DNA of 64,000 bases. It comes from Chloroflexota bacterium. GTDB lineage: Bacteria > Chloroflexota > Anaerolineae > Anaerolineales > Villigracilaceae. How positions within the stretch are numbered: the stretch's first letter is position 1; every line of letters starts with the position of its first letter. Below, one piece after another: positions 1 through 64,000 of this stretch. A program made the position numbers and the translations under genes. The notes under the pieces are model-generated. The model had not been told where the DNA came from, ran no database searches, and was given only the letters and a program-made list of their open reading frames with translations. The stretch is taken from positions 62,001-126,000 of the forward strand of contig JACRLB010000018.1 of assembly GCA_016235445.1 (NCBI GenBank). The letters are read 5' to 3'.

Positions 1-71
1 GCGCGGACGGTTGTGCCGCCCATCTGGTAGTGTTTTTTCAATCCTGCGATCTGTATCAAAGAAGAAGTCAT
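1..71 (-). CDS. ABC transporter ATP-binding protein, N-terminal fragment
   Basis: Only the first 23 codons lie in the window; the gene runs off the left edge. The peptide starts MTSSLIQIAGLKKHYQMGG and then TTVRA, the usual beginning of LolD/MacB-type ATPases (beta strand, 'L-K-x-Y-x-M-G' A-loop region with the aromatic residue that stacks on ATP). The Walker motifs are outside the window, so the subfamily is inferred. It starts 3 bases after the stop of the YIP1-family membrane gene on the same strand, so the two are probably co-transcribed. Confidence 0.6.
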   Translation of the reverse strand, partial: MTSSLIQIAGLKKHYQMGGTTVR

Positions 72-74
72 GGG

Positions 75-833
75 TTAAAAGAATGGCCTCTGAACCACAA
101 GTCCGCTGGCGTTTGAAAGCAAAGCGCCCATGCCCGCCCGCGCCAGTAAAAGCAAAAGAGTGACGATCACAACGCTGGTAACTGCCTTGGTCTTTGAAAG
201 GCTTTCCCCCGCCCCACAACCGATGACCAGTAAAACACAGCTCCAAATGAAGAAGATATCCATTCGCGCCAGAAGTTGAGCCACAAAGGATGCGCTCCCT
301 GCAAAGCCAGAAAGCCCGGGGCTGGTAATGGCATGGCCTGCAATCAGCATAAACACGATCCGCAGGGCGTCTCGCGCTAAAAATGGCAGGCTTGCCCAGC
401 CTGTGATGTTCAACGCGCCCTGCATCGAGCCTCGTCCGCCCAAAAGCGTGGAACCAAGATGCAGTAAGCCGCTCAGAATCAGCCAGCCAAGCCACAGCCC
501 GATCAGCGCAGACACCAGCGGGATGATGTACGCAAACACCGGCCCCTGCATGGACTGTTGCGCCGCCATGTAATTGTTCTGCATGTCAGGCGTCCAGTAT
601 TGCCAGTCACGCGGCAATTGGACTTCGCCCATCGCCGCCGCTCGTGAAGTCAAATATCCGCTGACAAGCACACTCAAAAAAGTGGATATGCTCAGCGACA
701 ACATGGGCGTCAGCCAGGAGGGGCGCGCTTCCTCCGAGATCAAAGAAAAGGTGCGCCGCGGCTGAAGCAGAGTTTCCATAATTCGCGCAAAATTAAACCT
801 GCTATTTGATTGCAATGCGATGTTTTCTGTCAT
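75..833 (-). CDS. YIP1 family integral membrane protein
   Basis: 252 residues. A short cytosolic N-terminus carries the 'LLQPRRTFSLI' type motif (residues 22-32) common at the start of bacterial YIP1 (PF04893) proteins, followed by about five hydrophobic segments (near residues 42-60, 98-125, 140-165, 185-205 and 215-235). Function is not established for bacterial members; they are often next to ABC transporters, as here, where an ATPase gene begins 3 bp downstream. The start ATG at 833 fits the family length. It may be a membrane partner of that transporter, which is inference from position only. Confidence 0.7.
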   Translation of the reverse strand: MTENIALQSNSRFNFARIMETLLQPRRTFSLISEEARPSWLTPMLSLSISTFLSVLVSGYLTSRAAAMGEVQLPRDWQYWTPDMQNNYMAAQQSMQGPVFAYIIPLVSALIGLWLGWLILSGLLHLGSTLLGGRGSMQGALNITGWASLPFLARDALRIVFMLIAGHAITSPGLSGFAGSASFVAQLLARMDIFFIWSCVLLVIGCGAGESLSKTKAVTSVVIVTLLLLLARAGMGALLSNASGLVVQRPFF

Positions 834-900
834 ATTTTTACCAATCCATGGGTATAAAAAATTCTAACATGCTTCCCAATTTCATGCTCACGTTATTAAT

Positions 901-1045
901 TCACCTTACGCAGTTTTTAGAAAATGCGCGTGTTTTTCCCTCACCCTAACCCTCTCCCGAAGGGAGAGGGGACTCCCTTCCCCCGCAAAGCGGAGGGGAA
1001 GGGTTGGGGAAAGTGCCCGTTAGGGTATGAGGGCGCGTAAGGTAA
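901..1045. mobile_element. MITE-like palindromic element, TCACCTTACGC family (copy A)
   Basis: This 145 bp element fills the 834-1131 intergenic gap. Its ends are TCACCTTACGC (901-911) and, inverted, TTACCTTACGC (1035-1045). It is flanked by direct repeats GTTATTAAT (892-900) and GTTATTAAA (1046-1054), eight of nine identical, read as a target duplication. The interior is a second palindrome built on CTCTCCCGAAGGGAGAG, shared closely with copy D at 46198-46300. No ORF or transposase is inside, so any movement must be in trans. Confidence 0.65.
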
Positions 1046-1131
1046 GTTATTAAACGAAAAAATGGATGGGATTGTTCCAGCCATTTTTACCCAATGTTGG
1101 GGGACAAATCCATAGATTTGTCCTGCTTGAT

Positions 1132-1977
1132 TCAAATATCAAACAAATCGTGTTTCCGTTTGAACCCGTCATTCACGGGCGGGTAGGCCTGCATGTAATC
1201 TTCCTTCTCGCCAAACATTTTCGTCACAAAGCCCATCAGGCCGCGCCGCATTTGCATCCCGCCTTGTGAGGCATGGCATTCACTTGCCTTGCTTTTTGCA
1301 TCCGCCGCCGCGTGAACGTTCAAGCGCACATGCACAGGGAAACTTACCTCGGCAAGCTCCTTCAAATTAATATCGCCATTGCGTCCAAATTTTGCGGGGT
1401 CTTTGCCGAAGAGCGGCATCAAACGAACTGCCGCTTTCAGCAAGCCTTTCGGAAAAACCTGAAAGTACAATGCCTGCGGCTTGAAAGGGTCACCAGCTTC
1501 GGGGTAGAAAGAGGCGTTATCTGCGTTGGCAAAAGCGAACACCGTCGCCTTGTGAATGTGGATGTGGTCGGGATGTTTATATCCGCCAATCGGGTCGAAC
1601 GTCAAAACAACATCAGGCTTGATCTCGCGGATGTATTTCACCACCCGCCCCGCCACCTCTTCGATGGGAGCGTTGATCTGCGCATCGGGATGATTATTAT
1701 CCTCCATGCCAGGCATACCCGAATCGCGGTAGCCCAAAAAGAAAACGTCCTTCAAGCCCAAATGTTTTGCGGCCCGCATCAATTCATCGGTGCGCATTTC
1801 GGCGGTGTTTTCAAAGCCGCGTAAATGCTCTTCGTCCACAGTGCCAGCTTCGCCGCGCGTAGCGCAGATGTAATACGTCTCTACGCCGCGCTGGGCATAC
1901 AACGCCAGCGTGCCGCCCAAACCAAAAGACTCATCATCGGGGTGAGCCAGAACTGCCAATATTTTTTTTGTCATCAT
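1132..1977 (-). CDS. PIG-L / LmbE family deacetylase
   Basis: 281 residues with the family hallmark AHPDDE at residues 11-16, where His and Asp bind zinc and the second Asp is the general base, and a downstream KHPDHIHIH segment that supplies the third metal ligand. The family (PF02585) removes N-acetyl groups from GlcNAc-type substrates, including GlcNAc-PI, mycothiol or bacillithiol precursors. The substrate here cannot be read from sequence. The gene is monocistronic, divergent from the cystathionine gamma-synthase-like gene. The C-terminal 50 residues are longer than in minimal members. Two adjacent ATG codons occur at the start. Confidence 0.85.
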   Translation of the reverse strand: MMTKKILAVLAHPDDESFGLGGTLALYAQRGVETYYICATRGEAGTVDEEHLRGFENTAEMRTDELMRAAKHLGLKDVFFLGYRDSGMPGMEDNNHPDAQINAPIEEVAGRVVKYIREIKPDVVLTFDPIGGYKHPDHIHIHKATVFAFANADNASFYPEAGDPFKPQALYFQVFPKGLLKAAVRLMPLFGKDPAKFGRNGDINLKELAEVSFPVHVRLNVHAAADAKSKASECHASQGGMQMRRGLMGFVTKMFGEKEDYMQAYPPVNDGFKRKHDLFDI

Positions 1978-2054
1978 TTTCCTCGTTTATAATGTTGGTC
2001 TGAATTTTACTCTTATAAGACGCATTGTGAATACTGGAATTTACAGGAGCATAA

Positions 2055-3191
2055 ATGAAATTTGAAACTCTCGCCATTCACGCAGGGCAGGAACCCGACC
2101 CCAACAACGGCGCGGTGATGACGCCCGTCTATCTCACTTCCACGTACAAACAGGATGGGATCGGAAAGCCGCGGCAGGGATACGAATATTCGCGCACGCT
2201 CAACCCCACCCGCAAGGCATTGCAGGATTGCCTGGCAGAATTGGAGGCTGGAGATTGGGGGCTGGCCTTCGCATCTGGAATGGCGGCCACCGATACAGTT
2301 TTGAGGATGCTGGCGCAAGGCGATCATGTTGTTGCAGGCAATGATGTGTACGGCGGCACCTTCCGTCTCTTTGACAAAATACTGCGCCGCTTCGGTCTGG
2401 ACTTTACATTTGCTGACACAACCGACCCAGAGAATCTAGCTGAGGCATTAAACCCGTCCACGCGAATTGTGTGGCTGGAGACTCCCACAAATCCGCTGTT
2501 GGCAGTAAGTGACATCCGCGCAATTTCCCAAATTGTGAAGAGCCACCCAAACAAGCCGTTGCTGGTCGTGGACAATACCTTCGCCACGCCCTATCTTCAA
2601 CGCCCGCTCGAACTCGGCGCGGATTTAGTCGTCCACTCGATGACCAAATATCTCGGCGGCCATTCGGATGTGGTTGGCGGCGCGATCATCGGCAAGGACA
2701 AGGAACTCGGCGAGAAGCTGGCTTATTTGCAAAATGCCATCGGCGGGATTCAAGGCCCGATGGATTCGTTCCTCGTTCTGCGCGGAATCAAGACCCTGCC
2801 CATCCGCATGGATCGTCATGCGCAGAACGCGGAGAAGATCGTGGCGTTTCTCGAGAAGCAGAAAAATGTCAAACGGCTGATCTACCCATTTCACGAGAGC
2901 CATCCCCAGGTCCAGATAGCGAAGCGGCAAATGCTCAATGGCGGGGGAATGATCTCGTTTGTGATGAAGGATGGAAAGGATGCGGCGGTCAAAGTCGCCG
3001 AGTCTACAAAATTATTTACGCTGGCAGAATCGCTTGGCGGAGTCGAATCGCTGATCGAAGTGCCCGCCGCGATGACGCATTTATCCGTAGTCGGCTCCGC
3101 GCTGGAGGTTGACCCCGGGCTGGTGAGGCTTTCGGTTGGCATCGAAAATGTGGATGATTTGCTGGCAGACCTCGAGCAGGGTTTGAGATAA
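2055..3191 (+). CDS. metB: Cystathionine gamma-synthase / gamma-lyase family PLP enzyme
   Basis: 378 residues, full length for the Cys/Met metabolism PLP family (PF01053). Visible are the YSRTLNPT substrate-phosphate loop, SGMAATDTVL cofactor-phosphate region, VVDNTFATP with the PLP-ring Asp, and the Schiff-base lysine K198 in HSMTKYLGGHSD. It transfers or cleaves cysteine-homocysteine thioethers in transsulfuration in the cytosol. The sequence alone does not separate gamma-synthase (metB) from gamma-lyase (mccB), so the symbol is tentative. An AGGAG ribosome site precedes the ATG, and a strong terminator follows the stop at once. Monocistronic. Confidence 0.8.
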   Translation: MKFETLAIHAGQEPDPNNGAVMTPVYLTSTYKQDGIGKPRQGYEYSRTLNPTRKALQDCLAELEAGDWGLAFASGMAATDTVLRMLAQGDHVVAGNDVYGGTFRLFDKILRRFGLDFTFADTTDPENLAEALNPSTRIVWLETPTNPLLAVSDIRAISQIVKSHPNKPLLVVDNTFATPYLQRPLELGADLVVHSMTKYLGGHSDVVGGAIIGKDKELGEKLAYLQNAIGGIQGPMDSFLVLRGIKTLPIRMDRHAQNAEKIVAFLEKQKNVKRLIYPFHESHPQVQIAKRQMLNGGGMISFVMKDGKDAAVKVAESTKLFTLAESLGGVESLIEVPAAMTHLSVVGSALEVDPGLVRLSVGIENVDDLLADLEQGLR

Positions 3192-3222
3192 AAAAGGCCT
3201 CCCGAAATGGGAGGCCTTTTTT
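3190..3222. terminator. Bidirectional intrinsic terminator
   Basis: AGGCCTCCC, loop GAAAT, GGGAGGCCT with an A-run before and a T-run after. It serves both the metB-like gene (+) and the convergent phosphatase gene (-) that ends at 3230. Confidence 0.9.
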
Positions 3223-3229
3223 CTGGTTG

Positions 3230-4495
3230 TTATTTTTTTAACCGCATGGTGGCTGAAGCGACGGCGACATTGACGGCCACGAGCGTTACATCGTCATCCT
3301 GTTTGGAGCCATCCTGGTATTTTTTCAGCGTCTCCAGCAAATTATCGCAGACCTGTTGGGCATTGAGGTTTGCAAAACCGCTCAATGTATCTTTGATGCG
3401 TTCCAGCCCAAAAGGCTCACTTTTGGGGTCGCGGCAATCCGTCATACCGTCGGTGTATAAAAGCAGGGTGTCGCCGGGGAGCAATTCAATGGTGCGCTCA
3501 TCCAGCATGATCGAATCCCAAAGTCCGAGAGCCATGCCGGGGCTGTGAGGGATGCGCTCTACACTTCCATCAAGATGCAAGAGCAGGGGCGGTTCGTGGC
3601 CTGCGCGGGCATAGGAAAAGGCGCGGGTTTTCATATCCAGTATTCCGTAAAGCACGGTTACAAATTGTGTTAATTTCTGCAATCGAGTAATGTGATTGTT
3701 GACCAGCCTGAGCGCATCGCCGGCTGTCAGGCCAATATCTGCCTCGGCCATGATCAATGCATGGGCGCGCGCCATGAATAAGGCGGAAGGCACACCCTTG
3801 TCGGCCACGTCGCCGATCAATACGCCAACGCGGCCATCTTTGAGAACGAAGACATCATAAAAATCGCCGCCCACCTGGCGGGCAGGGAGGATACATGCGC
3901 CAAAACCGAACTCATCAAATTCGGGTAGTACATCGGGGAGGATACTTAATTGAATGTCGGCGGCAACCTGTAATTCGCGTTCGAGGCGTTCCTTTTCGAT
4001 GATCTGGGCCTGCGCGGCTTTCAATTCATCAAATGCAGTTTGCAATTGGCGGTTCTTTTCGGTCAGGTCGCGGAAGGTGGCGGTGTTGGTGGCATCCAGC
4101 CGCTGGCTTAATACCCGCACCATCGAGACGGCCAACTCAGGATGCTTTTTTGTAATGTCCATGAATTGTGCGCGGCTCAAGGAAAGCAATGTGGATTTTC
4201 CCTTCGCGCGGACGCTGGCCGTGCGATGACCGCCAGGCATGAGCAGGCTCATCTCGCCAAGGTATTCGCCTTCGTATAAAATGTTGAGCAAAAATTCTTC
4301 CGGTGTATTTTCGGCCATCAACACTTCCAACACCCCGCTTAAAACCACGTAAAAATGCTCGCCGAGGTCGCCCTCACGAAAAAGGATATCGCGATCATTC
4401 AACTCTTGCACATCCAACGTGGAGATGATCTCATCCAATTCGTGAACGGGCAACCCGGCAAACAAGGGGATTTTCGACAGCAGATTGATGCTCAT
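3230..4495 (-). CDS. Cyclic-nucleotide-binding domain / SpoIIE-type PP2C phosphatase
   Basis: 421 residues. Residues 5-125 form a cNMP-binding fold (DILFREGDLGEHFYVV, then GEYLGEMSLL and a TASVRAKG segment). Residues 130-180 are a charged coiled coil (EKNRQLQTAFDELKAAQAQ). Residues 185-410 are a SpoIIE/RsbU PPM phosphatase with GGDFYDVF, GDVADKGVPSALFM, YARAGHEPPLL and YTDGMTDCRD, carrying the metal-binding Asp residues. Such proteins dephosphorylate anti-sigma-factor antagonists in partner-switching. No anti-sigma pair is nearby, so the target is unknown. It lies 9 bp downstream of the deoxynucleoside kinase gene and may share its transcript. Confidence 0.85.
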   Translation of the reverse strand: MSINLLSKIPLFAGLPVHELDEIISTLDVQELNDRDILFREGDLGEHFYVVLSGVLEVLMAENTPEEFLLNILYEGEYLGEMSLLMPGGHRTASVRAKGKSTLLSLSRAQFMDITKKHPELAVSMVRVLSQRLDATNTATFRDLTEKNRQLQTAFDELKAAQAQIIEKERLERELQVAADIQLSILPDVLPEFDEFGFGACILPARQVGGDFYDVFVLKDGRVGVLIGDVADKGVPSALFMARAHALIMAEADIGLTAGDALRLVNNHITRLQKLTQFVTVLYGILDMKTRAFSYARAGHEPPLLLHLDGSVERIPHSPGMALGLWDSIMLDERTIELLPGDTLLLYTDGMTDCRDPKSEPFGLERIKDTLSGFANLNAQQVCDNLLETLKKYQDGSKQDDDVTLVAVNVAVASATMRLKK

Positions 4496-4504
4496 ATTAA
4501 TAAT

Positions 4505-5149
4505 TTATTTTTTACTCAAATCCATGACTTCTCTGCCGGCAAGCTTGTCTTGAATTCTACCGACGACCAGGTCGAGGTGGCTTGGTTGATTCACGTAGTC
4601 ATGGTCGTCTGTCTGGATGGTCAGAACAGGGCAAAGGTCGAACGAGCCGAGCCATTCATCGTAAAACGAATCCAGAAGCGTAAGGTATTCCGGCGTAATG
4701 CCAGTTTCCATATTACGCGCGCGCCTGCGGATGCGGTCCATGAGAACCGAAACGGGCGCTTTCAGATAGATCAACAAATCAGGGCGCGGCAAACCATCAA
4801 CGACCACCTCGAAAAGCCTGCGATAGGCAAGATAATCGCGTTCGCCTAAATTTCCCATGTGATGCAGGGCGCGCGCAAAAATATAGGCGTCTTCATAAAT
4901 GCTTCGATCCAAAATAGCCGAACGCGCATCGCGGGATGCCTCCAAATATTGATCGGCGCGATGCCCTAAAAAAAATATTTGCAAATGGAAAGACCAGGCG
5001 TGCATATCCCCATAAAAATCGGAAAGATACGGGTTGTCGGCAACAGACTCATACCCCGTCCACCAGCCAAGACGGGCGCCGATGCGTTCGGTCAGCGTTG
5101 TCTTGCCTGCGCCAATATTCCCTGCCACCAAAACCAGATGCTTCGCCAT
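4505..5149 (-). CDS. Deoxynucleoside kinase (dNK family)
   Basis: 214 residues from the chosen ATG at 5149, which places the P-loop GNIGAGKTT ten residues in, as is usual; a longer frame to 5194 adds 15 residues without family similarity. Other motifs are the DRSIYED segment (DRS/ERS motif that contacts substrate) and the arginine-rich LID segment DRIRRRARNME. The family (PF01712) phosphorylates deoxyadenosine, deoxyguanosine or deoxycytidine for salvage. Specificity is not clear. hpt and tdk are also in this window, giving a broad nucleoside salvage set. Confidence 0.85.
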   Translation of the reverse strand: MAKHLVLVAGNIGAGKTTLTERIGARLGWWTGYESVADNPYLSDFYGDMHAWSFHLQIFFLGHRADQYLEASRDARSAILDRSIYEDAYIFARALHHMGNLGERDYLAYRRLFEVVVDGLPRPDLLIYLKAPVSVLMDRIRRRARNMETGITPEYLTLLDSFYDEWLGSFDLCPVLTIQTDDHDYVNQPSHLDLVVGRIQDKLAGREVMDLSKK

Positions 5150-5241
5150 GATGGTTCGTATTTTATCATGGCAGGGGCTGGCAGGCTGATCCATAAAAAT
5201 TACCGCCCAATAAGCAGGGGCAAAAGTTGTATACTTGAAGA

Positions 5242-5865
5242 ATGAAATCCAGAATCATTTCCATCCTATCGATTGGCATTCTACTCTCCCTGCTTTTTTC
5301 ATGCGGGACAAATTCCACAGAAGAAAAAACGACCGTGGACGCAAACACGCTCCGCACCGAAGCAGTAGCCACCTACGCCTCCTCCCTAACCGAGACACGG
5401 GTCGCTGTGCCCACTGCATCCCCCACGCTGACGGTTGAACCAACCGCCACTCCGCCGCTTGTCACCGTCACCCTCGAAACCCCGCCAACCGTCAACACCT
5501 GCTATAACCTGCTCTACATCGAAGACATCACCATCCCCGACAACACACAAATGAAAGCGGGAGAAGTGTTCATTAAAACATGGCTCGTGCAAAACATCGG
5601 CGGATGCGCGTGGAAAGCAGGCTTCACCTTCCAACACGTGGGCGGGAATGCCATGCGCGGCAGTATTGTCACGCTCACCGAAGCAATTCAAACCGGCTCG
5701 AAGCGTGAACTATCGGTGCAACTGGTTGTCCCCAGCGGGCAAAACGGCCTGATCCAAAGCTCCTGGCGCATGGCAGATGAAAACGGCAATTTCTTCGGAG
5801 ACACACTTTCGGTCAACATTTTGGTGGGGAGTGTCACCACCCCCGTCCCAACCAACACACCCTGA
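5242..5865 (+). CDS. Lipoprotein with NBR1-Ig-like domain
   Basis: 207 residues. A lipoprotein signal ends in LSLLFSC (Cys 21). A Thr/Pro-rich linker (about residues 50-85) leads to an Ig-like domain near 88-196 with a 'D-x-x-IPDNT...GEVFIKTWLVQNIGGCAWKAG' pattern and a closing GNFFGDTLSVNILV strand, matching NBR1-Ig-like (PF16158) bacterial lipoproteins. Two cysteines (in TCYNLL and GCAW) probably form a disulfide. It is a paralogue of the protein at 7173-7856. A TATACT box lies at 5230-5235, only 6 nt before the ATG, so the mRNA may be leaderless. Function is unknown, presumably cell-surface protein or glycan binding. Confidence 0.8.
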   Translation: MKSRIISILSIGILLSLLFSCGTNSTEEKTTVDANTLRTEAVATYASSLTETRVAVPTASPTLTVEPTATPPLVTVTLETPPTVNTCYNLLYIEDITIPDNTQMKAGEVFIKTWLVQNIGGCAWKAGFTFQHVGGNAMRGSIVTLTEAIQTGSKRELSVQLVVPSGQNGLIQSSWRMADENGNFFGDTLSVNILVGSVTTPVPTNTP

Positions 5866-5880
5866 GTCAAACAACGAATA

Positions 5881-5911
5881 AAAAAAGACGGGAAAATCCC
5901 GTCTTTTTTTA
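5881..5911. terminator. Intrinsic terminator, bidirectional
   Basis: AAAAAAGACGGG, loop AAAAT, CCCGTCTTTTTTT, placed between the convergent lipoprotein and small membrane-protein genes. Confidence 0.9.
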
Positions 5912-5928
5912 TTTCCACTCATCATCAA

Positions 5929-6294
5929 TTATTTTGCAAAAGCCCGCCCAAGATAGTACCCCACGCCAATGATAAAGACCGCAGGAGATACACCGAGTAA
6001 AAAGATGCCAATCCCCCCCACCACGCCCCCGAACATCATGCCGAATAATGCAAATGGCAGGCTGATGACAAAGGCGGTCCACACGGCATTAAACACAGGC
6101 TTTGCCGCACTGTGGCGCAAAAAATAAACCAGCGCCACACCAATCAGCGTCCCAGCCAAAAAGAACATCACATAATCAACGAATGAGGCTTCCGCGTTCA
6201 ACGAACCAAGGCGAAACAAAAACGTCAGCAGATTCAAAATAACGAACAAGAGACCCACACCCAGCGCCCAAAGAAAAGAAATTTTTTTGTCCAT
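5929..6294 (-). CDS. Small four-helix integral membrane protein, unknown function
   Basis: 121 residues from ATG 6294, chosen because AAGGAGAGG lies 5-6 nt upstream; a TTG one codon earlier is possible. Four hydrophobic stretches are visible (near residues 8-30, 40-60, 70-92 and 95-115), the last two glycine-rich (GMMFGGVVGGIGIFLLG). I do not recognise a family. It is the last of three short genes on this strand (with 6363-6626 and 6704-6961), which may form an operon. Confidence 0.65.
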   Translation of the reverse strand: MDKKISFLWALGVGLLFVILNLLTFLFRLGSLNAEASFVDYVMFFLAGTLIGVALVYFLRHSAAKPVFNAVWTAFVISLPFALFGMMFGGVVGGIGIFLLGVSPAVFIIGVGYYLGRAFAK

Positions 6295-6362
6295 CAACGC
6301 CTCTCCTTAAATGGATGAATTGACCTCGCGGCGGAATGATCCGCTCTCCGCCAACAGGCTGG

Positions 6363-6626
6363 CTAAATCCCCGCGTTGCTCAAGATCGCCATCATCTCTG
6401 AAAGCGCCATCGTCAGGTTGGGATGTTCGATCTTGAAATGGTCTATCGTATCTTGAAAACGCTGGAGAACAGAATCATCCGCCTGCATATCGGCGCCCCC
6501 CAAGAGGCTGTTTATGTCTTCGGTGACGTTTTCCAGCAAGGCGCGTCCCTTTTCATCAAGGGGGCCCATGCGGCTCAATTCTCCCTGCAACTGCTCGAGG
6601 AGCTCACGAATTTTTTGGTTTTTCAT
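6363..6626 (-). CDS. DUF4404-like small helical protein
   Basis: 87 residues from ATG 6626, chosen because AGGAG sits 8 nt upstream; a GTG three codons earlier would overlap the ribosome site. The protein is predicted wholly alpha-helical (IRELLEQLQGELSRM, then a C-terminal EHPNLTMALSEMMAILSNAGI-type helix) and resembles DUF4404 (PF14357) members in length and in the 'HP.L...L..I...L...GI' ending. Function is unknown. It sits between two other small unknown genes on the same strand. Confidence 0.6.
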   Translation of the reverse strand: MKNQKIRELLEQLQGELSRMGPLDEKGRALLENVTEDINSLLGGADMQADDSVLQRFQDTIDHFKIEHPNLTMALSEMMAILSNAGI

Positions 6627-6703
6627 CGAACACACTCCTATTAAAGATATGTCGAGCTTCGTTCACAACTCCATTGTACATCTTTTTGAATTCCCTCGCG
6701 GCT

Positions 6704-6961
6704 TCATCCCAATATTTCACGGTCTGCCTGCTCGATCTCTTCAAAGATCATTTTCACATCTGCCTTCACTTCGGCGGTTGCGCTTGGCGTCATGGAAATG
6801 AATTTGATCATGTCGCGCGCCTGTCGAAGAAAATCTCTTACGCCTGCAATGTAAGCCAGGTCATTTCTGCCCATTTCAACGGGGAGGGGAAACTCGCGGG
6901 CTTTTTGAATCAACTGTCGGGCGCGGATGAGGCGTTCTGCGGCTGGAATAAGTTTTGCCAT
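6704..6961 (-). CDS. Small alpha-helical cytosolic protein, unknown
   Basis: 85 residues, no signal peptide or membrane segment, largely helical and rich in Ala, Arg and Glu (AAERLIRARQLIQKAREF, then VKADVKMIFEEIEQADREIL). A GGAAGG ribosome site precedes the ATG at 6961. I do not recognise the family. It is probably the first gene of the three-gene run down to 5929. Confidence 0.55.
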   Translation of the reverse strand: MAKLIPAAERLIRARQLIQKAREFPLPVEMGRNDLAYIAGVRDFLRQARDMIKFISMTPSATAEVKADVKMIFEEIEQADREILG

Positions 6962-7172
6962 GTCAATCCTTCCATCTCTTTATGGTTTGTATTTTCATCC
7001 ATTGTTTTTCTTCCTGCAAGAGCAAATCACATTAATGGAAATTAAGAAGTTCTTAAAAGTAGGGCGGCAGTATGGTTATCGTAGGTTGATAATCTTTTCA
7101 GGCTGGTAGAATTTCGAGCCAACCCTTGCCAAGCGCACGGGGAATTCAAACAAACAAAGGAAAGGAATTTGA

Positions 7173-7856
7173 ATGAAATTCAAAACAACTATTTTGATAA
7201 TGATCGCCATCCTGCTCATCAGCGCCTGTGGCGGCGGTGAAGCGGAAGCGACGCAGACGCCAACCCTCGACCCAAAAGCAATCGAGACGAATGCCGTGGC
7301 GACTTTTGCAAACGGATTAACCCAAACGGCTCTTGCCGCGCCGACAGAGACTCCTGCGCCTACGAACACTCTCGCCCCTCTGCCGACTCTCGGATTGCTT
7401 AACACCATAACCCCGCTTGGGACAATCGTCCCGATAAAACCAACTGCATCCTGTTATGCAATGTCGTTCGTTGCAGACATTAGCATTCCCGACAACACAT
7501 CCATGACGCCAGGACAGGCGTTTACAAAAACATGGAAAGTAAAAAACACAGGCTCCTGCGCGTGGGATGCCGGCTTTAAGTTTGCATTCACCGGCGGAAA
7601 CGCCATGAACGGCACAACGTTCACACTTCCGCAAAGCGTGGCGGCAAATGCAGAGACTGAAATTTCAGTTGCGATGACAGCCCCAGCCACCGCAGGCACA
7701 GCGCGCGGAAACTGGCGCATGTCCACTGCGGGCGGGCAGTTCTTCGGCGATGAGGTATATCTTGTGATCCTTGTCGGCGGAGCGGCGGCCACCAGCACTG
7801 CCACCAATACCAGCGTACCTGCCACAGAAACTCCCACTTCGACTCCAACTCCTTAA
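7173..7856 (+). CDS. Lipoprotein with NBR1-Ig-like domain (paralogue)
   Basis: 227 residues. The lipobox is LLISAC (Cys 19), followed by GGGE. A Thr/Pro linker spans about residues 60-90, the NBR1-Ig-like domain 93-205 (ISIPDNTSMTPGQAFTKTWK, GSCAWDAGF, GGQFFGDEVYLVILVG), and a second TATNTSVPATETPTSTPTP tail ends the protein. The domain is clearly homologous to that of 5242-5865, so the two are probably an old local duplication with three small genes between them. AAAGGAAAGG is upstream of the ATG and a terminator follows the stop. Confidence 0.8.
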   Translation: MKFKTTILIMIAILLISACGGGEAEATQTPTLDPKAIETNAVATFANGLTQTALAAPTETPAPTNTLAPLPTLGLLNTITPLGTIVPIKPTASCYAMSFVADISIPDNTSMTPGQAFTKTWKVKNTGSCAWDAGFKFAFTGGNAMNGTTFTLPQSVAANAETEISVAMTAPATAGTARGNWRMSTAGGQFFGDEVYLVILVGGAAATSTATNTSVPATETPTSTPTP

Positions 7857-7870
7857 CTATTTTCACAAAC

Positions 7871-7906
7871 AAAAAGCCGTTGAGTTTTTACTCGGCGGCT
7901 TTTTGT
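7871..7906 (+). terminator. Intrinsic terminator
   Basis: AAAAAGCCGTTGAGT, loop TTTT, ACTCGGCGGCTTTTTG, 15 nt after the lipoprotein stop. Confidence 0.85.
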
Positions 7907-8053
7907 TTTCCTCACGTATTTCACTCTTCCTTTAAAAATCTCCACGTCTCTTTTCTCCATTTCTGCAAAGGATTTGTAACCTCGTTACAACTTGTCAGAC
8001 CCCATCTTTAATTGTATGATTGGAAAAATTCAAATGGCTATCTGGAAAACTCA

Positions 8054-8413
8054 ATGACAAAAATCATGGTTGTGGACGATGACAGTCTGGTTACTACACT
8101 TTTGGAAAAACTGCTTGCAATCGAAGGGTATGAAACGACCGCAGTGAACGATAGTTCAAAAGCGATTGAAATTGCAAGTTTGGTAAAACCAGATCTTTTC
8201 CTGTTGGATTTAATGATGCCGCCACCGGACGGCTTCAAACTGTGCAGGATGCTGCGTCAAACTGTGGATTTTGTAACTACCCCCATCATTATCATTACCG
8301 CCCTGGATGACAGCGACAGCAGGGCGGTTGCCTTTGGCGCAGGCGCAAATGACTACCTCACCAAGCCGTTCCACCCCGATGAACTTGCAATTAGAATAAA
8401 GGAACTTCTCTGA
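8054..8413 (+). CDS. Single-domain response regulator (receiver only)
   Basis: 119 residues from ATG 8054; the frame opens at 8012 but the extra 14 residues are not conserved in receivers. It has the acidic pair in VVDDD, phospho-acceptor D52 in LLDLMMPPPDG, a conserved Thr in IIITALDD, and the Lys in YLTKPFHPDE. There is no output domain, so it probably signals by protein contact. Its last codons GAA CTT CTC and stop TGA abut a palindromic element: the T of the stop comes from the target site and the GA from the element (see the element at 8410-8541). Confidence 0.85.
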   Translation: MTKIMVVDDDSLVTTLLEKLLAIEGYETTAVNDSSKAIEIASLVKPDLFLLDLMMPPPDGFKLCRMLRQTVDFVTTPIIIITALDDSDSRAVAFGAGANDYLTKPFHPDELAIRIKELL

Positions 8414-8541
8414 TTACCTTACATTCTCAAAATTGGGACGCAGATGAACGCTGAAAACGCTGATTGAACTGTTTTTTTCTCGCGATGCTTCAAATAAATC
8501 TGCGTTTTTCAGCATCCGAACCCAAAGTATAAGGTAATCAG
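8410..8541. mobile_element. Palindromic element with 12-bp inverted ends and 9-bp target duplication
   Basis: The ends are CTGATTACCTTA (8410-8421) and its perfect inverse TAAGGTAATCAG (8530-8541). The flanks are direct repeats GGAACTTCT at 8401-8409 and 8542-8550. Removing the element and one repeat restores GAA CTT CTC TAA, a clean end for the response regulator, directly followed by its terminator. The interior, with AATTGGGACGCAGATGAACG, belongs to a common hairpin repeat type, seen also at 21190-21290. It carries no ORF. Confidence 0.75.
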
Positions 8542-8555
8542 GGAACTTCTCTAAT

Positions 8556-8590
8556 AAAAAGACATGCCTCGAATGAGGCATGTCTTTTTA
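8556..8590 (+). terminator. Intrinsic terminator of the response regulator gene
   Basis: AAAAAGACATGCCTC, loop GAAT, GAGGCATGTCTTTTTA. It was separated from its gene by the 8410-8541 insertion. It also faces the convergent cytochrome gene ending at 8612. Confidence 0.9.
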
Positions 8591-8611
8591 TTAAATTATC
8601 TCAAAACTCGA

Positions 8612-9013
8612 TTACTTCAAAGTGCGGATAAATGAAACAGCCTGCCAGATCTGCTCATCGGTGAGAACACCCTTCCATGCAACCATAGAGGTGCCTTCTT
8701 TACCAGTAGATATGCGCCAAAACAGATAATCGTCACCAGCCGTAGCCTGAAGTTCAGCAAGGTTCTTCGGGGCGGGGTCAAGAGCGGCGCCGGCAGGGCC
8801 GTCACCATGTCCCTGAGGGCCGTGGCAGGATTCACAATTGGTTGTGAAAACTTCAGCGCCAGCCGCAGAGCCATCTGCGCCGAGGGGGTTGGTTTGGCCG
8901 GCAAAATCAGCAGGAACAGGAGCCAGGGTGGCAACTGCATCCGCACCACCGCCGCAAGCCGAGAGAACCAGCGCGGCGAAAACTAAAACAGCAAACAAGA
9001 CTTTCTTCATCAT
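8612..9013 (-). CDS. Class I c-type cytochrome lipoprotein
   Basis: 133 residues. The signal peptide ends in VLSAC (Cys 20 is the lipidation site), then GGG. One haem site CESCH is at residues 60-64, with the probable axial Met at 110 in GTSMVAW. The C-terminal helix (LTDEQIWQAVSFIRTL) is typical of the cytochrome c / cbb3 subunit III fold (PF13442). It is a membrane-anchored electron carrier on the outer face of the cytoplasmic membrane. GGAGG lies 3 nt before the first and 6 nt before a second ATG, so translation may begin at 9010. Confidence 0.85.
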   Translation of the reverse strand: MMKKVLFAVLVFAALVLSACGGGADAVATLAPVPADFAGQTNPLGADGSAAGAEVFTTNCESCHGPQGHGDGPAGAALDPAPKNLAELQATAGDDYLFWRISTGKEGTSMVAWKGVLTDEQIWQAVSFIRTLK

Positions 9014-9143
9014 AAACCTCCAGTTGTTATATATATAGAATAGTGGGCGAAATTATATGTACCTTGTGAATTAATGTACAGTGATTTAAGTTACACATTA
9101 AATGTGACACCCATTAATTTGATTTGGTTTTCACCAGCCTGCA

Positions 9144-9362
9144 CTACTTATTCCTCGATTTTTTTTGTTTGTCGGCATCCTTCTTCGCCGGCTTCTTCGC
9201 CTCATATTTAACCTCGGGCGGCTCCTGTTTTCTCGAACTCACCCGCCACCCGACGAGGATCATCGAAAAGAAGAAAGCCATCCCACTATACAGTAACCAC
9301 AGAAGTTCCACGTTCGGACCTTCCGCGCCTTCAGATAACAAACGCAAAGCCAGCATATCCAC
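9144..9362 (-). CDS. Small single-pass membrane protein, unknown
   Basis: 72 residues with one membrane helix (about residues 20-42, ELLWLLYSGMAFFFSMILVG) and a very basic, Lys-rich tail (KKPAKKDADKQKKSRNK). A GGAGG site 4-5 nt before the ATG supports translation. I do not recognise the family. It lies 130 bp upstream of the cytochrome gene on the same strand; an association with respiration would be a guess. Confidence 0.55.
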   Translation of the reverse strand: MDMLALRLLSEGAEGPNVELLWLLYSGMAFFFSMILVGWRVSSRKQEPPEVKYEAKKPAKKDADKQKKSRNK

Positions 9363-9383
9363 CTCCAGATTTTTATTTTTGCT

Positions 9384-9488
9384 TCTCTACCGTACATCCA
9401 AACCCTAAAGGTCTCCTTTCTCTTCGCAAATTCCTGATTGGCAAGAAAGACCTTTAGGGCTTTTTACGAGGAAATGTACGGTAGCAAA
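9384..9488. mobile_element. Palindromic element with 9-bp direct repeats
   Basis: A 105 bp inverted repeat: CTACCGTACAT and CCTAAAGGTCT on the left, AGACCTTTAGGG and ATGTACGGTAG on the right. It is flanked by ATTTTTGCT at 9375-9383 and 9489-9497. No ORF. The CCTAAAGGTCTTT word recurs in the inverted repeat at 54030-54236. Confidence 0.55.
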
Positions 9489-9543
9489 ATTTTTGCTACT
9501 TATAAGTGAAAAGATGGAGCGTGTCAATTCTAAAAATGTAACG

Positions 9544-9708
9544 AGCCATGGCTATTGCAAAGTCAGGAAAATCTGAACGCGAAATACGCGAATTTGGCGA
9601 ATGGACTCGAAAAAGGAATAATTCGCGCTCTTTCGCTTTTTTCGCGGCGTTCGCGTTAGAACAACGCCATAAATTCAGAACCATGTCAAGCGACTTTGCA
9701 ACAACCCT
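9544..9708. mobile_element. Palindromic GCGAATT-rich element with 8-bp direct repeats
   Basis: A 165 bp element with terminal inverted TTGCAAAGTC (left, after AGCCATGGCTA) and GACTTTGCAA (right). It is flanked by ATGTAACG at 9536-9543 and 9709-9716. The interior is a run of degenerate ACGCGAATT words that can fold back. The right end, read inverted, resembles the left part of the repeat at 20348-20487. Confidence 0.55.
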
Positions 9709-9732
9709 ATGTAACGCATTACAAATTATGGA

Positions 9733-10290
9733 TCATTCCACCCATGTCACCCGGTCTTCAAAACCAATGCGGATGTAAGGCTCTGGCAACACGTCGGGAT
9801 AGCCAACGTAAATAAACCCGACAATATACTGGTCAGCGGTAAAGCCTAGAAATTCCTTTACCTTTGCATCGCGCGCCCATTCACCTGTCCGCCAGATTGC
9901 GCCAAGCCCCAGCGCGTGCGCGGCCAGCAAAACATTCTGCGCGGCGGCAGAGGCGGAAGATACATTTTCAATTTCAATGATCTTCGCATCGGCGGGCTTA
10001 TCCGCGCCAATGACAATGACCACGGGAGCGCGAAGCGGCAATGCCCGGGTTTTGTCCAAACCTTCAGGCGGAGTGGCAGGGTTACGGTCAAAGAAAGAGG
10101 CGGCCATTACGTCACCCAATTTTTTTCGCCCATCCCCGGTCAAAACCACAAATCGCCAGGGGCGCACTTTATGATGATTGGGAGCCTGCGCGCCTGCGCT
10201 CAAAAGTTTTTCGATCATCTCGCGCGGCAGGGCATCCTGTTTTATATTTTTAATTGTCTGTCTTCCATGAATTGCATCAAATACTTCCAT
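9733..10290 (-). CDS. Nitroreductase family protein
   Basis: 185 residues from ATG 10290, chosen because AGGAG lies 5 nt upstream; the open frame to 10374 adds a non-conserved 28 residues. It starts MEVFDAIHGRQTIK, the usual nitroreductase opening (R-x-[ST]-x-K/R FMN contact), then QAPNHHKVRPWRFVVL and a central ALGLGAIWRTG flavin segment. The short length fits the YdjA-like subgroup of PF00881. It is an FMN oxidoreductase using NAD(P)H; substrate unknown. Divergent from the amidohydrolase gene at 10336, sharing a 45 bp promoter gap. Confidence 0.85.
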   Translation of the reverse strand: MEVFDAIHGRQTIKNIKQDALPREMIEKLLSAGAQAPNHHKVRPWRFVVLTGDGRKKLGDVMAASFFDRNPATPPEGLDKTRALPLRAPVVIVIGADKPADAKIIEIENVSSASAAAQNVLLAAHALGLGAIWRTGEWARDAKVKEFLGFTADQYIVGFIYVGYPDVLPEPYIRIGFEDRVTWVE

Positions 10291-10335
10291 TGTTTCTCCT
10301 GCATCAAGGACGCTTGCGGGTAAAATTGTCTTACC

Positions 10336-11373
10336 ATGAAAATTTTCTATTCCGAAGAACACCGCAAACATCACCCGCCCTTCGAGGTTTTCGACGGCGG
10401 CAAACGCGTGCCTTATTACGAAAACCCCGACCGCATGGATAGAATTTTATCGGCGCTCGAAAAAACGGATTGGGCGGAATTAAGCGAGCCAACAGATTTT
10501 GGACTCGACCCCATCCTCACTGTGCATGACCGGGATTACATCAACTTCCTCGCTTCCTGCTGGACCGAGTGGCTGGCCGCTGACCCCGAAACTGCGGCCA
10601 CGCCTGAGCAACACGCCTTCCTGCCAGCGACCTTTGCCCTGCGGCGCAAAGCCCGCCCAACCACCTCCCTGCTTGGAAAAGGCGGCTACTACCTCATGGA
10701 CTTATCCGCCTGCATCGTGGAGCATACCTACAAAGCCGCGCTTGCTTCCGCCAACTGCGCCCTGACCGCCGCATCTTCATCCTTCATCCTTCACAATTCA
10801 TCCTTTGCTCTTTGCCGTCCACCGGGACACCACGCAGGCAAGGATTATGCCGCAGGGTATTGCTTCATCAACAACGCAGCCGTTGCGGCGAACTGGCTTT
10901 CCGCAAAAGGAAAAGTTGCCATCCTTGATATTGACTATCACGCGGGCAACGGCACGCAGGATATTTTCTATGAACGGGACGATGTGCTGACCATTTCCAT
11001 TCACGGCGACCCCGATTACGAATATCCGCACTACATCGGCTTCGCGGATGAAACAGGCGCGGTCAAAGGACTCGGCTTTCATAAGAATTTTCCCCTTCTA
11101 AAAGATACAGGTGACGAAGGCTATCTCTCCGCGTTGGATGAAGCATTGGAAATGATTCAAAAGTTCGCGCCGAATTATCTCGTCCTCTCCGCAGGGATGG
11201 ACACATTCGACGGCGACCCGCTTGGGAAGTTCCATGTCACCCGCGAGGGGTTTGCCGAAATAGGAAAAAGGATTGCTGGCTTAACCCTGCCCACCGCCAT
11301 TATCATGGAAGGCGGTTACGCCAACGATGCGCTCGGCGTAAACATCGTCACTTTATTGGAGAATTTCAAATGA
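10336..11373 (+). CDS. Histone deacetylase-like amidohydrolase
   Basis: 345 residues of the HDAC/acetylpolyamine amidohydrolase fold (PF00850). The tandem His of RPPGHHAGKDYA (H165, H166), zinc ligands in LDIDYHAGNGTQ (D200, H202), SAGMDTFDGDPLG (third ligand Asp), and the catalytic-loop GGYAND are present. Likely action is zinc-dependent removal of acetyl groups from polyamines or small amides; true histones are not expected. Residues about 147-158 (SSSFILHNSSFA) are encoded by the TCATCCTTCA repeat word also seen in hemW, so this loop is repeat-derived. The stop overlaps the next gene by 4 bp (ATGA). Confidence 0.88.
   Translation: MKIFYSEEHRKHHPPFEVFDGGKRVPYYENPDRMDRILSALEKTDWAELSEPTDFGLDPILTVHDRDYINFLASCWTEWLAADPETAATPEQHAFLPATFALRRKARPTTSLLGKGGYYLMDLSACIVEHTYKAALASANCALTAASSSFILHNSSFALCRPPGHHAGKDYAAGYCFINNAAVAANWLSAKGKVAILDIDYHAGNGTQDIFYERDDVLTISIHGDPDYEYPHYIGFADETGAVKGLGFHKNFPLLKDTGDEGYLSALDEALEMIQKFAPNYLVLSAGMDTFDGDPLGKFHVTREGFAEIGKRIAGLTLPTAIIMEGGYANDALGVNIVTLLENFK
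10774..10806 (+). repeat. TTCATCCTTCA repeat word inside the HDAC-like gene
   Basis: The sequence TTCATCCTTCATCCTTCACA followed by ATTCATCCTTTGC lies in frame in the loop just before the catalytic tandem-His motif. The same word occurs in intergenic DNA (16118-16143, 34748-34816) and in hemW (50519-50547). Confidence 0.6.
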
Positions 11374-12125
11374 GAAAACAGCAATTCGGTATCCTCGCCC
11401 TCGTTCTAGCAATGCTCGCGTGCAACGCGCCATCCAGTGGAGCAACTCCCACACCCCTGCCGCCAACTGCCACAGAGACTCCCACTTCCACATTTACGCC
11501 TGAGGCAACTTTTACGCCAACATTCACACTCACCCCCACGATCACATTGACGCCAACCCTCACCGCCACACCGACTTTTACATTTCCCACGGTTACGGTC
11601 AACAAACAGGCGCATTGCCGCTATGGACCTTCCTCCGCCTACCTGCACGCCGCGGACTTGTTCGCCGGCGACGTGGGCAGTGTGCGCGGACGGGCGTTCT
11701 ACAGCCAATGGCTTTACATTAAATTCGACAAACTCAATTACTTCTGCTGGGTTGCGCCTTCGGTAGTGGATGTGACTGGGGATGTCAGCACGATCAACAA
11801 GGTGGAGCCAAACCTGCTTTCGATTGGCAGTAACAGGTACGGACCGCCATCCAATGTGCGGGCAGAACGCGACGGCGGTGAAGTCATCATCTCCTGGGAT
11901 CAAGTGGAAATGACAAAGGATGACGACCGTGGTTACTTAATCGAAGCCTTCGTCTGCCAGGGCGGCGCATATCTCTGGTGGACATTCTCCTACCCCGATC
12001 AGTTCACCACCAGCTACACCGTGGAAGATGAAGCGGGTTGTCCTGCGGCATCGTATGGAAAGTTGTACACGGTTGAAAAACATGGGTTCTCCAAACCAGT
12101 GGATATTCCGTGGCCGAAACCGTAA
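11370..12125 (+). CDS. Lipoprotein with SH3b-like and fibronectin-like domains
   Basis: 251 residues. The lipobox is LAMLAC (Cys 18). Residues 25-72 are a Thr/Pro linker of repeated TPTxT units. Residues 74-140 resemble a bacterial SH3 (SH3b) domain, with HCRYGPSSAYLHAADLFAGD and a closing FCWVAPSVVDV strand. Residues 160-250 look like a fibronectin-type beta domain (PPSNVRAERDGGEVIISWD). It is anchored outside the cell and may bind wall peptide or glycan. The start overlaps the HDAC-like gene by 4 bp, so the two are translationally coupled. Paralogue at 36937-37656. Confidence 0.7.
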   Translation: MRKQQFGILALVLAMLACNAPSSGATPTPLPPTATETPTSTFTPEATFTPTFTLTPTITLTPTLTATPTFTFPTVTVNKQAHCRYGPSSAYLHAADLFAGDVGSVRGRAFYSQWLYIKFDKLNYFCWVAPSVVDVTGDVSTINKVEPNLLSIGSNRYGPPSNVRAERDGGEVIISWDQVEMTKDDDRGYLIEAFVCQGGAYLWWTFSYPDQFTTSYTVEDEAGCPAASYGKLYTVEKHGFSKPVDIPWPKP

Positions 12126-12151
12126 TTCTGGACTCCATCAGCTTGCTGATA

Positions 12152-12189
12152 GAAAAAGTCGAGCAGCAAGCTGCTCGACTCCAGAGTTT
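12152..12189. terminator. Bidirectional intrinsic terminator
   Basis: GTCGAGCAGC, AA, GCTGCTCGAC with an A-run before and TTTTT on both strands, between the convergent lipoprotein and response-regulator genes. Confidence 0.85.
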
Positions 12190-12558
12190 TTATGAAATCA
12201 CGCCTGCTTTTTTCAGCGCGCCTTCCAGCGCGTCAATTGTTGCTGGCTTTATCAACATGGCCTGCGCGCCGCCTTTTAATACATGCTGGCGAGTCTCAGG
12301 CTGGTCGTCGGATGTGATGACGATGACGGGCACTTTCATCAGGCGCGGTTCGCGGCGAATGTAGGCGAGGACTTCCGTCCCATCCACACCGGGCATGTTG
12401 ATGTCGAGACAAACAAAGCGCGGAATTTGTGTCCCCAACACAGCCATCGCAGGGCTGGAGCCGTAGGCCACCTTCGCGGGCAATTCCAACACTTCCAACA
12501 TTTGCTGTAATGCATCCGCCGTCTGGCGGTTATCGTCGATGATCAATCCTTCTGACAT
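12190..12558 (-). CDS. Single-domain response regulator
   Basis: 122 residues of receiver fold only: IIDDN acidic pair, phospho-acceptor D52 in CLDINMPGVDG, conserved Thr in VIVITSDDQ, and Lys in AMLIKPATIDAL. There is no output domain. Its ATG shares a base with the TAA of the upstream moeA-type gene (TAATG), and GGAGG lies in the last codons of that gene, so it is translationally coupled to it. A link between a receiver and molybdopterin synthesis is unusual and may only reflect operon structure. Confidence 0.8.
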   Translation of the reverse strand: MSEGLIIDDNRQTADALQQMLEVLELPAKVAYGSSPAMAVLGTQIPRFVCLDINMPGVDGTEVLAYIRREPRLMKVPVIVITSDDQPETRQHVLKGGAQAMLIKPATIDALEGALKKAGVIS

Positions 12559-14609
12559 TAGTCCTCCAAAATTACCGTGCCCATCACAGACACGTCATAA
12601 CCTTTCAGTTGAGATACTGCCTCTCGAAAACGCGAATCAGCCAACAGGTCGAAGAGAGGCGCGAGCAGGTTGTCATCCGCATGTTGTTTTGGAATCACCA
12701 AATCGTAGCGTTCCTGAAACAGCGGAATAAAATCCAAATCCAATGCCTGTGCGGCGGCGGCAATTCCAAGCCCGCAATCTGCGCGGCCCGAAGCCACAGC
12801 CGTTGCAACACCGAGGTGAGTATACTCTTCCTGAGAATAGCCCGCAATAGACTCAGAAGGGATTGTCATCAAATTCAAATGATAATCCAAAAGGACTCGC
12901 GTACCCGCGCCACGCTGACGATTAACGAACTGCACGCTTCTTTCCTGACTTGTGCCTGCGAGGTCTCCCAAACTTTTAACTCCCTTTGGGTTTCCCTGCT
13001 TAACGATCAACCCCTGATCGCGCCCAACCAACGCAATCACTTTGACGGGAATGTTCGGCATGTATTGGCGGATGTACGAAATATTATACGAGCCGTCTTG
13101 CGGGTCGAGCAAATGTGAGCCAGCCATGTGCGCTTCTCCGCGACGCAAAGCAACGAGGCCGCCTTGCGAACCGACATTTGCAGAAGCAAGCCTGCGGTTA
13201 TGCTCGGCGAGGAATTGAGCCATCAAATCCAATGTGAGATCATGCGAGCCGATGCAGAAAATTGTCTTTTCGATTTCGGCTTTGCTTCGATACAAATGGA
13301 CTTTGACTTGCTCGCCCGCTTCCATGCCTTGCACGCCGCTGGGAATTAATGCAAGCCCATCCGCCTGCACAAGGGATGTGATGACTCCTGCTCCGCGAGA
13401 CAAGGGCGCGGCGAGAAGTTTACCGCCCACCTTGCCCACCGCCACGCGGACGTAGTCATCGTCACCCGCGGGAGAGACAAGTTTGCGCGTGAGAGTTGCC
13501 ATTTCAATTGGAAGTTCGTGCGGCCTGCGCCCCAGCCATTTGGCAATGAGGGACTCGACGAAAATGTCAACTGTGAGAGCGGCGGAGACGGGGTAGCCAG
13601 GGACGCCGATAATTGGAACTCCGTCATTGCGAGGGATGTTCGTCCCCGAAGCAATCTCCAACAATGAGGGGATTGCTTCGTCGCCAAGTACAAGAGCGCT
13701 CCTCGCAATGACGCCAAGAATTACTGGATGCCCTGGGCGAACGGCGACGCCATGCACAAGTAATTGACCTAACTTTTCGACAACCTTGGATGAGAAATCT
13801 TCCGCGCCTGCGGAGGAGCCTGCGTTGAGCAAAACAAGATCGTGAGTTTGGGCGGCTTGCAAAACCGTTTCACAGATGGAATCAAAATCATCTTTGGTAA
13901 TCGGATAGCGGGTCGGCTCGCCACCCATTGATTTAATTTGCGCCGCGATCACGAGGGAGTTGTATTCGAGGATGTCTCCCGCTTTTAGTTTGGAGCCGAT
14001 CGGGACGAGTTCCGTGCCTGTTGGCAAAATGGCAACTTTCGGCTTGCGCGCGACGCGGATGGTTTGATGCCCTGATGCGGCTATGGCTCCCAAATCCGCT
14101 GGGCGGAGGGTGTGGCCTGCGGGCAAAACCAATTGAGTTGCAACGATATCCTCACCCAGCGGACGGACATGACTCCACGGCGTAACAGCGGCGCGAATGC
14201 GAATGGACGACGGACCGCGGACGGCAGACGATATTTTTCCGTGCTCATCCAGGGACTCTACATTTTCAATCGGGATGACGGCATTTGCCCATTCAGGAAG
14301 CGGGTCGCCTGTGTCCACATATTGCGCCTGGGGCAAGTGACGAGTGACGAGTGACAAGGTGACAGGCGACGAGGGTTGAGCGCCATTCGTCTCTTCCGCG
14401 CGGACAGCAAAACCATCCATTGCAGAGGCGTGGTAATGCGGTGAGGAAATCTCCGCCCAGATCGGCTCGGCGGTGACACGACCGAGAGCACTTTCATCGA
14501 GCGGAATCGATTCAGAGCCAAGCACGCGCCAGAGGTCTGCGTCCTGCAAGGCTTCGCGCAGACGGGATTGCGCTTGAGAGAGGGGAATATCGTGAAGGTA
14601 AATGGACAT
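12558..14609 (-). CDS. moeA: MoeA molybdopterin molybdotransferase fused to periplasmic-binding-like domain
   Basis: 683 residues. Residues 1-420 are MoeA: SPHYHASAMDGFAVRAEE, PTGTELVPIGSKLKAGDILEYNS, LLNAGSSAGAED (where GGTS/GGSS is usual) and GVPGYPVSAAL. Residues 440-683 match the PBP-like domain (PF12727) often fused to MoeA, with SHDLTLDLMAQFL and FVNRQRGAGTRVLLDYHL. MoeA inserts molybdate into adenylated molybdopterin; the extra domain probably binds an oxyanion or related ligand. About 31 residues near 299-330 (from ARSALVLGDEAIP to ASGTNIPRNDG) are encoded by a palindromic repeat, splitting the usual segment before the GxPGxP motif. Confidence 0.88.
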   Translation of the reverse strand: MSIYLHDIPLSQAQSRLREALQDADLWRVLGSESIPLDESALGRVTAEPIWAEISSPHYHASAMDGFAVRAEETNGAQPSSPVTLSLVTRHLPQAQYVDTGDPLPEWANAVIPIENVESLDEHGKISSAVRGPSSIRIRAAVTPWSHVRPLGEDIVATQLVLPAGHTLRPADLGAIAASGHQTIRVARKPKVAILPTGTELVPIGSKLKAGDILEYNSLVIAAQIKSMGGEPTRYPITKDDFDSICETVLQAAQTHDLVLLNAGSSAGAEDFSSKVVEKLGQLLVHGVAVRPGHPVILGVIARSALVLGDEAIPSLLEIASGTNIPRNDGVPIIGVPGYPVSAALTVDIFVESLIAKWLGRRPHELPIEMATLTRKLVSPAGDDDYVRVAVGKVGGKLLAAPLSRGAGVITSLVQADGLALIPSGVQGMEAGEQVKVHLYRSKAEIEKTIFCIGSHDLTLDLMAQFLAEHNRRLASANVGSQGGLVALRRGEAHMAGSHLLDPQDGSYNISYIRQYMPNIPVKVIALVGRDQGLIVKQGNPKGVKSLGDLAGTSQERSVQFVNRQRGAGTRVLLDYHLNLMTIPSESIAGYSQEEYTHLGVATAVASGRADCGLGIAAAAQALDLDFIPLFQERYDLVIPKQHADDNLLAPLFDLLADSRFREAVSQLKGYDVSVMGTVILED
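13622..13713. repeat. CGTCATTGCGAGG palindromic repeat inserted in the moeA reading frame
   Basis: The ends are CGTCATTGCGAGG and its perfect inverse CCTCGCAATGACG. The interior includes GAAGCAATC and GATTGCTTCG, again inverted. A second copy lies in the intergenic region at 43056-43150. The frame is kept, so the element is translated within MoeA. Confidence 0.75.
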
Positions 14610-14699
14610 AAGATTTACGATTTTGGATTTACGATTTACGATTATGGAGATTGGAGATTAGTAATTACCAATCTCTAATCACTAGTCTCTCGTCTCCAA
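14610..14699. repeat. Short-word repeat region (TTACGATT / ACCAATCTC words)
   Basis: The gap between the aminotransferase and moeA genes is made almost entirely of near-tandem words TTACGATTT, GGAGATT, TAATTACC and AATCTC that can pair across the gap (GGAGATTGGAGATTAG with CTAATCACTAGTCTC). Similar words recur in pdhC, hemW and the MFS gene. Confidence 0.55.
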
Positions 14700-16037
14700 T
14701 TACCCAACCGCATCCATCGCCGCGCCGAGGCGTTTGATGATTTCATCCACTTCATCTTCATTGATGGAAAGCGGGGGCGAGAACGCGAGCGTGTTTCCAA
14801 GCGGACGGGTGCGAAGTCCGCGCTCTTGTGCGGCTTTGAAAATCTTCATGGTCGTTGCAACGTCGGCGGCTTTGGTTTCCTTGTTCGAGACAATTTCCAG
14901 ACCGCAGACCAAACCGAGTCCGCGCACATCCCCGACGAAGGAAAATTCTTTCAGGGTTTGCAATCCGTCCAGCAGACGTTTGCCCAAGTCGCGGGCGCGC
15001 TTGGGGAATTCTTCGCGTTCCATGATTTCGAGATTTTTGAGCCCGACCGCGCAAGCCATGGCATGACCAGAATAAGTGTATCCGTGCATGTAGGCTTCAG
15101 AGTCTGCGGCGGATTCCATCGTCTCGCGGATCGCGTCAGAGAGTTGAATGCCGCCCAGTGGGGCGTATCCACTGGTGATGGCTTTGGCGAAGGAAAGAAT
15201 ATCTGGTTTGACATTCCAATGTTTGAGGGCGAACCATTCACCTGTGCGCCCAAAGCCTGTGATGATTTCATCGGCAATAAAGAGAATTTCGTATTTATCG
15301 CAAATCTGGCGGACGAGTGGAAAATAGTCAGCGGGGGGAATGACCACACCGCCGACGCCCATCACAGGTTCAGCAATGAACGCCGCGATGGTATCCTGTC
15401 CCTCGCGCAGAATCGCTTCTTCCAATTCACGGGCTGCTGCTTCGCCAATCGTCTCGCCGTCTTTCAATTGACCTTCATAGCGGTACGGATTCGGCGCAGG
15501 GATGTGGACAAATCCTTCCAGCGCGGGGCCGAACATGGTTTGATATTTTTCCAGCCCCGTGGCGAAGGTAGCCGCAAGGGTAATGCCATGATACGCTCCC
15601 TTGCGTGCAATGACCTTGTACTTGCCAGGCTTGCCTTTACGCTTCCAGTAATAGCGCGCAGTTTTGAAGGCCGAGTCATTTGCCTCGGAGCCACCAGAAG
15701 TAAAGAAGGTGGTGTTCAAGCCTTCGTAGGCAAAGCCAGCGAGTTTATCCGCCAGCATAACGGACGGAAGATTCGTCATCCCCGAAAAATTGGACGTGAA
15801 TGCCAGTTCCTTCATCTGGTCATAGGCGGCTTTGGCAAGTTCCTCGCGCCCATACCCCGCGTTGACATTCCAAAGACCCGCCATGCCGTCGAGAATTTTT
15901 TGTCCATCGGTTGTGTAAAGCCAGACACCCTCCCCGCGTTCGATCACCAACGGGTTGGCGTGTGACTTGGGATGATAGGTTGGGTGAAGCTGTTTTTTGT
16001 CTTTTTCGATCCAGGCTGCGGTGGTTTGTTTAGTCAT
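14700..16037 (-). CDS. Class III (omega) aminotransferase
   Basis: 445 residues of PF00202. Seen are FTSGGSEANDSAFKTARYYW (PLP phosphate binding), ARKGAYHGITLAA, FIADEIITGFGRTG with the PLP-ring Asp, and the Schiff-base Lys in SFAKAITSGYAPLGG. The opening HPTYHPKSHANPLVIERGEGVWLY and ITSGYAPLGG fit the beta-alanine/taurine-pyruvate or polyamine transaminase branch rather than GabT or ArgD. The exact amine donor is unresolved. It is upstream of moeA on the same strand across a 90 bp repeat region. Confidence 0.85.
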   Translation of the reverse strand: MTKQTTAAWIEKDKKQLHPTYHPKSHANPLVIERGEGVWLYTTDGQKILDGMAGLWNVNAGYGREELAKAAYDQMKELAFTSNFSGMTNLPSVMLADKLAGFAYEGLNTTFFTSGGSEANDSAFKTARYYWKRKGKPGKYKVIARKGAYHGITLAATFATGLEKYQTMFGPALEGFVHIPAPNPYRYEGQLKDGETIGEAAARELEEAILREGQDTIAAFIAEPVMGVGGVVIPPADYFPLVRQICDKYEILFIADEIITGFGRTGEWFALKHWNVKPDILSFAKAITSGYAPLGGIQLSDAIRETMESAADSEAYMHGYTYSGHAMACAVGLKNLEIMEREEFPKRARDLGKRLLDGLQTLKEFSFVGDVRGLGLVCGLEIVSNKETKAADVATTMKIFKAAQERGLRTRPLGNTLAFSPPLSINEDEVDEIIKRLGAAMDAVG

Positions 16038-16142
16038 TTTTGGCTCCCAAAAAAGATTTTAAACACAAAGGACACGAAGGCAACAAAGGTAAGCGCTATT
16101 GCACTTTATCTTTATTCATCCTTCATCCTTCACAATTCATCA

Positions 16143-17582
16143 TTAGCCCAACACCTCCACATCATGCGGACCAGACTCCCTTAGCCCTGCGCCTGTCATC
16201 CGCACAAAGATTGCCTTCTTTTGAAAATCTTCAACCGATTGCGCGCCGCTGTAGCTCATGCCCGATTGCAAACCACCCACCAGTTGATTGAGCACCTCGC
16301 GCGCCTTGCCGCGGTACGGAACAGCGGCCTCCACGCCTTCAGCCACGTAATCTTCAACTTCTTCGCGGGTGAGATCGTTGCCTTCGCGTTTGTTGCGTTC
16401 GATGTTCGCCGCCAGCGATGCCATGCCGCGTGAGGCTTTATAGCGGTGTCCGCGGCGGGTCAGGATCATGCCTGGGCTTTCGTCGGTGCCTGCGAGCATC
16501 GAGCCGATCATCACCGTCTGCGCGCCCGCGGCCACGGCTTTTGCCACATCGCCAGGGAAGCGGATGCCGCCATCGGCAATGATGGGGATGCCAGAATCAC
16601 GTGCCGCATCCGCGCATTGGATGACAGCCGTCAACTGCGGAACGCCCGAACCCGCCACCTGCCGCGTGATGCAAATGGAGCCAGGCCCCACACCCACCTT
16701 CACCGAGTCTACGCCTGCATCTATCAATCGTTTGGTTCCATCCGCAGTGGCGACATTACCGCCGATGATCTGGGCATCGCTGAAGTGTTTGCGGATATTT
16801 TTTATCATATCGATTTCCAAATTCGAATCGCCGTGAGCAATATCCACCACGATGCAGTCCGCGCCTGCCTGCAAGGCGGCCTCGACGCGGCGCATCTCTT
16901 TATCACGCACGCCAACCGCCGCGCCTACGGCAAGGCGTCCTTTTGAATCTTTTGTAGCTTTGGGAAACTTGGTGATCTTCATAATGTCTTTCAACGTCAC
17001 CAGGCCTGTGATCTTTCCATTCTTATCCACGAGCGGAAGTTTTTCCACGCGGTACTCGTGAAGCAGGCGTTCGGCATCTTTGAGGGAAGTATTCGGCGGC
17101 GCGCTGTGAATTTCACGAGACATGATCGCGGTGACGGGCCTGCTGTCGTCTTCTTCGAATAACAAGTCTCGCGTGGTGATAATGCCGATCAGTTTCTCGT
17201 CTTTGTCCACGATTAAAATTCCGCCCGTATCTGTTTCTTCGACGATGCGCTTCACATCGCCGACGGTGTGCTGGTCGGTCATGGTAATGGGCCTGTCCAC
17301 GATGAAGGACTCAGCCTTTTTGACGCGTTCGATCTGGCGCGTTTGCTCGGCGATGGTCATAAAACGGTGAATGATTCCAATGCCGCCCTCGCGCGCCATC
17401 GTGATCGCCATTTCGCTTTCGGTCACCACATCCATGTTCGCGGATACGATGGGCGAATGCAGGGCGATCTTTTTCGTCAGCCAGCTTTTGGTGGAAAGGA
17501 CGCGCCGCGAATCCACGTTGGAATATTGCGGCACAAGCAAAACATCGTCATAGGTTAAAGCGGTATCCTGCAAAATTTTCAT
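16143..17582 (-). CDS. guaB: Inosine-5'-monophosphate dehydrogenase
   Basis: 479 residues from ATG 17582, chosen for AGGAG 7 nt upstream; an upstream ATG at 17609 adds nine residues. It opens with the IMPDH signature [14 protein letters not shown], has two CBS domains (about residues 95-210, [16 protein letters not shown] and [20 protein letters not shown]), the catalytic Cys in [11 protein letters not shown], and the flap region with SRGM. It converts IMP to XMP with NAD in guanine synthesis. The promoter region upstream holds an ATTATAAT palindrome (17619-17626), a possible -10 box in either direction. purA, the competing branch from IMP, is divergent next door. Confidence 0.95.
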
Positions 17583-17653
17583 GGGGAGACTCCTGATATC
17601 CAAAATCAAACCGCCCGAATTATAATGCGTGATGATGAGTCTGTTGGATAAAA

Positions 17654-19145
<1,492 letters not shown>

Positions 19146-19170
19146 CAGGCGTTTGGCTTATAATTTAGAT

Positions 19171-19518
19171 ATGAATATCCACATTTTGAGATACAAAGCA
19201 ACATCGCTTCAAATTCAGGAAATGCTGACGGCGTTTCCTGATATGCGAATGATTAAGATTGTCGTTGATATTGAAAACGAAATTCTCGCAGGCGGAAGCG
19301 GAATGCACTATGAGTGCGAGCAACTCTTGCTAGGTGAAGGCAGTGCCCAGGAAAACCTATGGGGCGCAAACTGGTTTCCTGATGAACAAAGCATCGAATT
19401 CGAATCGTTGATAAATATACGTCCACGCCAAAATAGAAGCATCATTATTCAAGACGAAAATATATGCAATGAGGTCGAACGTATCACACGCAGTTTTCTC
19501 GGAGATGTAAACCCATGA
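19171..19518 (+). CDS. DUF5674-like protein
   Basis: 115 residues from ATG 19171. The core VVVDIENEILAGG-type segment (residues 30-45), the EEN/QENLWG segment and the INIRPRQNRSI segment match DUF5674 proteins, small proteins of unknown role often in gene pairs that look like accessory modules. A TATAAT box at 19159-19164 lies 6 nt before the ATG, so a leaderless transcript starting at the ATG is likely. The stop overlaps the next ATG by 4 bp. Both genes lie between two copies of the purA 3' end, suggesting acquisition. Confidence 0.7.
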   Translation: MNIHILRYKATSLQIQEMLTAFPDMRMIKIVVDIENEILAGGSGMHYECEQLLLGEGSAQENLWGANWFPDEQSIEFESLINIRPRQNRSIIIQDENICNEVERITRSFLGDVNP

Positions 19519-19856
19519 CCATGTATTCCGACTCTTTCACAAAAGAATCGCCTGCCCGTCAACTGGGTGCGCTTGCCGCCACGCTTGGGCGTATCGCTTC
19601 GTCGGCGGAGAAAACCGCCCGCACAAAGGCGATTATCCCCATGCTGAATGAATGCCTGCAATTTATCGAATGGACTCTATCTCAGCAGACTGATAATGCG
19701 GGTAAAGAATTGGCAGACATCAGCGTCATGCTAAAACTGTGGCGCGACAGTTGGGAGTACGCCCAAATGGACGGACACCTGCGAGCGCTTTTATCTGTTC
19801 AATCAAAGAAATGGTCGGAGAAAATATTGGAGTCGTCTGGGTTGTTAAATTCATAA
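19515..19856 (+). CDS. Hypothetical helical protein, coupled to the DUF5674-like gene
   Basis: 113 residues, predicted all-helical, no signal peptide ([19 protein letters not shown], then [15 protein letters not shown]). It overlaps the DUF5674-like stop by ATGA, so the pair is translationally coupled. I do not recognise the family. The pair could be a toxin-antitoxin or accessory module, but nothing in the sequence proves it. Its stop is immediately followed by the duplicated purA tail. Confidence 0.6.
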
Positions 19857-19857
19857 C

Positions 19858-19953
19858 GAGCAGAATTATGTGAGGATAATCGAAGAGGCGGCGGGAGTCC
19901 CCGTCAAGTGGATTGGGGTGGGGCCTGAGCGCGAGGCGACGATACGGAGATAG
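19858..19953 (+). pseudogene. purA: Duplicated 3' end of purA (96 bp)
   Basis: About 94% identical to purA 19050-19145, ending at the same stop codon. The six differences change only Ser to Asn, Met to Ile and Val to Ile or are silent, as expected of a tail that was once under selection in a real purA. The likely native purA terminator follows this copy, not the intact gene. This points to insertion of a 808 bp module at the purA 3' end that rebuilt the gene. Confidence 0.8.
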
Positions 19954-19958
19954 AAATC

Positions 19959-19996
19959 AAAGTGACAGTCACCTTGAAGGGGGCTGTCACTTTTTT
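19959..19996 (+). terminator. Intrinsic terminator, probably the original purA terminator
   Basis: AGTGACAG (19961-19968), loop, CTGTCACT (19984-19991), then a T-run. It sits directly after the duplicated purA tail. Confidence 0.8.
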
Positions 19997-20023
19997 ACAA
20001 GTTCCATATGCTATACTCACCGC

Positions 20024-20332
20024 ATGGCAAAAATAAAACCAATGAAATTTGACTGGGACCCCGCCAAAGCGGAAAAGAATGACGCCAAGTATGGCGTCAG
20101 TTTTGATGAGGCGGCCACCATTTTCAAAGACCCACACGCGCTTTATTCTGACGACATCGAACATTCGCAGAAGGAAAAGCGCGAAATGGTCATCGGCAGG
20201 TCGGCGGCGCGCTCCAGGCTGTTGACATGTTTCATCGAAAGAGCCGAGGGCGCTGTCCGCATTATCAGCGCAAGGGTCTCGACGCACAGGGAGCGGCAGG
20301 ATTACGACGAGAACGCGGAAACCAAATATTAA
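20024..20332 (+). CDS. brnT: BrnT family toxin, no BrnA partner visible
   Basis: 102 residues. FDWDPAKAEKNDAKYGVSFDEA is the BrnT (PF04365) opening, followed by F-K-D-P, SDDIEHSQKEKREMVIG and the basic C-terminal RIISARVSTHRERQDY segment. BrnT is a RelE-fold ribonuclease that is normally encoded just before its antitoxin BrnA. Here no BrnA-like frame follows; a palindromic repeat begins within about 20 bp. A TATACT box 6 nt before the ATG suggests a leaderless mRNA. The lone toxin may be inactive, controlled from elsewhere, or have lost its partner to the repeat insertion. Confidence 0.8.
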   Translation: MAKIKPMKFDWDPAKAEKNDAKYGVSFDEAATIFKDPHALYSDDIEHSQKEKREMVIGRSAARSRLLTCFIERAEGAVRIISARVSTHRERQDYDENAETKY

Positions 20333-20347
20333 AAAAACGTTCGTGGA

Positions 20348-20487
20348 TACGGCTTTCTCAAAGTAGCTTGACCATTTTACAAGTTTATGGCAAAGGCTTA
20401 ACGCGAATTACGCAAACTGGGTGAATTTCGCGAAAATACAGAAAAATTCGCGCCATTCGTTTCATTCGAGCCATTCGCGTTAAAGAT
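20348..20487. repeat. ACGCGAATT-type palindromic repeat
   Basis: The left part (CTCAAAGTAGCTTGACC then TTTATGGCAAAGGCTTAACG) resembles the inverted right end of the element at 9544-9708. The interior pairs TTAACGCGAA with TTCGCGTTAA. It occupies the place where a brnA gene would be expected. No flanking duplication was found. Confidence 0.5.
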
Positions 20488-20546
20488 TATTTAACCGCGG
20501 GATGATAAAATCGAAGAAACAAACTTTACCCCTTTTGGAGGCAGAT

Positions 20547-20807
20547 ATGAACATTCTCGTATGGATTATCTTTGGCGCGCTGGCTGGCTGGATCGCAAGC
20601 ATCATCATGAAAAAGAACAAGCAGATGGGGGCAATTGCCAACATCGTGGTCGGTATCGTGGGCGCGTTCATCGGCGGCTACATCGTGGACTTTTTCGGCG
20701 TGGAGGTTGAGGCTGGCTTCAACCTTCCCAGTCTGCTGGTGGCGATTTTGGGCGCGGTTGTCCTGCTTTATGTCATCGGCTTGCTCCGCGGCGGACGCAG
20801 GCGATAA
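20547..20807 (+). CDS. GlsB/YeaQ/YmgE family membrane protein
   Basis: 86 residues from ATG 20547 (GGAGG 5 nt upstream). Three short glycine-rich membrane helices: ILVWIIFGALAGWIASIIM, then GAIANIVVGIVGAFIGGYIVDFF, and LLVAILGAVVLLYVIGLL. These match the transglycosylase-associated (PF04226) stress proteins in length and in the G-A-L-A-G-W and G-x-x-G-A-F-x-G-G motifs. Role unknown; often stress-induced in other bacteria. Monocistronic with its own terminator. Confidence 0.88.
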   Translation: MNILVWIIFGALAGWIASIIMKKNKQMGAIANIVVGIVGAFIGGYIVDFFGVEVEAGFNLPSLLVAILGAVVLLYVIGLLRGGRRR

Positions 20808-20820
20808 GCCGTTAAAACAC

Positions 20821-20854
20821 AAAAGAGCCGCGCAATTCACAAGCGCGGCTCTTT
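20821..20854 (+). terminator. Intrinsic terminator
   Basis: AAAAGAGCCGCGC, loop, GCGCGGCTCTTTT shortly after the YeaQ-family stop. Confidence 0.88.
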
Positions 20855-20893
20855 TGATTCAATGAGGGCGGGCCGCCACTGCGTATTTATAAC

Positions 20894-21032
20894 TCACCAT
20901 ACGCGATTTACTCGAAGACCCCGAAGGGGTCAAATGATTATAGTTTTTGGAATGTGCCAAATTCAACCCCGCAGGGGTGTCATGGCTCGTAAAATCTATA
21001 TCATCCCTTCGGGATTGAACTGCGTAAGGTGA
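20894..21032. mobile_element. MITE-like element, TCACCTTACGC family (copy B)
   Basis: 139 bp with ends TCACCATACGC (20894-20904) and inverted TCACCTTACGC (21022-21032). The flanks are ATTTATAAC and GTTTATAAT, sharing TTTATAA. Inside are smaller palindromes such as GACCCCGAAGGGGTC. It is in the 670 bp gene-free stretch between the YeaQ-family and sensor-kinase genes, which also holds 21170-21310 and 21340-21450. Confidence 0.6.
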
Positions 21033-21169
21033 GTTTATAATATTACTCTTGAGAATCTATCACAACCGCGAAGATGTTTGCCGCCGTCAGTACTGCAAGA
21101 TTTATCTTGCTGTGGCAGGATTTGCCGTCAAAATACTCGCTACGTGAACGTTGCGGTACGAAATCCTGC

Positions 21170-21310
21170 ATTAGACGTTATCGGAAATAAAATTGGGACG
21201 CTGACCGCGAAGCGCGCAGAAAAACGCGGATAAATTCTTTTAAATCAGCGAAAATCAGCGTTCATCTGCGTCCGATTAAAGCTTGTGGCTTATTACCGAT
21301 AAAGTCTATT
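21170..21310. repeat. Palindromic repeat with ATTAGAC...TTATCGG ends
   Basis: The left ATTAGACGTTATCGGAAATA pairs with the right TTACCGATAAAGTCTATT. The interior AAAATTGGGACGC ... GCGTTCATCTGCGTCC belongs to the same hairpin type as 8410-8541. No clear target duplication is visible. Confidence 0.5.
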
Positions 21311-21339
21311 ATCTTGCCTGCCTGGGGGCAAAATGAATT

Positions 21340-21450
21340 GGGTGTGTTTCAAATGAGTTGAAGGATAGAACGTCCCGAAGGTTTTCTCGAAGACTTTGAC
21401 CCTTTTTCAAACCTTCGGGACGGTTGTTTCAACTGAAATGAAACACACCC
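21340..21450. mobile_element. Palindromic element with GGGTGTGTTTCA ends and 9-bp target duplication
   Basis: A 111 bp element. The ends GGGTGTGTTTCA and its exact inverse TGAAACACACCC are preceded and followed by perfect direct repeats AAATGAATT (21331-21339 and 21451-21459). The inner arms pair CGTCCCGAAGGTTT with AAACCTTCGGGACG. It is inserted just downstream of the sensor kinase stop. No coding capacity. Confidence 0.75.
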
Positions 21451-21476
21451 AAATGAATTTTGCGGTACGAACCGCG

Positions 21477-22610
21477 TCACGTAATTGGCAGTGTAAACAC
21501 AAACATACTGCCTTTATTTGCGCCATCGCTTTCGGCCCAAATTTTTCCGCCATGCGCTTCGACAAGATGCTTCGAAATCGTCAGCCCAATGCCAGAGCCG
21601 CCGTGAGTACGGGAGCGGGATTTGTCCACGCGGTAGAAGCGGTCGAAGATGTGCGCGAGGTGTTCGGCGGGGATGCCAATGCCCGAGTCGTGGATCGAGA
21701 AGCATGCCATGTTTTTCTCGCGCGCGATGGCCACGGTTACGGTTCCGCTTTCGGGAGTGTATTGCAGGGCGTTGCCAAGCAGGTTGGTGAGAATTTGCAG
21801 GGCGCGGTCTTCATCAGCGAGGACAAGGATTGGGTCGTGGGGCAACTGTCGGTTTAGAATGACGCGCTTTTCGTCGAACTGGAATTGCATTCGTTTGGTC
21901 ACCGTCTCGATCAGGCGGGTCACTTTCACGGGTTGAACATTCAACGGAATGGCTTTTGCTTCCACGCGGCTGAGTTCCTGCAAATCGTTCACGAGCTTGT
22001 TGAGGCGTTCGGCTTCGTTGTGAATTTGTTGATAGGTTTCGTCGCTGGCGGGCAGTACGCCGTCCATGAGACCTTCGGCGGAACCTTTGATGGCGGTGAG
22101 CGGCGTGCGGAGTTCGTGCGCCACATCGCCAAGGAGACGGCGGCGCATGGCTTCCACCTGCTCGAGTTGTTCGGCCATTTGATTGAAACTGGCCGCAAGT
22201 TGACTCAACTCATCCACGCCGTGCGATTGCACGCGCTCATCGTAATGGCCTTCCGAAATTCTCTGGCTGGCGTTCATCATCACACGCACGGGGGCAATCA
22301 CACTCCTGCTCAAAACAAAACTCACGACCAACGCAACCAGTGTTGCCGCGATCACAGCGATGATCAGCGACTCGTTGAAGGAGGCCTGAAAGTTCAGGTA
22401 AAAATCGGCCATCATGCCGCCGCCCTGCCCCTGCCCCATCATCATCCCATTTCCTGCGCCCAATCTTTGCTCCATGAATGACAAATGCCGTTCGAATGCG
22501 CGCGGGGTTGTGAACACTGTGGTCCCCCAAACAACCGCCATGCCAATGGTGATGACCAAAATGTAGGATGCGAAAAGTTTAATACCCAAATGCGCGTTGA
22601 TATATTTCAT
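21477..22610 (-). CDS. Sensor histidine kinase, BaeS-like, with Met-rich periplasmic loop
   Basis: 377 residues. Membrane helix 1 at 11-32, short external loop, helix 2 at 81-102, HAMP domain 101-155, HisKA with phospho-acceptor H165 in DVAHELRTPL, and HATPase_c with the N box LLGNALQYTP, SGIGIP and GGSGIGL. The external loop holds GMMMGQGQGGGMMADF, six Met residues in about 15, a pattern often seen in copper or oxidant contact sites, so the signal may be a metal or redox stress (inference). The start overlaps the regulator stop by 4 bp. It is divergent from a FixH-like protein and cytochrome c peroxidase. Confidence 0.92.
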   Translation of the reverse strand: MKYINAHLGIKLFASYILVITIGMAVVWGTTVFTTPRAFERHLSFMEQRLGAGNGMMMGQGQGGGMMADFYLNFQASFNESLIIAVIAATLVALVVSFVLSRSVIAPVRVMMNASQRISEGHYDERVQSHGVDELSQLAASFNQMAEQLEQVEAMRRRLLGDVAHELRTPLTAIKGSAEGLMDGVLPASDETYQQIHNEAERLNKLVNDLQELSRVEAKAIPLNVQPVKVTRLIETVTKRMQFQFDEKRVILNRQLPHDPILVLADEDRALQILTNLLGNALQYTPESGTVTVAIAREKNMACFSIHDSGIGIPAEHLAHIFDRFYRVDKSRSRTHGGSGIGLTISKHLVEAHGGKIWAESDGANKGSMFVFTLPIT

Positions 22611-23290
22611 ACGGCCTCATCATCGAAACGATAGCCCACGCCGCGCACAGTGGCAATGGTTTCGGGGTTGCCCAGCTTTGTGCGCACATGCCCAAGATGC
22701 ACATCCACCACGCGCATCTCGCCAAAATATTGGCCGCCCCAAACTTTTTCCAACAGTTGCTCACGCGATAACACACGTCCGCGATTTTCAGCCAGCGCGC
22801 GTAAAATATCGAATTCGATGGCGGTTAATTCGATGGGCTGGTCGTCCACCGTCACTTGACGCGCGCCGATATCGATCCGCACATGACGAAAGGCCAGAAC
22901 GCCTCCCTCGCCGCCCGAACCTGATCCTATTTGCTGACGCCGCAACGCCGCCTTGACTCTCGCCACAAGCTCGCGCGGGCTGAACGGTTTGGTCACGTAA
23001 TCATCCGCGCCGACGGAGAGGCCGACGATCTTGTCTGTCTCCTCCGTCCGCGCCGTGAGCATGATGACATACACTTCGGATTCACGGCGTAATTTCGAGA
23101 GCAGTTCCAGCCCATCCATGCCGGGGAGCATGACATCGAGAACGATGAGGTCAGGCTTGAAGGCGCGGGCGGCTTTAAGCCCCGAAGGGCCATCGGTGGC
23201 GGTGTAGACTTCGTAGCCTTCGGGCTTGAGATAGGCCTGCACGAGGTTGACAATGGAGGGTTCATCGTCGATTACGAGAATTTTTGTCAT
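22607..23290 (-). CDS. OmpR-family response regulator, partner of the sensor kinase
   Basis: 227 residues. Receiver domain with VIDDE, phospho-acceptor D52 in VLDVMLPGMDG, Thr in IMLTARTE and Lys in YVTKPFSPRE. A Gly/Ser linker (IGSGSGGEGG) leads to a winged-helix trans_reg_C domain (residues 130-225, FDILRALAENRGRVLSREQL, VDVHLGHVRTKLG, TVRGVGYRFD). It is transcribed first, with the kinase coupled by an ATGA overlap. Targets probably include the divergent gene pair at 23616-25366, which is inference from layout. Confidence 0.93.
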   Translation of the reverse strand: MTKILVIDDEPSIVNLVQAYLKPEGYEVYTATDGPSGLKAARAFKPDLIVLDVMLPGMDGLELLSKLRRESEVYVIMLTARTEETDKIVGLSVGADDYVTKPFSPRELVARVKAALRRQQIGSGSGGEGGVLAFRHVRIDIGARQVTVDDQPIELTAIEFDILRALAENRGRVLSREQLLEKVWGGQYFGEMRVVDVHLGHVRTKLGNPETIATVRGVGYRFDDEAV

Positions 23291-23311
23291 GGTGAGATTT
23301 TACCTTTAAGT

Positions 23312-23468
23312 AGTTTGACAATGTCACATTTCAAAACCTTTACCACAAAGTCCACAAAGGGTCACAAAGGAGAGCAAAAGGCTAAAACCAAAGGTTTCAT
23401 TGCCCTGATCGGAGCGCGGACTTCAGTCCGCCTTTTCACGGCAAATCACGGACTGAAGTCCGCGCTTC
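23312..23468. repeat. Composite of two repeat types upstream of the two-component operon
   Basis: 23312-23386 is about 85-90% identical to 45997-46070 (TTTGACAATGTCACATTTCA, then CCACAAAGTCCACAAAGGG). 23411-23468 is a hairpin: GGAGCGCGGACTTCAGTCC pairs with GGACTGAAGTCCGCGCTTC. The gap 23291-23615 otherwise holds the divergent promoters of the regulator and FixH-like genes; I see no clear -10/-35 pair. Confidence 0.6.
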
Positions 23469-23615
23469 AGTATCATGGTATTCAAAAGCCATAAACAACG
23501 GATGAAGTCATTATAAAGATTCTGTAAAGAAACGCGAAATCGAATTGACGATAAAAATTGTGGCGATTAACATGCTCACCTGTTTACAACTATTCAACCA
23601 AAGGAAGGTACTTTA

Positions 23616-24125
23616 ATGAATTCTCAAACTAAAACCATTGTCATCACCACGGTTGTCACGGTTATCGTGCTCGTTGCGGGGTTTATCCTGCTGATGCCCG
23701 TCTTCGGGCCGCGCTTCATGCACCCGATCATGTCTCAGTTTATGGACGGGAACAGCCCCAGTTCCGTCACCGCCAGTGACCTGGACACCAGCGCCGAACG
23801 CCTGACCAATAACGGCGCGTTCAAGGTCTCGTTCAAGAGCGAGCTGGACCCGATCACCCTCGGTTCGATGCACTCGTGGGTTTTGCACGTCGAAACCGCA
23901 GACGGCCAGCCTGTGGAAGGCGCAACCATCCTTGTGGACGGCGGAATGCCTGAGCATGGCCACGGCCTGCCGACCGCTCCGCAAGTGACTCAGGATTTGG
24001 GTAATGGCGATTATCTCGTCGAAGGCTTGAAGTTCCAAATGGGCGGCTGGTGGGAAGTTAAGTTCAACATCACCGCGGATGGGACGGAAGACAACGTCAC
24101 GTTTAATTTGATCGTGGGAGGGTAA
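23616..24125 (+). CDS. FixH/YtkA-like membrane-anchored protein
   Basis: 169 residues. One N-terminal membrane helix (about 9-30), then an external Ig-like domain with GGMPEHGHGLPTAPQV, NGDYLVEGLKFQMGGWWEVKF, the YtkA-like/FixH pattern (PF13115/PF05751). The segment just after the helix (RFMHPIMSQFMDG) and the SMHSW and MPEHGHG motifs are Met/His-rich, compatible with copper contact. AAGGAAGG precedes the ATG. It is 8 bp upstream of a di-haem cytochrome c peroxidase gene and divergent from a sensor kinase with a Met-rich loop, suggesting a shared metal or redox response. Confidence 0.75.
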   Translation: MNSQTKTIVITTVVTVIVLVAGFILLMPVFGPRFMHPIMSQFMDGNSPSSVTASDLDTSAERLTNNGAFKVSFKSELDPITLGSMHSWVLHVETADGQPVEGATILVDGGMPEHGHGLPTAPQVTQDLGNGDYLVEGLKFQMGGWWEVKFNITADGTEDNVTFNLIVGG

Positions 24126-24133
24126 CGACCACT

Positions 24134-25366
24134 ATGACAAAACGATATCTCATTCTCACAGGTATTTTGCTCACCCTTTCAGCGGGGATTCTGTTTGGGT
24201 GCAGCGCCCAGCCCACAGCGTGGACAGATGCGGAAGTCGAAATTTTGCAGTCGCTTTGGATCGGCAGTCTGCCTGGGTTGCCAACCGATCCATCCAATCA
24301 ATATGGAGACAATCCACAAGCGGCGGCGTTGGGCGAAAAGCTATTCTTCGATACGCGCTTCAGCAGTAATGGTGAAGTGGCCTGCGCCACCTGCCACGAC
24401 CCTGAGAAAAATTTTCAGGATGGCCTGCCGCGCGCGCAAGGCGTGGGCACAACCAACCGCCGCGCCATGCCGATTGCAGGGACGGCCTACAGCCCGTGGA
24501 TGTTTTGGGATGGGCGCAAGGATAGCCAGTGGGCGCAGGCGTTGGGGCCGCTGGAAAGCGCGGTGGAACATGGCGGAACGCGCACGCAGTATGTGAAATT
24601 GATTGGGGCGAATTACAAAGATGAATATGAAGCCGTCTTTGGCGCGTTGCCTGATTTTTCGGATGCAAGCCGCTTCCCTGAACCTGCCGCGCCTGTGAGC
24701 GATGAGGCGGCGGCGGCAAATTGGGAGGCGATGACCGCCGAAGACCGCGAAGCCGTGACGCGGGTGTACGTCAACATGGGCAAGGCGATTGCGGCGTACG
24801 AGCGCACGATCATGCCTGGCGAGTCGCGCTTCGACCAATATGTGGAATCGGTTTTGGCAAACGATGGCGCAACTGCCGACACGATTTTGAGCGATGATGA
24901 AATTGCGGGCTTGAAATTATTTATCGGTGCGGCGAACTGCACGCGCTGTCACAATGGCGCGCTGTTCACGGATAACGATTTCCACAACACGGGCGTGCCT
25001 GTCATTGAAAACCTGCCAGAGGATACAGGCCGCGCGCTCGGCGCTCAACAAGCGCTTGCCGATGAATTCAACTGCCTGAGCGTTTACAGCGACGCCGCTC
25101 CCGAAGATTGCAGTGAGTTGAAATTTATGCTCACCGAAGGCGAAGCGCTGGAACGCGCCTACAAGCCGCCGTCATTGCGTGATGTGGCACAGCGCGCGCC
25201 GTACATGCACGCGGGTCAGTTCACCACATTGCAAGGTGTTCTCAGCCACTACAACGAAGCGCCTGCCGCGCCGATGGGTCACACGGAGTTGGAGTTGTTG
25301 CATTTGAGCGAAGTACAGCTTAATCAAATCATTGCTTTTCTCGAAACGCTTTCGTCAATAAAATAG
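24134..25366 (+). CDS. Di-haem cytochrome c peroxidase (CcpA/MauG family)
   Basis: 410 residues. A lipoprotein signal ends ILFGCS (Cys 23). The N-terminal haem site is CATCHD (with FSSNGEVACATCH context) and the C-terminal one CTRCHNG in the GAANCTRCHNGALFTD segment. KPPSLRDVAQRAPYMHAG contains the conserved Met/His region of the family (PF03150). It reduces hydrogen peroxide at the outer membrane face with electrons from small cytochromes such as the 8612-9013 lipoprotein. Follows the FixH-like gene by 8 bp, so both are likely co-transcribed. Confidence 0.9.
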   Translation: MTKRYLILTGILLTLSAGILFGCSAQPTAWTDAEVEILQSLWIGSLPGLPTDPSNQYGDNPQAAALGEKLFFDTRFSSNGEVACATCHDPEKNFQDGLPRAQGVGTTNRRAMPIAGTAYSPWMFWDGRKDSQWAQALGPLESAVEHGGTRTQYVKLIGANYKDEYEAVFGALPDFSDASRFPEPAAPVSDEAAAANWEAMTAEDREAVTRVYVNMGKAIAAYERTIMPGESRFDQYVESVLANDGATADTILSDDEIAGLKLFIGAANCTRCHNGALFTDNDFHNTGVPVIENLPEDTGRALGAQQALADEFNCLSVYSDAAPEDCSELKFMLTEGEALERAYKPPSLRDVAQRAPYMHAGQFTTLQGVLSHYNEAPAAPMGHTELELLHLSEVQLNQIIAFLETLSSIK

Positions 25367-25402
25367 TTTGGTTCATGTGTAGCTCTGTGCAATAGATCAA
25401 AA

Positions 25403-25515
25403 CCTTTTAACGCGAACACTTGCGCCGCGCACCAGTGCGGTGTTACGCAAATTGGGCGAATGATGCGAAAAAAAATTCGCGTCATTCGCCTCATTCGGAA
25501 AATTCGCGTTAAGTT
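25403..25515. repeat. ACGCGAA / TTCGCGTT palindromic repeat
   Basis: TTTTAACGCGAA on the left pairs with TTCGCGTTAA on the right, with degenerate GCGAAT words between and an inner GCGCACCAGTGCG hairpin. It fills much of the 25367-25647 gap. Confidence 0.55.
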
Positions 25516-25610
25516 TTTTGCTCTTTGAAAGCCCGATCATTCAGCCTGCACACTCTTTACACATGATCCGCTAGTATTGGAAGATAGACCGCGGACAGTG
25601 GACAATAACG

Positions 25611-25666
25611 GTCTGCGGTCTATCGTCTGCGGTCTATCGTCTGCGGTCTATCGTCTGCGGTCTGCC
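25611..25666. repeat. 14-bp tandem repeat overlapping the fumarylacetoacetase stop
   Basis: Four units of GTCTGCGGTCTATC, the last ending GCC. An inverted single unit (GATAGACCGCGGAC) is at 25583-25596. The array supplies the final Asp-Arg-Arg-Arg codons and the TAG stop of the gene, so unit-number changes would alter the C-terminus. Confidence 0.8.
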
Positions 25667-26892
25667 AGCGCAGGCAGAATCTTCCCTGTCACTTCGCCGA
25701 AGCCAACGCGATAGCCATCGCCCTGACAATAGCCTTTCATCGTCACGGTATCGCCATCCTGTAAAAATTTTCGCGCTTCGCCATTGGGCAGGGCAATTGG
25801 TTTTTCGCCGCGCCATGTCAATTCGAGCAGTGAGCCATAACTATCTTCCGTTGGGCCGCTGATCGTGCCTGTGCCGCACAGGTCGCCTGTCCGCATGTTA
25901 CAGCCAGTGACTGTGTGATGCGCGAGCATCTGTTCCATGCTCCAATATAAATGTTTCATGTTCGAGCGGCTGATGGTTTGCGGCGCATCCATGGCTGGGG
26001 TTTGCAAAGTCACTTCAAGGTGGATGTCATATCCATTTGCTGAATCAATCGTCAGGTACGGGAGAGGCGCGGGGTCTTGTGTCGGTCCATCCACGCGGAA
26101 GGGTTCGAGAGCGTCCATCGTCACCACCCAGGGCGAGATCGTCGTCGCAAAATTTTTCGCGAGGAACGGCCCAAGCGGCTGATACTCCCAGGCCTGAATA
26201 TCGCGCGCGCTCCAATCGTTGAGCAGTGTCATTCCAAAAATATGTTCGCGCGCGTTTTCAATGGAAATCGGTTCGCCTAAATTATTTCCAGCGCCGATAA
26301 AAAACCCCATCTCCAATTCAAAGTCCAGCGAACGAGACGCAACGAACTCATGCGGCGCCACCTGCCCGCGCGGACGAATCACATCCGCGCCCGAAATGAC
26401 AACCGAACTCGCGCGGCCATGATAGCCAACGGGCAAATACAGCCAATTGGGCATGAGCGCATTTTCTTTTCCACGAAACATAATGCCAACATTCGTGGCA
26501 TGTTCGCGCGACGCATAGAAATCCGTGTAATCACCGATGGCGACAGGCAAATGCATTTGGATTTCTTCGACTGAAACAAACACACGCGACTGCATCGCCT
26601 CATCCTTTAACGGAGAGTTGTCACTGCTCAACAAGCCCGTCAACCGCTGACGAATTTCCCGCCAGACTTCGCGCCCCGCAGACATGAATCGATTCAGGGT
26701 TGCATCAGCGAAAAAGCCATGGCGCTTTCCAAATAAATTTTCTTCATCGAGAATAGAAAGATCAATGGCAACGCCGCCAATCCGAGTCCCAATTCTGGGG
26801 TTTGGATTGGCCTTCGTCGAGAACACGCCATACGGCAGGTTCTGAATTGGAAAGTCTGATTCTGGATGTACTTCGATGAATGATTTGAGCAT
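25648..26892 (-). CDS. fahA: Fumarylacetoacetase
   Basis: 414 residues from ATG 26892 with AGGAAAA upstream; a frame from 26922 adds 10 residues. It has the N-terminal FAH domain ([22 protein letters not shown]), then [16 protein letters not shown] with the Ca/Mg-binding Asp and the catalytic His, [23 protein letters not shown] and [26 protein letters not shown]. It hydrolyses fumarylacetoacetate to fumarate and acetoacetate, the last step of tyrosine and homogentisate breakdown. Other pathway genes are not in the window. The C-terminus (ALADRRR) is made by a 14-bp tandem repeat. Confidence 0.93.
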
Positions 26893-27010
26893 GTATTTTC
26901 CTGTGGTAGTGCGTCGCGCCAAAAGGGTGGGTTTATCTCATTATCTCACTTTACATGTCAATCATCCCGAAGGATGATAAGAAACACTCTCTCAGCAGAG
27001 GCAGGGACTT

Positions 27011-27044
27011 AAAACACAAGAACCACGAAAAATCATGGTTCTTG
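27011..27044 (-). terminator. Terminator of the tRNA-fMet gene
   Basis: Read on the minus strand: CAAGAACCATG, loop ATTTTT, CGTGGTTCTTG, then a T-rich tail, directly after the tRNA. Confidence 0.75.
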
Positions 27045-27048
27045 TTAG

Positions 27049-27120
27049 TAGCGGGGGCAGGACTTGAACCTGCGACCTTCGGGTTATGAGCCCGACGAGC
27101 TGCCACTGCTCCACCCCGCA
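27049..27120 (-). tRNA. Initiator tRNA-Met (CAT anticodon)
   Basis: 72 nt cloverleaf. The anticodon arm TCGGGCTCATAACCCGA has three consecutive G-C pairs, and the acceptor stem has a mismatch at 1:72 (T with T); both mark initiator tRNA. The T arm is GCAGG, TTCAAGT, CCTGC. The CCA end is not encoded. A Rho-independent hairpin follows. It is the only RNA gene with a clear family in the window. Confidence 0.95.
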
Positions 27121-27361
27121 TCGATTAGTTTAGCCCGCCGATATTACCAACGAAACATAAAAAAGTCAAGCAATGTTGACGTTTTGATAAAAATAAAGCC
27201 AGATACAAAAATATCAGCATCATTGAAAATAGTACCAGGGGTCGAAAACGTTTGTTAAGATTTGGTGTATAATAAAAAAACCTTAACAAACTTAAATATT
27301 AAAAAAAATAAATCCCAATCTATTCAAATTTTCCCAAGACAGGCATTATCTGAAACTTATT

Positions 27362-28018
27362 ATGAAGACCACCACACTTCTGGTTATCGAAGTTAAACAC
27401 GCAGAAATCCCTTCCTTTGCTTCTGACTTGCAAAAGAAGGGATTTGATGTACATATTGCCCAAAATGGCAGTAAAGCGGTTTCATTACTTAAAGAAGTAA
27501 GCCCAAGCCTGGTTGTGATCAATGCCGCTTCATTAAGAAGCACGGGCTTGCGCATCTGCCAGTCCATTCGTGAAAATGATGCAAAGCTTCCCCTCATCCT
27601 AATACTCGAAGACGATAAAGAAGTAAGCAAAGATGCCGCGGATGCTGTGCTTATGCTTCCATTCACCGTGCAAAAACTGGTCAACCGCATCAAGCCGTTA
27701 CTGCCCGGTGACGGAAAAAATGTTCTGCACGTGGGCCCCATTCGGCTCGACCTTGAAAAGCGCCGCGTGCGCTGTCTCGGCAAAAGCACAAAGCTCACTC
27801 CCCGCCTCGTCACGTTATTGCATTTGCTTATGGATAAACACGGTGAAGTTGTCGAACGCGAGCCGCTCTTCAAAAAAGCGTGGGAAACAAATTACACCGG
27901 CGATACCCGCACCCTCGATGTCCATATCTCCTGGCTCAGGCGCGCCATCGAGCTTGACCCCAATAATCCCAAATTCCTCAAAACCATTCGCGGCGTTGGC
28001 TACCGCCTAGATATTTAA
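27362..28018 (+). CDS. OmpR-family regulator with degenerate receiver domain
   Basis: 218 residues. The winged-helix domain (about 121-218) is intact: LTPRLVTLLHLLMDKHGEVVEREPLFKKAW, TLDVHISWLRRAIE and KTIRGVGYRLD. The N-terminal receiver has lost all phosphorylation residues: the acidic pair is Glu-Val (VIEVK), the acceptor Asp is Asn 54 (VVINAASLR), and the Lys before PF is missing (VLMLPFTVQKL). It should therefore act without phosphorylation, perhaps by ligand or protein contact. No kinase is adjacent. The 3' end overlaps the convergent methyltransferase gene by 12 bp. Confidence 0.85.
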   Translation: MKTTTLLVIEVKHAEIPSFASDLQKKGFDVHIAQNGSKAVSLLKEVSPSLVVINAASLRSTGLRICQSIRENDAKLPLILILEDDKEVSKDAADAVLMLPFTVQKLVNRIKPLLPGDGKNVLHVGPIRLDLEKRRVRCLGKSTKLTPRLVTLLHLLMDKHGEVVEREPLFKKAWETNYTGDTRTLDVHISWLRRAIELDPNNPKFLKTIRGVGYRLDI

Positions 28019-29236
28019 CTGAAACTGTTTTCCCTGAACAGTCACCAATCGGATGCACGCTTCGCGCCTGCCTCCGATTTTTATTTTTAATTCAAGAGGA
28101 AGTTCACCGCTTCGTGCATGACGTTGGGCCTGCGCAACGCTCTTGAACATTTTCCCATCCCAATCAGGGTCCACCTCCCAAAAATCCACATCGAGAGAAG
28201 TTTGCAAGCGGATATATCCGCCAGAGGCCTGTATCTTGATCTTCCTGGATTTGAGCGCAACCTCATTTTTTACAATCGAATCGCGCTCGAAAGTGAAAAC
28301 TGAATTTGTGTCGGAAAGTCTCGCGCGCGCAGTCTGCACCGCCCGCATAGACTCGTCACAGGTGATGAACTTGCGTTCGTTCTTCGCGGCCACGAGAGCA
28401 GTTGTGCCAGAGCCGCAGAAAAAGTCCGCGACGAGATCACCTTTGTTGGAAGAGGCACGGATGATTCTCTCTAGAAACGCCTCAGGCTTTTGAGTGGGAT
28501 ACCCTGTGCGTTCGTTATGTAAACGCGCTACAACAGGAAAATACCACCAATCCTCAGGCACTTTGCCCCGCTCCAAATCAGGGACTTTGCCGAACCCCGC
28601 CTTGCGCGAAGATTTAAAGGTATTCACCGTGTTTGGGTTGTACGGCTCACGGACATCATCCGCATTGAAGACGTAATCCTTGCTTTTTGCAAAAGAGAGG
28701 ATTGTGTCATGCTTGCGGTTGAATGCGGTCTTGATCGGAGAAGGGCCGTGATACGCCCAGATGATCTCGTTGATAAAATTCTCTGCGCCGAAGATTTCAT
28801 CCAGAATCAAACGCGCGTATGCATCGGCGTGCCAGTCGAGGTGGAGATATAGCGTTCCGTTTGACGCGAGCAGGCGGTGCATTAATGAAAGCCGTTCATA
28901 CAGGAATTGTAAATAGGAATCAAGATCAGTCCAGGAATCGTGATAGCCCTCGGCTAATTTCCATTTGGATGGCTTGCGCGAATCCTCTCCCCTGCCAACG
29001 CGGGCGGAGAATTTTCGGTTGGTGAAAAAAGGCGGGTCGGCGTAGATTAAATTGATGCGGCCTTCATATTCGGGAAGGAGCGCGGCCATCACAGAGAGAT
29101 TATCCCCAAGAATGACGCGGCCCTCGGGACGGGTTTTGGGATAGCCGCGTCCATTCGGGTAGAGAAATGAATCTTGAATAAGAGTGGCAGGCGCGGGCGG
29201 GGAAAGATGCTTTCCGTTCCAGTTGAGGATTGGCAT
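28007..29236 (-). CDS. Site-specific DNA methyltransferase (N4/N6 amino-MTase)
   Basis: 409 residues from ATG 29236; a frame open to 29386 is antisense-like and overlaps the upstream gene. Motif IV is ADPPFFTNRKF (DPPF), motif I is DFFCGSGTTALVAA near the C-terminal half, with GYPTQKPEAFLERII between, the order of beta-class enzymes (PF01555). The C-terminal 90 residues (VDFWEVDPDWDGKMFKSVAQ) are extra. It modifies adenine N6 or cytosine N4 in DNA. No restriction endonuclease gene is adjacent, so it may be a solitary enzyme. A 13-A tract lies in the upstream gap at 29286-29298. Confidence 0.88.
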   Translation of the reverse strand: MPILNWNGKHLSPPAPATLIQDSFLYPNGRGYPKTRPEGRVILGDNLSVMAALLPEYEGRINLIYADPPFFTNRKFSARVGRGEDSRKPSKWKLAEGYHDSWTDLDSYLQFLYERLSLMHRLLASNGTLYLHLDWHADAYARLILDEIFGAENFINEIIWAYHGPSPIKTAFNRKHDTILSFAKSKDYVFNADDVREPYNPNTVNTFKSSRKAGFGKVPDLERGKVPEDWWYFPVVARLHNERTGYPTQKPEAFLERIIRASSNKGDLVADFFCGSGTTALVAAKNERKFITCDESMRAVQTARARLSDTNSVFTFERDSIVKNEVALKSRKIKIQASGGYIRLQTSLDVDFWEVDPDWDGKMFKSVAQAQRHARSGELPLELKIKIGGRREACIRLVTVQGKQFQLNI

Positions 29237-29298
29237 AGCGAGAGGTATCCTTTGGGATGTGAAGTCGGTTTGGGGGGAGAAATCCAAAAAAAAAAAAA

Positions 29299-30381
29299 TT
29301 AATAGTGGATTTCGACAACCGTGCCAAGGCCGCGGGTGGCGACTGCGTCGCTGGCATGAATGGGTCTGACCCAGCGGAATATCCAATTGGCTTCGTCGGT
29401 GCGCATGTTGATACAGCCGTGGCTCATGGGCGCGCCAAAATTTTCGTGCCAGTATGTGCCGTGGAAGGCGTGCCCTTGCGTGGTGAAGAAGGATGACCAG
29501 GGCACGCCGGGGAGAACGTAATTATCCACATCGGCGAGCAGGTTGCCGGTGGTTTCACTGCTGAAGTAGCTGTTGCCCATGTGCTTGGCAGGGACTTTAT
29601 CTAAAATGGAAAATTTTCCGGCGGGTGAAGTGGTTGGGATGCCCGTGCCGCCTGTGGGGTCGCCGGGGACACCGGATGAAATATTGGTCTGGAAAACAGT
29701 CTTGCCGTATTCGTGCGCATACAGGGTTTGGGTGGAGAGGTTGACCTCGATTAATTTTTGTTCGTAGGGCACTTCGGGCGAGATCGGTTGCATGTATTCC
29801 GGCGGAAGAACACGCATGTGAATGGCTGGCACATAATAAGAGACGTTCGAATCAAGCTCATCGAAAATGCGATACCATGCGCCTTTGTAATCGGCCATCG
29901 GGGGGCCTTCCTCCAGGGCGACAACCCAGTGGACGGAACCATAATACAGCGGAGGCGACAATGGCTGCCAGCCGTAGGTTTTTGAATACCGGTAGGGCGT
30001 GGTGAAAGGAACCGAGACATCGGTAATAAGCCGCCCGCCTTCGGGGATAGCGCTCGGCGGCGTTTGATAAAGTGTCTTCACGCGCTGTAAACGTCCGCGA
30101 TGCAGGTAGCCCCCCCACACTCGATACCAGACCGGGTTATGCGGCGGCTCTTCGGCGGTCACTTGATCGTAAATGTGTACAAGCTCGTCGCGGTACCAGG
30201 TCAATTCGATGCGGCTTTCGTCGGTGGGTTCTTTGCGGACGGGCATTTCAGCCGTGGCAATTCGGACGATGAAGCTGTCGTCAAAATCGGTTAAGCCTGG
30301 CAGGAAGGGTGAAAAAGCGAGGCCGCCGAGGGTGAGTCCGCCAAGTTTTAAAAAGTCACGCCGTGAAAATTTTGATTTCAT
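29299..30381 (-). CDS. Tat-exported L,D-transpeptidase (YkuD)
   Basis: 360 residues. A twin-arginine signal SRRDFLKLGGLTLGGLAFSP starts at residue 6. After an SH3-like region (40-110), the YkuD domain (PF03734) occupies about 205-330, with HGTYWHENFGAPMSHGCINM, in which the SHGC cysteine is catalytic and HGT supplies a His. It makes 3-3 cross-links in peptidoglycan or attaches proteins to it. It may be cotranscribed with the downstream methyltransferase, but the 62 bp gap with a T13 tract on its strand could also end transcription. Confidence 0.9.
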   Translation of the reverse strand: MKSKFSRRDFLKLGGLTLGGLAFSPFLPGLTDFDDSFIVRIATAEMPVRKEPTDESRIELTWYRDELVHIYDQVTAEEPPHNPVWYRVWGGYLHRGRLQRVKTLYQTPPSAIPEGGRLITDVSVPFTTPYRYSKTYGWQPLSPPLYYGSVHWVVALEEGPPMADYKGAWYRIFDELDSNVSYYVPAIHMRVLPPEYMQPISPEVPYEQKLIEVNLSTQTLYAHEYGKTVFQTNISSGVPGDPTGGTGIPTTSPAGKFSILDKVPAKHMGNSYFSSETTGNLLADVDNYVLPGVPWSSFFTTQGHAFHGTYWHENFGAPMSHGCINMRTDEANWIFRWVRPIHASDAVATRGLGTVVEIHY

Positions 30382-30476
30382 GTAGAAAATTTTACACCAT
30401 AATCTTTAAGAATTAATGAGAATGCAGAGAATGAGCGATTCAAGGATTCAGTGAGGCAGGGAGAGGCGGCGGGGAA

Positions 30477-30513
30477 ATAAAAAAACTGCCCTGCGCGGTT
30501 GCGGAGGGCAGTC
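30477..30513 (-). terminator. Terminator of the SWIM-protein gene
   Basis: On the minus strand ACTGCCCTCCGC, loop, GCGCAGGGCAGT, then a T-run, 20 nt after the stop at 30531. Confidence 0.85.
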
Positions 30514-30530
30514 TGAATATTCAATTTTTA

Positions 30531-30773
30531 TCAGGCTTCGACAGTTTCAACAATCATATCCTTGAGCAGGATTTCAAGCGCCATCGAGTGGCCACAGCGT
30601 TTGTGGGTCAGGAAGAATTCGCAATCGCAGGTAAATACGCCGTTATCGTAAGATACATGGTGTTCGTTGTTATCGCCGTGAAAAGTAAGGTCAAATTGGT
30701 TGAAGCGGAATCGCTTTCGGTCTTCTGCATATCGTTTTGCTTTTTCGAGCTTGCCGATCAGTCCGTAGTCCAT
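30531..30773 (-). CDS. Small SWIM zinc-finger protein
   Basis: 80 residues. The C-terminal half has CDCEFFLTHKRCGHSMAL, the C-x-C-x(n)-C-x-H pattern of SWIM fingers (PF04434), preceded by a short helix and two strands (FRFNQFDLTFHGDNNEHHVSY). It probably binds nucleic acid or a protein partner; SWIM fingers also occur in larger helicases, but here the finger is alone. GGAG is 9 nt before the ATG. A promoter, a short leader and an intrinsic terminator precede the gene, implying attenuation or an independent small RNA. Confidence 0.8.
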   Translation of the reverse strand: MDYGLIGKLEKAKRYAEDRKRFRFNQFDLTFHGDNNEHHVSYDNGVFTCDCEFFLTHKRCGHSMALEILLKDMIVETVEA

Positions 30774-30803
30774 GGTGTGGGTCTCCTTTTGAATAGAGGA
30801 ATA

Positions 30804-30893
30804 TAAAAAAAAGACACGCGCAGATATTCGCGTGTCTATCTCAACAAAACCTGGTATTTCCGTGAAATAAGCGCATGGCGGCGTTACCTCGAT
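30804..30893 (-). ncRNA. Putative small RNA or attenuator leader upstream of the SWIM gene
   Basis: A consensus promoter (30900-30928) should start a transcript near 30893. After about 55 nt a perfect 9-bp hairpin forms (AGACACGCG, loop, CGCGTGTCT; 30812-30838) followed by eight T residues on the minus strand. The SWIM gene begins 31 nt later. Either this is a free ~90 nt RNA or a leader whose terminator controls the gene. No ORF of note is inside. Family not recognised. Confidence 0.55.
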
Positions 30894-30899
30894 AAAGCG

Positions 30900-30928
30900 A
30901 GTATAGTACTTTTCAAAATGCGAGTCAA
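30900..30928 (-). promoter_or_regulatory. Sigma70-type promoter
   Basis: -35 TTGACT (30928-30923), 17-nt spacer, -10 TATACT (30905-30900), on the minus strand. Confidence 0.75.
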
Positions 30929-30939
30929 TGTCAAAAGCA

Positions 30940-31366
30940 AAATTGTTATGGATTCGTATGGCAGTTGTAGGGTTTGAATCGGATGAGGAGTTAAGACGTA
31001 CCTAAATGCGCCTACGCGCAGGCCAAACGCCTCAAGCTTAATCTGAAAGTTGATTCTGCTTAATCAACGCCTTCCCCGCCCGCTCATTGATCAATGTCAC
31101 TGCCATAATTTCATTTATACCTTTGCAAGGAGGGCGTACTTCGGCAGGCTGAGTACGACTATTCGGAGACTGCTTCACACATTCATTTTCATGCCCGCGC
31201 CGCTGTTTTTTTGTGTGCTTCCATATAAGCGCGTAATAAGGCGTTCATCCTTGTTTGATATCCAAAATTCGTTCATTCGCGGAATTCGCGTTCCAAGCAC
31301 GCCGTAGAAATTAAGACTCGTCAAGCGATTTTGGAAAAGCCACAGGTCGGTCGTCTATGTTCCAAT
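30940..31366. other. Gene-free stretch with scattered repeat words
   Basis: No convincing gene. It contains repeat-like words (AATGCGCCTACGCGC, GTTGATTCTGCTTAATCAACG, GTACTTCGGCAGGCTGAGTAC, CATTCGCGGAATTCGCG) of the types seen elsewhere in the window. The upstream side ends at the EF-G-like terminator. Confidence 0.5.
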
Positions 31367-31367
31367 C

Positions 31368-31403
31368 AAAAAAAGCCCCGAAGCAGGACGCCTCGGGGCT
31401 TTA
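31368..31403 (-). terminator. Terminator of the EF-G-like gene
   Basis: On the minus strand GCCCCGAGGC, loop, GCTTCGGGGC, then a T7 run, 30 nt after the stop at 31430. Confidence 0.88.
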
Positions 31404-31429
31404 CGCATCACGCAACACACGGCATGATC

Positions 31430-33511
31430 TTACTCTTCCTTCTTGGCTTCCATTTCCTTCTTGTGCGCTTCGATGATCGGGCCCGTGATGTGGGACGGAA
31501 CCGTATCGTAGTGGTCGAAGTCCATCGCGAAGTAGCCACGGCCACCGGTAATGGAGCGGAGCTGGGTTGTATAACGCAACACTTCCGCCAGCGGCACATG
31601 CGCCACAATGACGGTGTTGCCGAATTCCGAATCCGTCCCTTGCACGCGGCCGCGGCGGGTATTGAGATCGCTCATTACATCGCCCATGTTCGCATCGGGA
31701 ACCGTCACACGGATGGTCATGATCGGCTCGAACAAAACAGGGCCAGCCTCCTGCACGGCAAGCTTGAAGGCTTCGCGCCCTGCAATTTCGAACGCCAAAG
31801 GCTTGGAATCCACTTCATGCTCTTTACCGTCATACACAATCACTTTGACATTGCTCATCGGGTAGCCCGCAAACGCGCCACGCTCCATCGTTGCCTTAAT
31901 GCCTTTTTCGATTGGGGGCAGATAGGATTTCGACAGGTTCATACCAACGAGTTCATCTGCAAATTCAAAGTCGGATGTGGGCAGGGGTTCGATGCGAAGG
32001 TGTACTTCGCCAAATTGACCTGAGCCGCCGCTTTGCTTCTTGTGGCGATATTGACCGCTGGCTTTGCGTGTAATTCCTTCGCGGTAGGGAACACGCGGTT
32101 CATGCGTTGCAAGACCTACCTGGAACTTGGCCTGGGCGCGGTGTAACGCTACATCGATGTGCTGGTCGCCCAAGCCCTTCAAAACGGTCTCGTGCGTGAT
32201 GGGATCATTTTCCCATGCGAGGGTCACATCTTCTTCACAGAGCTTGGTCAAAGTTGGGGATATTTTAGCGGCATCTGCCTGGCTCTTGGGAGTGATCGCC
32301 ACGCGATAGAGCGCCGCAGGGAATTTCGGTTTTTCAACCGTGAGTGGATGTCCCTTTTCGCAGAAAGTATCACCTGTGGCGGTTGCATTTAATTTGGAAA
32401 CAGCCGCAATATCACCAGCGTGGATCACCTTTGCCGCAATCGCTTCCTTGCCGCGCTGAAAATGCAAACCAGACACGCGTTCATCTGCGCTTTTGTTTTG
32501 ATTCCAGACATGTGCATCCGCCTGCATAACACCTGAGTACACCCGGAAATAAGTCATCCGGCCAACAAAAGGATCGGCGGTGGTCTTCCAAACATACGCA
32601 CACAAAGGTTCAGTATCGGATGGTTTCAATCCCTCTTCGCCGCTTTTGCCCTGGGCCACACGCTTGGGAGCGTTCAACGGGGAAGGCATCAAATCAATGA
32701 TGTCGTTGAGCAGGGCAATTGCGCCAACCTCATGCCCGCCGGCGGCGCAGAAGACAGGGACAAATGCCCCAGCGTAGACCACATCTTCCAGTCCACGCAC
32801 CATCTCTGCATCAGAGAGGGAGCCGTTTTCGAGATATTTTTCCATCAACTCATCTTCGCCCTCGGCGGCGGCTTCCACGAGCGCAAAGTGGGCTTTATCC
32901 GCCGCATCTTTTAAGTCCGCAGGGATATCGCCAGTAGTCCTGCCATCGCCGATATAAGCCTTCATACCGATGATGTCCACGACACCTTTGAAATTTTGTT
33001 TCTCGCCAATCGGCAAATGGACTTTAATGGCGCGCTTGCCGCGCGCGCGTACGAATTCTTCTATGGCCTCATAGGTTTTTTCAAAATCAGCGTTATCGCG
33101 ATCCATTTTGTTGATGACGAAAAATCGCGGCAGGTTGAATTCGTCGGCATAACGCCAGGCAAGTTCAGTGCCGACCTCGATGCCTGAAACCGCATCCACT
33201 AAAAGTATCGCGCCATCCGCGACACTCAAGGCAGAGATCATCTCGCCTGTAAAATCAGTGAAGCCGGGCGCGTCGATAACGTTTATTTTGTGATCGCGGT
33301 GCTCTATGGGAATTACGCTTGAATAGATGGATATTTTTCGACGGTGTTCCTCGTCATCATAGTCCGAAACCGTCGTCCCGTCCTCGACCTTGCCGAGGCG
33401 GGTCGTTGCCCCCGTGGCATGAAGAAATGCCTCCGCCAACATCGTCTTGCCCGCACCTCCGTGCGAGACAAGCGCAACGTTGCGAAGAAACTCGGTGGTA
33501 TACTCTTTCAT
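31430..33511 (-). CDS. Elongation factor G-like GTPase (EF-G2 type)
   Basis: 693 residues from ATG 33511 (AGGAAGG upstream); an open frame to 33682 adds 57 unrelated residues. G1 is SHGGAGKTMLAEA instead of the AHIDAGKTT of canonical EF-G, G3 is VIDAPGFTDF and G4 VINKMDRDNADF. Domains II-V follow (FEPIMTIRVTVPDANMGDVMSDLNTRRGRVQG is cut here to its parts: domain V with NTRRGRVQG). The altered G1 and the missing switch-I sequence place it in the EF-G-like subgroup, a paralogue of the true translocase whose role is not settled. It is divergent from the thioredoxin-like gene. Confidence 0.85.
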   Translation of the reverse strand: MKEYTTEFLRNVALVSHGGAGKTMLAEAFLHATGATTRLGKVEDGTTVSDYDDEEHRRKISIYSSVIPIEHRDHKINVIDAPGFTDFTGEMISALSVADGAILLVDAVSGIEVGTELAWRYADEFNLPRFFVINKMDRDNADFEKTYEAIEEFVRARGKRAIKVHLPIGEKQNFKGVVDIIGMKAYIGDGRTTGDIPADLKDAADKAHFALVEAAAEGEDELMEKYLENGSLSDAEMVRGLEDVVYAGAFVPVFCAAGGHEVGAIALLNDIIDLMPSPLNAPKRVAQGKSGEEGLKPSDTEPLCAYVWKTTADPFVGRMTYFRVYSGVMQADAHVWNQNKSADERVSGLHFQRGKEAIAAKVIHAGDIAAVSKLNATATGDTFCEKGHPLTVEKPKFPAALYRVAITPKSQADAAKISPTLTKLCEEDVTLAWENDPITHETVLKGLGDQHIDVALHRAQAKFQVGLATHEPRVPYREGITRKASGQYRHKKQSGGSGQFGEVHLRIEPLPTSDFEFADELVGMNLSKSYLPPIEKGIKATMERGAFAGYPMSNVKVIVYDGKEHEVDSKPLAFEIAGREAFKLAVQEAGPVLFEPIMTIRVTVPDANMGDVMSDLNTRRGRVQGTDSEFGNTVIVAHVPLAEVLRYTTQLRSITGGRGYFAMDFDHYDTVPSHITGPIIEAHKKEMEAKKEE

Positions 33512-33665
33512 CGAAAAAGCCCTTCCTATAAGATGTAGGATGTAAAGCGTTGCACGATTGTAAAAGAACTCAATTGAATTGTCAAAGTGTGAAGCGTCAC
33601 GGATAAAACATGACATTGCAAACCCTGCCGTTTTCAAGTAAAAAAATTTCAAAACCGAGGGCGCT

Positions 33666-34166
33666 ATGAATTTAATAGCCAATCAATATTCCTTCCTCAC
33701 GGTTGCTGTTGGGTTTACCCTGCTGGCAGGCTTCATCCTGCTTACCAACAAACCCAAATGGAAAGACTACCTGGCCTTTGGCGTCATCCTGCTGGGGCTT
33801 GTCAGCGCGTGGAGCGTCCTGCATCCGCGCCAGACCCCGCTGATGGACGATGCGAAAAAGGTGCAGGAATTGATCGGCTCAGGCACGCCAGTCCTGCTCG
33901 AATTTCAATCCCCATTCTGAATTAGTTGTACCGTAACCAGGCCCGTCGTGGACGAGCTCGAAAAAGAAATCAATAACGAAATCAGCATCGGCAAAAGAAT
34001 TCACATCATCCGCCTCAACATTCAGGAAGAGGTGGGCATGGAACTTGCGCCTGTCTATGGGTTTGAATTCACCCCCACCTTTATATTCTTCGATGCGCAA
34101 GGCAACGAACTCTGGCGCATGATCGGCGAATTCGACCCGCAACTCGTGCGCGACTCGATGCAATGA
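33666..34166 (+). CDS. Membrane-anchored thioredoxin-like protein with in-frame TGA (candidate selenoprotein, UxxC)
   Basis: The frame opens with ATG 33666 (GAGG upstream), has two N-terminal hydrophobic segments (residues 8-26 and 36-52), and then a thioredoxin-like strand PVLLEFQSPF. Codon 85 is TGA (33918-33920). The same frame continues I-S-C-T-V-T-R-P-V-V-D-E-L-E-K and on to a normal thioredoxin end with cis-Pro in GFEFTPTFIFFDAQGNELWRM, stopping at 34166. The TGA thus stands for the first Cys of a CxxC site (UISC), the classic selenocysteine position. A GG-starting 9-nt loop closed by CCA/TGG lies at 33937-33951, 20 nt after TGA, where bacterial SECIS loops sit. Otherwise it is a nonsense mutation. 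The stop overlaps the next gene by ATGA. Confidence 0.6.
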
Positions 34167-34732
34167 ATCTTCTCCGCCGCCTGAAATTCAACCTCACCTA
34201 CTTTGGCAAAGCGCCCTGGGATAGCGGCATCAGCCCGCCAGAACTTTATGATTTCATCACCAGCCACCCCGCCGCCCGCGCCATAGACATTGGCTGTGGC
34301 ACGGGCACAAACATCATCACACTTGCAAATGCAGGCTGGCAGGTGACAGGTTTCGACTTTGCTTCACGCGCCGTACAAATCGCAAAACGCAAATTGAAAC
34401 ACGCCGGCATTCAGGCAGATGTTTTTACCGACGACGCCATCCAAATGAAAAAAGTGCGCGGCCCATTCGAACTCGCCCTCGACCTCGGCTGTTTCCACGG
34501 CATTCAAAACAAAGCGGATTATCTGACTCAACTGACCCACATCCTCGTCCCCAACGGATTCTGGCTCATGTACGGATTCTTCAAACCCGCCCCGCTTCTC
34601 CCCCCGCCCGGGCTTGCTCCCTCTGACGTTGACATGATCTCAGCCCACGGCTTAACCCTCCTCTCCCGCACAGACGGCTTCGACAAACGCGAACGCCCCT
34701 CGGCATGGTTCCTGTATCAAAAACACTCGTGA
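34163..34732 (+). CDS. SAM-dependent methyltransferase
   Basis: 189 residues of a class I methyltransferase (PF13649/PF08241-like). Motif I is AIDIGCGTGTNIITLA (residues 40-55), motif II about VTGFDFASRAV, and ALDLGCFHGI follows as the post-motif strand. The length fits a small-molecule methyltransferase such as thiopurine/tellurite or halide types, but substrate is unknown. The ATG overlaps the stop of the thioredoxin-like gene by 4 bp, so the two are translationally coupled, meaning that readthrough or translation of that upstream frame matters for this gene too. Confidence 0.82.
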   Translation: MNLLRRLKFNLTYFGKAPWDSGISPPELYDFITSHPAARAIDIGCGTGTNIITLANAGWQVTGFDFASRAVQIAKRKLKHAGIQADVFTDDAIQMKKVRGPFELALDLGCFHGIQNKADYLTQLTHILVPNGFWLMYGFFKPAPLLPPPGLAPSDVDMISAHGLTLLSRTDGFDKRERPSAWFLYQKHS

Positions 34733-34747
34733 AATCCCTACGGGATT

Positions 34748-34816
34748 TTTTATTCATCCTTCATCCTTCATCATTCACCATTCATCTTTCATCATTCATC
34801 CTTCATCCCTCATCCT
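34748..34816. repeat. TTCATCC near-tandem heptamer repeat
   Basis: About nine units of TTCATCC/TTCATCA in a row between the methyltransferase and phosphatase-family genes. The same words are inside the HDAC-like and hemW genes. Confidence 0.7.
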
Positions 34817-34823
34817 TTCCCCC

Positions 34824-35738
34824 ATGAAAATCCTCTTCCTCTTTCTCGACGGCATCGGCCTCGGCGAAGACAACCCTGAGACGAATCCCTTCGTGCGCGC
34901 AAACATGCCTTATTTGGAATCTCTGCTTGGCGGCAAAAAACTGACGGCCAGCGCCGCCCCCTACGAAAATGAACATCTTTCATTAATGGCGGCAGACCCC
35001 AACCTCGGAGTCAAAGGATTACCCCAATCCGCCACGGGGCAGGCCGTTCTGCTCACGGGCATCAACATCCCCGCCGAGTTGGGCTATCACTACGGGCCGA
35101 AACCAAACCCCGAAGTTGCGCAATATTTGGATGGAGCAACCATATTTTCCAAAACAGTCAAAGCGGGTAAAAAAGCCGCCTTGCTAAATGCCTATCCCCC
35201 ACGCTACTTTGACGGAATCGATTCTGGCAAACGGCTTTACTCCGCAATTCCGCAGGCAGTGACAAATGCGGGGCTCCCCCTTTTCACACAGGATGATTTG
35301 TATTCAGGCCGCGCACTCTCCGCCGATTTCACAGGCCAAGGCTGGCGTGAATTTATGAAATTATCCGATTCGCCTTTATACCAATCAGAAGAAGCAGGCG
35401 CAAAACTCGCGGCGCTCGCCAAACAATATGATTTCTCCTTCTTCGAATATTGGGCCAGCGACTATGCAGGCCACAAACAGGATATGCCCTCGGCAACCCG
35501 TCAACTGGAGACATTCGATTCAGTGTTGAAAGGACTGCTCGAAGCGTGGCAGGCCGAAGAAGGTCTGATCGTGCTCACATCCGACCACGGCAACATGGAA
35601 GACTTATCCACACGCAAGCACACATCCGCACACGTTCCACTTTTATTATTTGGGGATAAAACAAATCAAACCGAATTTAAAACCATCACCGATCTTGCAG
35701 GCATTGCCCCCGCGATCAACTCACTCCTAAAAATATAA
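34824..35738 (+). CDS. Alkaline-phosphatase-superfamily metalloenzyme
   Basis: 304 residues. It begins LFLFLDGIGLGEDNPETNPF with the first metal-binding Asp, has the SATGQAVLLTG nucleophile loop (Thr 70 likely), EYWASDYAGHKQDM with Asp and His ligands, and TSDHGNMEDLSTRKHTSAHVP with the last Asp-His pair and His. The order matches the phosphopentomutase / iPGM-like branch of the metalloenzyme family (PF01676), though it is shorter than those. Substrate unknown. Its 3' end overlaps the convergent HEAT-repeat gene by 12 bp. Confidence 0.8.
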   Translation: MKILFLFLDGIGLGEDNPETNPFVRANMPYLESLLGGKKLTASAAPYENEHLSLMAADPNLGVKGLPQSATGQAVLLTGINIPAELGYHYGPKPNPEVAQYLDGATIFSKTVKAGKKAALLNAYPPRYFDGIDSGKRLYSAIPQAVTNAGLPLFTQDDLYSGRALSADFTGQGWREFMKLSDSPLYQSEEAGAKLAALAKQYDFSFFEYWASDYAGHKQDMPSATRQLETFDSVLKGLLEAWQAEEGLIVLTSDHGNMEDLSTRKHTSAHVPLLLFGDKTNQTEFKTITDLAGIAPAINSLLKI

Positions 35739-36866
35739 CTCAAGCATCTGCTTTGCCAGCGCAGACATTTCCCTATCCACACGGCTGGATGCAATCTCCT
35801 GCAAAACAGGGACGGCGCTTGAATCCTGCAACCTGCCCAGCGACTGCAACGCCTGCTTCTGCACGATGCGGTCAGGATCGCGCAGCATTTCGATCAACAG
35901 CGGAGCGACGCGGGCATCCGGGATTTGACTCAACCCGATGACAGCGTGTTCACGAACCGCCGCTTCGGGATGACGCAGCGCCTCACTCAACACGCCGATG
36001 GCTGGCGCGCCAAATTTGGCAAGCGCCTCCGCTGCGGCTTGACTCACTTCATGGTGCAAGTCGTAGACGGCCATGCCTAATTCATCCATTGCGCGGGCAT
36101 CTTTCAGATTCCCCAACACCATTGCCGCATATTTACGAACCGTCACTTCGCGGTCGCCCAGGGCTTCGATCAATGGCTCTACAACAGCGGAACCCATCTT
36201 TTCGATGGCATTCAACAAGACCTGCGCCGATTGTTCTTTTTCATACCACCAAAATGAATCGCGGAGGGCTTCCATCAAAAATGGAATTGCGGCGGGATGT
36301 TTCGTTTCACCCAATGTTTTTGCGGCGGCCTGGCGCACCTCGATCTTCGGGTCGTCCAGCAAAACACTTGTGATTTCATCGAAAGTGGAAGGGTCGCGAA
36401 AACTGCCAATGGCAACGCAAGCCGCAATGCGGACTTCATCATCCCTGTCTTTGAGCAGGGGAAACAAACTGGGAATGACTCGCGCATCACCGATAGTACC
36501 CAATGCGAAGGCGGCGCGTGAACGCACGGTGAAAAATTCGCCTTTCAGCGCATCGAGCAGGGCGGGGACGGCGGCTTTATCTTTGCTGATGGAAAATACT
36601 TCCGCAACCCGCCCGCGAACGAGGGGATGCGCGGTTGCGAGGGTATGTATCAGTTGGGGCGAAGCAGAGGGGATTCGGGAGAGAATCTGCTGGTAGATAG
36701 GGATCAGGCTCAAGTCTTGAGTCTGAAGCGCGTCGATCAATGGCGGCGCGGCATCTGCCCCCATCTTGATCAGTTCGCGCGCGGCAACATCCCGTTTGGC
36801 TGAATCTGCAAGTTGAACGATCAGCTTTTTTGCCTGTCCATGTTTTGAACCTGTCAACCAATCCAT
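35727..36866 (-). CDS. HEAT-repeat protein
   Basis: 379 residues made of about ten consecutive alpha-hairpin units of around 31 residues, for example AVPALLDALKGEFFTVRSRA, VIPSLFPLLKDRDDEVRIAA, AVVEPLIEALGDREVTVRKY and VAPLLIEMLRDPDRIVQKQA. No signal peptide and no catalytic motif. It is probably a cytosolic protein-binding scaffold; some family members are phycobilin lyase-like, but there is no evidence for that here. Convergent 12 bp overlap with the phosphatase-superfamily gene. Confidence 0.85.
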   Translation of the reverse strand: MDWLTGSKHGQAKKLIVQLADSAKRDVAARELIKMGADAAPPLIDALQTQDLSLIPIYQQILSRIPSASPQLIHTLATAHPLVRGRVAEVFSISKDKAAVPALLDALKGEFFTVRSRAAFALGTIGDARVIPSLFPLLKDRDDEVRIAACVAIGSFRDPSTFDEITSVLLDDPKIEVRQAAAKTLGETKHPAAIPFLMEALRDSFWWYEKEQSAQVLLNAIEKMGSAVVEPLIEALGDREVTVRKYAAMVLGNLKDARAMDELGMAVYDLHHEVSQAAAEALAKFGAPAIGVLSEALRHPEAAVREHAVIGLSQIPDARVAPLLIEMLRDPDRIVQKQALQSLGRLQDSSAVPVLQEIASSRVDREMSALAKQMLELYF

Positions 36867-36936
36867 AGAGCTATTTTACATTAAAAATAAAGAGTATATA
36901 ATTTGCCCGGGTTTATTCGCCCAAAAGGAGAGAATT

Positions 36937-37656
36937 ATGAAATTCAAAAGAGAATTTTTATTTGTGTTTGTTTTGATTTTTGCGATGCTGGCTTGTAATT
37001 TGCCCAACGGAAATTCGGGGGAATCTGAAATTACGGCCACGCCGCTGGCTCCCCTCCCCCCCACAAATACTGCGGCGCCAACAGTTGAAAACACTGCCAC
37101 AGCCGCCCCAACCGAAACGCAGATCGTGCCAACCCTGACGGTATCCATTCCCCCTGAAATTTCAATGATAAATAATTCCAATTGCCGCCTGGGGCCCAGC
37201 ACAAATTACAACGTCGTTGACCAGATCGCCAATTCAGAGGTGATGGATGTGATTGGCCGCGATGATAAAAATACCTGGTGGCAGGTGGTCAACGAGACGG
37301 GCAGGAAGTGCTGGATCTTCCACGAAAACGCAAGGCCAAATAGAGACTTCGCTGATTTACCAATCGGCGATGCGCCGCCCCTGCCGGGTAAGCCGTTAAA
37401 CTTTTCAGTGGTGGATCAAAGCTGTCAACCGGGGCCGAGGATTTTCACGGTGACTTTCAAGTGGTCGAGCGGCGGAGGGGAGACGGGCTATCGGATCTTC
37501 CGCGATGGAAAACAGATACTGGAATTAAATGCTTCCAAAACCGGGTTCAAGGATACCAAGGCCCCCTTTAACATCAACCTTGTCTACGAGTTGGCGGCGT
37601 TGAATGAAAACGGCATGTCGGAGAAGGCAACGCAGATCGTACCAGCATGTAAGTGA
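36937..37656 (+). CDS. Lipoprotein with SH3b and fibronectin-like domains (paralogue)
   Basis: 239 residues. The lipobox is FAMLAC (Cys 20). After a Thr/Pro linker (34-70), residues 80-130 form an SH3b domain (NSNCRLGPSTNYNVVDQIANS, WWQVVNETGRKCWIFHEN). Residues 150-239 look fibronectin-like (LNFSVVDQSCQP, FKWSSGGGETGYRIFRDG). It has the same order as the protein at 11370-12125. GGAG lies 7 nt before the ATG, and a strong terminator follows. Surface-exposed; ligand unknown. Confidence 0.78.
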   Translation: MKFKREFLFVFVLIFAMLACNLPNGNSGESEITATPLAPLPPTNTAAPTVENTATAAPTETQIVPTLTVSIPPEISMINNSNCRLGPSTNYNVVDQIANSEVMDVIGRDDKNTWWQVVNETGRKCWIFHENARPNRDFADLPIGDAPPLPGKPLNFSVVDQSCQPGPRIFTVTFKWSSGGGETGYRIFRDGKQILELNASKTGFKDTKAPFNINLVYELAALNENGMSEKATQIVPACK

Positions 37657-37657
37657 C

Positions 37658-37700
37658 GAAAGAGAACTCCCCGTCATATGGCGGGGAGTTCTCTTTCGTT
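37658..37700 (+). terminator. Intrinsic terminator
   Basis: GAAAGAGAACTCCCCG, loop, CGGGGAGTTCTCTTTC, then GTTT. Confidence 0.9.
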
Positions 37701-37725
37701 TGGGAAAAGCGTTCATTTTAGTAAC

Positions 37726-37913
37726 TCACCTTACGCAGTAGGGGCGATATCATACCCTTGTGGTACCCATCTACATTCTTGAAAACCTGATTGCGCAAAA
37801 GGTGGGTCGCCCTGTTCCCACGGCGCCTTCCCGCACTGGGCAACCCTCTCTTTTGGGACAAACCTCTTGTATTGCCCGGACGGGTTGCCCCTACTGAATA
37901 TCGCGTACTGTGA
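37726..37913. mobile_element. MITE-like element, TCACCTTACGC family (copy C, degenerate right end)
   Basis: 188 bp with left end TCACCTTACGC (37726-37736) and right end inverted TCACAGTACGC (37903-37913). The flanks TTTAGTAAC and ATCAGTAAG share AGTAA. Inside, CAGTAGGGGCGA on the left pairs with GGGTTGCCCCTACTG on the right. It fills most of the gap before the dehydrogenase operon. Confidence 0.5.
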
Positions 37914-37966
37914 ATCAGTAAGTTATTTTTTTCACCAAGTTTTCAACCCTCAAAACCTATCAGGCT

Positions 37967-37997
37967 TTGAAATCGGATGAATTTTCTCTGATATAAT
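37967..37997 (+). promoter_or_regulatory. Probable promoter of the 2-oxoacid dehydrogenase operon
   Basis: -35 TTGAAA (37967-37972), 19-nt spacer, -10 TATAAT (37992-37997). The leader to the ATG at 38118 contains an imperfect hairpin (ACCTAAGTGT / ACACGTTAGGT, 38050-38073). Confidence 0.5.
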
Positions 37998-38117
37998 CCC
38001 CGACTCGGTTGTCCCAAGCCATAACGTTAAAACAATTTTGGTGTTTCCTACCTAAGTGTAAAAACACGTTAGGTGCGCCTCTTGACGCGCGAAATCTTTA
38101 TCGGAGCTTATAAAAGA

Positions 38118-39074
38118 ATGAAGAAAGAACAATATTTAAACCTGTACTACCAAATGGTTCTCATCCGCCGTTTGGAAGAACGCGGCGCGGAGTTGTATCA
38201 GGTCGGCAAGATCGGCGGCTTCATGCACCTGTACATTGGGCAGGAAGCTGTCAGCACAGGATTGATTGCGGCGCGTGAACCGCGTGACCGCGTGATCACT
38301 GCCTATCGCGATCATGGTGTGGCGTTGAATTGCGGCATCTCTGCAAATGAAGTGATGGCGGAATTGCTAGGCAAAGCCACGGGCATGTCGAAGGGCAAGG
38401 GCGGTTCGATGCACATGGCAGATACATCCAGGAACATGTGGGGCGGACACGCCATCGTGGGCGGTCACCTCCCCATCGCTTCTGGGTTTGCCATCGGCGA
38501 TCAATATGCGGGCAACGATAACATCACGATCTGTATGTTCGGCGATGGCGCGACCAACATCGGTTATTTCCATGAGGCGTTGAATATTTCAAAAATCTGG
38601 AATCTGCGTGTGCTGTGGGTTTGTGAAAACAATCAGTACGGCATGGGCACCGCAGTGGACCGCGCTTCGGCTGTGACGGAAATCCGCCAGAAGGCGGAAG
38701 GCTACGGTATGAAGAACGGTCAAGTGGACGGCATGGATGTGACAAAAGTCTATGAAGCCGCAATGGAAGCTATGAAATTCGTCCGCGAATCGAGCCAGCC
38801 TTATTTGCTTGAAATTGACACGTATCGCTTCCGCGGTCACTCCATGGGCGACCCCGAACGCTACCGCAAAGCGGAAGAAGTGAAGAAGTGGCAGGAGAAT
38901 GATCCCATCGGAATTTTCAACAGGTATCTTTTGGAAAAGAAGCTCGCCACCCGTAAGGCTTTGGATGAGATCGAAGCGCGTGTGGAAGAGGAAGTTGCGA
39001 AGGCGGTTGAGTTCGCCGAGGCATCCCCTGAGCCTGCGATGGAAGAATTGTTTACGGATATTTACGCGGATTAA
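38118..39074 (+). CDS. pdhA: Pyruvate/2-oxoacid dehydrogenase E1 component, alpha subunit
   Basis: 318 residues from ATG 38118 with GGAG upstream. E1-alpha (PF00676) features: IGGFMHLYIGQEAV, GHAIVGGHLPIASGFA, and the thiamine diphosphate motif GDGATNIGYFHEALNISKIWN (GDG to NN) cut here at GDGATNIGYFHEA, followed by CENNQYGMGT. It decarboxylates the 2-oxo acid and reduces the lipoyl group of E2. The high similarity of the GKGGSMHMAD segment to AcoA leaves pyruvate or acetoin as substrate. First gene of pdhABC; no E3 gene is in the window. Confidence 0.9.
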   Translation: MKKEQYLNLYYQMVLIRRLEERGAELYQVGKIGGFMHLYIGQEAVSTGLIAAREPRDRVITAYRDHGVALNCGISANEVMAELLGKATGMSKGKGGSMHMADTSRNMWGGHAIVGGHLPIASGFAIGDQYAGNDNITICMFGDGATNIGYFHEALNISKIWNLRVLWVCENNQYGMGTAVDRASAVTEIRQKAEGYGMKNGQVDGMDVTKVYEAAMEAMKFVRESSQPYLLEIDTYRFRGHSMGDPERYRKAEEVKKWQENDPIGIFNRYLLEKKLATRKALDEIEARVEEEVAKAVEFAEASPEPAMEELFTDIYAD

Positions 39075-39077
39075 TTA

Positions 39078-39146
39078 ACCACAAAGGAGACAAAGGGTCA
39101 CAAAGGTTTTCCTTCGTGTACCTTTGTGACCCTTCGTGGTAAAGGA
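39078..39146. repeat. CACAAAGG palindrome between pdhA and pdhB
   Basis: AACCACAAAGGAGACAAAGG on the left pairs with CCTTTGTGACCCTTCGTGGT on the right, forming a long stem in the intercistronic mRNA. It may act as a processing or stability element. The same family occurs at 42100-42178, 23312-23386 and 46020-46120. Confidence 0.7.
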
Positions 39147-39154
39147 ATTACAAC

Positions 39155-40129
39155 ATGGCAAAAATCACAATGCGCGAGGCGATCTCGCAGGCTCTTATGG
39201 AAGAAATGGACCGTGACCCCGCAGTCTTTATTATGGGTGAAGAGGTCGGCGTTTGGGGCGGCACGTATGCCGTCACCAAAGGTTTCTACGATAAATACGG
39301 CGCGATGCGCGTCAAAGATACGCCCATCGCGGAAAACGCCATCATCGGCGGAGCGATTGGCGCGGCGATGGTCGGTCAACGTCCGATTGCAGAATTGATG
39401 ACCATCAACTTTGGTTTCTCGGCAATGGATTACATCGTTAATCAAGCGCCCAAACTGCATTATATGTTTGGCGGACAGTTCACATTACCTTTGGTGATTC
39501 GCGCTGTCGGCGGCGGCGGGCGTCAACTCGGCGCCACGCACTCGCAGACCCCGGATGCGATCTTCGCGCATTTCCCCGGCTTGAAAGTTGTCAGCCCCGG
39601 GACACCGGAAGATGCGAAGGGATTGCTCAAATCAGCGATCAGGTCGAATGACCCGATTCTTTTCATCGAACATGCAACCATGTACCAAGTCCGCGGTGAA
39701 GTGCCTGAGGGCGAGTACACCATCCCGATTGGCAAATCAAAAATCCAGCGCACTGGGAAAGATGTCACCATCGTCACGTATTGCAAAGGGCTTGAGCTTT
39801 CGATGAAGGCGGCGGAAGAATTATCAAAAGAAGGCATCGAAGTTGAAGTCGTTGACCTGCGCACCCTGCGCCCGCTCGACATGGAACCTGTTTTGGAATC
39901 GTTCAAGAAAACAAATCGCGCAGTCGTCGTCGAAGAAGGATGGAAATCCTACGGCGTCGGCAGTGAAATCGTCAGCCGCATTTACGAAGAAGCATTCGAT
40001 TACGTCGACGCGCCCATCATCCGCGTGGCGCAAAAAGAAGTACCGCTCCCCTACAACCGCGCGCTCGAACAAGCCGCGCTCCCGCAGGTGGCCGACATCA
40101 CCGCGGCGGTAAAGGAGGTTTTGAAATAA
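39155..40129 (+). CDS. pdhB: Pyruvate/2-oxoacid dehydrogenase E1 component, beta subunit
   Basis: 324 residues, full length for E1-beta (PF02779 + PF02780). It opens ITMREAISQALMEEMDRDP, has FIMGEEVGVWGGTYAVTKG, TPIAENAIIGGAIGAAMVG, MTINFGFSAMDYIVNQAPKL, and the C-terminal transketolase domain with VVDLRTLRPLDMEPVLES and VEEGWKSYGVGSE. It forms a heterotetramer with the alpha subunit. The TAA stop shares a base with the ATG of the E2 gene (TAATG), so E2 is coupled to it. Confidence 0.93.
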   Translation: MAKITMREAISQALMEEMDRDPAVFIMGEEVGVWGGTYAVTKGFYDKYGAMRVKDTPIAENAIIGGAIGAAMVGQRPIAELMTINFGFSAMDYIVNQAPKLHYMFGGQFTLPLVIRAVGGGGRQLGATHSQTPDAIFAHFPGLKVVSPGTPEDAKGLLKSAIRSNDPILFIEHATMYQVRGEVPEGEYTIPIGKSKIQRTGKDVTIVTYCKGLELSMKAAEELSKEGIEVEVVDLRTLRPLDMEPVLESFKKTNRAVVVEEGWKSYGVGSEIVSRIYEEAFDYVDAPIIRVAQKEVPLPYNRALEQAALPQVADITAAVKEVLK

Positions 40130-41385
40130 TGGCTGAAACAATTTCCATGCCCAAACTCGGCTTTGACATGGCTGAGGGTTTGCTCGTCCGCTGGGTCAAG
40201 CAGGTTGGCGAGACCATCAACAAAGGCGATGTGCTTGCTGAAATCGAAACCGATAAAGCCACCGTTGAAGTTGAATCTTCCGCGAGCGGCGTTGTCTTGC
40301 AATTGATCGTTGACCAGGGTACGATGGTTCCTGTCAATGCGCCGATTGCGATTGTGGGACAGGCAGGGGAAGCAGTGCAGAATGCGGAAGGCAGAATGCA
40401 GAATGTGGATGAAAAACCTGCGCCTCAGACTCAACCGACAGTTGATGCTGTTTCTCAACTATCATCTACGCCGCAAACTTCAGTCTCCAATCTCCAGTCT
40501 CCAGTTGTCAAAGCATCGCCTCTCGCCAAAAAAGTTGCCCGCGACCAAAAAGTGGACTTGTCCCACATCCAAGGCACTGGCCCCGGCGGGCGCATCATTC
40601 GTCGTGACATCGAAGCGGCGTTGAGCAGTGGTCAGTCATCAGTGAGCAGTAAACAGTCCGCTCAACCAATCACCAATTACCAATCTCCAATTACAAATTA
40701 CAACGACACCATCGTTCCCACCACCAAACTCCGCCAAGCCATCGGGCGCAGACTGGTCGAGTCCAAGACAACCATCCCGCATTTTTATGTAACTCACGAA
40801 TTCAAAATGGACGCGTTGATGGACATGCGCAAGCAGGTCAATGCGTATTTGCCCGATAACGAAAAAGTATCGGTCAATGACTTTATTCTCAAAGGCGTGG
40901 CGTTGTCGCTGAGTCAATTCCCCAATTTGAATGCGACTCTCAAAGGCAATGAGATCGTCCAGTTCGGACATGTCAATGTCGGGGTGGCAGTCACCGTCCC
41001 CGGCGGATTGATGACCGTCGTCGTCAAAGACACAGACCACAAGACATTGCGCCAGATTTCGAGCGAAGTCAAAACCATGGCGGCCCGCGCCCGCGAAGGC
41101 AAGGTCAAGCCTGATGATGTGGATGGCTCGACCTTCTCCACCTCCAATTTGGGAATGTACGATGTCGAAGAATTCATCGCCATCATCAACCCTCCCGAAG
41201 CAGGAATTTTGGCGATTTCATCCGCAAGAGAAATCCCTGTTGTAGAAAATGGTGAGTTGAAGGTAGGTTGGCGAATGAAGGCAACAATATCAGTAGACCA
41301 CCGCGTCAGCGACGGAGCCGAAGCCGCCCAGTTCATGCAAGCGCTGGCGAGGTTCCTCGAAAATCCCGTCAGGATGCTGGTGTAA
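40129..41385 (+). CDS. pdhC: Dihydrolipoamide acyltransferase E2
   Basis: 418 residues. One lipoyl domain (1-78) with the lipoyl lysine in EIETDKATVEVES, a linker, a peripheral-subunit-binding domain near 130-166 (ASPLAKKVARDQKVDLSHIQGTG cut here: SPLAKKVARDQ, GTGPGGRIIRRDIE), and the catalytic domain 190-418 ending in the HxxxDG-type DHRVSDGAEAAQFM. It passes the acyl group to CoA. Both linkers are repeat-derived: QNAEGRMQNVDEK from CAGAATGC words and SSVSSKQSAQPITNYQSP from AACAGTCC and CCAATTACC words. Confidence 0.93.
   Translation: MAETISMPKLGFDMAEGLLVRWVKQVGETINKGDVLAEIETDKATVEVESSASGVVLQLIVDQGTMVPVNAPIAIVGQAGEAVQNAEGRMQNVDEKPAPQTQPTVDAVSQLSSTPQTSVSNLQSPVVKASPLAKKVARDQKVDLSHIQGTGPGGRIIRRDIEAALSSGQSSVSSKQSAQPITNYQSPITNYNDTIVPTTKLRQAIGRRLVESKTTIPHFYVTHEFKMDALMDMRKQVNAYLPDNEKVSVNDFILKGVALSLSQFPNLNATLKGNEIVQFGHVNVGVAVTVPGGLMTVVVKDTDHKTLRQISSEVKTMAARAREGKVKPDDVDGSTFSTSNLGMYDVEEFIAIINPPEAGILAISSAREIPVVENGELKVGWRMKATISVDHRVSDGAEAAQFMQALARFLENPVRMLV
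40618..40702 (+). repeat. Repeat words in the pdhC linker
   Basis: CAGTCATCAGTGAGCAGTAA, then AATCACCAATTACCAATC words, in the flexible linker before the catalytic domain. The same words are found in intergenic DNA at 14610-14699 and 51030-51048. Confidence 0.55.
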
Positions 41386-41391
41386 AAAGAA

Positions 41392-41428
41392 AAACTTCCG
41401 AAGTCTTTTGACTTCGGAAGTTTTTTAT
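41392..41428. terminator. Intrinsic terminator, bidirectional
   Basis: AAAACTTCCGAAGTC, loop TTTT, GACTTCGGAAGTTTT between the convergent pdhC and TMEM175-like genes. Confidence 0.9.
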
Positions 41429-41456
41429 CGTTTCAAAAAAATCGGGCTGTTTCGTT

Positions 41457-42074
41457 CTACTCTTCCAGCGGAGAGTCCGCTGTTTTTGAGTTCATAAAGA
41501 AATAAGCCAGTTGCAACAAAACCAACATCGCCAGCGCGGCGGGCGGATAGATCAACGCCAGAACAACCGCGGCGCCATAAAGCGCAAGCCCGTAGACGCC
41601 CGTCTGCATATATTCCTTTTTGCGTTCAGCAAGCGACGTAGTTTCCTCCGCAAGATTCGTGCGGACGAGCGCGTACTGCCACATCATCGAAAAGGCAAAA
41701 CCCGCCAGCAAAAGATTGAAAGCGTACATCGCAACCACGAAACGGTCGAAGGGATAATCGCCGACGAAGCCCGTGGTAAACGGAACGACGCTCAGGAAGA
41801 ACAGCAAAAGATTGTTGTGCCAGAGCAAACGCCATGTGGCGTGTTTGATGCGATGAAAAAAGCTGTGATGATTAACCCAAAAAATTGCAACGGTGAAAAA
41901 ACTAAAAGCAAAGCCGATGAGTTTGGGAATGAGCGGGGTCATCACCGCCAGAAAACCCGCGAGGGTATGTTCTTCAAATTCGGGAATTTTAATTTCAAGC
42001 ACAAGCAGGGTGACGATGATCGCAATCACGCCGTCGCTGAAAGCTTCGATACGATTGGTGGAGGGGAGTTTCAT
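41457..42074 (-). CDS. TMEM175-like (DUF1211) potassium channel family protein
   Basis: 205 residues from ATG 42074 (AAGGATAACTCC upstream); a frame open to 42284 is repeat-derived. The opening TNRIEAFSDGVIAIIVTLLVLEI has the RxxxFSDG motif that lines the TMEM175 pore. Six membrane helices can be counted to about residue 195, with NHHSFFHRI after helix 3, as in bacterial two-fold channels (PF06736). It should form tetrameric potassium-selective leak channels. A CACAAAGG palindrome lies just upstream of its start. Confidence 0.88.
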   Translation of the reverse strand: MKLPSTNRIEAFSDGVIAIIVTLLVLEIKIPEFEEHTLAGFLAVMTPLIPKLIGFAFSFFTVAIFWVNHHSFFHRIKHATWRLLWHNNLLLFFLSVVPFTTGFVGDYPFDRFVVAMYAFNLLLAGFAFSMMWQYALVRTNLAEETTSLAERKKEYMQTGVYGLALYGAAVVLALIYPPAALAMLVLLQLAYFFMNSKTADSPLEE

Positions 42075-42099
42075 GGAGTTATCCTTTATAAAATCATTA

Positions 42100-42178
42100 A
42101 ACACGAAGGACACAAAGGTCACGAAGGAATTCCAAAAAAGGTTTTCCTTTGTGTACTTCGTGTCCTTTGTGTTTAAGA
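42100..42178. repeat. CACGAAGG / CACAAAGG palindrome
   Basis: AAACACGAAGGACACAAAGG on the left pairs with CCTTTGTGTACTTCGTGTCC on the right, around an AATTCC centre. It lies between the TMEM175-like and SnoaL-like genes and would appear in their shared mRNA if they are cotranscribed. Confidence 0.7.
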
Positions 42179-42187
42179 AATAATTTC

Positions 42188-42625
42188 TTATTTCTTCTTG
42201 AACATCACACCAAAGATGGCATAGCCCAGCAATGTACCCGCGCCCATCTGAGTCATCGTGCCGAGCAGGTCGGTGGTCTGCCATTCTTGAATAACTTTAT
42301 CGCCCTTGATCTTGCGCATGAAAATGCCGCCGATCTCGAGGTTTTTATTCGTGGCAGCCGCGCCCATGAAATTACCCGTGTGCTTGCTGGTGGTGATGAA
42401 TCGAATGCTGACCGTGTCGCCTTCGTTGATCACATGCGTAAATTCCATGTTCATGTTGCTGAAAGCGGCCTTCATGCCTTTCATGAAATCAATATATTGC
42501 TTTTTGTTGAAATGCATTCCGTCGCCCGTGTACGTGAAATCGTCGGACAGAATTCCATTCAACTTATCCCATTCTCCGTTGAGGATGGCTTTCGAGACAC
42601 TTAACGCTACTTCTTTTTGTTCCAT
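42188..42625 (-). CDS. SnoaL-like / NTF2-fold protein
   Basis: 145 residues of the NTF2-like fold: helix ALSVSKAILNGEWDKLNGIL, then DDFTYTGDGMHFNKKQYIDFMKGM, the strand FTHVINEGDTVSIRFITTSKH, and GGIFMRKIKGDKVIQEW, matching ester-cyclase-like SnoaL (PF07366). AGGAG is well placed. Such proteins may be small-molecule cyclases, isomerases or binding proteins; substrate not predictable. It is preceded by the ABM monooxygenase-like gene on the same strand across 80 bp. Confidence 0.8.
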   Translation of the reverse strand: MEQKEVALSVSKAILNGEWDKLNGILSDDFTYTGDGMHFNKKQYIDFMKGMKAAFSNMNMEFTHVINEGDTVSIRFITTSKHTGNFMGAAATNKNLEIGGIFMRKIKGDKVIQEWQTTDLLGTMTQMGAGTLLGYAIFGVMFKKK

Positions 42626-42707
42626 TTTATATTCTCCTGTTTTGATTTTTGATTATTTATAGATTTCGGAAGTCCCGAAATCTGGATACCCATCACGCTT
42701 CTTTTTC

Positions 42708-43034
42708 TTAACCTTCAACTGATTCGTCAACCCATGCATCCTCCAGCGGATAGATCGGCGCGTACTCCACAGATTCCGCCGCTTCGTCCAGCAGATTCGC
42801 AACTTCCTTCTGCCAGTCCAAATAACATTCCGATTTCAAATGTTCGTTGTAGGCATCGAGACTGCTGTATACTTCGATAAAGAAAAAATGGGACGGAGCG
42901 CCCACCTGCTGAAGCAGCGCCGTGCTGACCACACCAGGCTGGCTGAGCAATTTCTCGATCCCCGCCGTCGAAGCGGACTTGAAACCATCCACCAGTTCAG
43001 GTTTAATTTTCATGGATACGACGCGCATGTGCAT
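42708..43034 (-). CDS. Antibiotic biosynthesis monooxygenase (ABM) domain protein
   Basis: 108 residues from ATG 43034, chosen because AAGGAG lies 8 nt upstream; the longer frame to 43127 runs into a CGTCATTGCGAGG repeat. It is a ferredoxin-like dimeric alpha-beta barrel: VVSMKIKPELVDGFKSAS, then STALLQQVGAPSHFFFIEVYSSLDAYNEHLKSE, matching PF03992. Members act as quinol monooxygenases, haem oxygenases or unknown. It is divergent from an HxlR regulator that may control it. Confidence 0.8.
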   Translation of the reverse strand: MHMRVVSMKIKPELVDGFKSASTAGIEKLLSQPGVVSTALLQQVGAPSHFFFIEVYSSLDAYNEHLKSECYLDWQKEVANLLDEAAESVEYAPIYPLEDAWVDESVEG

Positions 43035-43055
43035 TGGTGCAACTCCTTGTTTCCC

Positions 43056-43150
43056 CGTCATTGCGAGGAGCGCCTTTGCTCTTTGCGACGAAGCAATCCC
43101 TCTTTGTGTTGGGGATTGCTTCGCCAACGAATGGCTCGCAACGATGTACG
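43056..43150. repeat. CGTCATTGCGAGG palindromic repeat (intergenic copy)
   Basis: Starts CGTCATTGCGAGGAGCG and ends with the degenerate inverse GCTCGCAACGATGTACG, with GAAGCAATCCC / GGGGATTGCTTCG inside. It lies in the divergent promoter region of the ABM and HxlR genes. The other copy is inside moeA. Confidence 0.75.
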
Positions 43151-43237
43151 GGTTATCAGATATAATCCCATCTTATTCGGAGTTGCGCGTTCCGCCTAGA
43201 ACGCACTTTTTAGTAACCAGGTAACCCAAAGGTAACC

Positions 43238-43639
43238 ATGCAAAAGCAAAAATATCCACCAAACGTATTGAATGAAATGTGCCCCTCGCGGCAGACGCTT
43301 GAAATCATCGCCGATAAATGGGCGACGCTGGTGCTCGTCTCCATCGCGCGCGGAATCAACCGTCACAACCGAATGCTGCGCGAGATCGGCGGCATCTCCA
43401 AAAAAATGCTCGCGCAGACCCTGCGTAAACTCGAACAAAACGGAATCATCAACCGCAAGGTGTACCCCGTTCTCCCGCCGATGGTGGAATATACTCTCAC
43501 CCCGATTGGCAGGGAATTGTTGGAACCCATCTCCATGCTCGGCGCATGGGCGGAGAAAAATGCGGAAGCGGTGCAACAAGCGCGGGAGAGTTACGAAGAA
43601 CGGGAAGATTCGTACGCGTTGATTTTGGCTGATGCGTAA
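43238..43639 (+). CDS. HxlR family transcriptional regulator
   Basis: 133 residues. The winged helix (PF01638) is clear: ADKWATLVLVSIARGINRHNRML, REIGGISKKMLAQTLRKLEQNGIINR, and YTLTPIGRELLEPISMLGAWAEK. A Cys at residue 15 (EMCPSRQTL) precedes the domain, as in redox-sensing members such as YodB/HypR. The spacer just upstream contains GTAACC three times (43211-43236), a possible operator. It probably regulates the divergent ABM monooxygenase-like gene and itself. Confidence 0.88.
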   Translation: MQKQKYPPNVLNEMCPSRQTLEIIADKWATLVLVSIARGINRHNRMLREIGGISKKMLAQTLRKLEQNGIINRKVYPVLPPMVEYTLTPIGRELLEPISMLGAWAEKNAEAVQQARESYEEREDSYALILADA

Positions 43640-43683
43640 AAACAAAGACCTCCGAGTTTGAAAACTCGGAGGTCTTTGTTTAT
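43640..43683. terminator. Intrinsic terminator, bidirectional
   Basis: AACAAAGACCTCCGAGTT, loop, AACTCGGAGGTCTTTGTT, between the convergent HxlR and nucleotidyltransferase genes. Confidence 0.9.
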
Positions 43684-44834
43684 CTCTTGCGAATCAACGC
43701 CCAGAGCGCCATTCTGAGAATTCGCAAACGATGGATGACTTGACCGTGCCAAAAAACGGATCGTTCGCCGATGCCGTAGCACAGGCACAGCCACCAATTT
43801 GAAGGCGGGGTCAGGGTCTGCCAGACAAAACGCAGGAAGCCGACCCTTCTCCATTGTGAAAAATTCTGCTGGGGCCAGCCTTTTGGATATTGATTAATGC
43901 CAGCAGGCGGCAAACTCTGCCTGACGGGGATGATGTTTACAAGGCGCTCAGGCAGGGGTGTCAGGCTGTAAAACACTTCAAGACGATTCAAAATGGATGG
44001 ATCATGCCGCCGCAGATACGTCCAATCCATCGTTTCGGCGTGACGCTCGACGAGGCTGATAATATCCGCAACCCACTTGAGTTGCGAAGGGCTGGAAGCG
44101 GTAGCGGCAAAGTGATGACGTGTAAAATGCCTGAACAAATAACGCAGAGTGTCCATTGGGTCTGGCGCATAAACAACGCCCTCCCCCACCGTCAGAGAAT
44201 GCGGAGGCGAGTCGAAACCTGTGAATTCGTTGTCGGGGGAGTTGTCAGCCAGAGATCGTTGACGGGGATCGTAATGATGCAACTCGATATGTGTGCGGAT
44301 TCCATCCCGCAGAGGCGAATCTGCTGTCAGTTCTTTTGGGATCAGCCCAAAGGTCGAATGAGGCGATGGTATTTGAAAGCCCGCGCCTGCAAGCAAATCC
44401 AAAGCTGGTAAAACATCATCCCGTTTTAAAAGCAAATCAATATCGCTGACCGGGCGCAGGGCGGGGTTTGGATAATATTCGTACGCCAGCGCCAATCCTT
44501 TCAAGACCAATGCGCGGATGCCCGCCTGTTCAAATAGCGCGGTGATTTCAAGCAGGGTCTGAGTGTGCGCTTGATTAAAAATGTGGTGGCGAAGATAAAG
44601 CCCTTTGAGAGTTTGCTCCGTTTTCGACGGAATGGAAATGCGCGCCTGATGGATGTGATGCCATAACAGCGGAGCCATGCCATGCAGTTCGGCGTGGGCG
44701 GGCAAATCATCCCAGGCTGTAAACGCCTCGATTTGGCGGGCGAGTCGTTCGTAGAATAATGGATGCCCATCGGCGCGAGCGCACAATGCGAGCAGGCGGT
44801 AGGTTTGGTCTATGCTGTTATTTTTTGAATCCAC
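43680..44834 (-). CDS. Nucleotidyltransferase family protein (NTP_transf_5 type)
   Basis: 384 residues from GTG 44834. The core ALVLKGLALAYEYYPNPALRPVSDIDLLL carries the G-x-A and D-x-D metal motif (near residues 112-138) of PF14907, a family found with RiPP and surface-polymer clusters. The C-terminal region is not recognised and ends basic (RILRMALWALIRKR). It overlaps the HPr-kinase-like gene by 25 bp. The order PqqD, HPr-kinase-like, nucleotidyltransferase is typical of uncharacterised peptide-modification loci; no precursor peptide has been proven. Confidence 0.8.
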   Translation of the reverse strand: MDSKNNSIDQTYRLLALCARADGHPLFYERLARQIEAFTAWDDLPAHAELHGMAPLLWHHIHQARISIPSKTEQTLKGLYLRHHIFNQAHTQTLLEITALFEQAGIRALVLKGLALAYEYYPNPALRPVSDIDLLLKRDDVLPALDLLAGAGFQIPSPHSTFGLIPKELTADSPLRDGIRTHIELHHYDPRQRSLADNSPDNEFTGFDSPPHSLTVGEGVVYAPDPMDTLRYLFRHFTRHHFAATASSPSQLKWVADIISLVERHAETMDWTYLRRHDPSILNRLEVFYSLTPLPERLVNIIPVRQSLPPAGINQYPKGWPQQNFSQWRRVGFLRFVWQTLTPPSNWWLCLCYGIGERSVFWHGQVIHRLRILRMALWALIRKR

Positions 44835-45652
44835 TGGGTTGCAATCTCAATATCAGAATAGTTCAGGCGAAATGCAGAGACTTCGCGTGCAAGTTGTTTT
44901 GTGGCAGACATGCCGTGATCGGGAAAGTTGCGGGCATTCACCAAACATTGTAAAAGTTGGAAGAGGGTTTCGGCTGAAGTGAGAGGCTGTGTTTGAAATT
45001 CAGCCCCTGCGATGTAACGCGGGAAGATGAGAACACGCGGTCTGACTCCGCTTCGAACTGGTGAAGCGTTAAGGAGTGTTGGCGCAACCCAGGCAGTTCC
45101 ATCGCTGAATTGAAGAAAGCCATCTGATTCAGTTTTTGTCAACCAACGCTGCCAGATGAAAGCGGAGCCGCGTTTGAGAATCATGGAGCGGGAAAATCCG
45201 CTGATCTCGCCGCCGTTGACTGGCAATGCAATAACTTCATCGGTCAGGTATTGCAAGCCGTTGGCGGCGAGCCAGGCAGTGAGCGATGACTTACCACTGC
45301 CGCTCTGCCCGCACAGGATCAGCCCGTTATCATCGTGCGCCAGCGCGGCGGCGTGGAAGACAAGTTCGGTTGTCGATGTCCCATTTAGCTGGGTGATGCT
45401 GTCCTGCATCAAATGCCACAGAAGTTGATCGAAATTAATTTTGGAAAACAAATCACTACCGTTGAGCGACACTGAAAAATCAGAGTCGCGCAGGGTAGTG
45501 ATTTTATATTCTGCAATGATGGGTCCGTCTTCGCCGAGGCAGTTTTTGAAATGCGCATCCACTGCCGCGAGGAAGCCTGCATGGTCGGAATTAAATCTGA
45601 CTGTATTGCCTGCAAAATGAACCAGCCTGCCGCTGGTTTGCATTCCCTTCAC
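44810..45652 (-). CDS. HPr kinase-like ATPase
   Basis: 280 residues. The P-loop CGQSGSGKSSL at residues 114-124, with VFHAAALAHDDNGLIL before and LTDEVIALPV after, matches HprK-C-like proteins (PF07475) found in RiPP clusters (for example lasso peptide kinases) rather than the HprK/P of phosphotransferase control, which is longer and has an N-terminal domain. There is no HPr or PTS gene here. The GTG start overlaps the PqqD stop by 4 bp (GTGA), and ATG three codons later is another possible start. Confidence 0.82.
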   Translation of the reverse strand: MKGMQTSGRLVHFAGNTVRFNSDHAGFLAAVDAHFKNCLGEDGPIIAEYKITTLRDSDFSVSLNGSDLFSKINFDQLLWHLMQDSITQLNGTSTTELVFHAAALAHDDNGLILCGQSGSGKSSLTAWLAANGLQYLTDEVIALPVNGGEISGFSRSMILKRGSAFIWQRWLTKTESDGFLQFSDGTAWVAPTLLNASPVRSGVRPRVLIFPRYIAGAEFQTQPLTSAETLFQLLQCLVNARNFPDHGMSATKQLAREVSAFRLNYSDIEIATQWIQKITA

Positions 45653-45912
45653 TTTGATTCAAGCGCGCCGCGACTCGCCAGGGTTTGAATGACAGCGGGA
45701 ACGTCCGCCCGAATTTCATCACGCGCTTCGGGATATGCCGCGCCGAGGATTTCTGTGATCTCCTCCACCGTCCGAGCGCCGTCACACAACTGCCAGATGA
45801 GCGCGCCCGTCTGGTTGCTGTGGATGATGATATTGCGTGTCGGGTGGAGCAGAACGAGTTCGCCATCCAGCGATTCGATTTGAAAACCATCAACGGGTGT
45901 GGGAACGATCAT
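45649..45912 (-). CDS. PqqD family peptide chaperone (RiPP recognition element)
   Basis: 87 residues with the PqqD winged-helix pattern: DGELVLLHPTRNIIIHSNQTGALIWQLCDGARTVEEI is divided as LHPTRNIIIHSNQTGALIW and CDGARTVEEITEIL, followed by VPAVIQTLASRGAL. Such domains bind leader peptides. It is first of a three-gene operon with the HPr-kinase-like and nucleotidyltransferase genes. The gene upstream on the same strand (46305-46790) makes a Tat-exported protein that could be the client, but two palindromic elements lie between them. Confidence 0.85.
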   Translation of the reverse strand: MIVPTPVDGFQIESLDGELVLLHPTRNIIIHSNQTGALIWQLCDGARTVEEITEILGAAYPEARDEIRADVPAVIQTLASRGALESK

Positions 45913-45939
45913 TTTCTACGTTTCAGAATATCTGAATTA

Positions 45940-46184
45940 TCCATTTTACCGCTCACGCGAAACGTTCCGAAGGTTTCATTGAAGGATCTTGTTAATTTGA
46001 CAATATCACATTTCAAAATCTTTACCACAAAGTCCACAAAGGGGCACAAAGGAGAGCAAAAGGTTAAAAACGTAGGTTCCTTCGTGTTACGTTGTACCCT
46101 TTATGGTCTTGTACTTTGGTTTCCATCTCAATCTGACATTGTCGAATTAAGCAGTTCAAACCTTCGGGACGGTGCGTAAGATGA
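45940..46184. mobile_element. MITE-like element, TCACCTTACGC family (copy E), nested repeats
   Basis: 245 bp with ends TCCATTTTACCGC (45940-45952) and inverted TCATCTTACGC (46174-46184). Perfect 8-bp direct repeats CTGAATTA flank it (45932-45939 and 46185-46192). Inside are pairs TTCCGAAGGTTT/AAACCTTCGGGA, TTAATTTGACAATATC/GACATTGTCGAATTAA and a CACAAAGG palindrome. Confidence 0.55.
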
Positions 46185-46197
46185 CTGAATTACTAAC

Positions 46198-46300
46198 TCA
46201 CTTTACGCGCCCTCACCCTACCCTCTCCCGAAGGGAGAGGGGACTCCCTTCCCCTTCGGGGGAAGGGCGGGGGATGAGGGAGAGAAACTGCGTAAGGTGA
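46198..46300. mobile_element. MITE-like element, TCACCTTACGC family (copy D)
   Basis: 103 bp with ends TCACTTTACGC (46198-46208) and inverted TCACCTTACGC (46290-46300). The flanks ATTACTAAC (46189-46197) and CTTACTAAC (46301-46309) share eight bases. The right flank contains the TAG stop of the 46305-46790 gene. The interior is nearly the same as in copy A (CTCTCCCGAAGGGAGAGGGG). It is nearly contiguous with copy E. Confidence 0.7.
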
Positions 46301-46304
46301 CTTA

Positions 46305-46790
46305 CTAACAGCCGCCGCCGACACTTGTAAATACCTGGGCGCCACTGCCAGAACCATCGGTTGGATTATCAAAAGTCCAGGTTACAGTGACGGTATCGTC
46401 AACTTTGAAGGCAAAAGTGTCAACCATAACATCCAGGCTGGCAATTCCTGATCCATCAGTGGGCACCGTCCCGGTGAGCGCGGCGGGCGATGTGATGATT
46501 ACGCCGGGGCTGGTTGTGATCACGTAACGCATGAGTATCCCAGGTGTGGGAGGGGTAATGGTAACTGTGCTGTTCAAAGGAAAACAAAAATTAGCGGCGG
46601 GTTCATCCGGGCCGGGTGTAAGGGTATGGGCGCCAACTGAAGTCTGGGCATGTGCGGGGAGCACGCCAGCGGCAAGCTCGGGTGTATTCCATTTTGAGGG
46701 TATGTTTGCAAGCGCAACTGCGCCAATTGCCGCGCCTAATATTTTTATTGCATCACGGCGGGATATTTCTTTCGAGGCTTTGTTGTCCAT
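46305..46790 (-). CDS. Tat-exported small Ig-like protein ending in Gly-Gly-Gly-Cys
   Basis: 161 residues. SRRDAIKILGAAIGAVALAN is a twin-arginine signal, with a likely cut after LPAHAQT (about residue 50). The mature 110 residues are beta-rich and of low charge, with NFCFPLNSTVTITPPTPG and IASLDVMVDTFAFKVDDTVTVTW, and the chain ends SVGGGC. Two Cys remain, one at the very C-terminus. I do not recognise the family. It is directly upstream of the PqqD operon on the same strand and may be its client. AGGAGA is before the ATG. Confidence 0.7.
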   Translation of the reverse strand: MDNKASKEISRRDAIKILGAAIGAVALANIPSKWNTPELAAGVLPAHAQTSVGAHTLTPGPDEPAANFCFPLNSTVTITPPTPGILMRYVITTSPGVIITSPAALTGTVPTDGSGIASLDVMVDTFAFKVDDTVTVTWTFDNPTDGSGSGAQVFTSVGGGC

Positions 46791-46812
46791 TTCAATCTTC
46801 TCCTGGAGTGTA

Positions 46813-46914
46813 TTATCAGTAGTTCACAAACACGTAGTGACGGCTTCGCGTCAGTCGTTCGGCTAAAAAGCGACTGAAGTCGCCACTACGAGACCCTTCG
46901 TGATCTGCTGAGTA
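46813..46914. repeat. Inverted repeat upstream of the Tat-protein gene
   Basis: CACGTAGTGACGGCTTCGCG with TCAGTCG pairs with CGACTGAAGTCGCCACTACG; the outer arms TATCAGTAGTTCAC and GTGATCTGCTGAGTA also pair. No flanking duplication seen. It fills the gap 46791-47014 together with a GCGACATAAATGTCGC hairpin near 46980. Confidence 0.55.
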
Positions 46915-47014
46915 TTTTTCATAAAAAATTTTACCACATCACTTTTGGAATGCCCCAACGCAAGAAGCAAGAAGCCGCACGCGACATAAATGTCGCGGCA
47001 CATGTCATGATGAA

Positions 47015-47842
47015 TTACCCGTACAACTCTCTCCTGAAGAATTCGGGCAGGGCAAATGCGGCTTTGTGGATTTCGGGGTTGATGTAATTGTTCACGCCTG
47101 GGGGCATTGGGGTTTGCAGGCCGTTTTGCCAGGGGGTATTCGAGACGTACATGAAGCCAATTCCGCCGCCAGGGTAGGTGGGGATGTTGGCATAATAATA
47201 GGCGGGGTTCGTTGTTAAAGTTTTGGCAGAGCGATAAATGGCCTTGATCAATTCGGTATCGAAGAAGGGTTGTTCGCATTGGGTGGATGCGGCTCCGCTG
47301 GGGGTCAATGCGCGTGCCATGAGTTTGTAAAACTCGTCGGAGAACAGGCGCTCGGCCATGCCGATGGGGTCGGTGGTGTCTGAGATGATGACATCGAATT
47401 GGCCCGGGTTTTCTTCGAGAAAGCCAAAAGCGTCACGAACAAGCAGGGTGGCACGAGGATCAGCCCAGGGGTTGCCGAAAGAGGCGAAGTGTTCGCGTGA
47501 TAAATCCACGACGCGCTGATCCAGCTCACAGACGAGGGCCTGCTCGACGGAGGGATATCGCAAGACTTGTTGAAGCGAGCCGCCATCGCCGCCGCCGATG
47601 ATGAGAACCCGTTTTGGATTCCCAACCGCGAGCATGGGCACATGGACGATCATTTCGTGATAGCCGATGTTGTCGCGCTCGGTGAGTTGGATGATGCCAT
47701 CGAGGATCATGGCTTTGCCGAAAAACTCAGTTTCAACGATTTGCAAATGTTGAAACTGAGTCTGTTCGTCGGCAAGGATTTTTTTGATGCGGATTCCCTT
47801 GCGATAGTAGGGGTGTAATTCTTCGGTAAACCAGATGCTCAT
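47015..47842 (-). CDS. speE: Spermidine synthase (polyamine aminopropyltransferase)
   Basis: 275 residues. WFTEELHPYYRKGIRIKKIL opens as in SpeE; then QLTERDNIGYHEMIVHVPML, the nucleotide-binding VLIIGGGDGGSLQQVLRY, DLSREHFASF, and ISDTTDPIGMAERLFSDEFY with the catalytic Asp. It transfers aminopropyl from decarboxylated SAM to putrescine. The start overlaps the speD stop by 4 bp (ATGA), so both steps are translated together. The HDAC-like amidohydrolase at 10336 may also touch polyamines, a loose link only. Confidence 0.94.
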   Translation of the reverse strand: MSIWFTEELHPYYRKGIRIKKILADEQTQFQHLQIVETEFFGKAMILDGIIQLTERDNIGYHEMIVHVPMLAVGNPKRVLIIGGGDGGSLQQVLRYPSVEQALVCELDQRVVDLSREHFASFGNPWADPRATLLVRDAFGFLEENPGQFDVIISDTTDPIGMAERLFSDEFYKLMARALTPSGAASTQCEQPFFDTELIKAIYRSAKTLTTNPAYYYANIPTYPGGGIGFMYVSNTPWQNGLQTPMPPGVNNYINPEIHKAAFALPEFFRRELYG

Positions 47843-48222
47843 ATTGCCAACGGGAGTTTTGTTTCGACGGACGCTTCGCGGTCGAGCTTGCGCATCGAGA
47901 AATCGTCTGCGCCGAATGCGTGTTTGATGCGCATGAGCAGGGGCATCATGTCCATGCCGATGGCGCAGGTGAAGAGGTCTATGGCGCAGTAATTATGTTC
48001 GGGCCAGGCGTGCAGGCTTGCATGTGACTCTGCGAGAAGCAAAAAACAGGTAAAGCCGTGCGGGCTGAACTTGTAGAAGCCCTCATCCACAACCGTCAGG
48101 CCGCTTTCACGCACGGCTTGCGCAAACAGCGAAGAAGCCCGCTCGCTATCCATGAGAATTTCATGGTTGCAGTCGGAGAGATCGAAGATAAAATGCTCTC
48201 CCAATTTCAAAGTCGCGTTCAC
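47839..48222 (-). CDS. speD: S-adenosylmethionine decarboxylase proenzyme
   Basis: 127 residues, class 1B prokaryotic type, from a GTG start at 48222 with TTTGGAGG upstream. The self-cleavage site is AESHASLH, giving the pyruvoyl group from the Ser, with later HAWPEHNYCAIDLFTCA containing the catalytic His and Cys. It supplies decarboxylated SAM to SpeE, encoded next. A clear promoter lies at 48341-48368 with a roughly 110 nt leader containing a CGCAGGGATACATCCTGCG hairpin. Confidence 0.93.
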   Translation of the reverse strand: MNATLKLGEHFIFDLSDCNHEILMDSERASSLFAQAVRESGLTVVDEGFYKFSPHGFTCFLLLAESHASLHAWPEHNYCAIDLFTCAIGMDMMPLLMRIKHAFGADDFSMRKLDREASVETKLPLAI

Positions 48223-48340
48223 TTACACCTCCAAAGGATTAAAAATGAAAGAACCCACCCGAAAACGATTTTCCAAACGATCCGCAGGATGTATCCCTGC
48301 GTAACGCGTGGAACGGTCTTCGAGCAGACTCTGTGCGGCA

Positions 48341-48368
48341 GTTATACTATGGCGCGGCGGAGTGTCAA
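48341..48368 (-). promoter_or_regulatory. Probable speD-speE promoter
   Basis: -35 TTGACA (48368-48363), 16-nt spacer, -10 TATAAC (48346-48341), minus strand. The stretch 48369-48510 has no other feature I can name. Confidence 0.65.
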
Positions 48369-48543
48369 TCTTTTTTGGCAGTGAATATTTTTTATGGCAA
48401 TGCGGTGTTGAAATCAAAACCATCATTGCCTGTGCCCCGCAGGTCATAATCATTATCTCAACTGCCATTTTGGAAGTGATTTGAAATAGGCGCAAAACGA
48501 CCATGAAAATTTGAAAATATGGTTAAATTCAACGAACCTGCCT

Positions 48544-49695
48544 ATGAGCTTCGTCTACCTCCTCATCGAATTTCTCGACGAACTAATTTACGGAATTGGC
48601 GAAGCCGCCTGGCCGCTCATCCGCGATGACCTGCACCTCAACTACGTGCAGATCGGACTCGCCTTGTCCCTGCCTGGGTTTCTCGCCAGTTTCATCGAAC
48701 CCTTCCTCTTCGCCATCGCAGACACGTGGAAACGCCGCGCCGTCATCCTTGCGGGTGGAATCTTTTTTACCATCTCCCTTGCCCTCACAGGAATAAGTTT
48801 CTCCTTTCTCTTTCTTCTTTCCTCTTTCATCCTTTTCCACCCATCTTCGGGCGCATTCGTCAGCATCTCGCAAGCCTCGCTCATGGACCTTGCCCCCGAA
48901 CGCCGCGAACACAACATGGCGCGCTGGACCTTTGCAGGGTCGCTCGGCGTTTTCATTGGCCCCATCCTTCTCAGCGGCGCGGCTTATATCGGCTTCGGAT
49001 GGCGCGGCATGTTCCTTGCTCTGGCCCTGCTTTCCACGCTCATCCTCGCCTACGCATGGAAGCGCATCCCAAACGCCTCAACTACTAATCACCAATTACC
49101 CAACTTTACAGAAATCCTCAACCAATTCAAATTAACTTTCGCCGCCCTCAAAAACTGGAGCATCGTCCGCTGGCTGATTCTGCTTGAATTCTCAGACCTC
49201 ATGCTCGATGTGCTCTACGCCTTCCTTCCGCTTTACTTCGTAGACGTAGCCCGCTTCACGCCCGCGCAAGCCGCCCTCTCCGTCGCCGTGTGGACGGGCG
49301 TTGGCCTGCTCGGCGACTTTCTGCTCATCCCGCTTGTCGAACGCATGAAAGGCCTCGACTATCTCCGCATCAGCGTGGTCATCGAACTCATTCTATTTCC
49401 GCTTTTTCTACTCACCCCACAGCCCTGGCTTAAACTCGTCATCATCGGCTTCATGGGTTTTTTCAACTCAGGCTGGTACGCCATCCTCAAAGCCAATCTC
49501 TTCGACGCCATGCACGGCCAGAGCGGCGCGGTATTAACCCTCGACAACGTTTCAGGATTATTTGGTAAACTCATCCCCTTCGGCATCGGCCTTGCCGCGC
49601 ACAACTTCGGCATCGGCCCCGCCATGTGGCTTTTGCTCGCAGGGCCAATTGCGTTATTTATTGGATTACCTGGAAGGTTGAAAGTTGAAGGTTGA
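48544..49695 (+). CDS. Major facilitator superfamily transporter
   Basis: 383 residues from ATG 48544; an in-frame TTG at 48511 adds eleven residues. About twelve hydrophobic helices, with the A-motif-like loop ADTWKRRAVILAGG between helices 2 and 3. The central loop KRIPNASTTNHQLPNFTEIL contains the repeat word ACTAATCACCAATTACCC. The end GRLKVEG comes from a GTTGAAAGTTGAAGG repeat. Substrate unknown. It precedes hemW by 36 bp of repeat DNA; a shared transcript is likely. Confidence 0.82.
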   Translation: MSFVYLLIEFLDELIYGIGEAAWPLIRDDLHLNYVQIGLALSLPGFLASFIEPFLFAIADTWKRRAVILAGGIFFTISLALTGISFSFLFLLSSFILFHPSSGAFVSISQASLMDLAPERREHNMARWTFAGSLGVFIGPILLSGAAYIGFGWRGMFLALALLSTLILAYAWKRIPNASTTNHQLPNFTEILNQFKLTFAALKNWSIVRWLILLEFSDLMLDVLYAFLPLYFVDVARFTPAQAALSVAVWTGVGLLGDFLLIPLVERMKGLDYLRISVVIELILFPLFLLTPQPWLKLVIIGFMGFFNSGWYAILKANLFDAMHGQSGAVLTLDNVSGLFGKLIPFGIGLAAHNFGIGPAMWLLLAGPIALFIGLPGRLKVEG

Positions 49696-49730
49696 AAGTC
49701 ACCTGCAACCTGTAACCTGCAACCTGCAAC
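49672..49730 (+). repeat. GGTTGAAAGTT / CCTGCAACC near-tandem repeat
   Basis: Units of GGTTGAAA(GTT) followed by CACCTGCAACCTGTAACC-type words fill the space between the MFS and hemW genes, and supply the last codons and stop of the former. Confidence 0.7.
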
Positions 49731-49731
49731 C

Positions 49732-50982
49732 ATGAACACATCCATTTACCTCCACATCCCTTTTTGCAAACACCGCTGTGCCTACTGCGATTTCAACACC
49801 TACGCGGGTCAGGAAGATTCGATTCCCGCTTATGTGGATGCGCTAATAAATGAAATCAATTTTATTGGACAACAAATTACCAATCACAAATTACCAATCA
49901 CCATTCACACAATCTTTTTTGGAGGAGGGACTCCCTCGCTTCTTTCCGCGCCGCAAATTGATTCTGTTCTACGGGCATTGCGCTCCGCCTTCACATTCAC
50001 CGCGGACGCGGAGATCAGCATCGAAGCCAACCCTGGCACGATCTCCCCTGAAAAATTAAATGCAATTCGCAAGTCAGGCATCAACCGCATCAGCTTCGGC
50101 GTGCAATCTGCCAACACCGAAGAACTGCGAATGCTCGAACGCATCCACGATTTTTTCACCGTCATCGAAGCTGTATCCACCGCCCGAAAAGCAGGCTTCG
50201 ACAATCTCAACCTCGACTTGATTTATGGCCTCCCCGAACAGACCTTGTCCACATGGCAGACCACCCTGCACCGCATCGTTGACCTTCATCCCGAACACAT
50301 CTCTGCCTACGCGCTGACCCTCGAACACGGCACTCCCTTCGGACGCTGGTCATCGAAAGGCCTGCTCCCCCTCCCCGACCCCGACCTCGCCGCCGAAATG
50401 TACGAATACGCCGAAGAGTTTCTGGAAGCGAATGGATATGTGCATTATGAAATATCGAACTGGGCAAGAAATAATAAGGATGAAGGAGAAAGGATGAAGG
50501 ATGAAGTAAATACAAATTCATCCTTCATCCTTCATAATTCATCCTTTGCCTGTCAGCACAACCTGCAATACTGGCGCTCGCTCCCCTACCTGGCCTTCGG
50601 CGCAGGCGCGCACGGATATGCCAATGGCTATCGCTATTCAAACGCATTGCGAATCAAAACCTACATCGAGAGGGTTACCAATCTCCAATCTCTAAATACC
50701 AATCTCCAATTCCCCCTCTCCCCCGCCACCGTCAACCAGCACAAGCAAACATTGCAGGATGACATGTCTGAGTACATGCTGAATAATCTCAGGCTGACGA
50801 ATGCCGGGGTCGCTGAATCAGATTTCAGATTAAGATTCGGAAGCGGGCTTTTGGATGTCTATCCAAAGGAAATCGAAGAACTCATCCACGATGGTTTGCT
50901 TGAATCAAAACCATCCGAGGGTTACAAGCTTACCCAACGTGGAAAACTGCTGGGGAATCGGGTCTTTATGAAGTTCGTATAA
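49732..50982 (+). CDS. hemW: HemW-like radical SAM haem chaperone / coproporphyrinogen oxidase-like
   Basis: 416 residues. IPFCKHRCAYCDFNTY has the [4Fe-4S] motif CxxxCxxC and the extra Cys-free CDF end typical of HemW; then FFGGGTPSLL, SIEANPG, ISFGVQSANTEELRMLERIH, YGLPEQTLSTW, and QHNLQYWRSLPYLAFGAGAHGY. HemW transfers haem to target proteins in other bacteria. Repeat words are inserted three times: QQITNHKLPITIH (49868-49909), a 27-residue hairpin segment (KDEGERMKDEVNTN and SSFILHNSSFA) between SNWAR and CQHN, and TNLQSLNTNLQF. The chain is longer than the usual 370-390 residues. Confidence 0.9.
   Translation: MNTSIYLHIPFCKHRCAYCDFNTYAGQEDSIPAYVDALINEINFIGQQITNHKLPITIHTIFFGGGTPSLLSAPQIDSVLRALRSAFTFTADAEISIEANPGTISPEKLNAIRKSGINRISFGVQSANTEELRMLERIHDFFTVIEAVSTARKAGFDNLNLDLIYGLPEQTLSTWQTTLHRIVDLHPEHISAYALTLEHGTPFGRWSSKGLLPLPDPDLAAEMYEYAEEFLEANGYVHYEISNWARNNKDEGERMKDEVNTNSSFILHNSSFACQHNLQYWRSLPYLAFGAGAHGYANGYRYSNALRIKTYIERVTNLQSLNTNLQFPLSPATVNQHKQTLQDDMSEYMLNNLRLTNAGVAESDFRLRFGSGLLDVYPKEIEELIHDGLLESKPSEGYKLTQRGKLLGNRVFMKFV
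50476..50547 (+). repeat. In-frame palindromic insert in hemW
   Basis: AAGGATGAAGGAGAAAGGAT plus GAAGGATGAA on the left pairs with TTCATCCTTCATCCTTCATA plus ATTCATCCTT on the right. It splits the conserved 'SNWAR ... CQHNLQYW' segment and stays in frame. Confidence 0.75.
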
Positions 50983-50987
50983 AACCA

Positions 50988-51020
50988 AAGCCCCCCGAAT
51001 TCGAGAATTTCGGGGGGCTA
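50988..51020 (+). terminator. Intrinsic terminator of hemW
   Basis: AGCCCCCCGAATT, loop, AATTTCGGGGGGCT, then ATTT. Between here and 51048 lies a TGATCACT repeat word. Confidence 0.82.
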
Positions 51021-51044
51021 TTTACGCTGATCACTGGGTACTGA

Positions 51045-53873
51045 TCACTTTTTGGCTTTCTTCACATTCTTCTTCGCAACTTTCTTAATCGTTTTCTTTG
51101 CAACCTTGGGGCGATGCTTCAACGCGGCATGAGCCGCCGCAAGGCGCGCAATCGGCACGCGGAAGGGGGAGCAGGAAACGTAGTTGTTGCCGATCATGTG
51201 ACACCATTCGATGGAGTCGGGGTCGCCGCCGTGTTCGCCGCAGATGCCCACTTCCAGGTTGGGACGGGTGGCGCGGCCTTCGGTGATGGCCCACTGCATG
51301 AGCTTGCCTACGCCGTCGCGGTCAATGGTCTGGAAGGGATTCTTTTCCAAAATTCCCTGCTGTACGTAGGTGACGAGGAAGTTACGTTCGGCATCGTCGC
51401 GCGAGTAGCCATAGGTCATTTGCGTGAGGTCGTTCGTGCCAAAGGAGAAGAACTGGGCTTCTTTGGCAACGGCGGCGGCGGTTACGGCGGCGCGCGGGAT
51501 TTCGATCATCGTGCCGAATTTATATTCGAATTGCACGCCTTTTTCCTGCATGACTGTCGAGCCGATCCGTTCGAGGCGCGGCTGAATCCATTCCAATTCT
51601 TTCACCGTACCCGTCAGCGGGATCATGATTTCGGGCTTGACCACAACGCCGCGCTTGGTGCAATCTGCGGCGGCTTCGAAGATGGCGCGCACCTGCATCT
51701 CGACGATCTCAGGCATGGCAATCGAGAGGCGCACGCCGCGCAAGCCCATCATCGGATTGGATTCATGCATCCCTTTGATTGCGGCGAGCAATTTCTCTTT
51801 TTCAACCAGCCCTGAGCTTGTCAAAGCCAGCCCTGAGCTTGTCGAAGGGTCGCCTTTCACTCTCAAAGTGACGACTTCTTCAAATAGTTTTTCCTCATCA
51901 GGCATAAATTCATGGAGAGGCGGATCGATCAGGCGGATGATGACGGGGTAACCATCCATCGCATCAAAAAGGCCGTCGAAATCCTTGCGCTGATATGGCA
52001 GGAGTTTGTCGAGCGCTTCGGTACGTCCCTCGCTTGTTTCGGAGAGAATCATCTGCTGAACAATCGGCAGGCGTTCAGGCTCGAAGAACATGTGCTCGGT
52101 GCGGCATAGGCCAATGCCCACCGCGCCATACGAGCGGGCGCGGCGCGCATCTTTGGGATAGTCTGCATTGGCCCAAACTTGCAGGCCGCGAGTGGGCCAG
52201 CCTTTGGGGGCGGCGCGCAGATTCTTGCGTGTGCAAATCTCATCCGCCCATTTGAGCAATATCATCAGGTCGGTTTGTTCTTCCAGCGAAGGCGTGGACA
52301 TTGGAATTTTGCCGACGAAAACCTGCCCGGTTGTGCCGTCCACAGAAATCCACTCCCCTTCTTTGACAACAGTTTCGCCAACGTTCATCACCCGCTTCTC
52401 GAGATCAATCTTGATCGTGGAAGCGCCCACCACACAAGGGATGCCGAATTGTCGGGCGACCACCGCCGCGTGCGAGGTCGCGCCGCCTTCACTGGTCAAC
52501 ACACCTTTGGAGGCGATCATGCCATGCACATCGTCTGGCTTGGTGAAGGGACGCACCATGATGGTGTCTTGTTTGCCTTCCTTCGCAAATCGTTCCGCGG
52601 TATCTGCGTCAAAATAGATTTGCCCAACCGCCGCGCCAGGGGAAGCGTTTACGCCTTTCGCAATCAACGCGCCCGATTTCTCCGCGGCTTGCTTGGCTTC
52701 TTCGTCAAATTGCGGATGCAGGAGCGTATCCACGTTTTCAGGGGTGATGCGTTCCAGCGCCTCTTCCTTCGTGATCAGACCCTCCGTCGCCAGGTCAACC
52801 ACGATCTTCACTGCGGCTTTTGCGGTGCGTTTTCCGTTGCGGGTTTGGAGCATCCACAGTTTACCGCGCTCGATGGTGAACTCGACATCCTGAATATCCT
52901 TGTAATGCTTTTCAAGGCGCGCAGTGATCTTCATGAATTCGTCGTAGGCTTTGGGCATTCTTTCTTTCAACGTCTCGATCGGGTTCGTGTTGCGAATGCC
53001 CGCCACCACATCCTCACCCTGGGCGTTGAAAAGAAAATCACCGAGCATCTTTTTATCGCCCGTGGATGGGTTTCTGGTGAAGGCCACGCCCGTTGCCGAG
53101 TCCTCGCCCATGTTGCCGAATGCCATGGTCTGAATGTTGACCGCCGTCCCCAGCGTGTGGGAGATGCCTGTTGCGTTGCGATAGTCTATGGCGCGTTTGC
53201 CGTTCCAGGATTTGAAGACCGCCTCCGTCGCCAACTGGAGCTGTTTATTTGGATCCTGCGGAAAATCAAAGCCTTTTTCTTTTTTCACCACCGCCTTGAA
53301 CGCCTCGACCATTTGCATCCAGTCGTCGGCTGTCATTTCGGTATCCAGCTTGTAGCCTTTGCTGTGTTTGTATTCCTCCAGCGGGTGTTCAAACGCTTCG
53401 TCTGGAATCCCCAGCACCACAGAGCCGAACATCTCCACCAAACGGCGGTACGAGTCATATACAAAACGCGGGTTGCCCGTCAACGCCGCCATGCCTTCGG
53501 CGGTTTTGTCCGTCAGCCCAATATTCAATACCGTATCCATCATGCCTGGCATCGAAAATTTCGCGCCCGAACGGCACGAAACCAGCAGGGGATTCTTCGA
53601 ATCTCCAAACTTCTTGCCTGTTTTATTTTCAATTGCTTTCAATGCTTTTAATTCTTGATCCCACAACCCTGCGGGAAATTTCCCCAACTTTTGATATGCG
53701 TTACATGCCTCGGTGGTCACTGTAAAAAACGGCGGCACGGGCACGCCTGCGCGCGTCATATCCAGCAAGCCCGAACCTTTCCCGCCCACGAGCGCTTTTA
53801 CCGCATCCCATGAGCCGCCAGCAACTTTCTCGGCCTCTTTCACTTCACTAAAGAGATAAACCCACTTGGTCAT
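51045..53873 (-). CDS. ppdK: Pyruvate, phosphate dikinase
   Basis: 942 residues. The ATP-grasp domain opens with VGGKGSGLLDMTRAGVPVPPFF, the swivelling phosphohistidine domain has TSEGGATSHAAVVARQFG with the catalytic His, and the PEP/pyruvate barrel has GVGLCRTEHMFFE-like (GIGLCRTEHMFF), SFGTNDLTQMTYGYSRDDAE and EVGICGEHGGDP with the catalytic Cys. It interconverts pyruvate, ATP and Pi with PEP. Two extras are a repeat-encoded DPSTSSGLALTSSGLVE insert (near residue 680) and a Lys-rich tail (AKKTIKKVAKKNVKKAKK). Confidence 0.95.
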   Translation of the reverse strand: MTKWVYLFSEVKEAEKVAGGSWDAVKALVGGKGSGLLDMTRAGVPVPPFFTVTTEACNAYQKLGKFPAGLWDQELKALKAIENKTGKKFGDSKNPLLVSCRSGAKFSMPGMMDTVLNIGLTDKTAEGMAALTGNPRFVYDSYRRLVEMFGSVVLGIPDEAFEHPLEEYKHSKGYKLDTEMTADDWMQMVEAFKAVVKKEKGFDFPQDPNKQLQLATEAVFKSWNGKRAIDYRNATGISHTLGTAVNIQTMAFGNMGEDSATGVAFTRNPSTGDKKMLGDFLFNAQGEDVVAGIRNTNPIETLKERMPKAYDEFMKITARLEKHYKDIQDVEFTIERGKLWMLQTRNGKRTAKAAVKIVVDLATEGLITKEEALERITPENVDTLLHPQFDEEAKQAAEKSGALIAKGVNASPGAAVGQIYFDADTAERFAKEGKQDTIMVRPFTKPDDVHGMIASKGVLTSEGGATSHAAVVARQFGIPCVVGASTIKIDLEKRVMNVGETVVKEGEWISVDGTTGQVFVGKIPMSTPSLEEQTDLMILLKWADEICTRKNLRAAPKGWPTRGLQVWANADYPKDARRARSYGAVGIGLCRTEHMFFEPERLPIVQQMILSETSEGRTEALDKLLPYQRKDFDGLFDAMDGYPVIIRLIDPPLHEFMPDEEKLFEEVVTLRVKGDPSTSSGLALTSSGLVEKEKLLAAIKGMHESNPMMGLRGVRLSIAMPEIVEMQVRAIFEAAADCTKRGVVVKPEIMIPLTGTVKELEWIQPRLERIGSTVMQEKGVQFEYKFGTMIEIPRAAVTAAAVAKEAQFFSFGTNDLTQMTYGYSRDDAERNFLVTYVQQGILEKNPFQTIDRDGVGKLMQWAITEGRATRPNLEVGICGEHGGDPDSIEWCHMIGNNYVSCSPFRVPIARLAAAHAALKHRPKVAKKTIKKVAKKNVKKAKK
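51807..51850. repeat. CCCTGAGCTTGTCGAAGGG repeat inside ppdK
   Basis: Two head-to-tail copies of GCCCTGAGCTTGTC(A/G)AAG in frame, coding STSSGLA and LTSSGLV. The word is known from many unrelated genomes in intergenic DNA. It lies in a surface loop region of the barrel domain. Confidence 0.7.
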
Positions 53874-54029
53874 TTATGCCTCCTACAAGGATTGGATTAA
53901 ATAATTTTTTTGAATCTACTCGATTGTGAAATATTTTACCAAAAACAGTCTAATTCATACATGACGAATATCACCAGATCAACCGATTTCACTCCGCAGA
54001 CTTTATAAAAATTCCACTTCCGCACACAC

Positions 54030-54236
54030 AAATCCTAAAGGTCTTTTTGCCACAAAGACACTGAGAAAACCTTTACAGGACTTTCGCTTGTGAAAAAATA
54101 ATCCGCCAATCCTCGCTAATCTGCGCTAATCTTTTCTTCAATTCGTGAAGATTGGCGTAGATTAGCGGATATAAGCGAAAGTCCTATAAATCCCTGTGCT
54201 TTCTGTGTTCTCTGTGGCGAATATTTTTTGAACACT
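54030..54236. repeat. Long inverted repeat in the gap before a response regulator gene
   Basis: The gap 53874-54367 carries this composite palindrome: CCACAAAGACACTGAGAA pairs with TTCTGTGTTCTCTGTGG, GGACTTTCGCTT with AAGCGAAAGTCC, and CCGCCAATCCTCGCTAATC with GATTAGCGGA / GATTGGCG. It includes CCTAAAGGTCTTTT as in the element at 9384-9488. The rest of the gap shows no other clear feature. Confidence 0.6.
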
Positions 54237-54367
54237 ATTCCAATTCAAGAAATACTCTCTAAATCTACCTGACGTTCTTGCAAACCCGAACAACAAATCT
54301 CAAGCTGTAAACACATTGCAAAGTACATTGAGATGGTATTAAGTGATAATAGCTTCACGGTAAAAAT

Positions 54368-54799
54368 ATGACCACAAAAATTCTTGTAATCGATGATGAC
54401 ATTGCCATCACTGAGCTAATGAGTATGCTCCTCAAAACTCACGGCTTCGATGTGATCTCCACCAACAGCGGCGCGGAAGGAATTAAACTCGCGCGCGAAA
54501 ACAACCCAAACGTTGTACTTCTGGATCTGATGATGCCTGAAGTAGACGGCTGGCAGGTCAGCAAATCGATTCGCGCATTCAGCAATGTGCCCATCCTCAT
54601 CCTTTCCGCCATCAACGACCCGCGCATGGTCGCCAGCGTGTTGGATGCAGGCGCAGACGATTTCCTCGTCAAACCCGTACCCAGCGGCGTCCTGGTGGCC
54701 CACATCAGGAAGATGGTCAGGCGGACTGGTTCGCTGGACAGATCCAAGCTAAAAAAAACGGATGCTCTCGCCAGCAACACACAACCGCTTCCTTCTTAA
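54368..54799 (+). CDS. Single-domain response regulator
   Basis: 143 residues. Receiver with VIDDD, phospho-acceptor D53 in LLDLMMPEVDG, conserved Ser in LILSAINDP (Thr/Ser switch), and Lys in FLVKPVPSGVL. A 25-residue tail (RRTGSLDRSKLKKTDALASN) has no known domain. No kinase adjacent; it is the third stand-alone receiver in the window, so phosphotransfer partners must be elsewhere. Confidence 0.85.
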   Translation: MTTKILVIDDDIAITELMSMLLKTHGFDVISTNSGAEGIKLARENNPNVVLLDLMMPEVDGWQVSKSIRAFSNVPILILSAINDPRMVASVLDAGADDFLVKPVPSGVLVAHIRKMVRRTGSLDRSKLKKTDALASNTQPLPS

Positions 54800-54823
54800 C
54801 TGCAAGTTGATTCTACTTAAAAA

Positions 54824-54857
54824 ACACGTCCGCCGCTTCGAGAGTGGCGGACGTTAT
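54824..54857. terminator. Intrinsic terminator
   Basis: ACGTCCGCC, loop GCTTCGAGAGT, GGCGGACGT, with an A-run before and TTATT after, between convergent genes. Confidence 0.8.
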
Positions 54858-54861
54858 TATT

Positions 54862-55626
54862 TCACTTCAACAGTTTCAACGCCTCGGCGGTTTTTTCAGG
54901 AAATTCCAGCATCGGCATATGCCCAGCCTTCTTTAGCCTAATCCATTGCGCCGCTGGCAAAATGGATTTTATCTCCCTTGCCCGATCCATGGGGATGAGC
55001 GCGTCCGCATCCCCGTGAATCAGCACAACAGGAAATGTAAACTGGGAAAGAACGGATGTCGAATCTTCCCGTTCCGCCATCGCCTTCAAAGCGCCGACAA
55101 CCCCTTCCCTGCTTTGTGCCTTCATCAAAAGGTTTGTAAATTCCTGCACTTTTTCATTCGCCGAAAGTTTTGGGGTCATGGCATTCGCCACCACATCCAC
55201 CCCTTTTTCAGCCACATCGCGCGCTGTTTTATAGCGCCCAGCTTTTCGTTCAGGAGCATCGGCGGCGGCCTGCGAAGAGACCAAAGCCAGCCCGCTCACA
55301 CGCCCTGGATATTCTTTCGCGAAAGCAAGCGCCACATATCCGCCCATCGAATGACCTGCGAAAGCGGCCTTTTCCACGCCGAGATGATCGAGCAGGCCAG
55401 CGATGTCATGTGCAAAATCCAGCATGGTGTACGGCGCATCCACAGTGGATGATTCGCCGAACCCGCGCAGGTCTGGAACAATCAGATCAAAATCATTTTC
55501 CAGCAGGGGGACGACATTGTCCCAAATGGAAAGGTCGAGCGGGAAGCCGTGAATCAGCACCAGCGGGGCGCCTTTTCCGTGGCGTTCGTAGGATAGATCA
55601 ATATTATTTTCTGGCTGGTTTTCCAT
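54862..55626 (-). CDS. Alpha/beta hydrolase
   Basis: 254 residues. The oxyanion segment is LVLIHGFPLDLSIWDNV, the nucleophile elbow AGHSMGGYVALAF (Ser 95 or so), the acid is Asp in IHGDADALIP, and the His is in KAGHMPMLEFPE. The cap domain is short. The overall pattern fits esterases or lactonases like RutD/BioH/MenH, but the substrate is unknown. It is 21 bp after the exonuclease-like gene and probably shares an operon with it and the CCA/poly(A) polymerase gene. Confidence 0.85.
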   Translation of the reverse strand: MENQPENNIDLSYERHGKGAPLVLIHGFPLDLSIWDNVVPLLENDFDLIVPDLRGFGESSTVDAPYTMLDFAHDIAGLLDHLGVEKAAFAGHSMGGYVALAFAKEYPGRVSGLALVSSQAAADAPERKAGRYKTARDVAEKGVDVVANAMTPKLSANEKVQEFTNLLMKAQSREGVVGALKAMAEREDSTSVLSQFTFPVVLIHGDADALIPMDRAREIKSILPAAQWIRLKKAGHMPMLEFPEKTAEALKLLK

Positions 55627-55647
55627 CTTTATGATTCTCTTTCTTTT

Positions 55648-56184
55648 CTACTTCCATTTCACTTCCACTTTCAATTTACTGCCAAGTTTCGATTTATAAA
55701 AGATGTGCCCATTATCGCGCCCAAACTCGTAGACGCGGCGGGTGATGTCCACATCTGCCTTGCAGTATTCAGCGACTTTATCCAGCTCGCCATTGCGAAA
55801 CCATTGGACGGATTGAATTCCGTCCGCGGTTTTGGCCGCGCCGAGTGTGGCGCTGGCGATGGTGTCGAGGCTGATGCGAAAGCCTAGAATCTTTTGCAGG
55901 TCGAGGAGCAGGTCAAGGGTCGGGAGAGAGGCGAAGCGGGTTTCAGGCGAGTAGGGTTGAAGCACGCGGTAATCAAATCCGATCAAATTAAATCCTATGA
56001 TCTTCGTCGCGGATTTTAATTCTCCGATCAAGGCGGGGATATCCTGTTCCCAATAAATGGTGAAATCGTTTTTCGCGGTTGAATACGAGACGCCGCAGGC
56101 AACTTTTAGTTTTTCGATGTTGCCGCGCCCGCCGACTTCGTCGAACAGGTATTGAGATTCAAGATCAAAGAAGACAAGGTTCAT
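55648..56184 (-). CDS. RNase H-like 3'-5' exonuclease (DEDDy) domain protein
   Basis: 178 residues. The DnaQ-like active site can be traced: FDLES (first Asp and Glu), IIGFNLIGFDYRVL (second Asp region) and YCKADVDITRRVYEF, a Y-x-x-x-D motif III, so DEDDy type. It lacks other domains and is probably a DNA or RNA exonuclease, similar to the YprB-like ribonuclease H fold (PF13482). The ATG overlaps the stop of the polymerase-type gene by 4 bp. Confidence 0.75.
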   Translation of the reverse strand: MNLVFFDLESQYLFDEVGGRGNIEKLKVACGVSYSTAKNDFTIYWEQDIPALIGELKSATKIIGFNLIGFDYRVLQPYSPETRFASLPTLDLLLDLQKILGFRISLDTIASATLGAAKTADGIQSVQWFRNGELDKVAEYCKADVDITRRVYEFGRDNGHIFYKSKLGSKLKVEVKWK

Positions 56185-57875
56185 GTTTCACCAGCCGATC
56201 CTTTCGACAGTTCTTCGCGCGCAAACGACATGGCCTGCTCGCGGTTTTCGATTTTGCCCGAAGCCTGGTTCTCGCGGATGGCCTCCAGCAGTTGACCAAT
56301 AATGGAGCCAGGCTTGAGATTTAATTCCGTAATCAGGTCGCGCCCATTTAACAAACTCGGCGGGGCAACCACCTCTTCGGGGCGTTCCCAATAATTTTCC
56401 AGCAGGATGCGTGCGATATCAAGGTAGGCCGTCCAGGTTTCAAGTGTAAGTTCATTGGCGGATGTGCCGCGTAAATCGGCGAGGGCGAGCAGGATGAGGT
56501 CTATGCCTGCCTTGCCGCTGTCGCGAAAGAAGCGATAGATGGCTTTGCGCGACGGGGTTTGTTTGTCGGTCAACAGGCGGCCGCCGAAGAAATGAATCCG
56601 CATGTGATATTTGACAATGGCGTGGATGCGTTCCACTTCGTCGTTGCTGAGGTTGAAGGAGCGGGCGCGCTCCGCGGCAACTTCGGCGCCTTGCATGTCG
56701 TGGTCGAAAAAGCGGATGCGGCCTGATTCGTCAAGCGTTTTTGTCTCAGGCTTGCAAACATCATGATACAGGGCGGCGAAGAAAAGCAGGGATCGATGCG
56801 AGCGGTCTACATTAAGTGAATCGGCGAAGTGTTTTGCAATTTGTTCGCGGAAACGCCCCAGGCGCAGGCCAAGCAGGCCTGTGAACATGTCGTTCGTTTT
56901 TTCGGCATCGTAGCCAACGCGCAAGCCAGAGATGATGTGATCAAGATGGTCGAGGACTGCGAGGGTATGAGTCCACACATCATGAATGTGCGGCGGAGAT
57001 TGTTCCACGCCTTTCATTTTGAGCAATTCGGGCATGAGGTGCGAAAGCGCGCCGAGCATTTCCAAGGCGCGGATGGATGCGTCTGCCCTGGGGCCTTGCA
57101 GGATTTTGAAGATTTCGTCGCGCAGGCGTTCGGCAGAGATGCGGCCAAGCTGGCCGGTGGATTGCTTCATCCACTCGCGGGTGGGTTTGTCTATGGTGAA
57201 GCCGAAAGCGGCGGCCTGACGCACCGCGCGCAAAATGCGGACGGGGTCGTCTGATAACGAAGTCGGCGAGCAGGCGCGGATGACTTTGGCGAGAATGTCT
57301 TTTGCGCCATCCAGGGGATCGACGATGGTGTTGTCTTGCAGGTTGAGAGCAATGGCGTTGATGGTGAAATCGCGGGCGCGCAGGTCTTCTTCGAGGCTGA
57401 GTTGTGAGCCTGCCGAAGGAGCGCCGCGATAGGTTGCGAAATCGAGGAAGGTGTGAGAGCCATCTTCGTTTGTCAGGATGACGCGGCCTGTGTCGCGTTC
57501 TTCGTCCAGGGGCATGAAGTGGGCTTCGAGATGGTTGGCAACTTTTCGAGCGAGGGAAATGCCGTTCGATGGCAGAGCAAAATCCAGGTCGGGTGAGAGG
57601 CGGGAGAGTAGCAGGTCACGCACGGCGCCGCCGACGAGGTAAATTTCCTGTTCGGGGGGCAGGGCGTTCTTAATCCTATCGAGTAGTGGGGGTAACGAAA
57701 GATTGGCTGGCATAAAAACGATCTCTGGTTTTTCTTTGTAACGGCTGGAGAGCGAGGCGCGCAGGGCTTGTTCGGGTGTGCCGCCCTGGGCGATGACTCG
57801 TCCGCGCACGAGAGCCACCCAGCGGCCCGCGTATGGCGATTGATGTTTTTTAGAATTGGCAGTCTCTTCGTTCAT
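56181..57875 (-). CDS. CCA tRNA nucleotidyltransferase / poly(A) polymerase family, with DUF5678-like N-terminus
   Basis: 564 residues. Residues 12-55 (SPYAGRWVALVRGRVIAQGG, TPEQAL) resemble the short DUF5678 domain. The head domain follows: EIYLVGGAVRDLLLSRLSPDLDFAL with the catalytic D-x-D, EEDLRARDFTINAIA, and DPVRILRAVRQAAAFGF. An HD domain is at about 375-470 (FFAALYHDVCKPET, IVKYHMR). It adds or repairs tRNA CCA ends or adds tails to RNA. A repeat-like AGSQLSLEED loop precedes the RRDF-type motif. Coupled to the exonuclease gene downstream. Confidence 0.9.
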   Translation of the reverse strand: MNEETANSKKHQSPYAGRWVALVRGRVIAQGGTPEQALRASLSSRYKEKPEIVFMPANLSLPPLLDRIKNALPPEQEIYLVGGAVRDLLLSRLSPDLDFALPSNGISLARKVANHLEAHFMPLDEERDTGRVILTNEDGSHTFLDFATYRGAPSAGSQLSLEEDLRARDFTINAIALNLQDNTIVDPLDGAKDILAKVIRACSPTSLSDDPVRILRAVRQAAAFGFTIDKPTREWMKQSTGQLGRISAERLRDEIFKILQGPRADASIRALEMLGALSHLMPELLKMKGVEQSPPHIHDVWTHTLAVLDHLDHIISGLRVGYDAEKTNDMFTGLLGLRLGRFREQIAKHFADSLNVDRSHRSLLFFAALYHDVCKPETKTLDESGRIRFFDHDMQGAEVAAERARSFNLSNDEVERIHAIVKYHMRIHFFGGRLLTDKQTPSRKAIYRFFRDSGKAGIDLILLALADLRGTSANELTLETWTAYLDIARILLENYWERPEEVVAPPSLLNGRDLITELNLKPGSIIGQLLEAIRENQASGKIENREQAMSFAREELSKGSAGET

Positions 57876-57899
57876 TGTATCCCCAGCCAGGTGAAATCG

Positions 57900-58457
57900 T
57901 CAGGCGGACGGCTTGTACTTGTTCAGGTCAACCACGCCGACGAAGGGCAGGTTGCGATAGTATTCGTCCAGATCGAGGCCGTAGCCGAATACAAATTTAT
58001 TTGGGATGGTGAAGCCAAGATAATGGACGGGAACATGCGCTTCGCGGCGTTCGGGTTTATCGAGCAGGGCGCAGACTTTGAGGGATTTCGGATGGCGGGT
58101 TTCGAGCATTTGCAAAACGGCAGAGATGGTGTGGCCGCTGTCTACGATGTCTTCGACGAGCAGGACGTTCCTGCCGCGAATATCTGTTTGCAGGTCGAGG
58201 GTGACGCGGGCCGAGCCAGTGGACTCACGTTTGCCTGCGCCATAGGATGAGACGGCCATGAAGTCCATCATATGCGGGGTGGTGATGTGCCTGCTGAGGT
58301 CCACCATGAATGGCACGCCACCACGCAGGATGCAAATGAGCAGGAGGTCTTCGGCGGCATACTCTGCGCTGATCTGCGCTCCGAGTTCTTTGACTCGCGC
58401 CTGCAAGGTTTCTGCGTCTATTAAGATTTCAGCGAGCACGTCTTTGTAGTCTTGCAT
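57900..58457 (-). CDS. hpt: Hypoxanthine phosphoribosyltransferase
   Basis: 185 residues. The PRPP-binding motif is VLLVEDIVDSGHTISAVL, the flexible loop SSYGAGKRESTGSARV (with SYG) is upstream, and the C-terminal FVFGYGLDLDEYYRNLPFVG matches HPRT. It salvages hypoxanthine (and guanine) to IMP/GMP with PRPP. With guaB, purA, dNK and tdk in this window it forms a salvage network. Its start is 24 bp... the next gene upstream is tdk; a 118 bp gap with ACAAGTAGAC repeats separates them. Confidence 0.93.
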   Translation of the reverse strand: MQDYKDVLAEILIDAETLQARVKELGAQISAEYAAEDLLLICILRGGVPFMVDLSRHITTPHMMDFMAVSSYGAGKRESTGSARVTLDLQTDIRGRNVLLVEDIVDSGHTISAVLQMLETRHPKSLKVCALLDKPERREAHVPVHYLGFTIPNKFVFGYGLDLDEYYRNLPFVGVVDLNKYKPSA

Positions 58458-58479
58458 GGTTTATTTCCTCTGTACCTGT

Positions 58480-58573
58480 CTGCCTGTATACAGGTACACA
58501 AGTAGACAAGTAGACAGGTCATACGTGGAGAAGAATTAGCATGGCGCTTCGCCCGCTATCGGGGGACTTCCCC
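58480..58573. repeat. AGTAGACA and ATCGGGGGACTTC short repeats between hpt and tdk
   Basis: TACCTGTCTGCCTGTA pairs with TACAGGTACACAAGTAGACA-type words, then two copies of CTATCGGGGGACTTC. The last copy supplies the Val-Pro-Arg codons and the stop of tdk. Confidence 0.6.
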
Positions 58574-58575
58574 CC

Positions 58576-59145
58576 CTATCGGGGGACTTCGTGATGCTGG
58601 CGGCAACGCGCTTCGTACAACTCCGATGCGCCGACGATGACGATGGGTTCATTATAGCGGGCTGGGTTGCCATTGACGAGACGCTGGGTGCGGGAGGCAT
58701 TGTCACCGCAGACCATGCAAATGGCGTGGAGTTTCAAAACATCCTCGGCTTCAGACATCAACACGGGCATGGAACCGAACGGCTCGCCGCGGAAGTCTGT
58801 ATCCAAACCTGCGATGATCACGCGCACGCCGCGGGCGGCGAGTTCCTGGGCAACGGCCACCACTTCGGGGTCGAAAAATTGCGCTTCGTCCAAGCCGATG
58901 ACAGTTGCGTCTTCATCGAGTTTCGAGCGGATATCGGCGGCTTTTTCAACGGGAATTGCATCGAAGGTGGAGCCTGTGTGCGATGCCACTTTTTCAACGG
59001 CGTAGCGCACATCGATGGCGGGTTTGAAAACCTGTACTTTTTGCTTTGCGATGGTAGCTCGTACCAATCTGCGGATCAATTCATCCGTCTTGCCGCTGAA
59101 CATCGAACCGCAGACAACTTCAATGGAACCGTGTGTATGTTTCAT
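58576..59145 (-). CDS. tdk: Thymidine kinase
   Basis: 189 residues from ATG 59145 (GGAG 6 nt upstream); an ATG at 59157 adds four. The type II TK P-loop is [15 protein letters not shown], motif B is [11 protein letters not shown], and the lasso loop has [16 protein letters not shown]. The zinc site uses [13 protein letters not shown] and a later Cys. It phosphorylates thymidine with ATP. The 3' end is shaped by a repeat that ends the protein HEVPR. The gap up to rpmE holds a terminator and a tandem palindrome. Confidence 0.94.
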
Positions 59146-59192
59146 CCAATTCTCCAACCCCCTCCCTGCCGCTTTAGCGGCGGTGGGGTTAT

Positions 59193-59227
59193 AAAAACAG
59201 GCAGATGTTTTAGCATCTGCCTGTTTA
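59193..59227 (-). terminator. Terminator of the ribosomal protein operon
   Basis: On the minus strand AAACAGGCAGATG, loop CTAAAA, CATCTGCCTGTTTTTA. It follows rpmE by about 105 bp, after a tandem repeat. Confidence 0.85.
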
Positions 59228-59250
59228 GTTTACCTGAGAAACTTATCCCT

Positions 59251-59311
59251 GACAAAGTCCTGTGGACAAAGTCCTGTGGGGCAAAGCCCTGTGGGGCAAA
59301 GCCCCTGTGGG
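59251..59311. repeat. Tandem 15-bp units, each a small palindrome
   Basis: Four units GACAAAGTCCTGTG(G) or GGCAAAGCCCTGTGG. Each contains GACAAAGTC or GGCAAAGCC, so paired changes keep the stems, suggesting the hairpins matter. It lies between rpmE and its terminator, thus is probably transcribed. Confidence 0.7.
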
Positions 59312-59332
59312 AAAAGAGTTGAAAGAGAAAGC

Positions 59333-59875
59333 CTACTCGCCTGCTTCCGCGCCTGCTTCGGGTTCAGCTTCAGCGGTTTTTTCAGCTTTTGGGGCCTTTT
59401 CAACTTTTTCGACTTTGGGCGCTTCGGGAATTTCAAAGCCCAGCGCGCGAAGTTTCTTCTTCGTGGTGGTGAGAGCAGACTGACCATAACCAGCAATCGC
59501 CAACAGAGAGGCATCGCCTTCCCCAAATTTGGCAAGCACCTGGCCAATGGTCAAAATACCAGCTTTCTTAAGAGACTCGGCGGCGCGGGGAGCCAGAGCC
59601 AGATCGTCAATGGAGCGATCCGGAGAATTCAAAGACTCTTCCTTCGACTTCTGCGTTTCCACATAAGACTGGCGCGCAGAAAGCTTCTTGTAGAAGCGAT
59701 CCACCTGACCTTCGACATCCAACATTCTCGCGGATTCACCGGTGAAGAACGGGTGGCAATTGGAGCACACATCGATGCGCAATTCCTTTTTGGTGGATGT
59801 GGTTACCCACGTCTTGCCGCAGGAAGCGCAGGTGACCTGTGCTTGAAACACTGTAGGATGGATATCTGCTTTCAT
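59333..59875 (-). CDS. rpmE: Ribosomal protein L31 with C-terminal RNA-polymerase-alpha-CTD-like domain
   Basis: 180 residues. Residues 1-68 are L31: [20 protein letters not shown] and [11 protein letters not shown], with four zinc Cys (16, 19, 37, 40), the C+ form. Residues 88-147 ([49 protein letters not shown]) closely resemble the helix-hairpin-helix domain at the end of RNA polymerase alpha ('S-I-x-x-L...L-K-x-A-G-I-x-T-x-x-x-L'). A Glu/Ala/Lys tail follows. Usual L31 is about 70 residues. Its ATG shares a base with the TAA of rpmA. Confidence 0.85.
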
Positions 59876-60135
59876 TATTCCACCTCAGCCGGGATGATAT
59901 TAACACGCTTGCGGCCATGCACAACATCGAACATCACAACACCGTCCGCAATTGCAAACAAGGTATCGTCCTTGCCAACCAAAACATTAATGCCCGGCTT
60001 GATCTTCGTGCCGCGCTGGCGAACAAGAACATTGCCTGAAAGCACAAATTGCCCGGCGTAACGCTTTACACCCAAGCGCTGGGAATTACTGTCTCTTCCG
60101 TTGCGGGTTGACCCGCCACCTGTTTTATGTGCCAT
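59875..60135 (-). CDS. rpmA: 50S ribosomal protein L27
   Basis: 86 residues. [20 protein letters not shown] is the L27 start; the N-terminus has no Firmicutes-type cleavable extension. [18 protein letters not shown] and [12 protein letters not shown] follow, all family positions. L27 reaches the peptidyl transferase centre. The gene lies 8 bp after rplU and overlaps rpmE (TAATG), an rplU-rpmA-rpmE order, with rpmE in place of the common obgE. Confidence 0.97.
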
Positions 60136-60143
60136 GTTTACCT

Positions 60144-60644
60144 CTACTTCTTTTCAGTCTTCTTGGCTGTTGACTTTTTTGCGGCGGGAGCCTTTTCCGA
60201 CTTTTTTACAGTCGCTTCCTTCGGCGCCTTAGCCTGCTTCTCGACTTTGGCTTCTTCCATCGCTTCGACCGCTTCAACTGGCTCAACCACAGGCGCGGCC
60301 TGCTTCTTCGCAACCTGGCGTTCTTCGCCAGCCTTGCCAATGAAATCGATCATCAAACGTGTGTATTGATGGCGGTGGCCGCCCTTCACACGGATGCGTT
60401 TCTTGGGGCGATATTTGAAAGAAACTACCTTGGGGCCTTTGACATGCTCCACAACGGTGGCGGAGACTTTGATCTCACCCACTGTGGGCGTCCCGACCAT
60501 GACGACATCTTCATCGAGCATCATCAGGACGCGTTCAAAGTCAAACGATTTGCCTACTTCATAGGTGAGGCGATCCACATCGATAGTGGAGCCTTCGACG
60601 GCGCGATACTGTTTGCCGCCACTTTCAACGATTGCAGTTCTCAT
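60144..60644 (-). CDS. rplU: 50S ribosomal protein L21 with a long Lys/Ala/Glu tail
   Basis: 166 residues. L21 proper is residues 1-105: [38 protein letters not shown] and [19 protein letters not shown]. The remaining 60 residues ([20 protein letters not shown] onwards) form a low-complexity charged tail resembling the tails of L31 and PpdK in this window. A strong promoter and a leader hairpin precede the gene. Confidence 0.95.
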
Positions 60645-60750
60645 TATTATGATCTCCAGTCATTCACTTCGCCGCGCAGTTTGCGGGTACTTCGACTTCA
60701 CTCAGTACCTTCGCCTACTTTCGGGGAAGCTGGGTAATTTACAGGCAACC

Positions 60751-60774
60751 GCCCCGGTTAATAACAGCCGGGGC
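60751..60774 (-). promoter_or_regulatory. Leader hairpin of the rplU mRNA
   Basis: A perfect 7-bp stem GCCCCGG / CCGGGGC with a 10-nt loop, about 15 nt after the expected start site and 107 nt before the rplU ATG. No T-run follows, so it is not a terminator. It could be a ribosomal-protein binding or stability element, as L21 leaders exist in other phyla. Confidence 0.5.
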
Positions 60775-60787
60775 TGAAGCGGACGAT

Positions 60788-60817
60788 ATTATACATGCGG
60801 GTGGGTACACCTGTCAA
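60788..60817 (-). promoter_or_regulatory. Strong sigma70-type promoter of rplU-rpmA-rpmE
   Basis: -35 TTGACA (60817-60812), 18-nt spacer, -10 TATAAT (60793-60788) on the minus strand, both perfect consensus. Confidence 0.85.
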
Positions 60818-60895
60818 CGGATTTTGACGTGGAAAATACCAGAGAGAGGAAAGCCCCAAATTGGCAGAGCAGGCGTCAGATTAGGAAAGAGGCGG

Positions 60896-61375
60896 TTATC
60901 CCTGCTTGGGGATGATGGCCGTGATCGTCCTTGTCACATTTTGGAGTTGGCCTGCGTGCGCCTTGAGTTTGTTTGCGTCGCCAGTTTGCAAACCGGAGCG
61001 AACATCTGTAATGGTCTTTGACGTGGCGGCTTCATTATCAATGATCTTCTGGGTGAGGCTTTCGAGGTTGACCAGCATCTGCATGATGTTCTTTGGGATG
61101 AGCGGCAGGTTCTTGAGAATGGGAAGCAGGACATCCAAAATGGCGTTGGCGGTGCGCGCGTATTTGACGGTGAGCGTATGCAGTGAGCCAATGGAAGAGG
61201 TCAACTCGAGCGCGATCTCCTGGATCGAGTCGATCATTTCCTTGTGCTGTTCGATGATCTTGACGATGTCGTTGATCGAGCCTGTCAGTTTATCGGAGAA
61301 CTTGACGTATGAAACTGCGCCTGCTTTCGAAACGACTGCGCCGCTTTTTACTGTGGCCTTCAAGGGGGTCGGCAT
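60896..61375 (-). CDS. Hypothetical helical protein
   Basis: 159 residues from ATG 61375 with GGAGA upstream; an ATG-type frame to 61435 adds 20. No signal peptide. Long amphipathic helices can be seen (DKLTGSINDIVKIIEQHKEM, LESLTQKIIDNEAATSKTIT) with heptad spacing, suggesting a helical bundle or coiled coil. I do not recognise it. It stands alone between the L21 promoter and the divergent protease gene. Confidence 0.65.
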   Translation of the reverse strand: MPTPLKATVKSGAVVSKAGAVSYVKFSDKLTGSINDIVKIIEQHKEMIDSIQEIALELTSSIGSLHTLTVKYARTANAILDVLLPILKNLPLIPKNIMQMLVNLESLTQKIIDNEAATSKTITDVRSGLQTGDANKLKAHAGQLQNVTRTITAIIPKQG

Positions 61376-61530
61376 AAGATATCTCCTGTCAAAAATGGAA
61401 TGAAATTTACCCGATGAAAAAGTAAATTTGACCAAATATACTTTAGTTCTTTTTCAAAGACAACCGTGTTGACAAAGCATGTCTTCTCGTATATGCTCGA
61501 ACGAAAGCGCCGCAGACCAAAGGAGCCGTT

Positions 61531-62379
61531 ATGAATATTTCTGAATTGAAATGGGAATCTATTCGAACCAGCCTGGTATGGATCGCCCTCCCGTTGATCG
61601 TGGGAATCTTGATCGCGGCTTCCATCCCCCAGCCTGTGATCGGCGTCATCCATCTCAATGATGCAATTTATTCGTTCACAGCCAAAGAGATGATCGCCCA
61701 AATCCATTACGCCGTGGACCATGCGGAAGTTCGCGCAGTTGTGCTGGCCTTTGAAAGCCCCGGCGGCACCGTGGTGGATACCGAAGCCGTTTACATGGAA
61801 CTCTCGCGCCTGCGGGAAAAGAAGCCCGTCGTTACGGCAGTAAACGGAATGGCGGCCAGCGGCGCATATTATCTCTCGGTCAACACCGATTACATTTATG
61901 CCAAGCCAACTTCACTGGTGGGAAATATCGGCGTGATCGGCTACCTGCCGCCTGCCCCATTTATCATCGAAGACATCATTTCAACAGGCCCCTACAAACT
62001 TTGGGGCGCGCCGCGCGATTCGGATATGCGCCAGATCGAAATGGTCAAGCAGGGATTCTTCGAAGCTGTGAAACTGGGGCGCGAAGGAAAACTGAACGCC
62101 GGGCCTGAGGTCATTTTTACCGGGCAGATCTGGGTGGGTATCGAAGCGGTGCGCCTCGGCATTGCGGATGCGATCGGCACAGAAACCGACGCGGCTGAAA
62201 AAGCCGCCTCGCTTGCGAAGGTTGCCAATTATGAAATCAAAGACCTTTATGAACTTGCGGGGTTAACCTCGCCGGCCGCCGCGCCTTTCTTCATCCAAAG
62301 CCCGGACGGCATGGCATTGCCCTATCCAAACGAAGCGGGCACGTACCTGCTTTACATTCCCCCATTGCCGGTTAAATAA
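61531..62379 (+). CDS. S49 / SppA-like membrane serine protease
   Basis: 282 residues. One N-terminal membrane helix (16-34), then the SppA/ClpP-like fold: GVIHLNDAIYSFTAKEMIAQ, AVVLAFESPGGTVVDTEAVY, KPVVTAVNGMAASGAYYLSV with the nucleophile Ser in MAASGAYYL, and GNIGVIGYLP. The general-base Lys is probably in the KPTSLVG or later segment. It likely cleaves signal peptides or membrane proteins outside the membrane. It is 12 bp upstream of the next gene, and both are likely in an operon. Confidence 0.82.
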   Translation: MNISELKWESIRTSLVWIALPLIVGILIAASIPQPVIGVIHLNDAIYSFTAKEMIAQIHYAVDHAEVRAVVLAFESPGGTVVDTEAVYMELSRLREKKPVVTAVNGMAASGAYYLSVNTDYIYAKPTSLVGNIGVIGYLPPAPFIIEDIISTGPYKLWGAPRDSDMRQIEMVKQGFFEAVKLGREGKLNAGPEVIFTGQIWVGIEAVRLGIADAIGTETDAAEKAASLAKVANYEIKDLYELAGLTSPAAAPFFIQSPDGMALPYPNEAGTYLLYIPPLPVK

Positions 62380-62391
62380 CAGGAGACGGTC

Positions 62392-63831
62392 ATGAAAAAG
62401 AATTATCTTTTTATCGCATTGGCCGCGCTGTTGCTCCCCGCCCTTCTGCGCGGTTTGTCTTTCTATCGCGGTTTCGCAGAGCGGCCCGGCTTTGCCACGC
62501 CAGACTTTGCCGCCCTAAAAGCGCCGCAAGCCCCAGCCAACCCGCCGGCCATAAACCCCGAAGATATCACACAATATGGCGGCGTGGTTTTGTTCGATGC
62601 CTCACATGGCAATCAATTCACAATGACCGAAGTTGCCTCGTTGACGGAAGCGATCACCCAGCGTGGCGGACGAGTGGAACTGCACAACGACCCCGCCCTG
62701 CTCGAATTCAAATTGAAATACGCCAGCGCATTCGTTGCCATTTCGCCATCCATTACTTTTACTGCGGATGAAATCCGCCTTATCAAAAAATTTACAGAGC
62801 GCGGCGGCAGGCTGTTGGTCTTCACAGACGCCACGCGCAACTCGATCTATTTCGACCTGACCTCCGGCAACCCGATTGCCCTGGGCGACGTGAATGCCGC
62901 CAACCCCCTGCTGGCTCCGTTTGGCATTTCCATCAACAACGATTATCTTTACAGCCTTGAAAAAAATGAAGGCAACTTCCGCAACGTAATCTTCGATGAC
63001 TTTGCCAAAAATGAATTGACCTTTGGACTTAAAGAAGTTGCCCTTTACGGGACGCATTCGCTCGAATCGCCCTCAGGGTTGATCCTGCTTCGAGAAACAG
63101 AATCCACCCTCTCGTCGGCGAATGATGCGAATGACCCTGCCCAGGGCGGCGCAGCGCTCAGCAGGGATGGGAATGTAACAGCGTTCGGCGATATCACCTT
63201 CATGTCATCCCCCTACAATAATTATGCCGACAATGCCTCGCTGATTGCGAACCTTGCAGATTTTGCGCTTTCAGGAACACAAAAGATAACCCTCGATAAA
63301 TTCCCGTTTGTGTTCAACGGAAGCAAGGCGCAGGTGTACCTCACTTCGGAAATAAGAAAGACTGCGGAAATCGTCTCTGCGCTGGGGAAGTTGCAGGCAT
63401 CCCTGCAATTCATGAATATTGCAATCGAGTATGTGAATGAACTGCCCAGGGATGGCGACGCGATCATCATCAGTTCCTACACCCCCGGCGAAGAGCTTAC
63501 GCCGCTGATAAACAAATTCGATCTCACGCTGGAAAATGGCAGTGAATTTGTGGAAGCGCCCGGGTTCGGAAAAATCGGCATTTACGGCAACACCTTTCTC
63601 CTGCTGGATGCAACCAGCAAAGGCAATACATTGACCCTGCTTGCGAACAGCCTGGAAGACGCCATCTACCTGCTCGACAGCCTGAAGAGTGGATATTTAT
63701 CCGGTTGTATGTTGCAGGAAAAAATAGCCGTATGCAGTGCCGGAAGCAGTAGTTCCAGCTATAGCGAGACGGGGGCCGCCAGCGGAGAAACCACCCCCCA
63801 ACCAGAACCAACAGCCACACCCGGAGGATAA
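62392..63831 (+). CDS. DUF4350-like exported protein with GATase-like fold
   Basis: 479 residues. An N-terminal signal or anchor helix (4-22), an alpha/beta region with VVLFDASHGNQFTMTEVASL, VAISPSITFTADEIRLIKKF, and RGGRLLVFTDATRN, the pattern of DUF4350 / GATase-like (PF14258) domains that hold a non-enzymatic Rossmann-like fold. Residues 300-450 are a second domain. A Ser/Thr/Pro tail (GETTPQPEPTATPGG) ends it. GGAG is before the ATG. Role unknown; possibly a partner of the upstream protease. Confidence 0.65.
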   Translation: MKKNYLFIALAALLLPALLRGLSFYRGFAERPGFATPDFAALKAPQAPANPPAINPEDITQYGGVVLFDASHGNQFTMTEVASLTEAITQRGGRVELHNDPALLEFKLKYASAFVAISPSITFTADEIRLIKKFTERGGRLLVFTDATRNSIYFDLTSGNPIALGDVNAANPLLAPFGISINNDYLYSLEKNEGNFRNVIFDDFAKNELTFGLKEVALYGTHSLESPSGLILLRETESTLSSANDANDPAQGGAALSRDGNVTAFGDITFMSSPYNNYADNASLIANLADFALSGTQKITLDKFPFVFNGSKAQVYLTSEIRKTAEIVSALGKLQASLQFMNIAIEYVNELPRDGDAIIISSYTPGEELTPLINKFDLTLENGSEFVEAPGFGKIGIYGNTFLLLDATSKGNTLTLLANSLEDAIYLLDSLKSGYLSGCMLQEKIAVCSAGSSSSSYSETGAASGETTPQPEPTATPGG

Positions 63832-63835
63832 ACTC

Positions 63836-64000
63836 ATGAGCGATTCTATTCAACTTGGAGCAGTGCAAGGCTATCTTGCAAAACCAGCAGGCGCGGGACC
63901 CTTCCCTGCTGTGATCGTGATTCAGGAATGGTGGGGCTTGGACGCGCAGACCAAATCAGTGGCAGACCGTTTTGCGATGGAAGGCTACCTCGCTTTTGCG
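63836..64000 (+). CDS. Dienelactone hydrolase family protein, N-terminal part
   Basis: 55 codons to the window edge. GYLAKPAGAGPFPAVIVIQEWWGLD is divided by its motif: PAVIVIQEWWGL is the dienelactone hydrolase hallmark (PF01738), with the Glu of the active-site network, followed by VADRFAMEGYLAFA. GGAGG is 8 nt before the ATG, and the start is 4 nt after the upstream stop, so it continues that operon. The catalytic Cys-His-Asp are beyond the window. Confidence 0.85.
   Translation, partial: MSDSIQLGAVQGYLAKPAGAGPFPAVIVIQEWWGLDAQTKSVADRFAMEGYLAFA

Follow-up and report, generated by a model that had tools for sequence, protein, structure and literature searches.

Thioredoxin-fold proteins with selenocysteine (Sec) in the first position of the active-site motif (UxxC) are an established kind of selenoprotein. 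In the accessible part of a 2026 review, a Sec-containing thioredoxin (Trx, PF00085, UxxC) is listed as experimentally verified and a Sec-containing thiol:disulfide interchange protein (PF13098, UxxC) as a predicted family, and SaoT (NF040730) and HUIPC (NF047660) are also thioredoxin-like UxxC proteins (PMC13188914). The bSECIS model given in this review has a stem of 4–16 bp and a loop of 3–9 nt with a G in its first two positions, lies 16–37 nt from the UGA, and has a minimum free energy of at most −7.5 kcal/mol (PMC13188914). For Chloroflexi, the accessible part of a 2006 survey records three selenoproteins, of three families (PMC1794560).

The window analyzed here is a 64,000-nucleotide stretch of the genome of a Chloroflexota bacterium (completeness 98.28%). 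On its forward strand, a candidate selenoprotein gene occupies positions 33666–34166 and comprises 166 codons and a TGA stop. The frame from 33666 to 34163 contains a single internal TGA, at codon 85 (33918–33920), which we read as Sec in the first position of the motif U-I-S-C. The original prediction described this 166-codon frame and placed its one TGA where the first Cys of a thioredoxin CxxC would stand; the reading frame bears out the former, and the latter agrees with the orthologs, which have only TGA or Cys at this codon. Read with translation table 11, the open reading frame stops at residue 84, directly ahead of the active site, and so the enzyme is likely to be truncated or missed in annotation. 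Judging from the sequence comparisons described below, the in-frame TGA almost certainly encodes an active-site Sec in a thioredoxin-like enzyme that is anchored to the membrane.

When the TGA is translated as an amino acid, the best Pfam match of the protein is Thioredoxin_2 (PF13098; 35.1 bits, cut-off 27), and Thioredoxin (PF00085) scores 30.0 bits (cut-off 23.5). AlphaFold2 predicts two membrane-length helices (residues 9–26 and 32–52) and a thioredoxin domain (about residues 57–166), with a pLDDT of 92.4 and a pTM of 0.85. Thioredoxins top both the Foldseek and the VIA lists (best VIA Z 12.5 over 101 residues, rmsd 1.7), and the leading PDB matches by sequence are also thioredoxins. A 63-row alignment with TGA read as Cys shows no variation at residues 85 and 88 or at the cis-Pro (P137). 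Membership of the thioredoxin fold is thus supported by the Pfam scores, the predicted fold, the CxxC/UxxC motif, and the cis-Pro, and the thioredoxin end that had been noted after the TGA is indeed retained. None of 11 NCBIfam matches with E-values up to 1 exceeded its cut-off: the thioredoxin equivalog TIGR01068 scored 37.0 bits against a cut-off of 96.8, and SaoT (NF040730) and HUIPC (NF047660) were not among the 11, a set from which HMMER filters drop weak matches. In the Pfam, NCBIfam, relatives, PHROGs, and plasmid searches, the query was one residue too long because the true stop had been translated as Cys; this residue was trimmed for the ortholog-locus search and left out of the 63-row alignment.

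The protein shares its fold, and Sec as the first residue of the motif, with the Sec-containing thioredoxin as that family is described in the accessible part of PMC13188914; unlike it, the present family has two membrane helices ahead of the domain. Near orthologs carry FQSP[YF]UxxC, whereas canonical thioredoxins carry FWAPWCGPC. By family description, the protein can also be likened to the Sec-containing thiol:disulfide interchange protein, since its own best Pfam match is PF13098 and its motif is UxxC, and it resembles SaoT and HUIPC in being thioredoxin-like with UxxC, its own motif being F-U-I-S-C (PMC13188914, in part). The Lys+Arg count is 2.48 between the helices and 0.24 at the N terminus, which by the positive-inside rule suggests that the thioredoxin domain probably lies outside; the value of 1.87 past the second helix counts against this topology. 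One DsbD_TM protein is present in the genome (66.4 bits), and it could carry electrons across the membrane.

The protein was searched against its own genome and 200 relatives, and at least 103 ortholog copies were found in at least 100 of these 201 genomes. We searched 108 loci, of which 107 matched (L115 did not); canonical CGPC thioredoxins (L114, L116, and L117) and a partial copy (L119) were set aside before the 103 were counted, and partial contigs L128–L131 were left out of the analysis. Some of the 103 copies are cut by contig ends, and the set may lack orthologs that are weaker or incomplete. The relatives that carry a name (11 loci) are recorded as Anaerolineales, Anaerolinea, or Chloroflexi. 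At codon 85, 79 copies have TGA, that of the window included, and 24 have Cys (TGC in 17, TGT in 7), with no other codon in any copy; the TGA is therefore conserved among relatives rather than peculiar to this genome. At an E-value limit of 1e-20, a profile of the family matched 89 of 298 genomes of the class and 37 of 301 of the phylum; some of the relatives recur in each of these two sets. Among distant family rows (40 loci fetched, five canonical CGPC rows set aside), all 41 have TGA (28) or Cys (13) at codon 85, a ratio that is not a census because the 40 regions were chosen partly by a stop flag. In three distant loci (L200, L201, and one of the two copies at L199), TGA members have UxxS, Ser having replaced the second Cys. 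Searches with the protein gave no plasmid match at E up to 1e-10 and no PHROGs match at E up to 0.001.

Downstream of the TGA, a bSECIS-like hairpin occupies positions 33940–33958 on the forward strand, with a 5' arm at 33940–33947, a GTG triloop at 33948–33950, and a 3' arm at 33951–33958; in the window's gene it has seven pairs and one C-A mismatch. The original prediction had favored a GG-containing loop 20 nt past the TGA, but the conserved element is this hairpin, whose triloop begins 27 nt past the TGA. The 57 nt from the TGA onward align without gaps across the TGA copies, in which the triloop is GUG (41 copies), GUU (31), or GUC (7). At least five of seven pairs are formed in all 79 TGA copies, as opposed to 1 of 24 Cys copies, and in 27 of 28 distant TGA rows, as opposed to 5 of 13 distant Cys rows. 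Pairing reaches 87.8% at the hairpin and 19–39% in slid controls, and the Cys copies pair at the level of shuffles (44.3% versus 43.0%). The third base of codon 94 is C in every one of the 79 TGA copies (GTC, GCC, or ATC) and in 6 of the 24 Cys copies. The triloop taken alone says little, because GUN encodes Val and a GTN triloop occurs in 19 of the 24 Cys copies.

The hairpin covaries on most measures. Two adjacent pairs show compensatory changes (CG 56, UA 15, and GC 2 at one; GC 62 and AU 13 at the next). Double-changed cells number 35 against 8.5 in shuffles, and the covariation score is 0.206 against 0.108; neither value was reached in any of 500 shuffles, which leave relatedness in place. 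The number of pairs changed on both sides showed no excess (3 versus 3.0, with 442 of 500 shuffles as high). The geometry agrees with the published bSECIS rules, which we scripted: a 3-nt GUG loop beginning with G, a stem of 4 bp, a mismatch, and 3 bp, and a spacing of 27 nt. The model allows any spacing from 16 to 37 nt, whereas this family keeps one fixed offset (PMC13188914). The energy of the window's own copy, −7.0 kcal/mol, misses the −7.5 kcal/mol limit; over a 33-nt stretch, 54 of the 79 TGA copies fall within the limit and 25 miss it, and 6 of the 24 Cys copies fall within it. In single-sequence folding, the hairpin was no more stable than shuffled sequence (z 0.05), an Rfam scan of the region gave sub-threshold matches only, and RNAalifold returned no consensus pairs for the 79 TGA copies and, for the Cys copies, one weak helix unrelated to the hairpin. 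We attribute the RNAalifold result for the TGA copies to frequent mismatches (24, 25, and 13 of 77 distinct rows are unpaired at three of the eight pairs), although it still counts as a negative result.

The original prediction found no selA, selB, or selC in the window, and all of these genes, together with selD, lie elsewhere in the genome. SelA scored 558 bits (cut-off 267.9), SelB 339.5 (cut-off 242.25), and SelD 348.6 (cut-off 125), and a tRNA-Sec with a score of 70.3 (gathering score 47) has the anticodon TCA according to ARAGORN. SelB and tRNA-Sec, whose absence would have refuted the original prediction, are thus both present. The selD gene itself (contig C24, L126) has one in-frame TGA, at codon 21, followed by a 7-bp stem (GACGCAG-GTT-CTGCGTC) whose triloop begins 33 nt past that TGA and which resembles the hairpin described here. 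A formate dehydrogenase alpha subunit gene (contig C21, L156) also has one in-frame TGA. Three further matches to our hairpin model in this genome (L149, L151, and L153) lie in no convincing frame.

Of the 76 genomes with a TGA copy, 75 have SelA or SelB above cut-off. In the exception (G122), selD has an in-frame TGA of its own, and so the lack of SelA and SelB probably reflects assembly gaps. SelA, SelB, and tRNA-Sec occur together in 55 of the 76 when tRNA-Sec matches weaker than an E-value of 1e-11 (about 60 bits) are counted as absent, which is stricter than the gathering score passed by 170 of the 201 genomes. For these co-occurrence counts, the SelA status of nine unlisted genomes was assigned by elimination. 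SelB is above cut-off in 167 of the 201 and SelA in 170. Co-occurrence with the machinery is by itself weak evidence, because most of the genomes have SelA or SelB; these genes are still present in 22 of the 24 Cys genomes. Both are missing from 1 of the 76 TGA genomes and from 18 of the 125 others (Fisher p 0.002, a value that ignores kinship and takes TGA status from the matches listed).

Our preferred explanation, to which we assign a probability of about 0.93, is that the ribosome would read the UGA at codon 85 as Sec delivered by SelB and tRNA-Sec, with the stem-loop 27 nt downstream directing insertion. The two N-terminal helices would anchor the product, with the predicted thioredoxin domain exposed at the outer membrane surface of the cell. 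Sec85 and Cys88 would form the catalytic pair, most likely of a thiol/selenol-disulfide oxidoreductase acting on extracytoplasmic substrates, and re-reduction could plausibly proceed through the DsbD/CcdA-type membrane protein of this genome. On the basis of the conserved TGA, its pairing with Cys, the hairpin, and the machinery, the selenoprotein appears to be real by most comparative tests, and we infer Sec insertion itself, the topology, and the likely redox direction, partner, and substrate.

One alternative is a reassignment of UGA to Trp or Cys in this lineage, in favor of which relatives have Cys at the TGA site. However, Trp never stands at codon 85, a tRNA-Sec with anticodon TCA is present, and the hairpin tracks the TGA. 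In addition, the 103 copies terminate at TGA (62), TAA (32), or TAG (9), with the window's own gene among those ending in TGA, which indicates that TGA is also an ordinary stop in these genomes. We therefore regard reassignment as extremely unlikely. A pseudogene, a nonsense mutation, or a sequencing error, each of which could leave one stop in an otherwise intact frame, deserves still less credence. The stop is common to 79 copies in 76 genomes, which makes a local sequencing error implausible, and no second in-frame stop occurs between match start and terminator in any of the 103 copies. Selection after the TGA equals selection before it: the median dN/dS is 0.141 upstream and 0.139 downstream (269 and 312 usable pairs, respectively, of 319 pairs of TGA copies).

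At any UGA, part of the products terminates. Readthrough at codon 85 might accordingly be real but regulatory or independent of SelB (by a near-cognate tRNA), so that most of the product would be a membrane stub of 84 residues, and the only moderate stability of the hairpin would suit such an arrangement. The pairing of Sec with Cys, the presence of the machinery, and the likeness of the hairpin to that of the genome's selD all point away from this account as a whole, and we consider it very unlikely.

The distribution of TGA and Cys across the family indicates repeated switching. We built a quick maximum-likelihood tree of the 103 rows, unrooted and with residue 85 masked, on which the TGA/Cys label changes at least eight times, five of these changes being forced by well-supported branches; the mean for shuffled labels is 21.9. 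A single clade of Cys rows was rejected (p-AU 7e-58) in a test for which the group was set by codon beforehand but which was run after the tree had been seen and which involves long branches. The Cys copies of the window's own genus fall at three positions, on branches of moderate support. One Cys copy (L085:2431–2487, minus strand) has a TGC codon followed by a complete hairpin that scores 43.8 bits against the hairpin model, an apparent relic of Sec, and another (L065) scores 37.1 bits.

Because the TGA copies have one hairpin in one place, we infer a single origin of Sec and several conversions from Sec to Cys. The opposite account, repeated gains of Sec by Cys proteins, draws on the fact that the tree is unrooted and the counts of changes carry no direction, and also on precedent: according to the accessible part of the 2026 review, selenoproteins evolved mostly from Cys to Sec, and the reverse replacement is rare in bacteria, with FdhA and SelD as the main documented cases (PMC13188914). 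We nevertheless think repeated gains rather unlikely, as a hairpin at the same offset in 79 of 79 near and 27 of 28 distant TGA copies would be hard to gain repeatedly, the Cys copy at L085 keeps a complete hairpin, and midpoint rooting puts TGA copies on the deepest branches.

The gene is followed on the same strand by a SAM-dependent methyltransferase gene (34163–34732), for which no NCBIfam cut-off was reached among the best 25 matches. As predicted, the two are joined through ATGA, the stop at 34164–34166 overlapping the methyltransferase ATG. Within flanks of limited length, the methyltransferase is downstream in 74 of the 103 loci, a metalloenzyme/phosphoglycerate-mutase-like gene (34824–35738, forward strand) is downstream in 75, and an EF-G-like GTPase gene (31430–33682, reverse strand) is the divergent neighbor in 90. 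The listed start of the EF-G-like gene overlaps the selenoprotein gene; translation more likely begins at an internal ATG near 33510. A promoter-like TTGACA-17-TACAAT (33557–33585, minus strand) lies ahead of the EF-G-like gene; one such match was found and 0.9 would be expected. Past the methyltransferase gene, and still ahead of the gene that follows it, lies a tandem array (34753–34817) of 9.3 copies of the 7-base unit TTCATCC.

Since the two genes overlap at ATGA, translation of the methyltransferase may, by coupling, need ribosomes that have passed UGA85, and UGA85 might in this way gate the operon by selenium. This idea is unlikely to be correct: among loci that have the methyltransferase, the ATGA overlap occurs in 37 of 60 with TGA but also in 7 of 14 with Cys, and the methyltransferase was not found in 29 of the 103 loci within their limited flanks. 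Were such a gate to exist, it would tie the methyltransferase, together with a redox protein acting outside the cytoplasm, to selenium supply.

A second thioredoxin-fold selenoprotein candidate lies elsewhere in the genome (L148:1321–1857, minus strand; contig C14, about 53,278). It has a lipoprotein-like N terminus, the motif FFRFT-U-GTC, a PF00085 score of 38.5 bits, and a hairpin with a GTT triloop at the same 27-nt offset as in the window's gene. Homologs are found at L083:4528, L084:4737, and L082:3636, and in three relatives a TGA homolog of the second candidate lies downstream of a Cys version of the window's gene.

The original prediction spoke of a new selenoprotein. The comparative tests support the word selenoprotein; the word new applies only at the level of a subfamily, as Sec-containing UxxC thioredoxins are already an established kind (PMC13188914, in part). 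The family is not described in the accessible parts of PMC13188914, PMC12013277, PMC9312934, PMC5330540, and PMC1794560, relevant terms do not occur in PMC5029168, and "Chloroflex" does not occur in the main text of PMC13188914. A description is thus absent from those parts of the open-access selenoprotein literature that we searched. The family is apparently an undescribed subfamily of the known Sec-containing thioredoxins.

The redox enzyme is present in at least 100 of the 201 genomes formed by the window's own and its relatives. The hairpin with a triloop starting in GU, which also occurs in selD and in the second candidate, provides a SECIS pattern that can be searched for in this lineage. 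Near relatives that have Sec or Cys at one and the same site constitute a natural experiment, and these matched pairs make the benefit of Sec directly testable.
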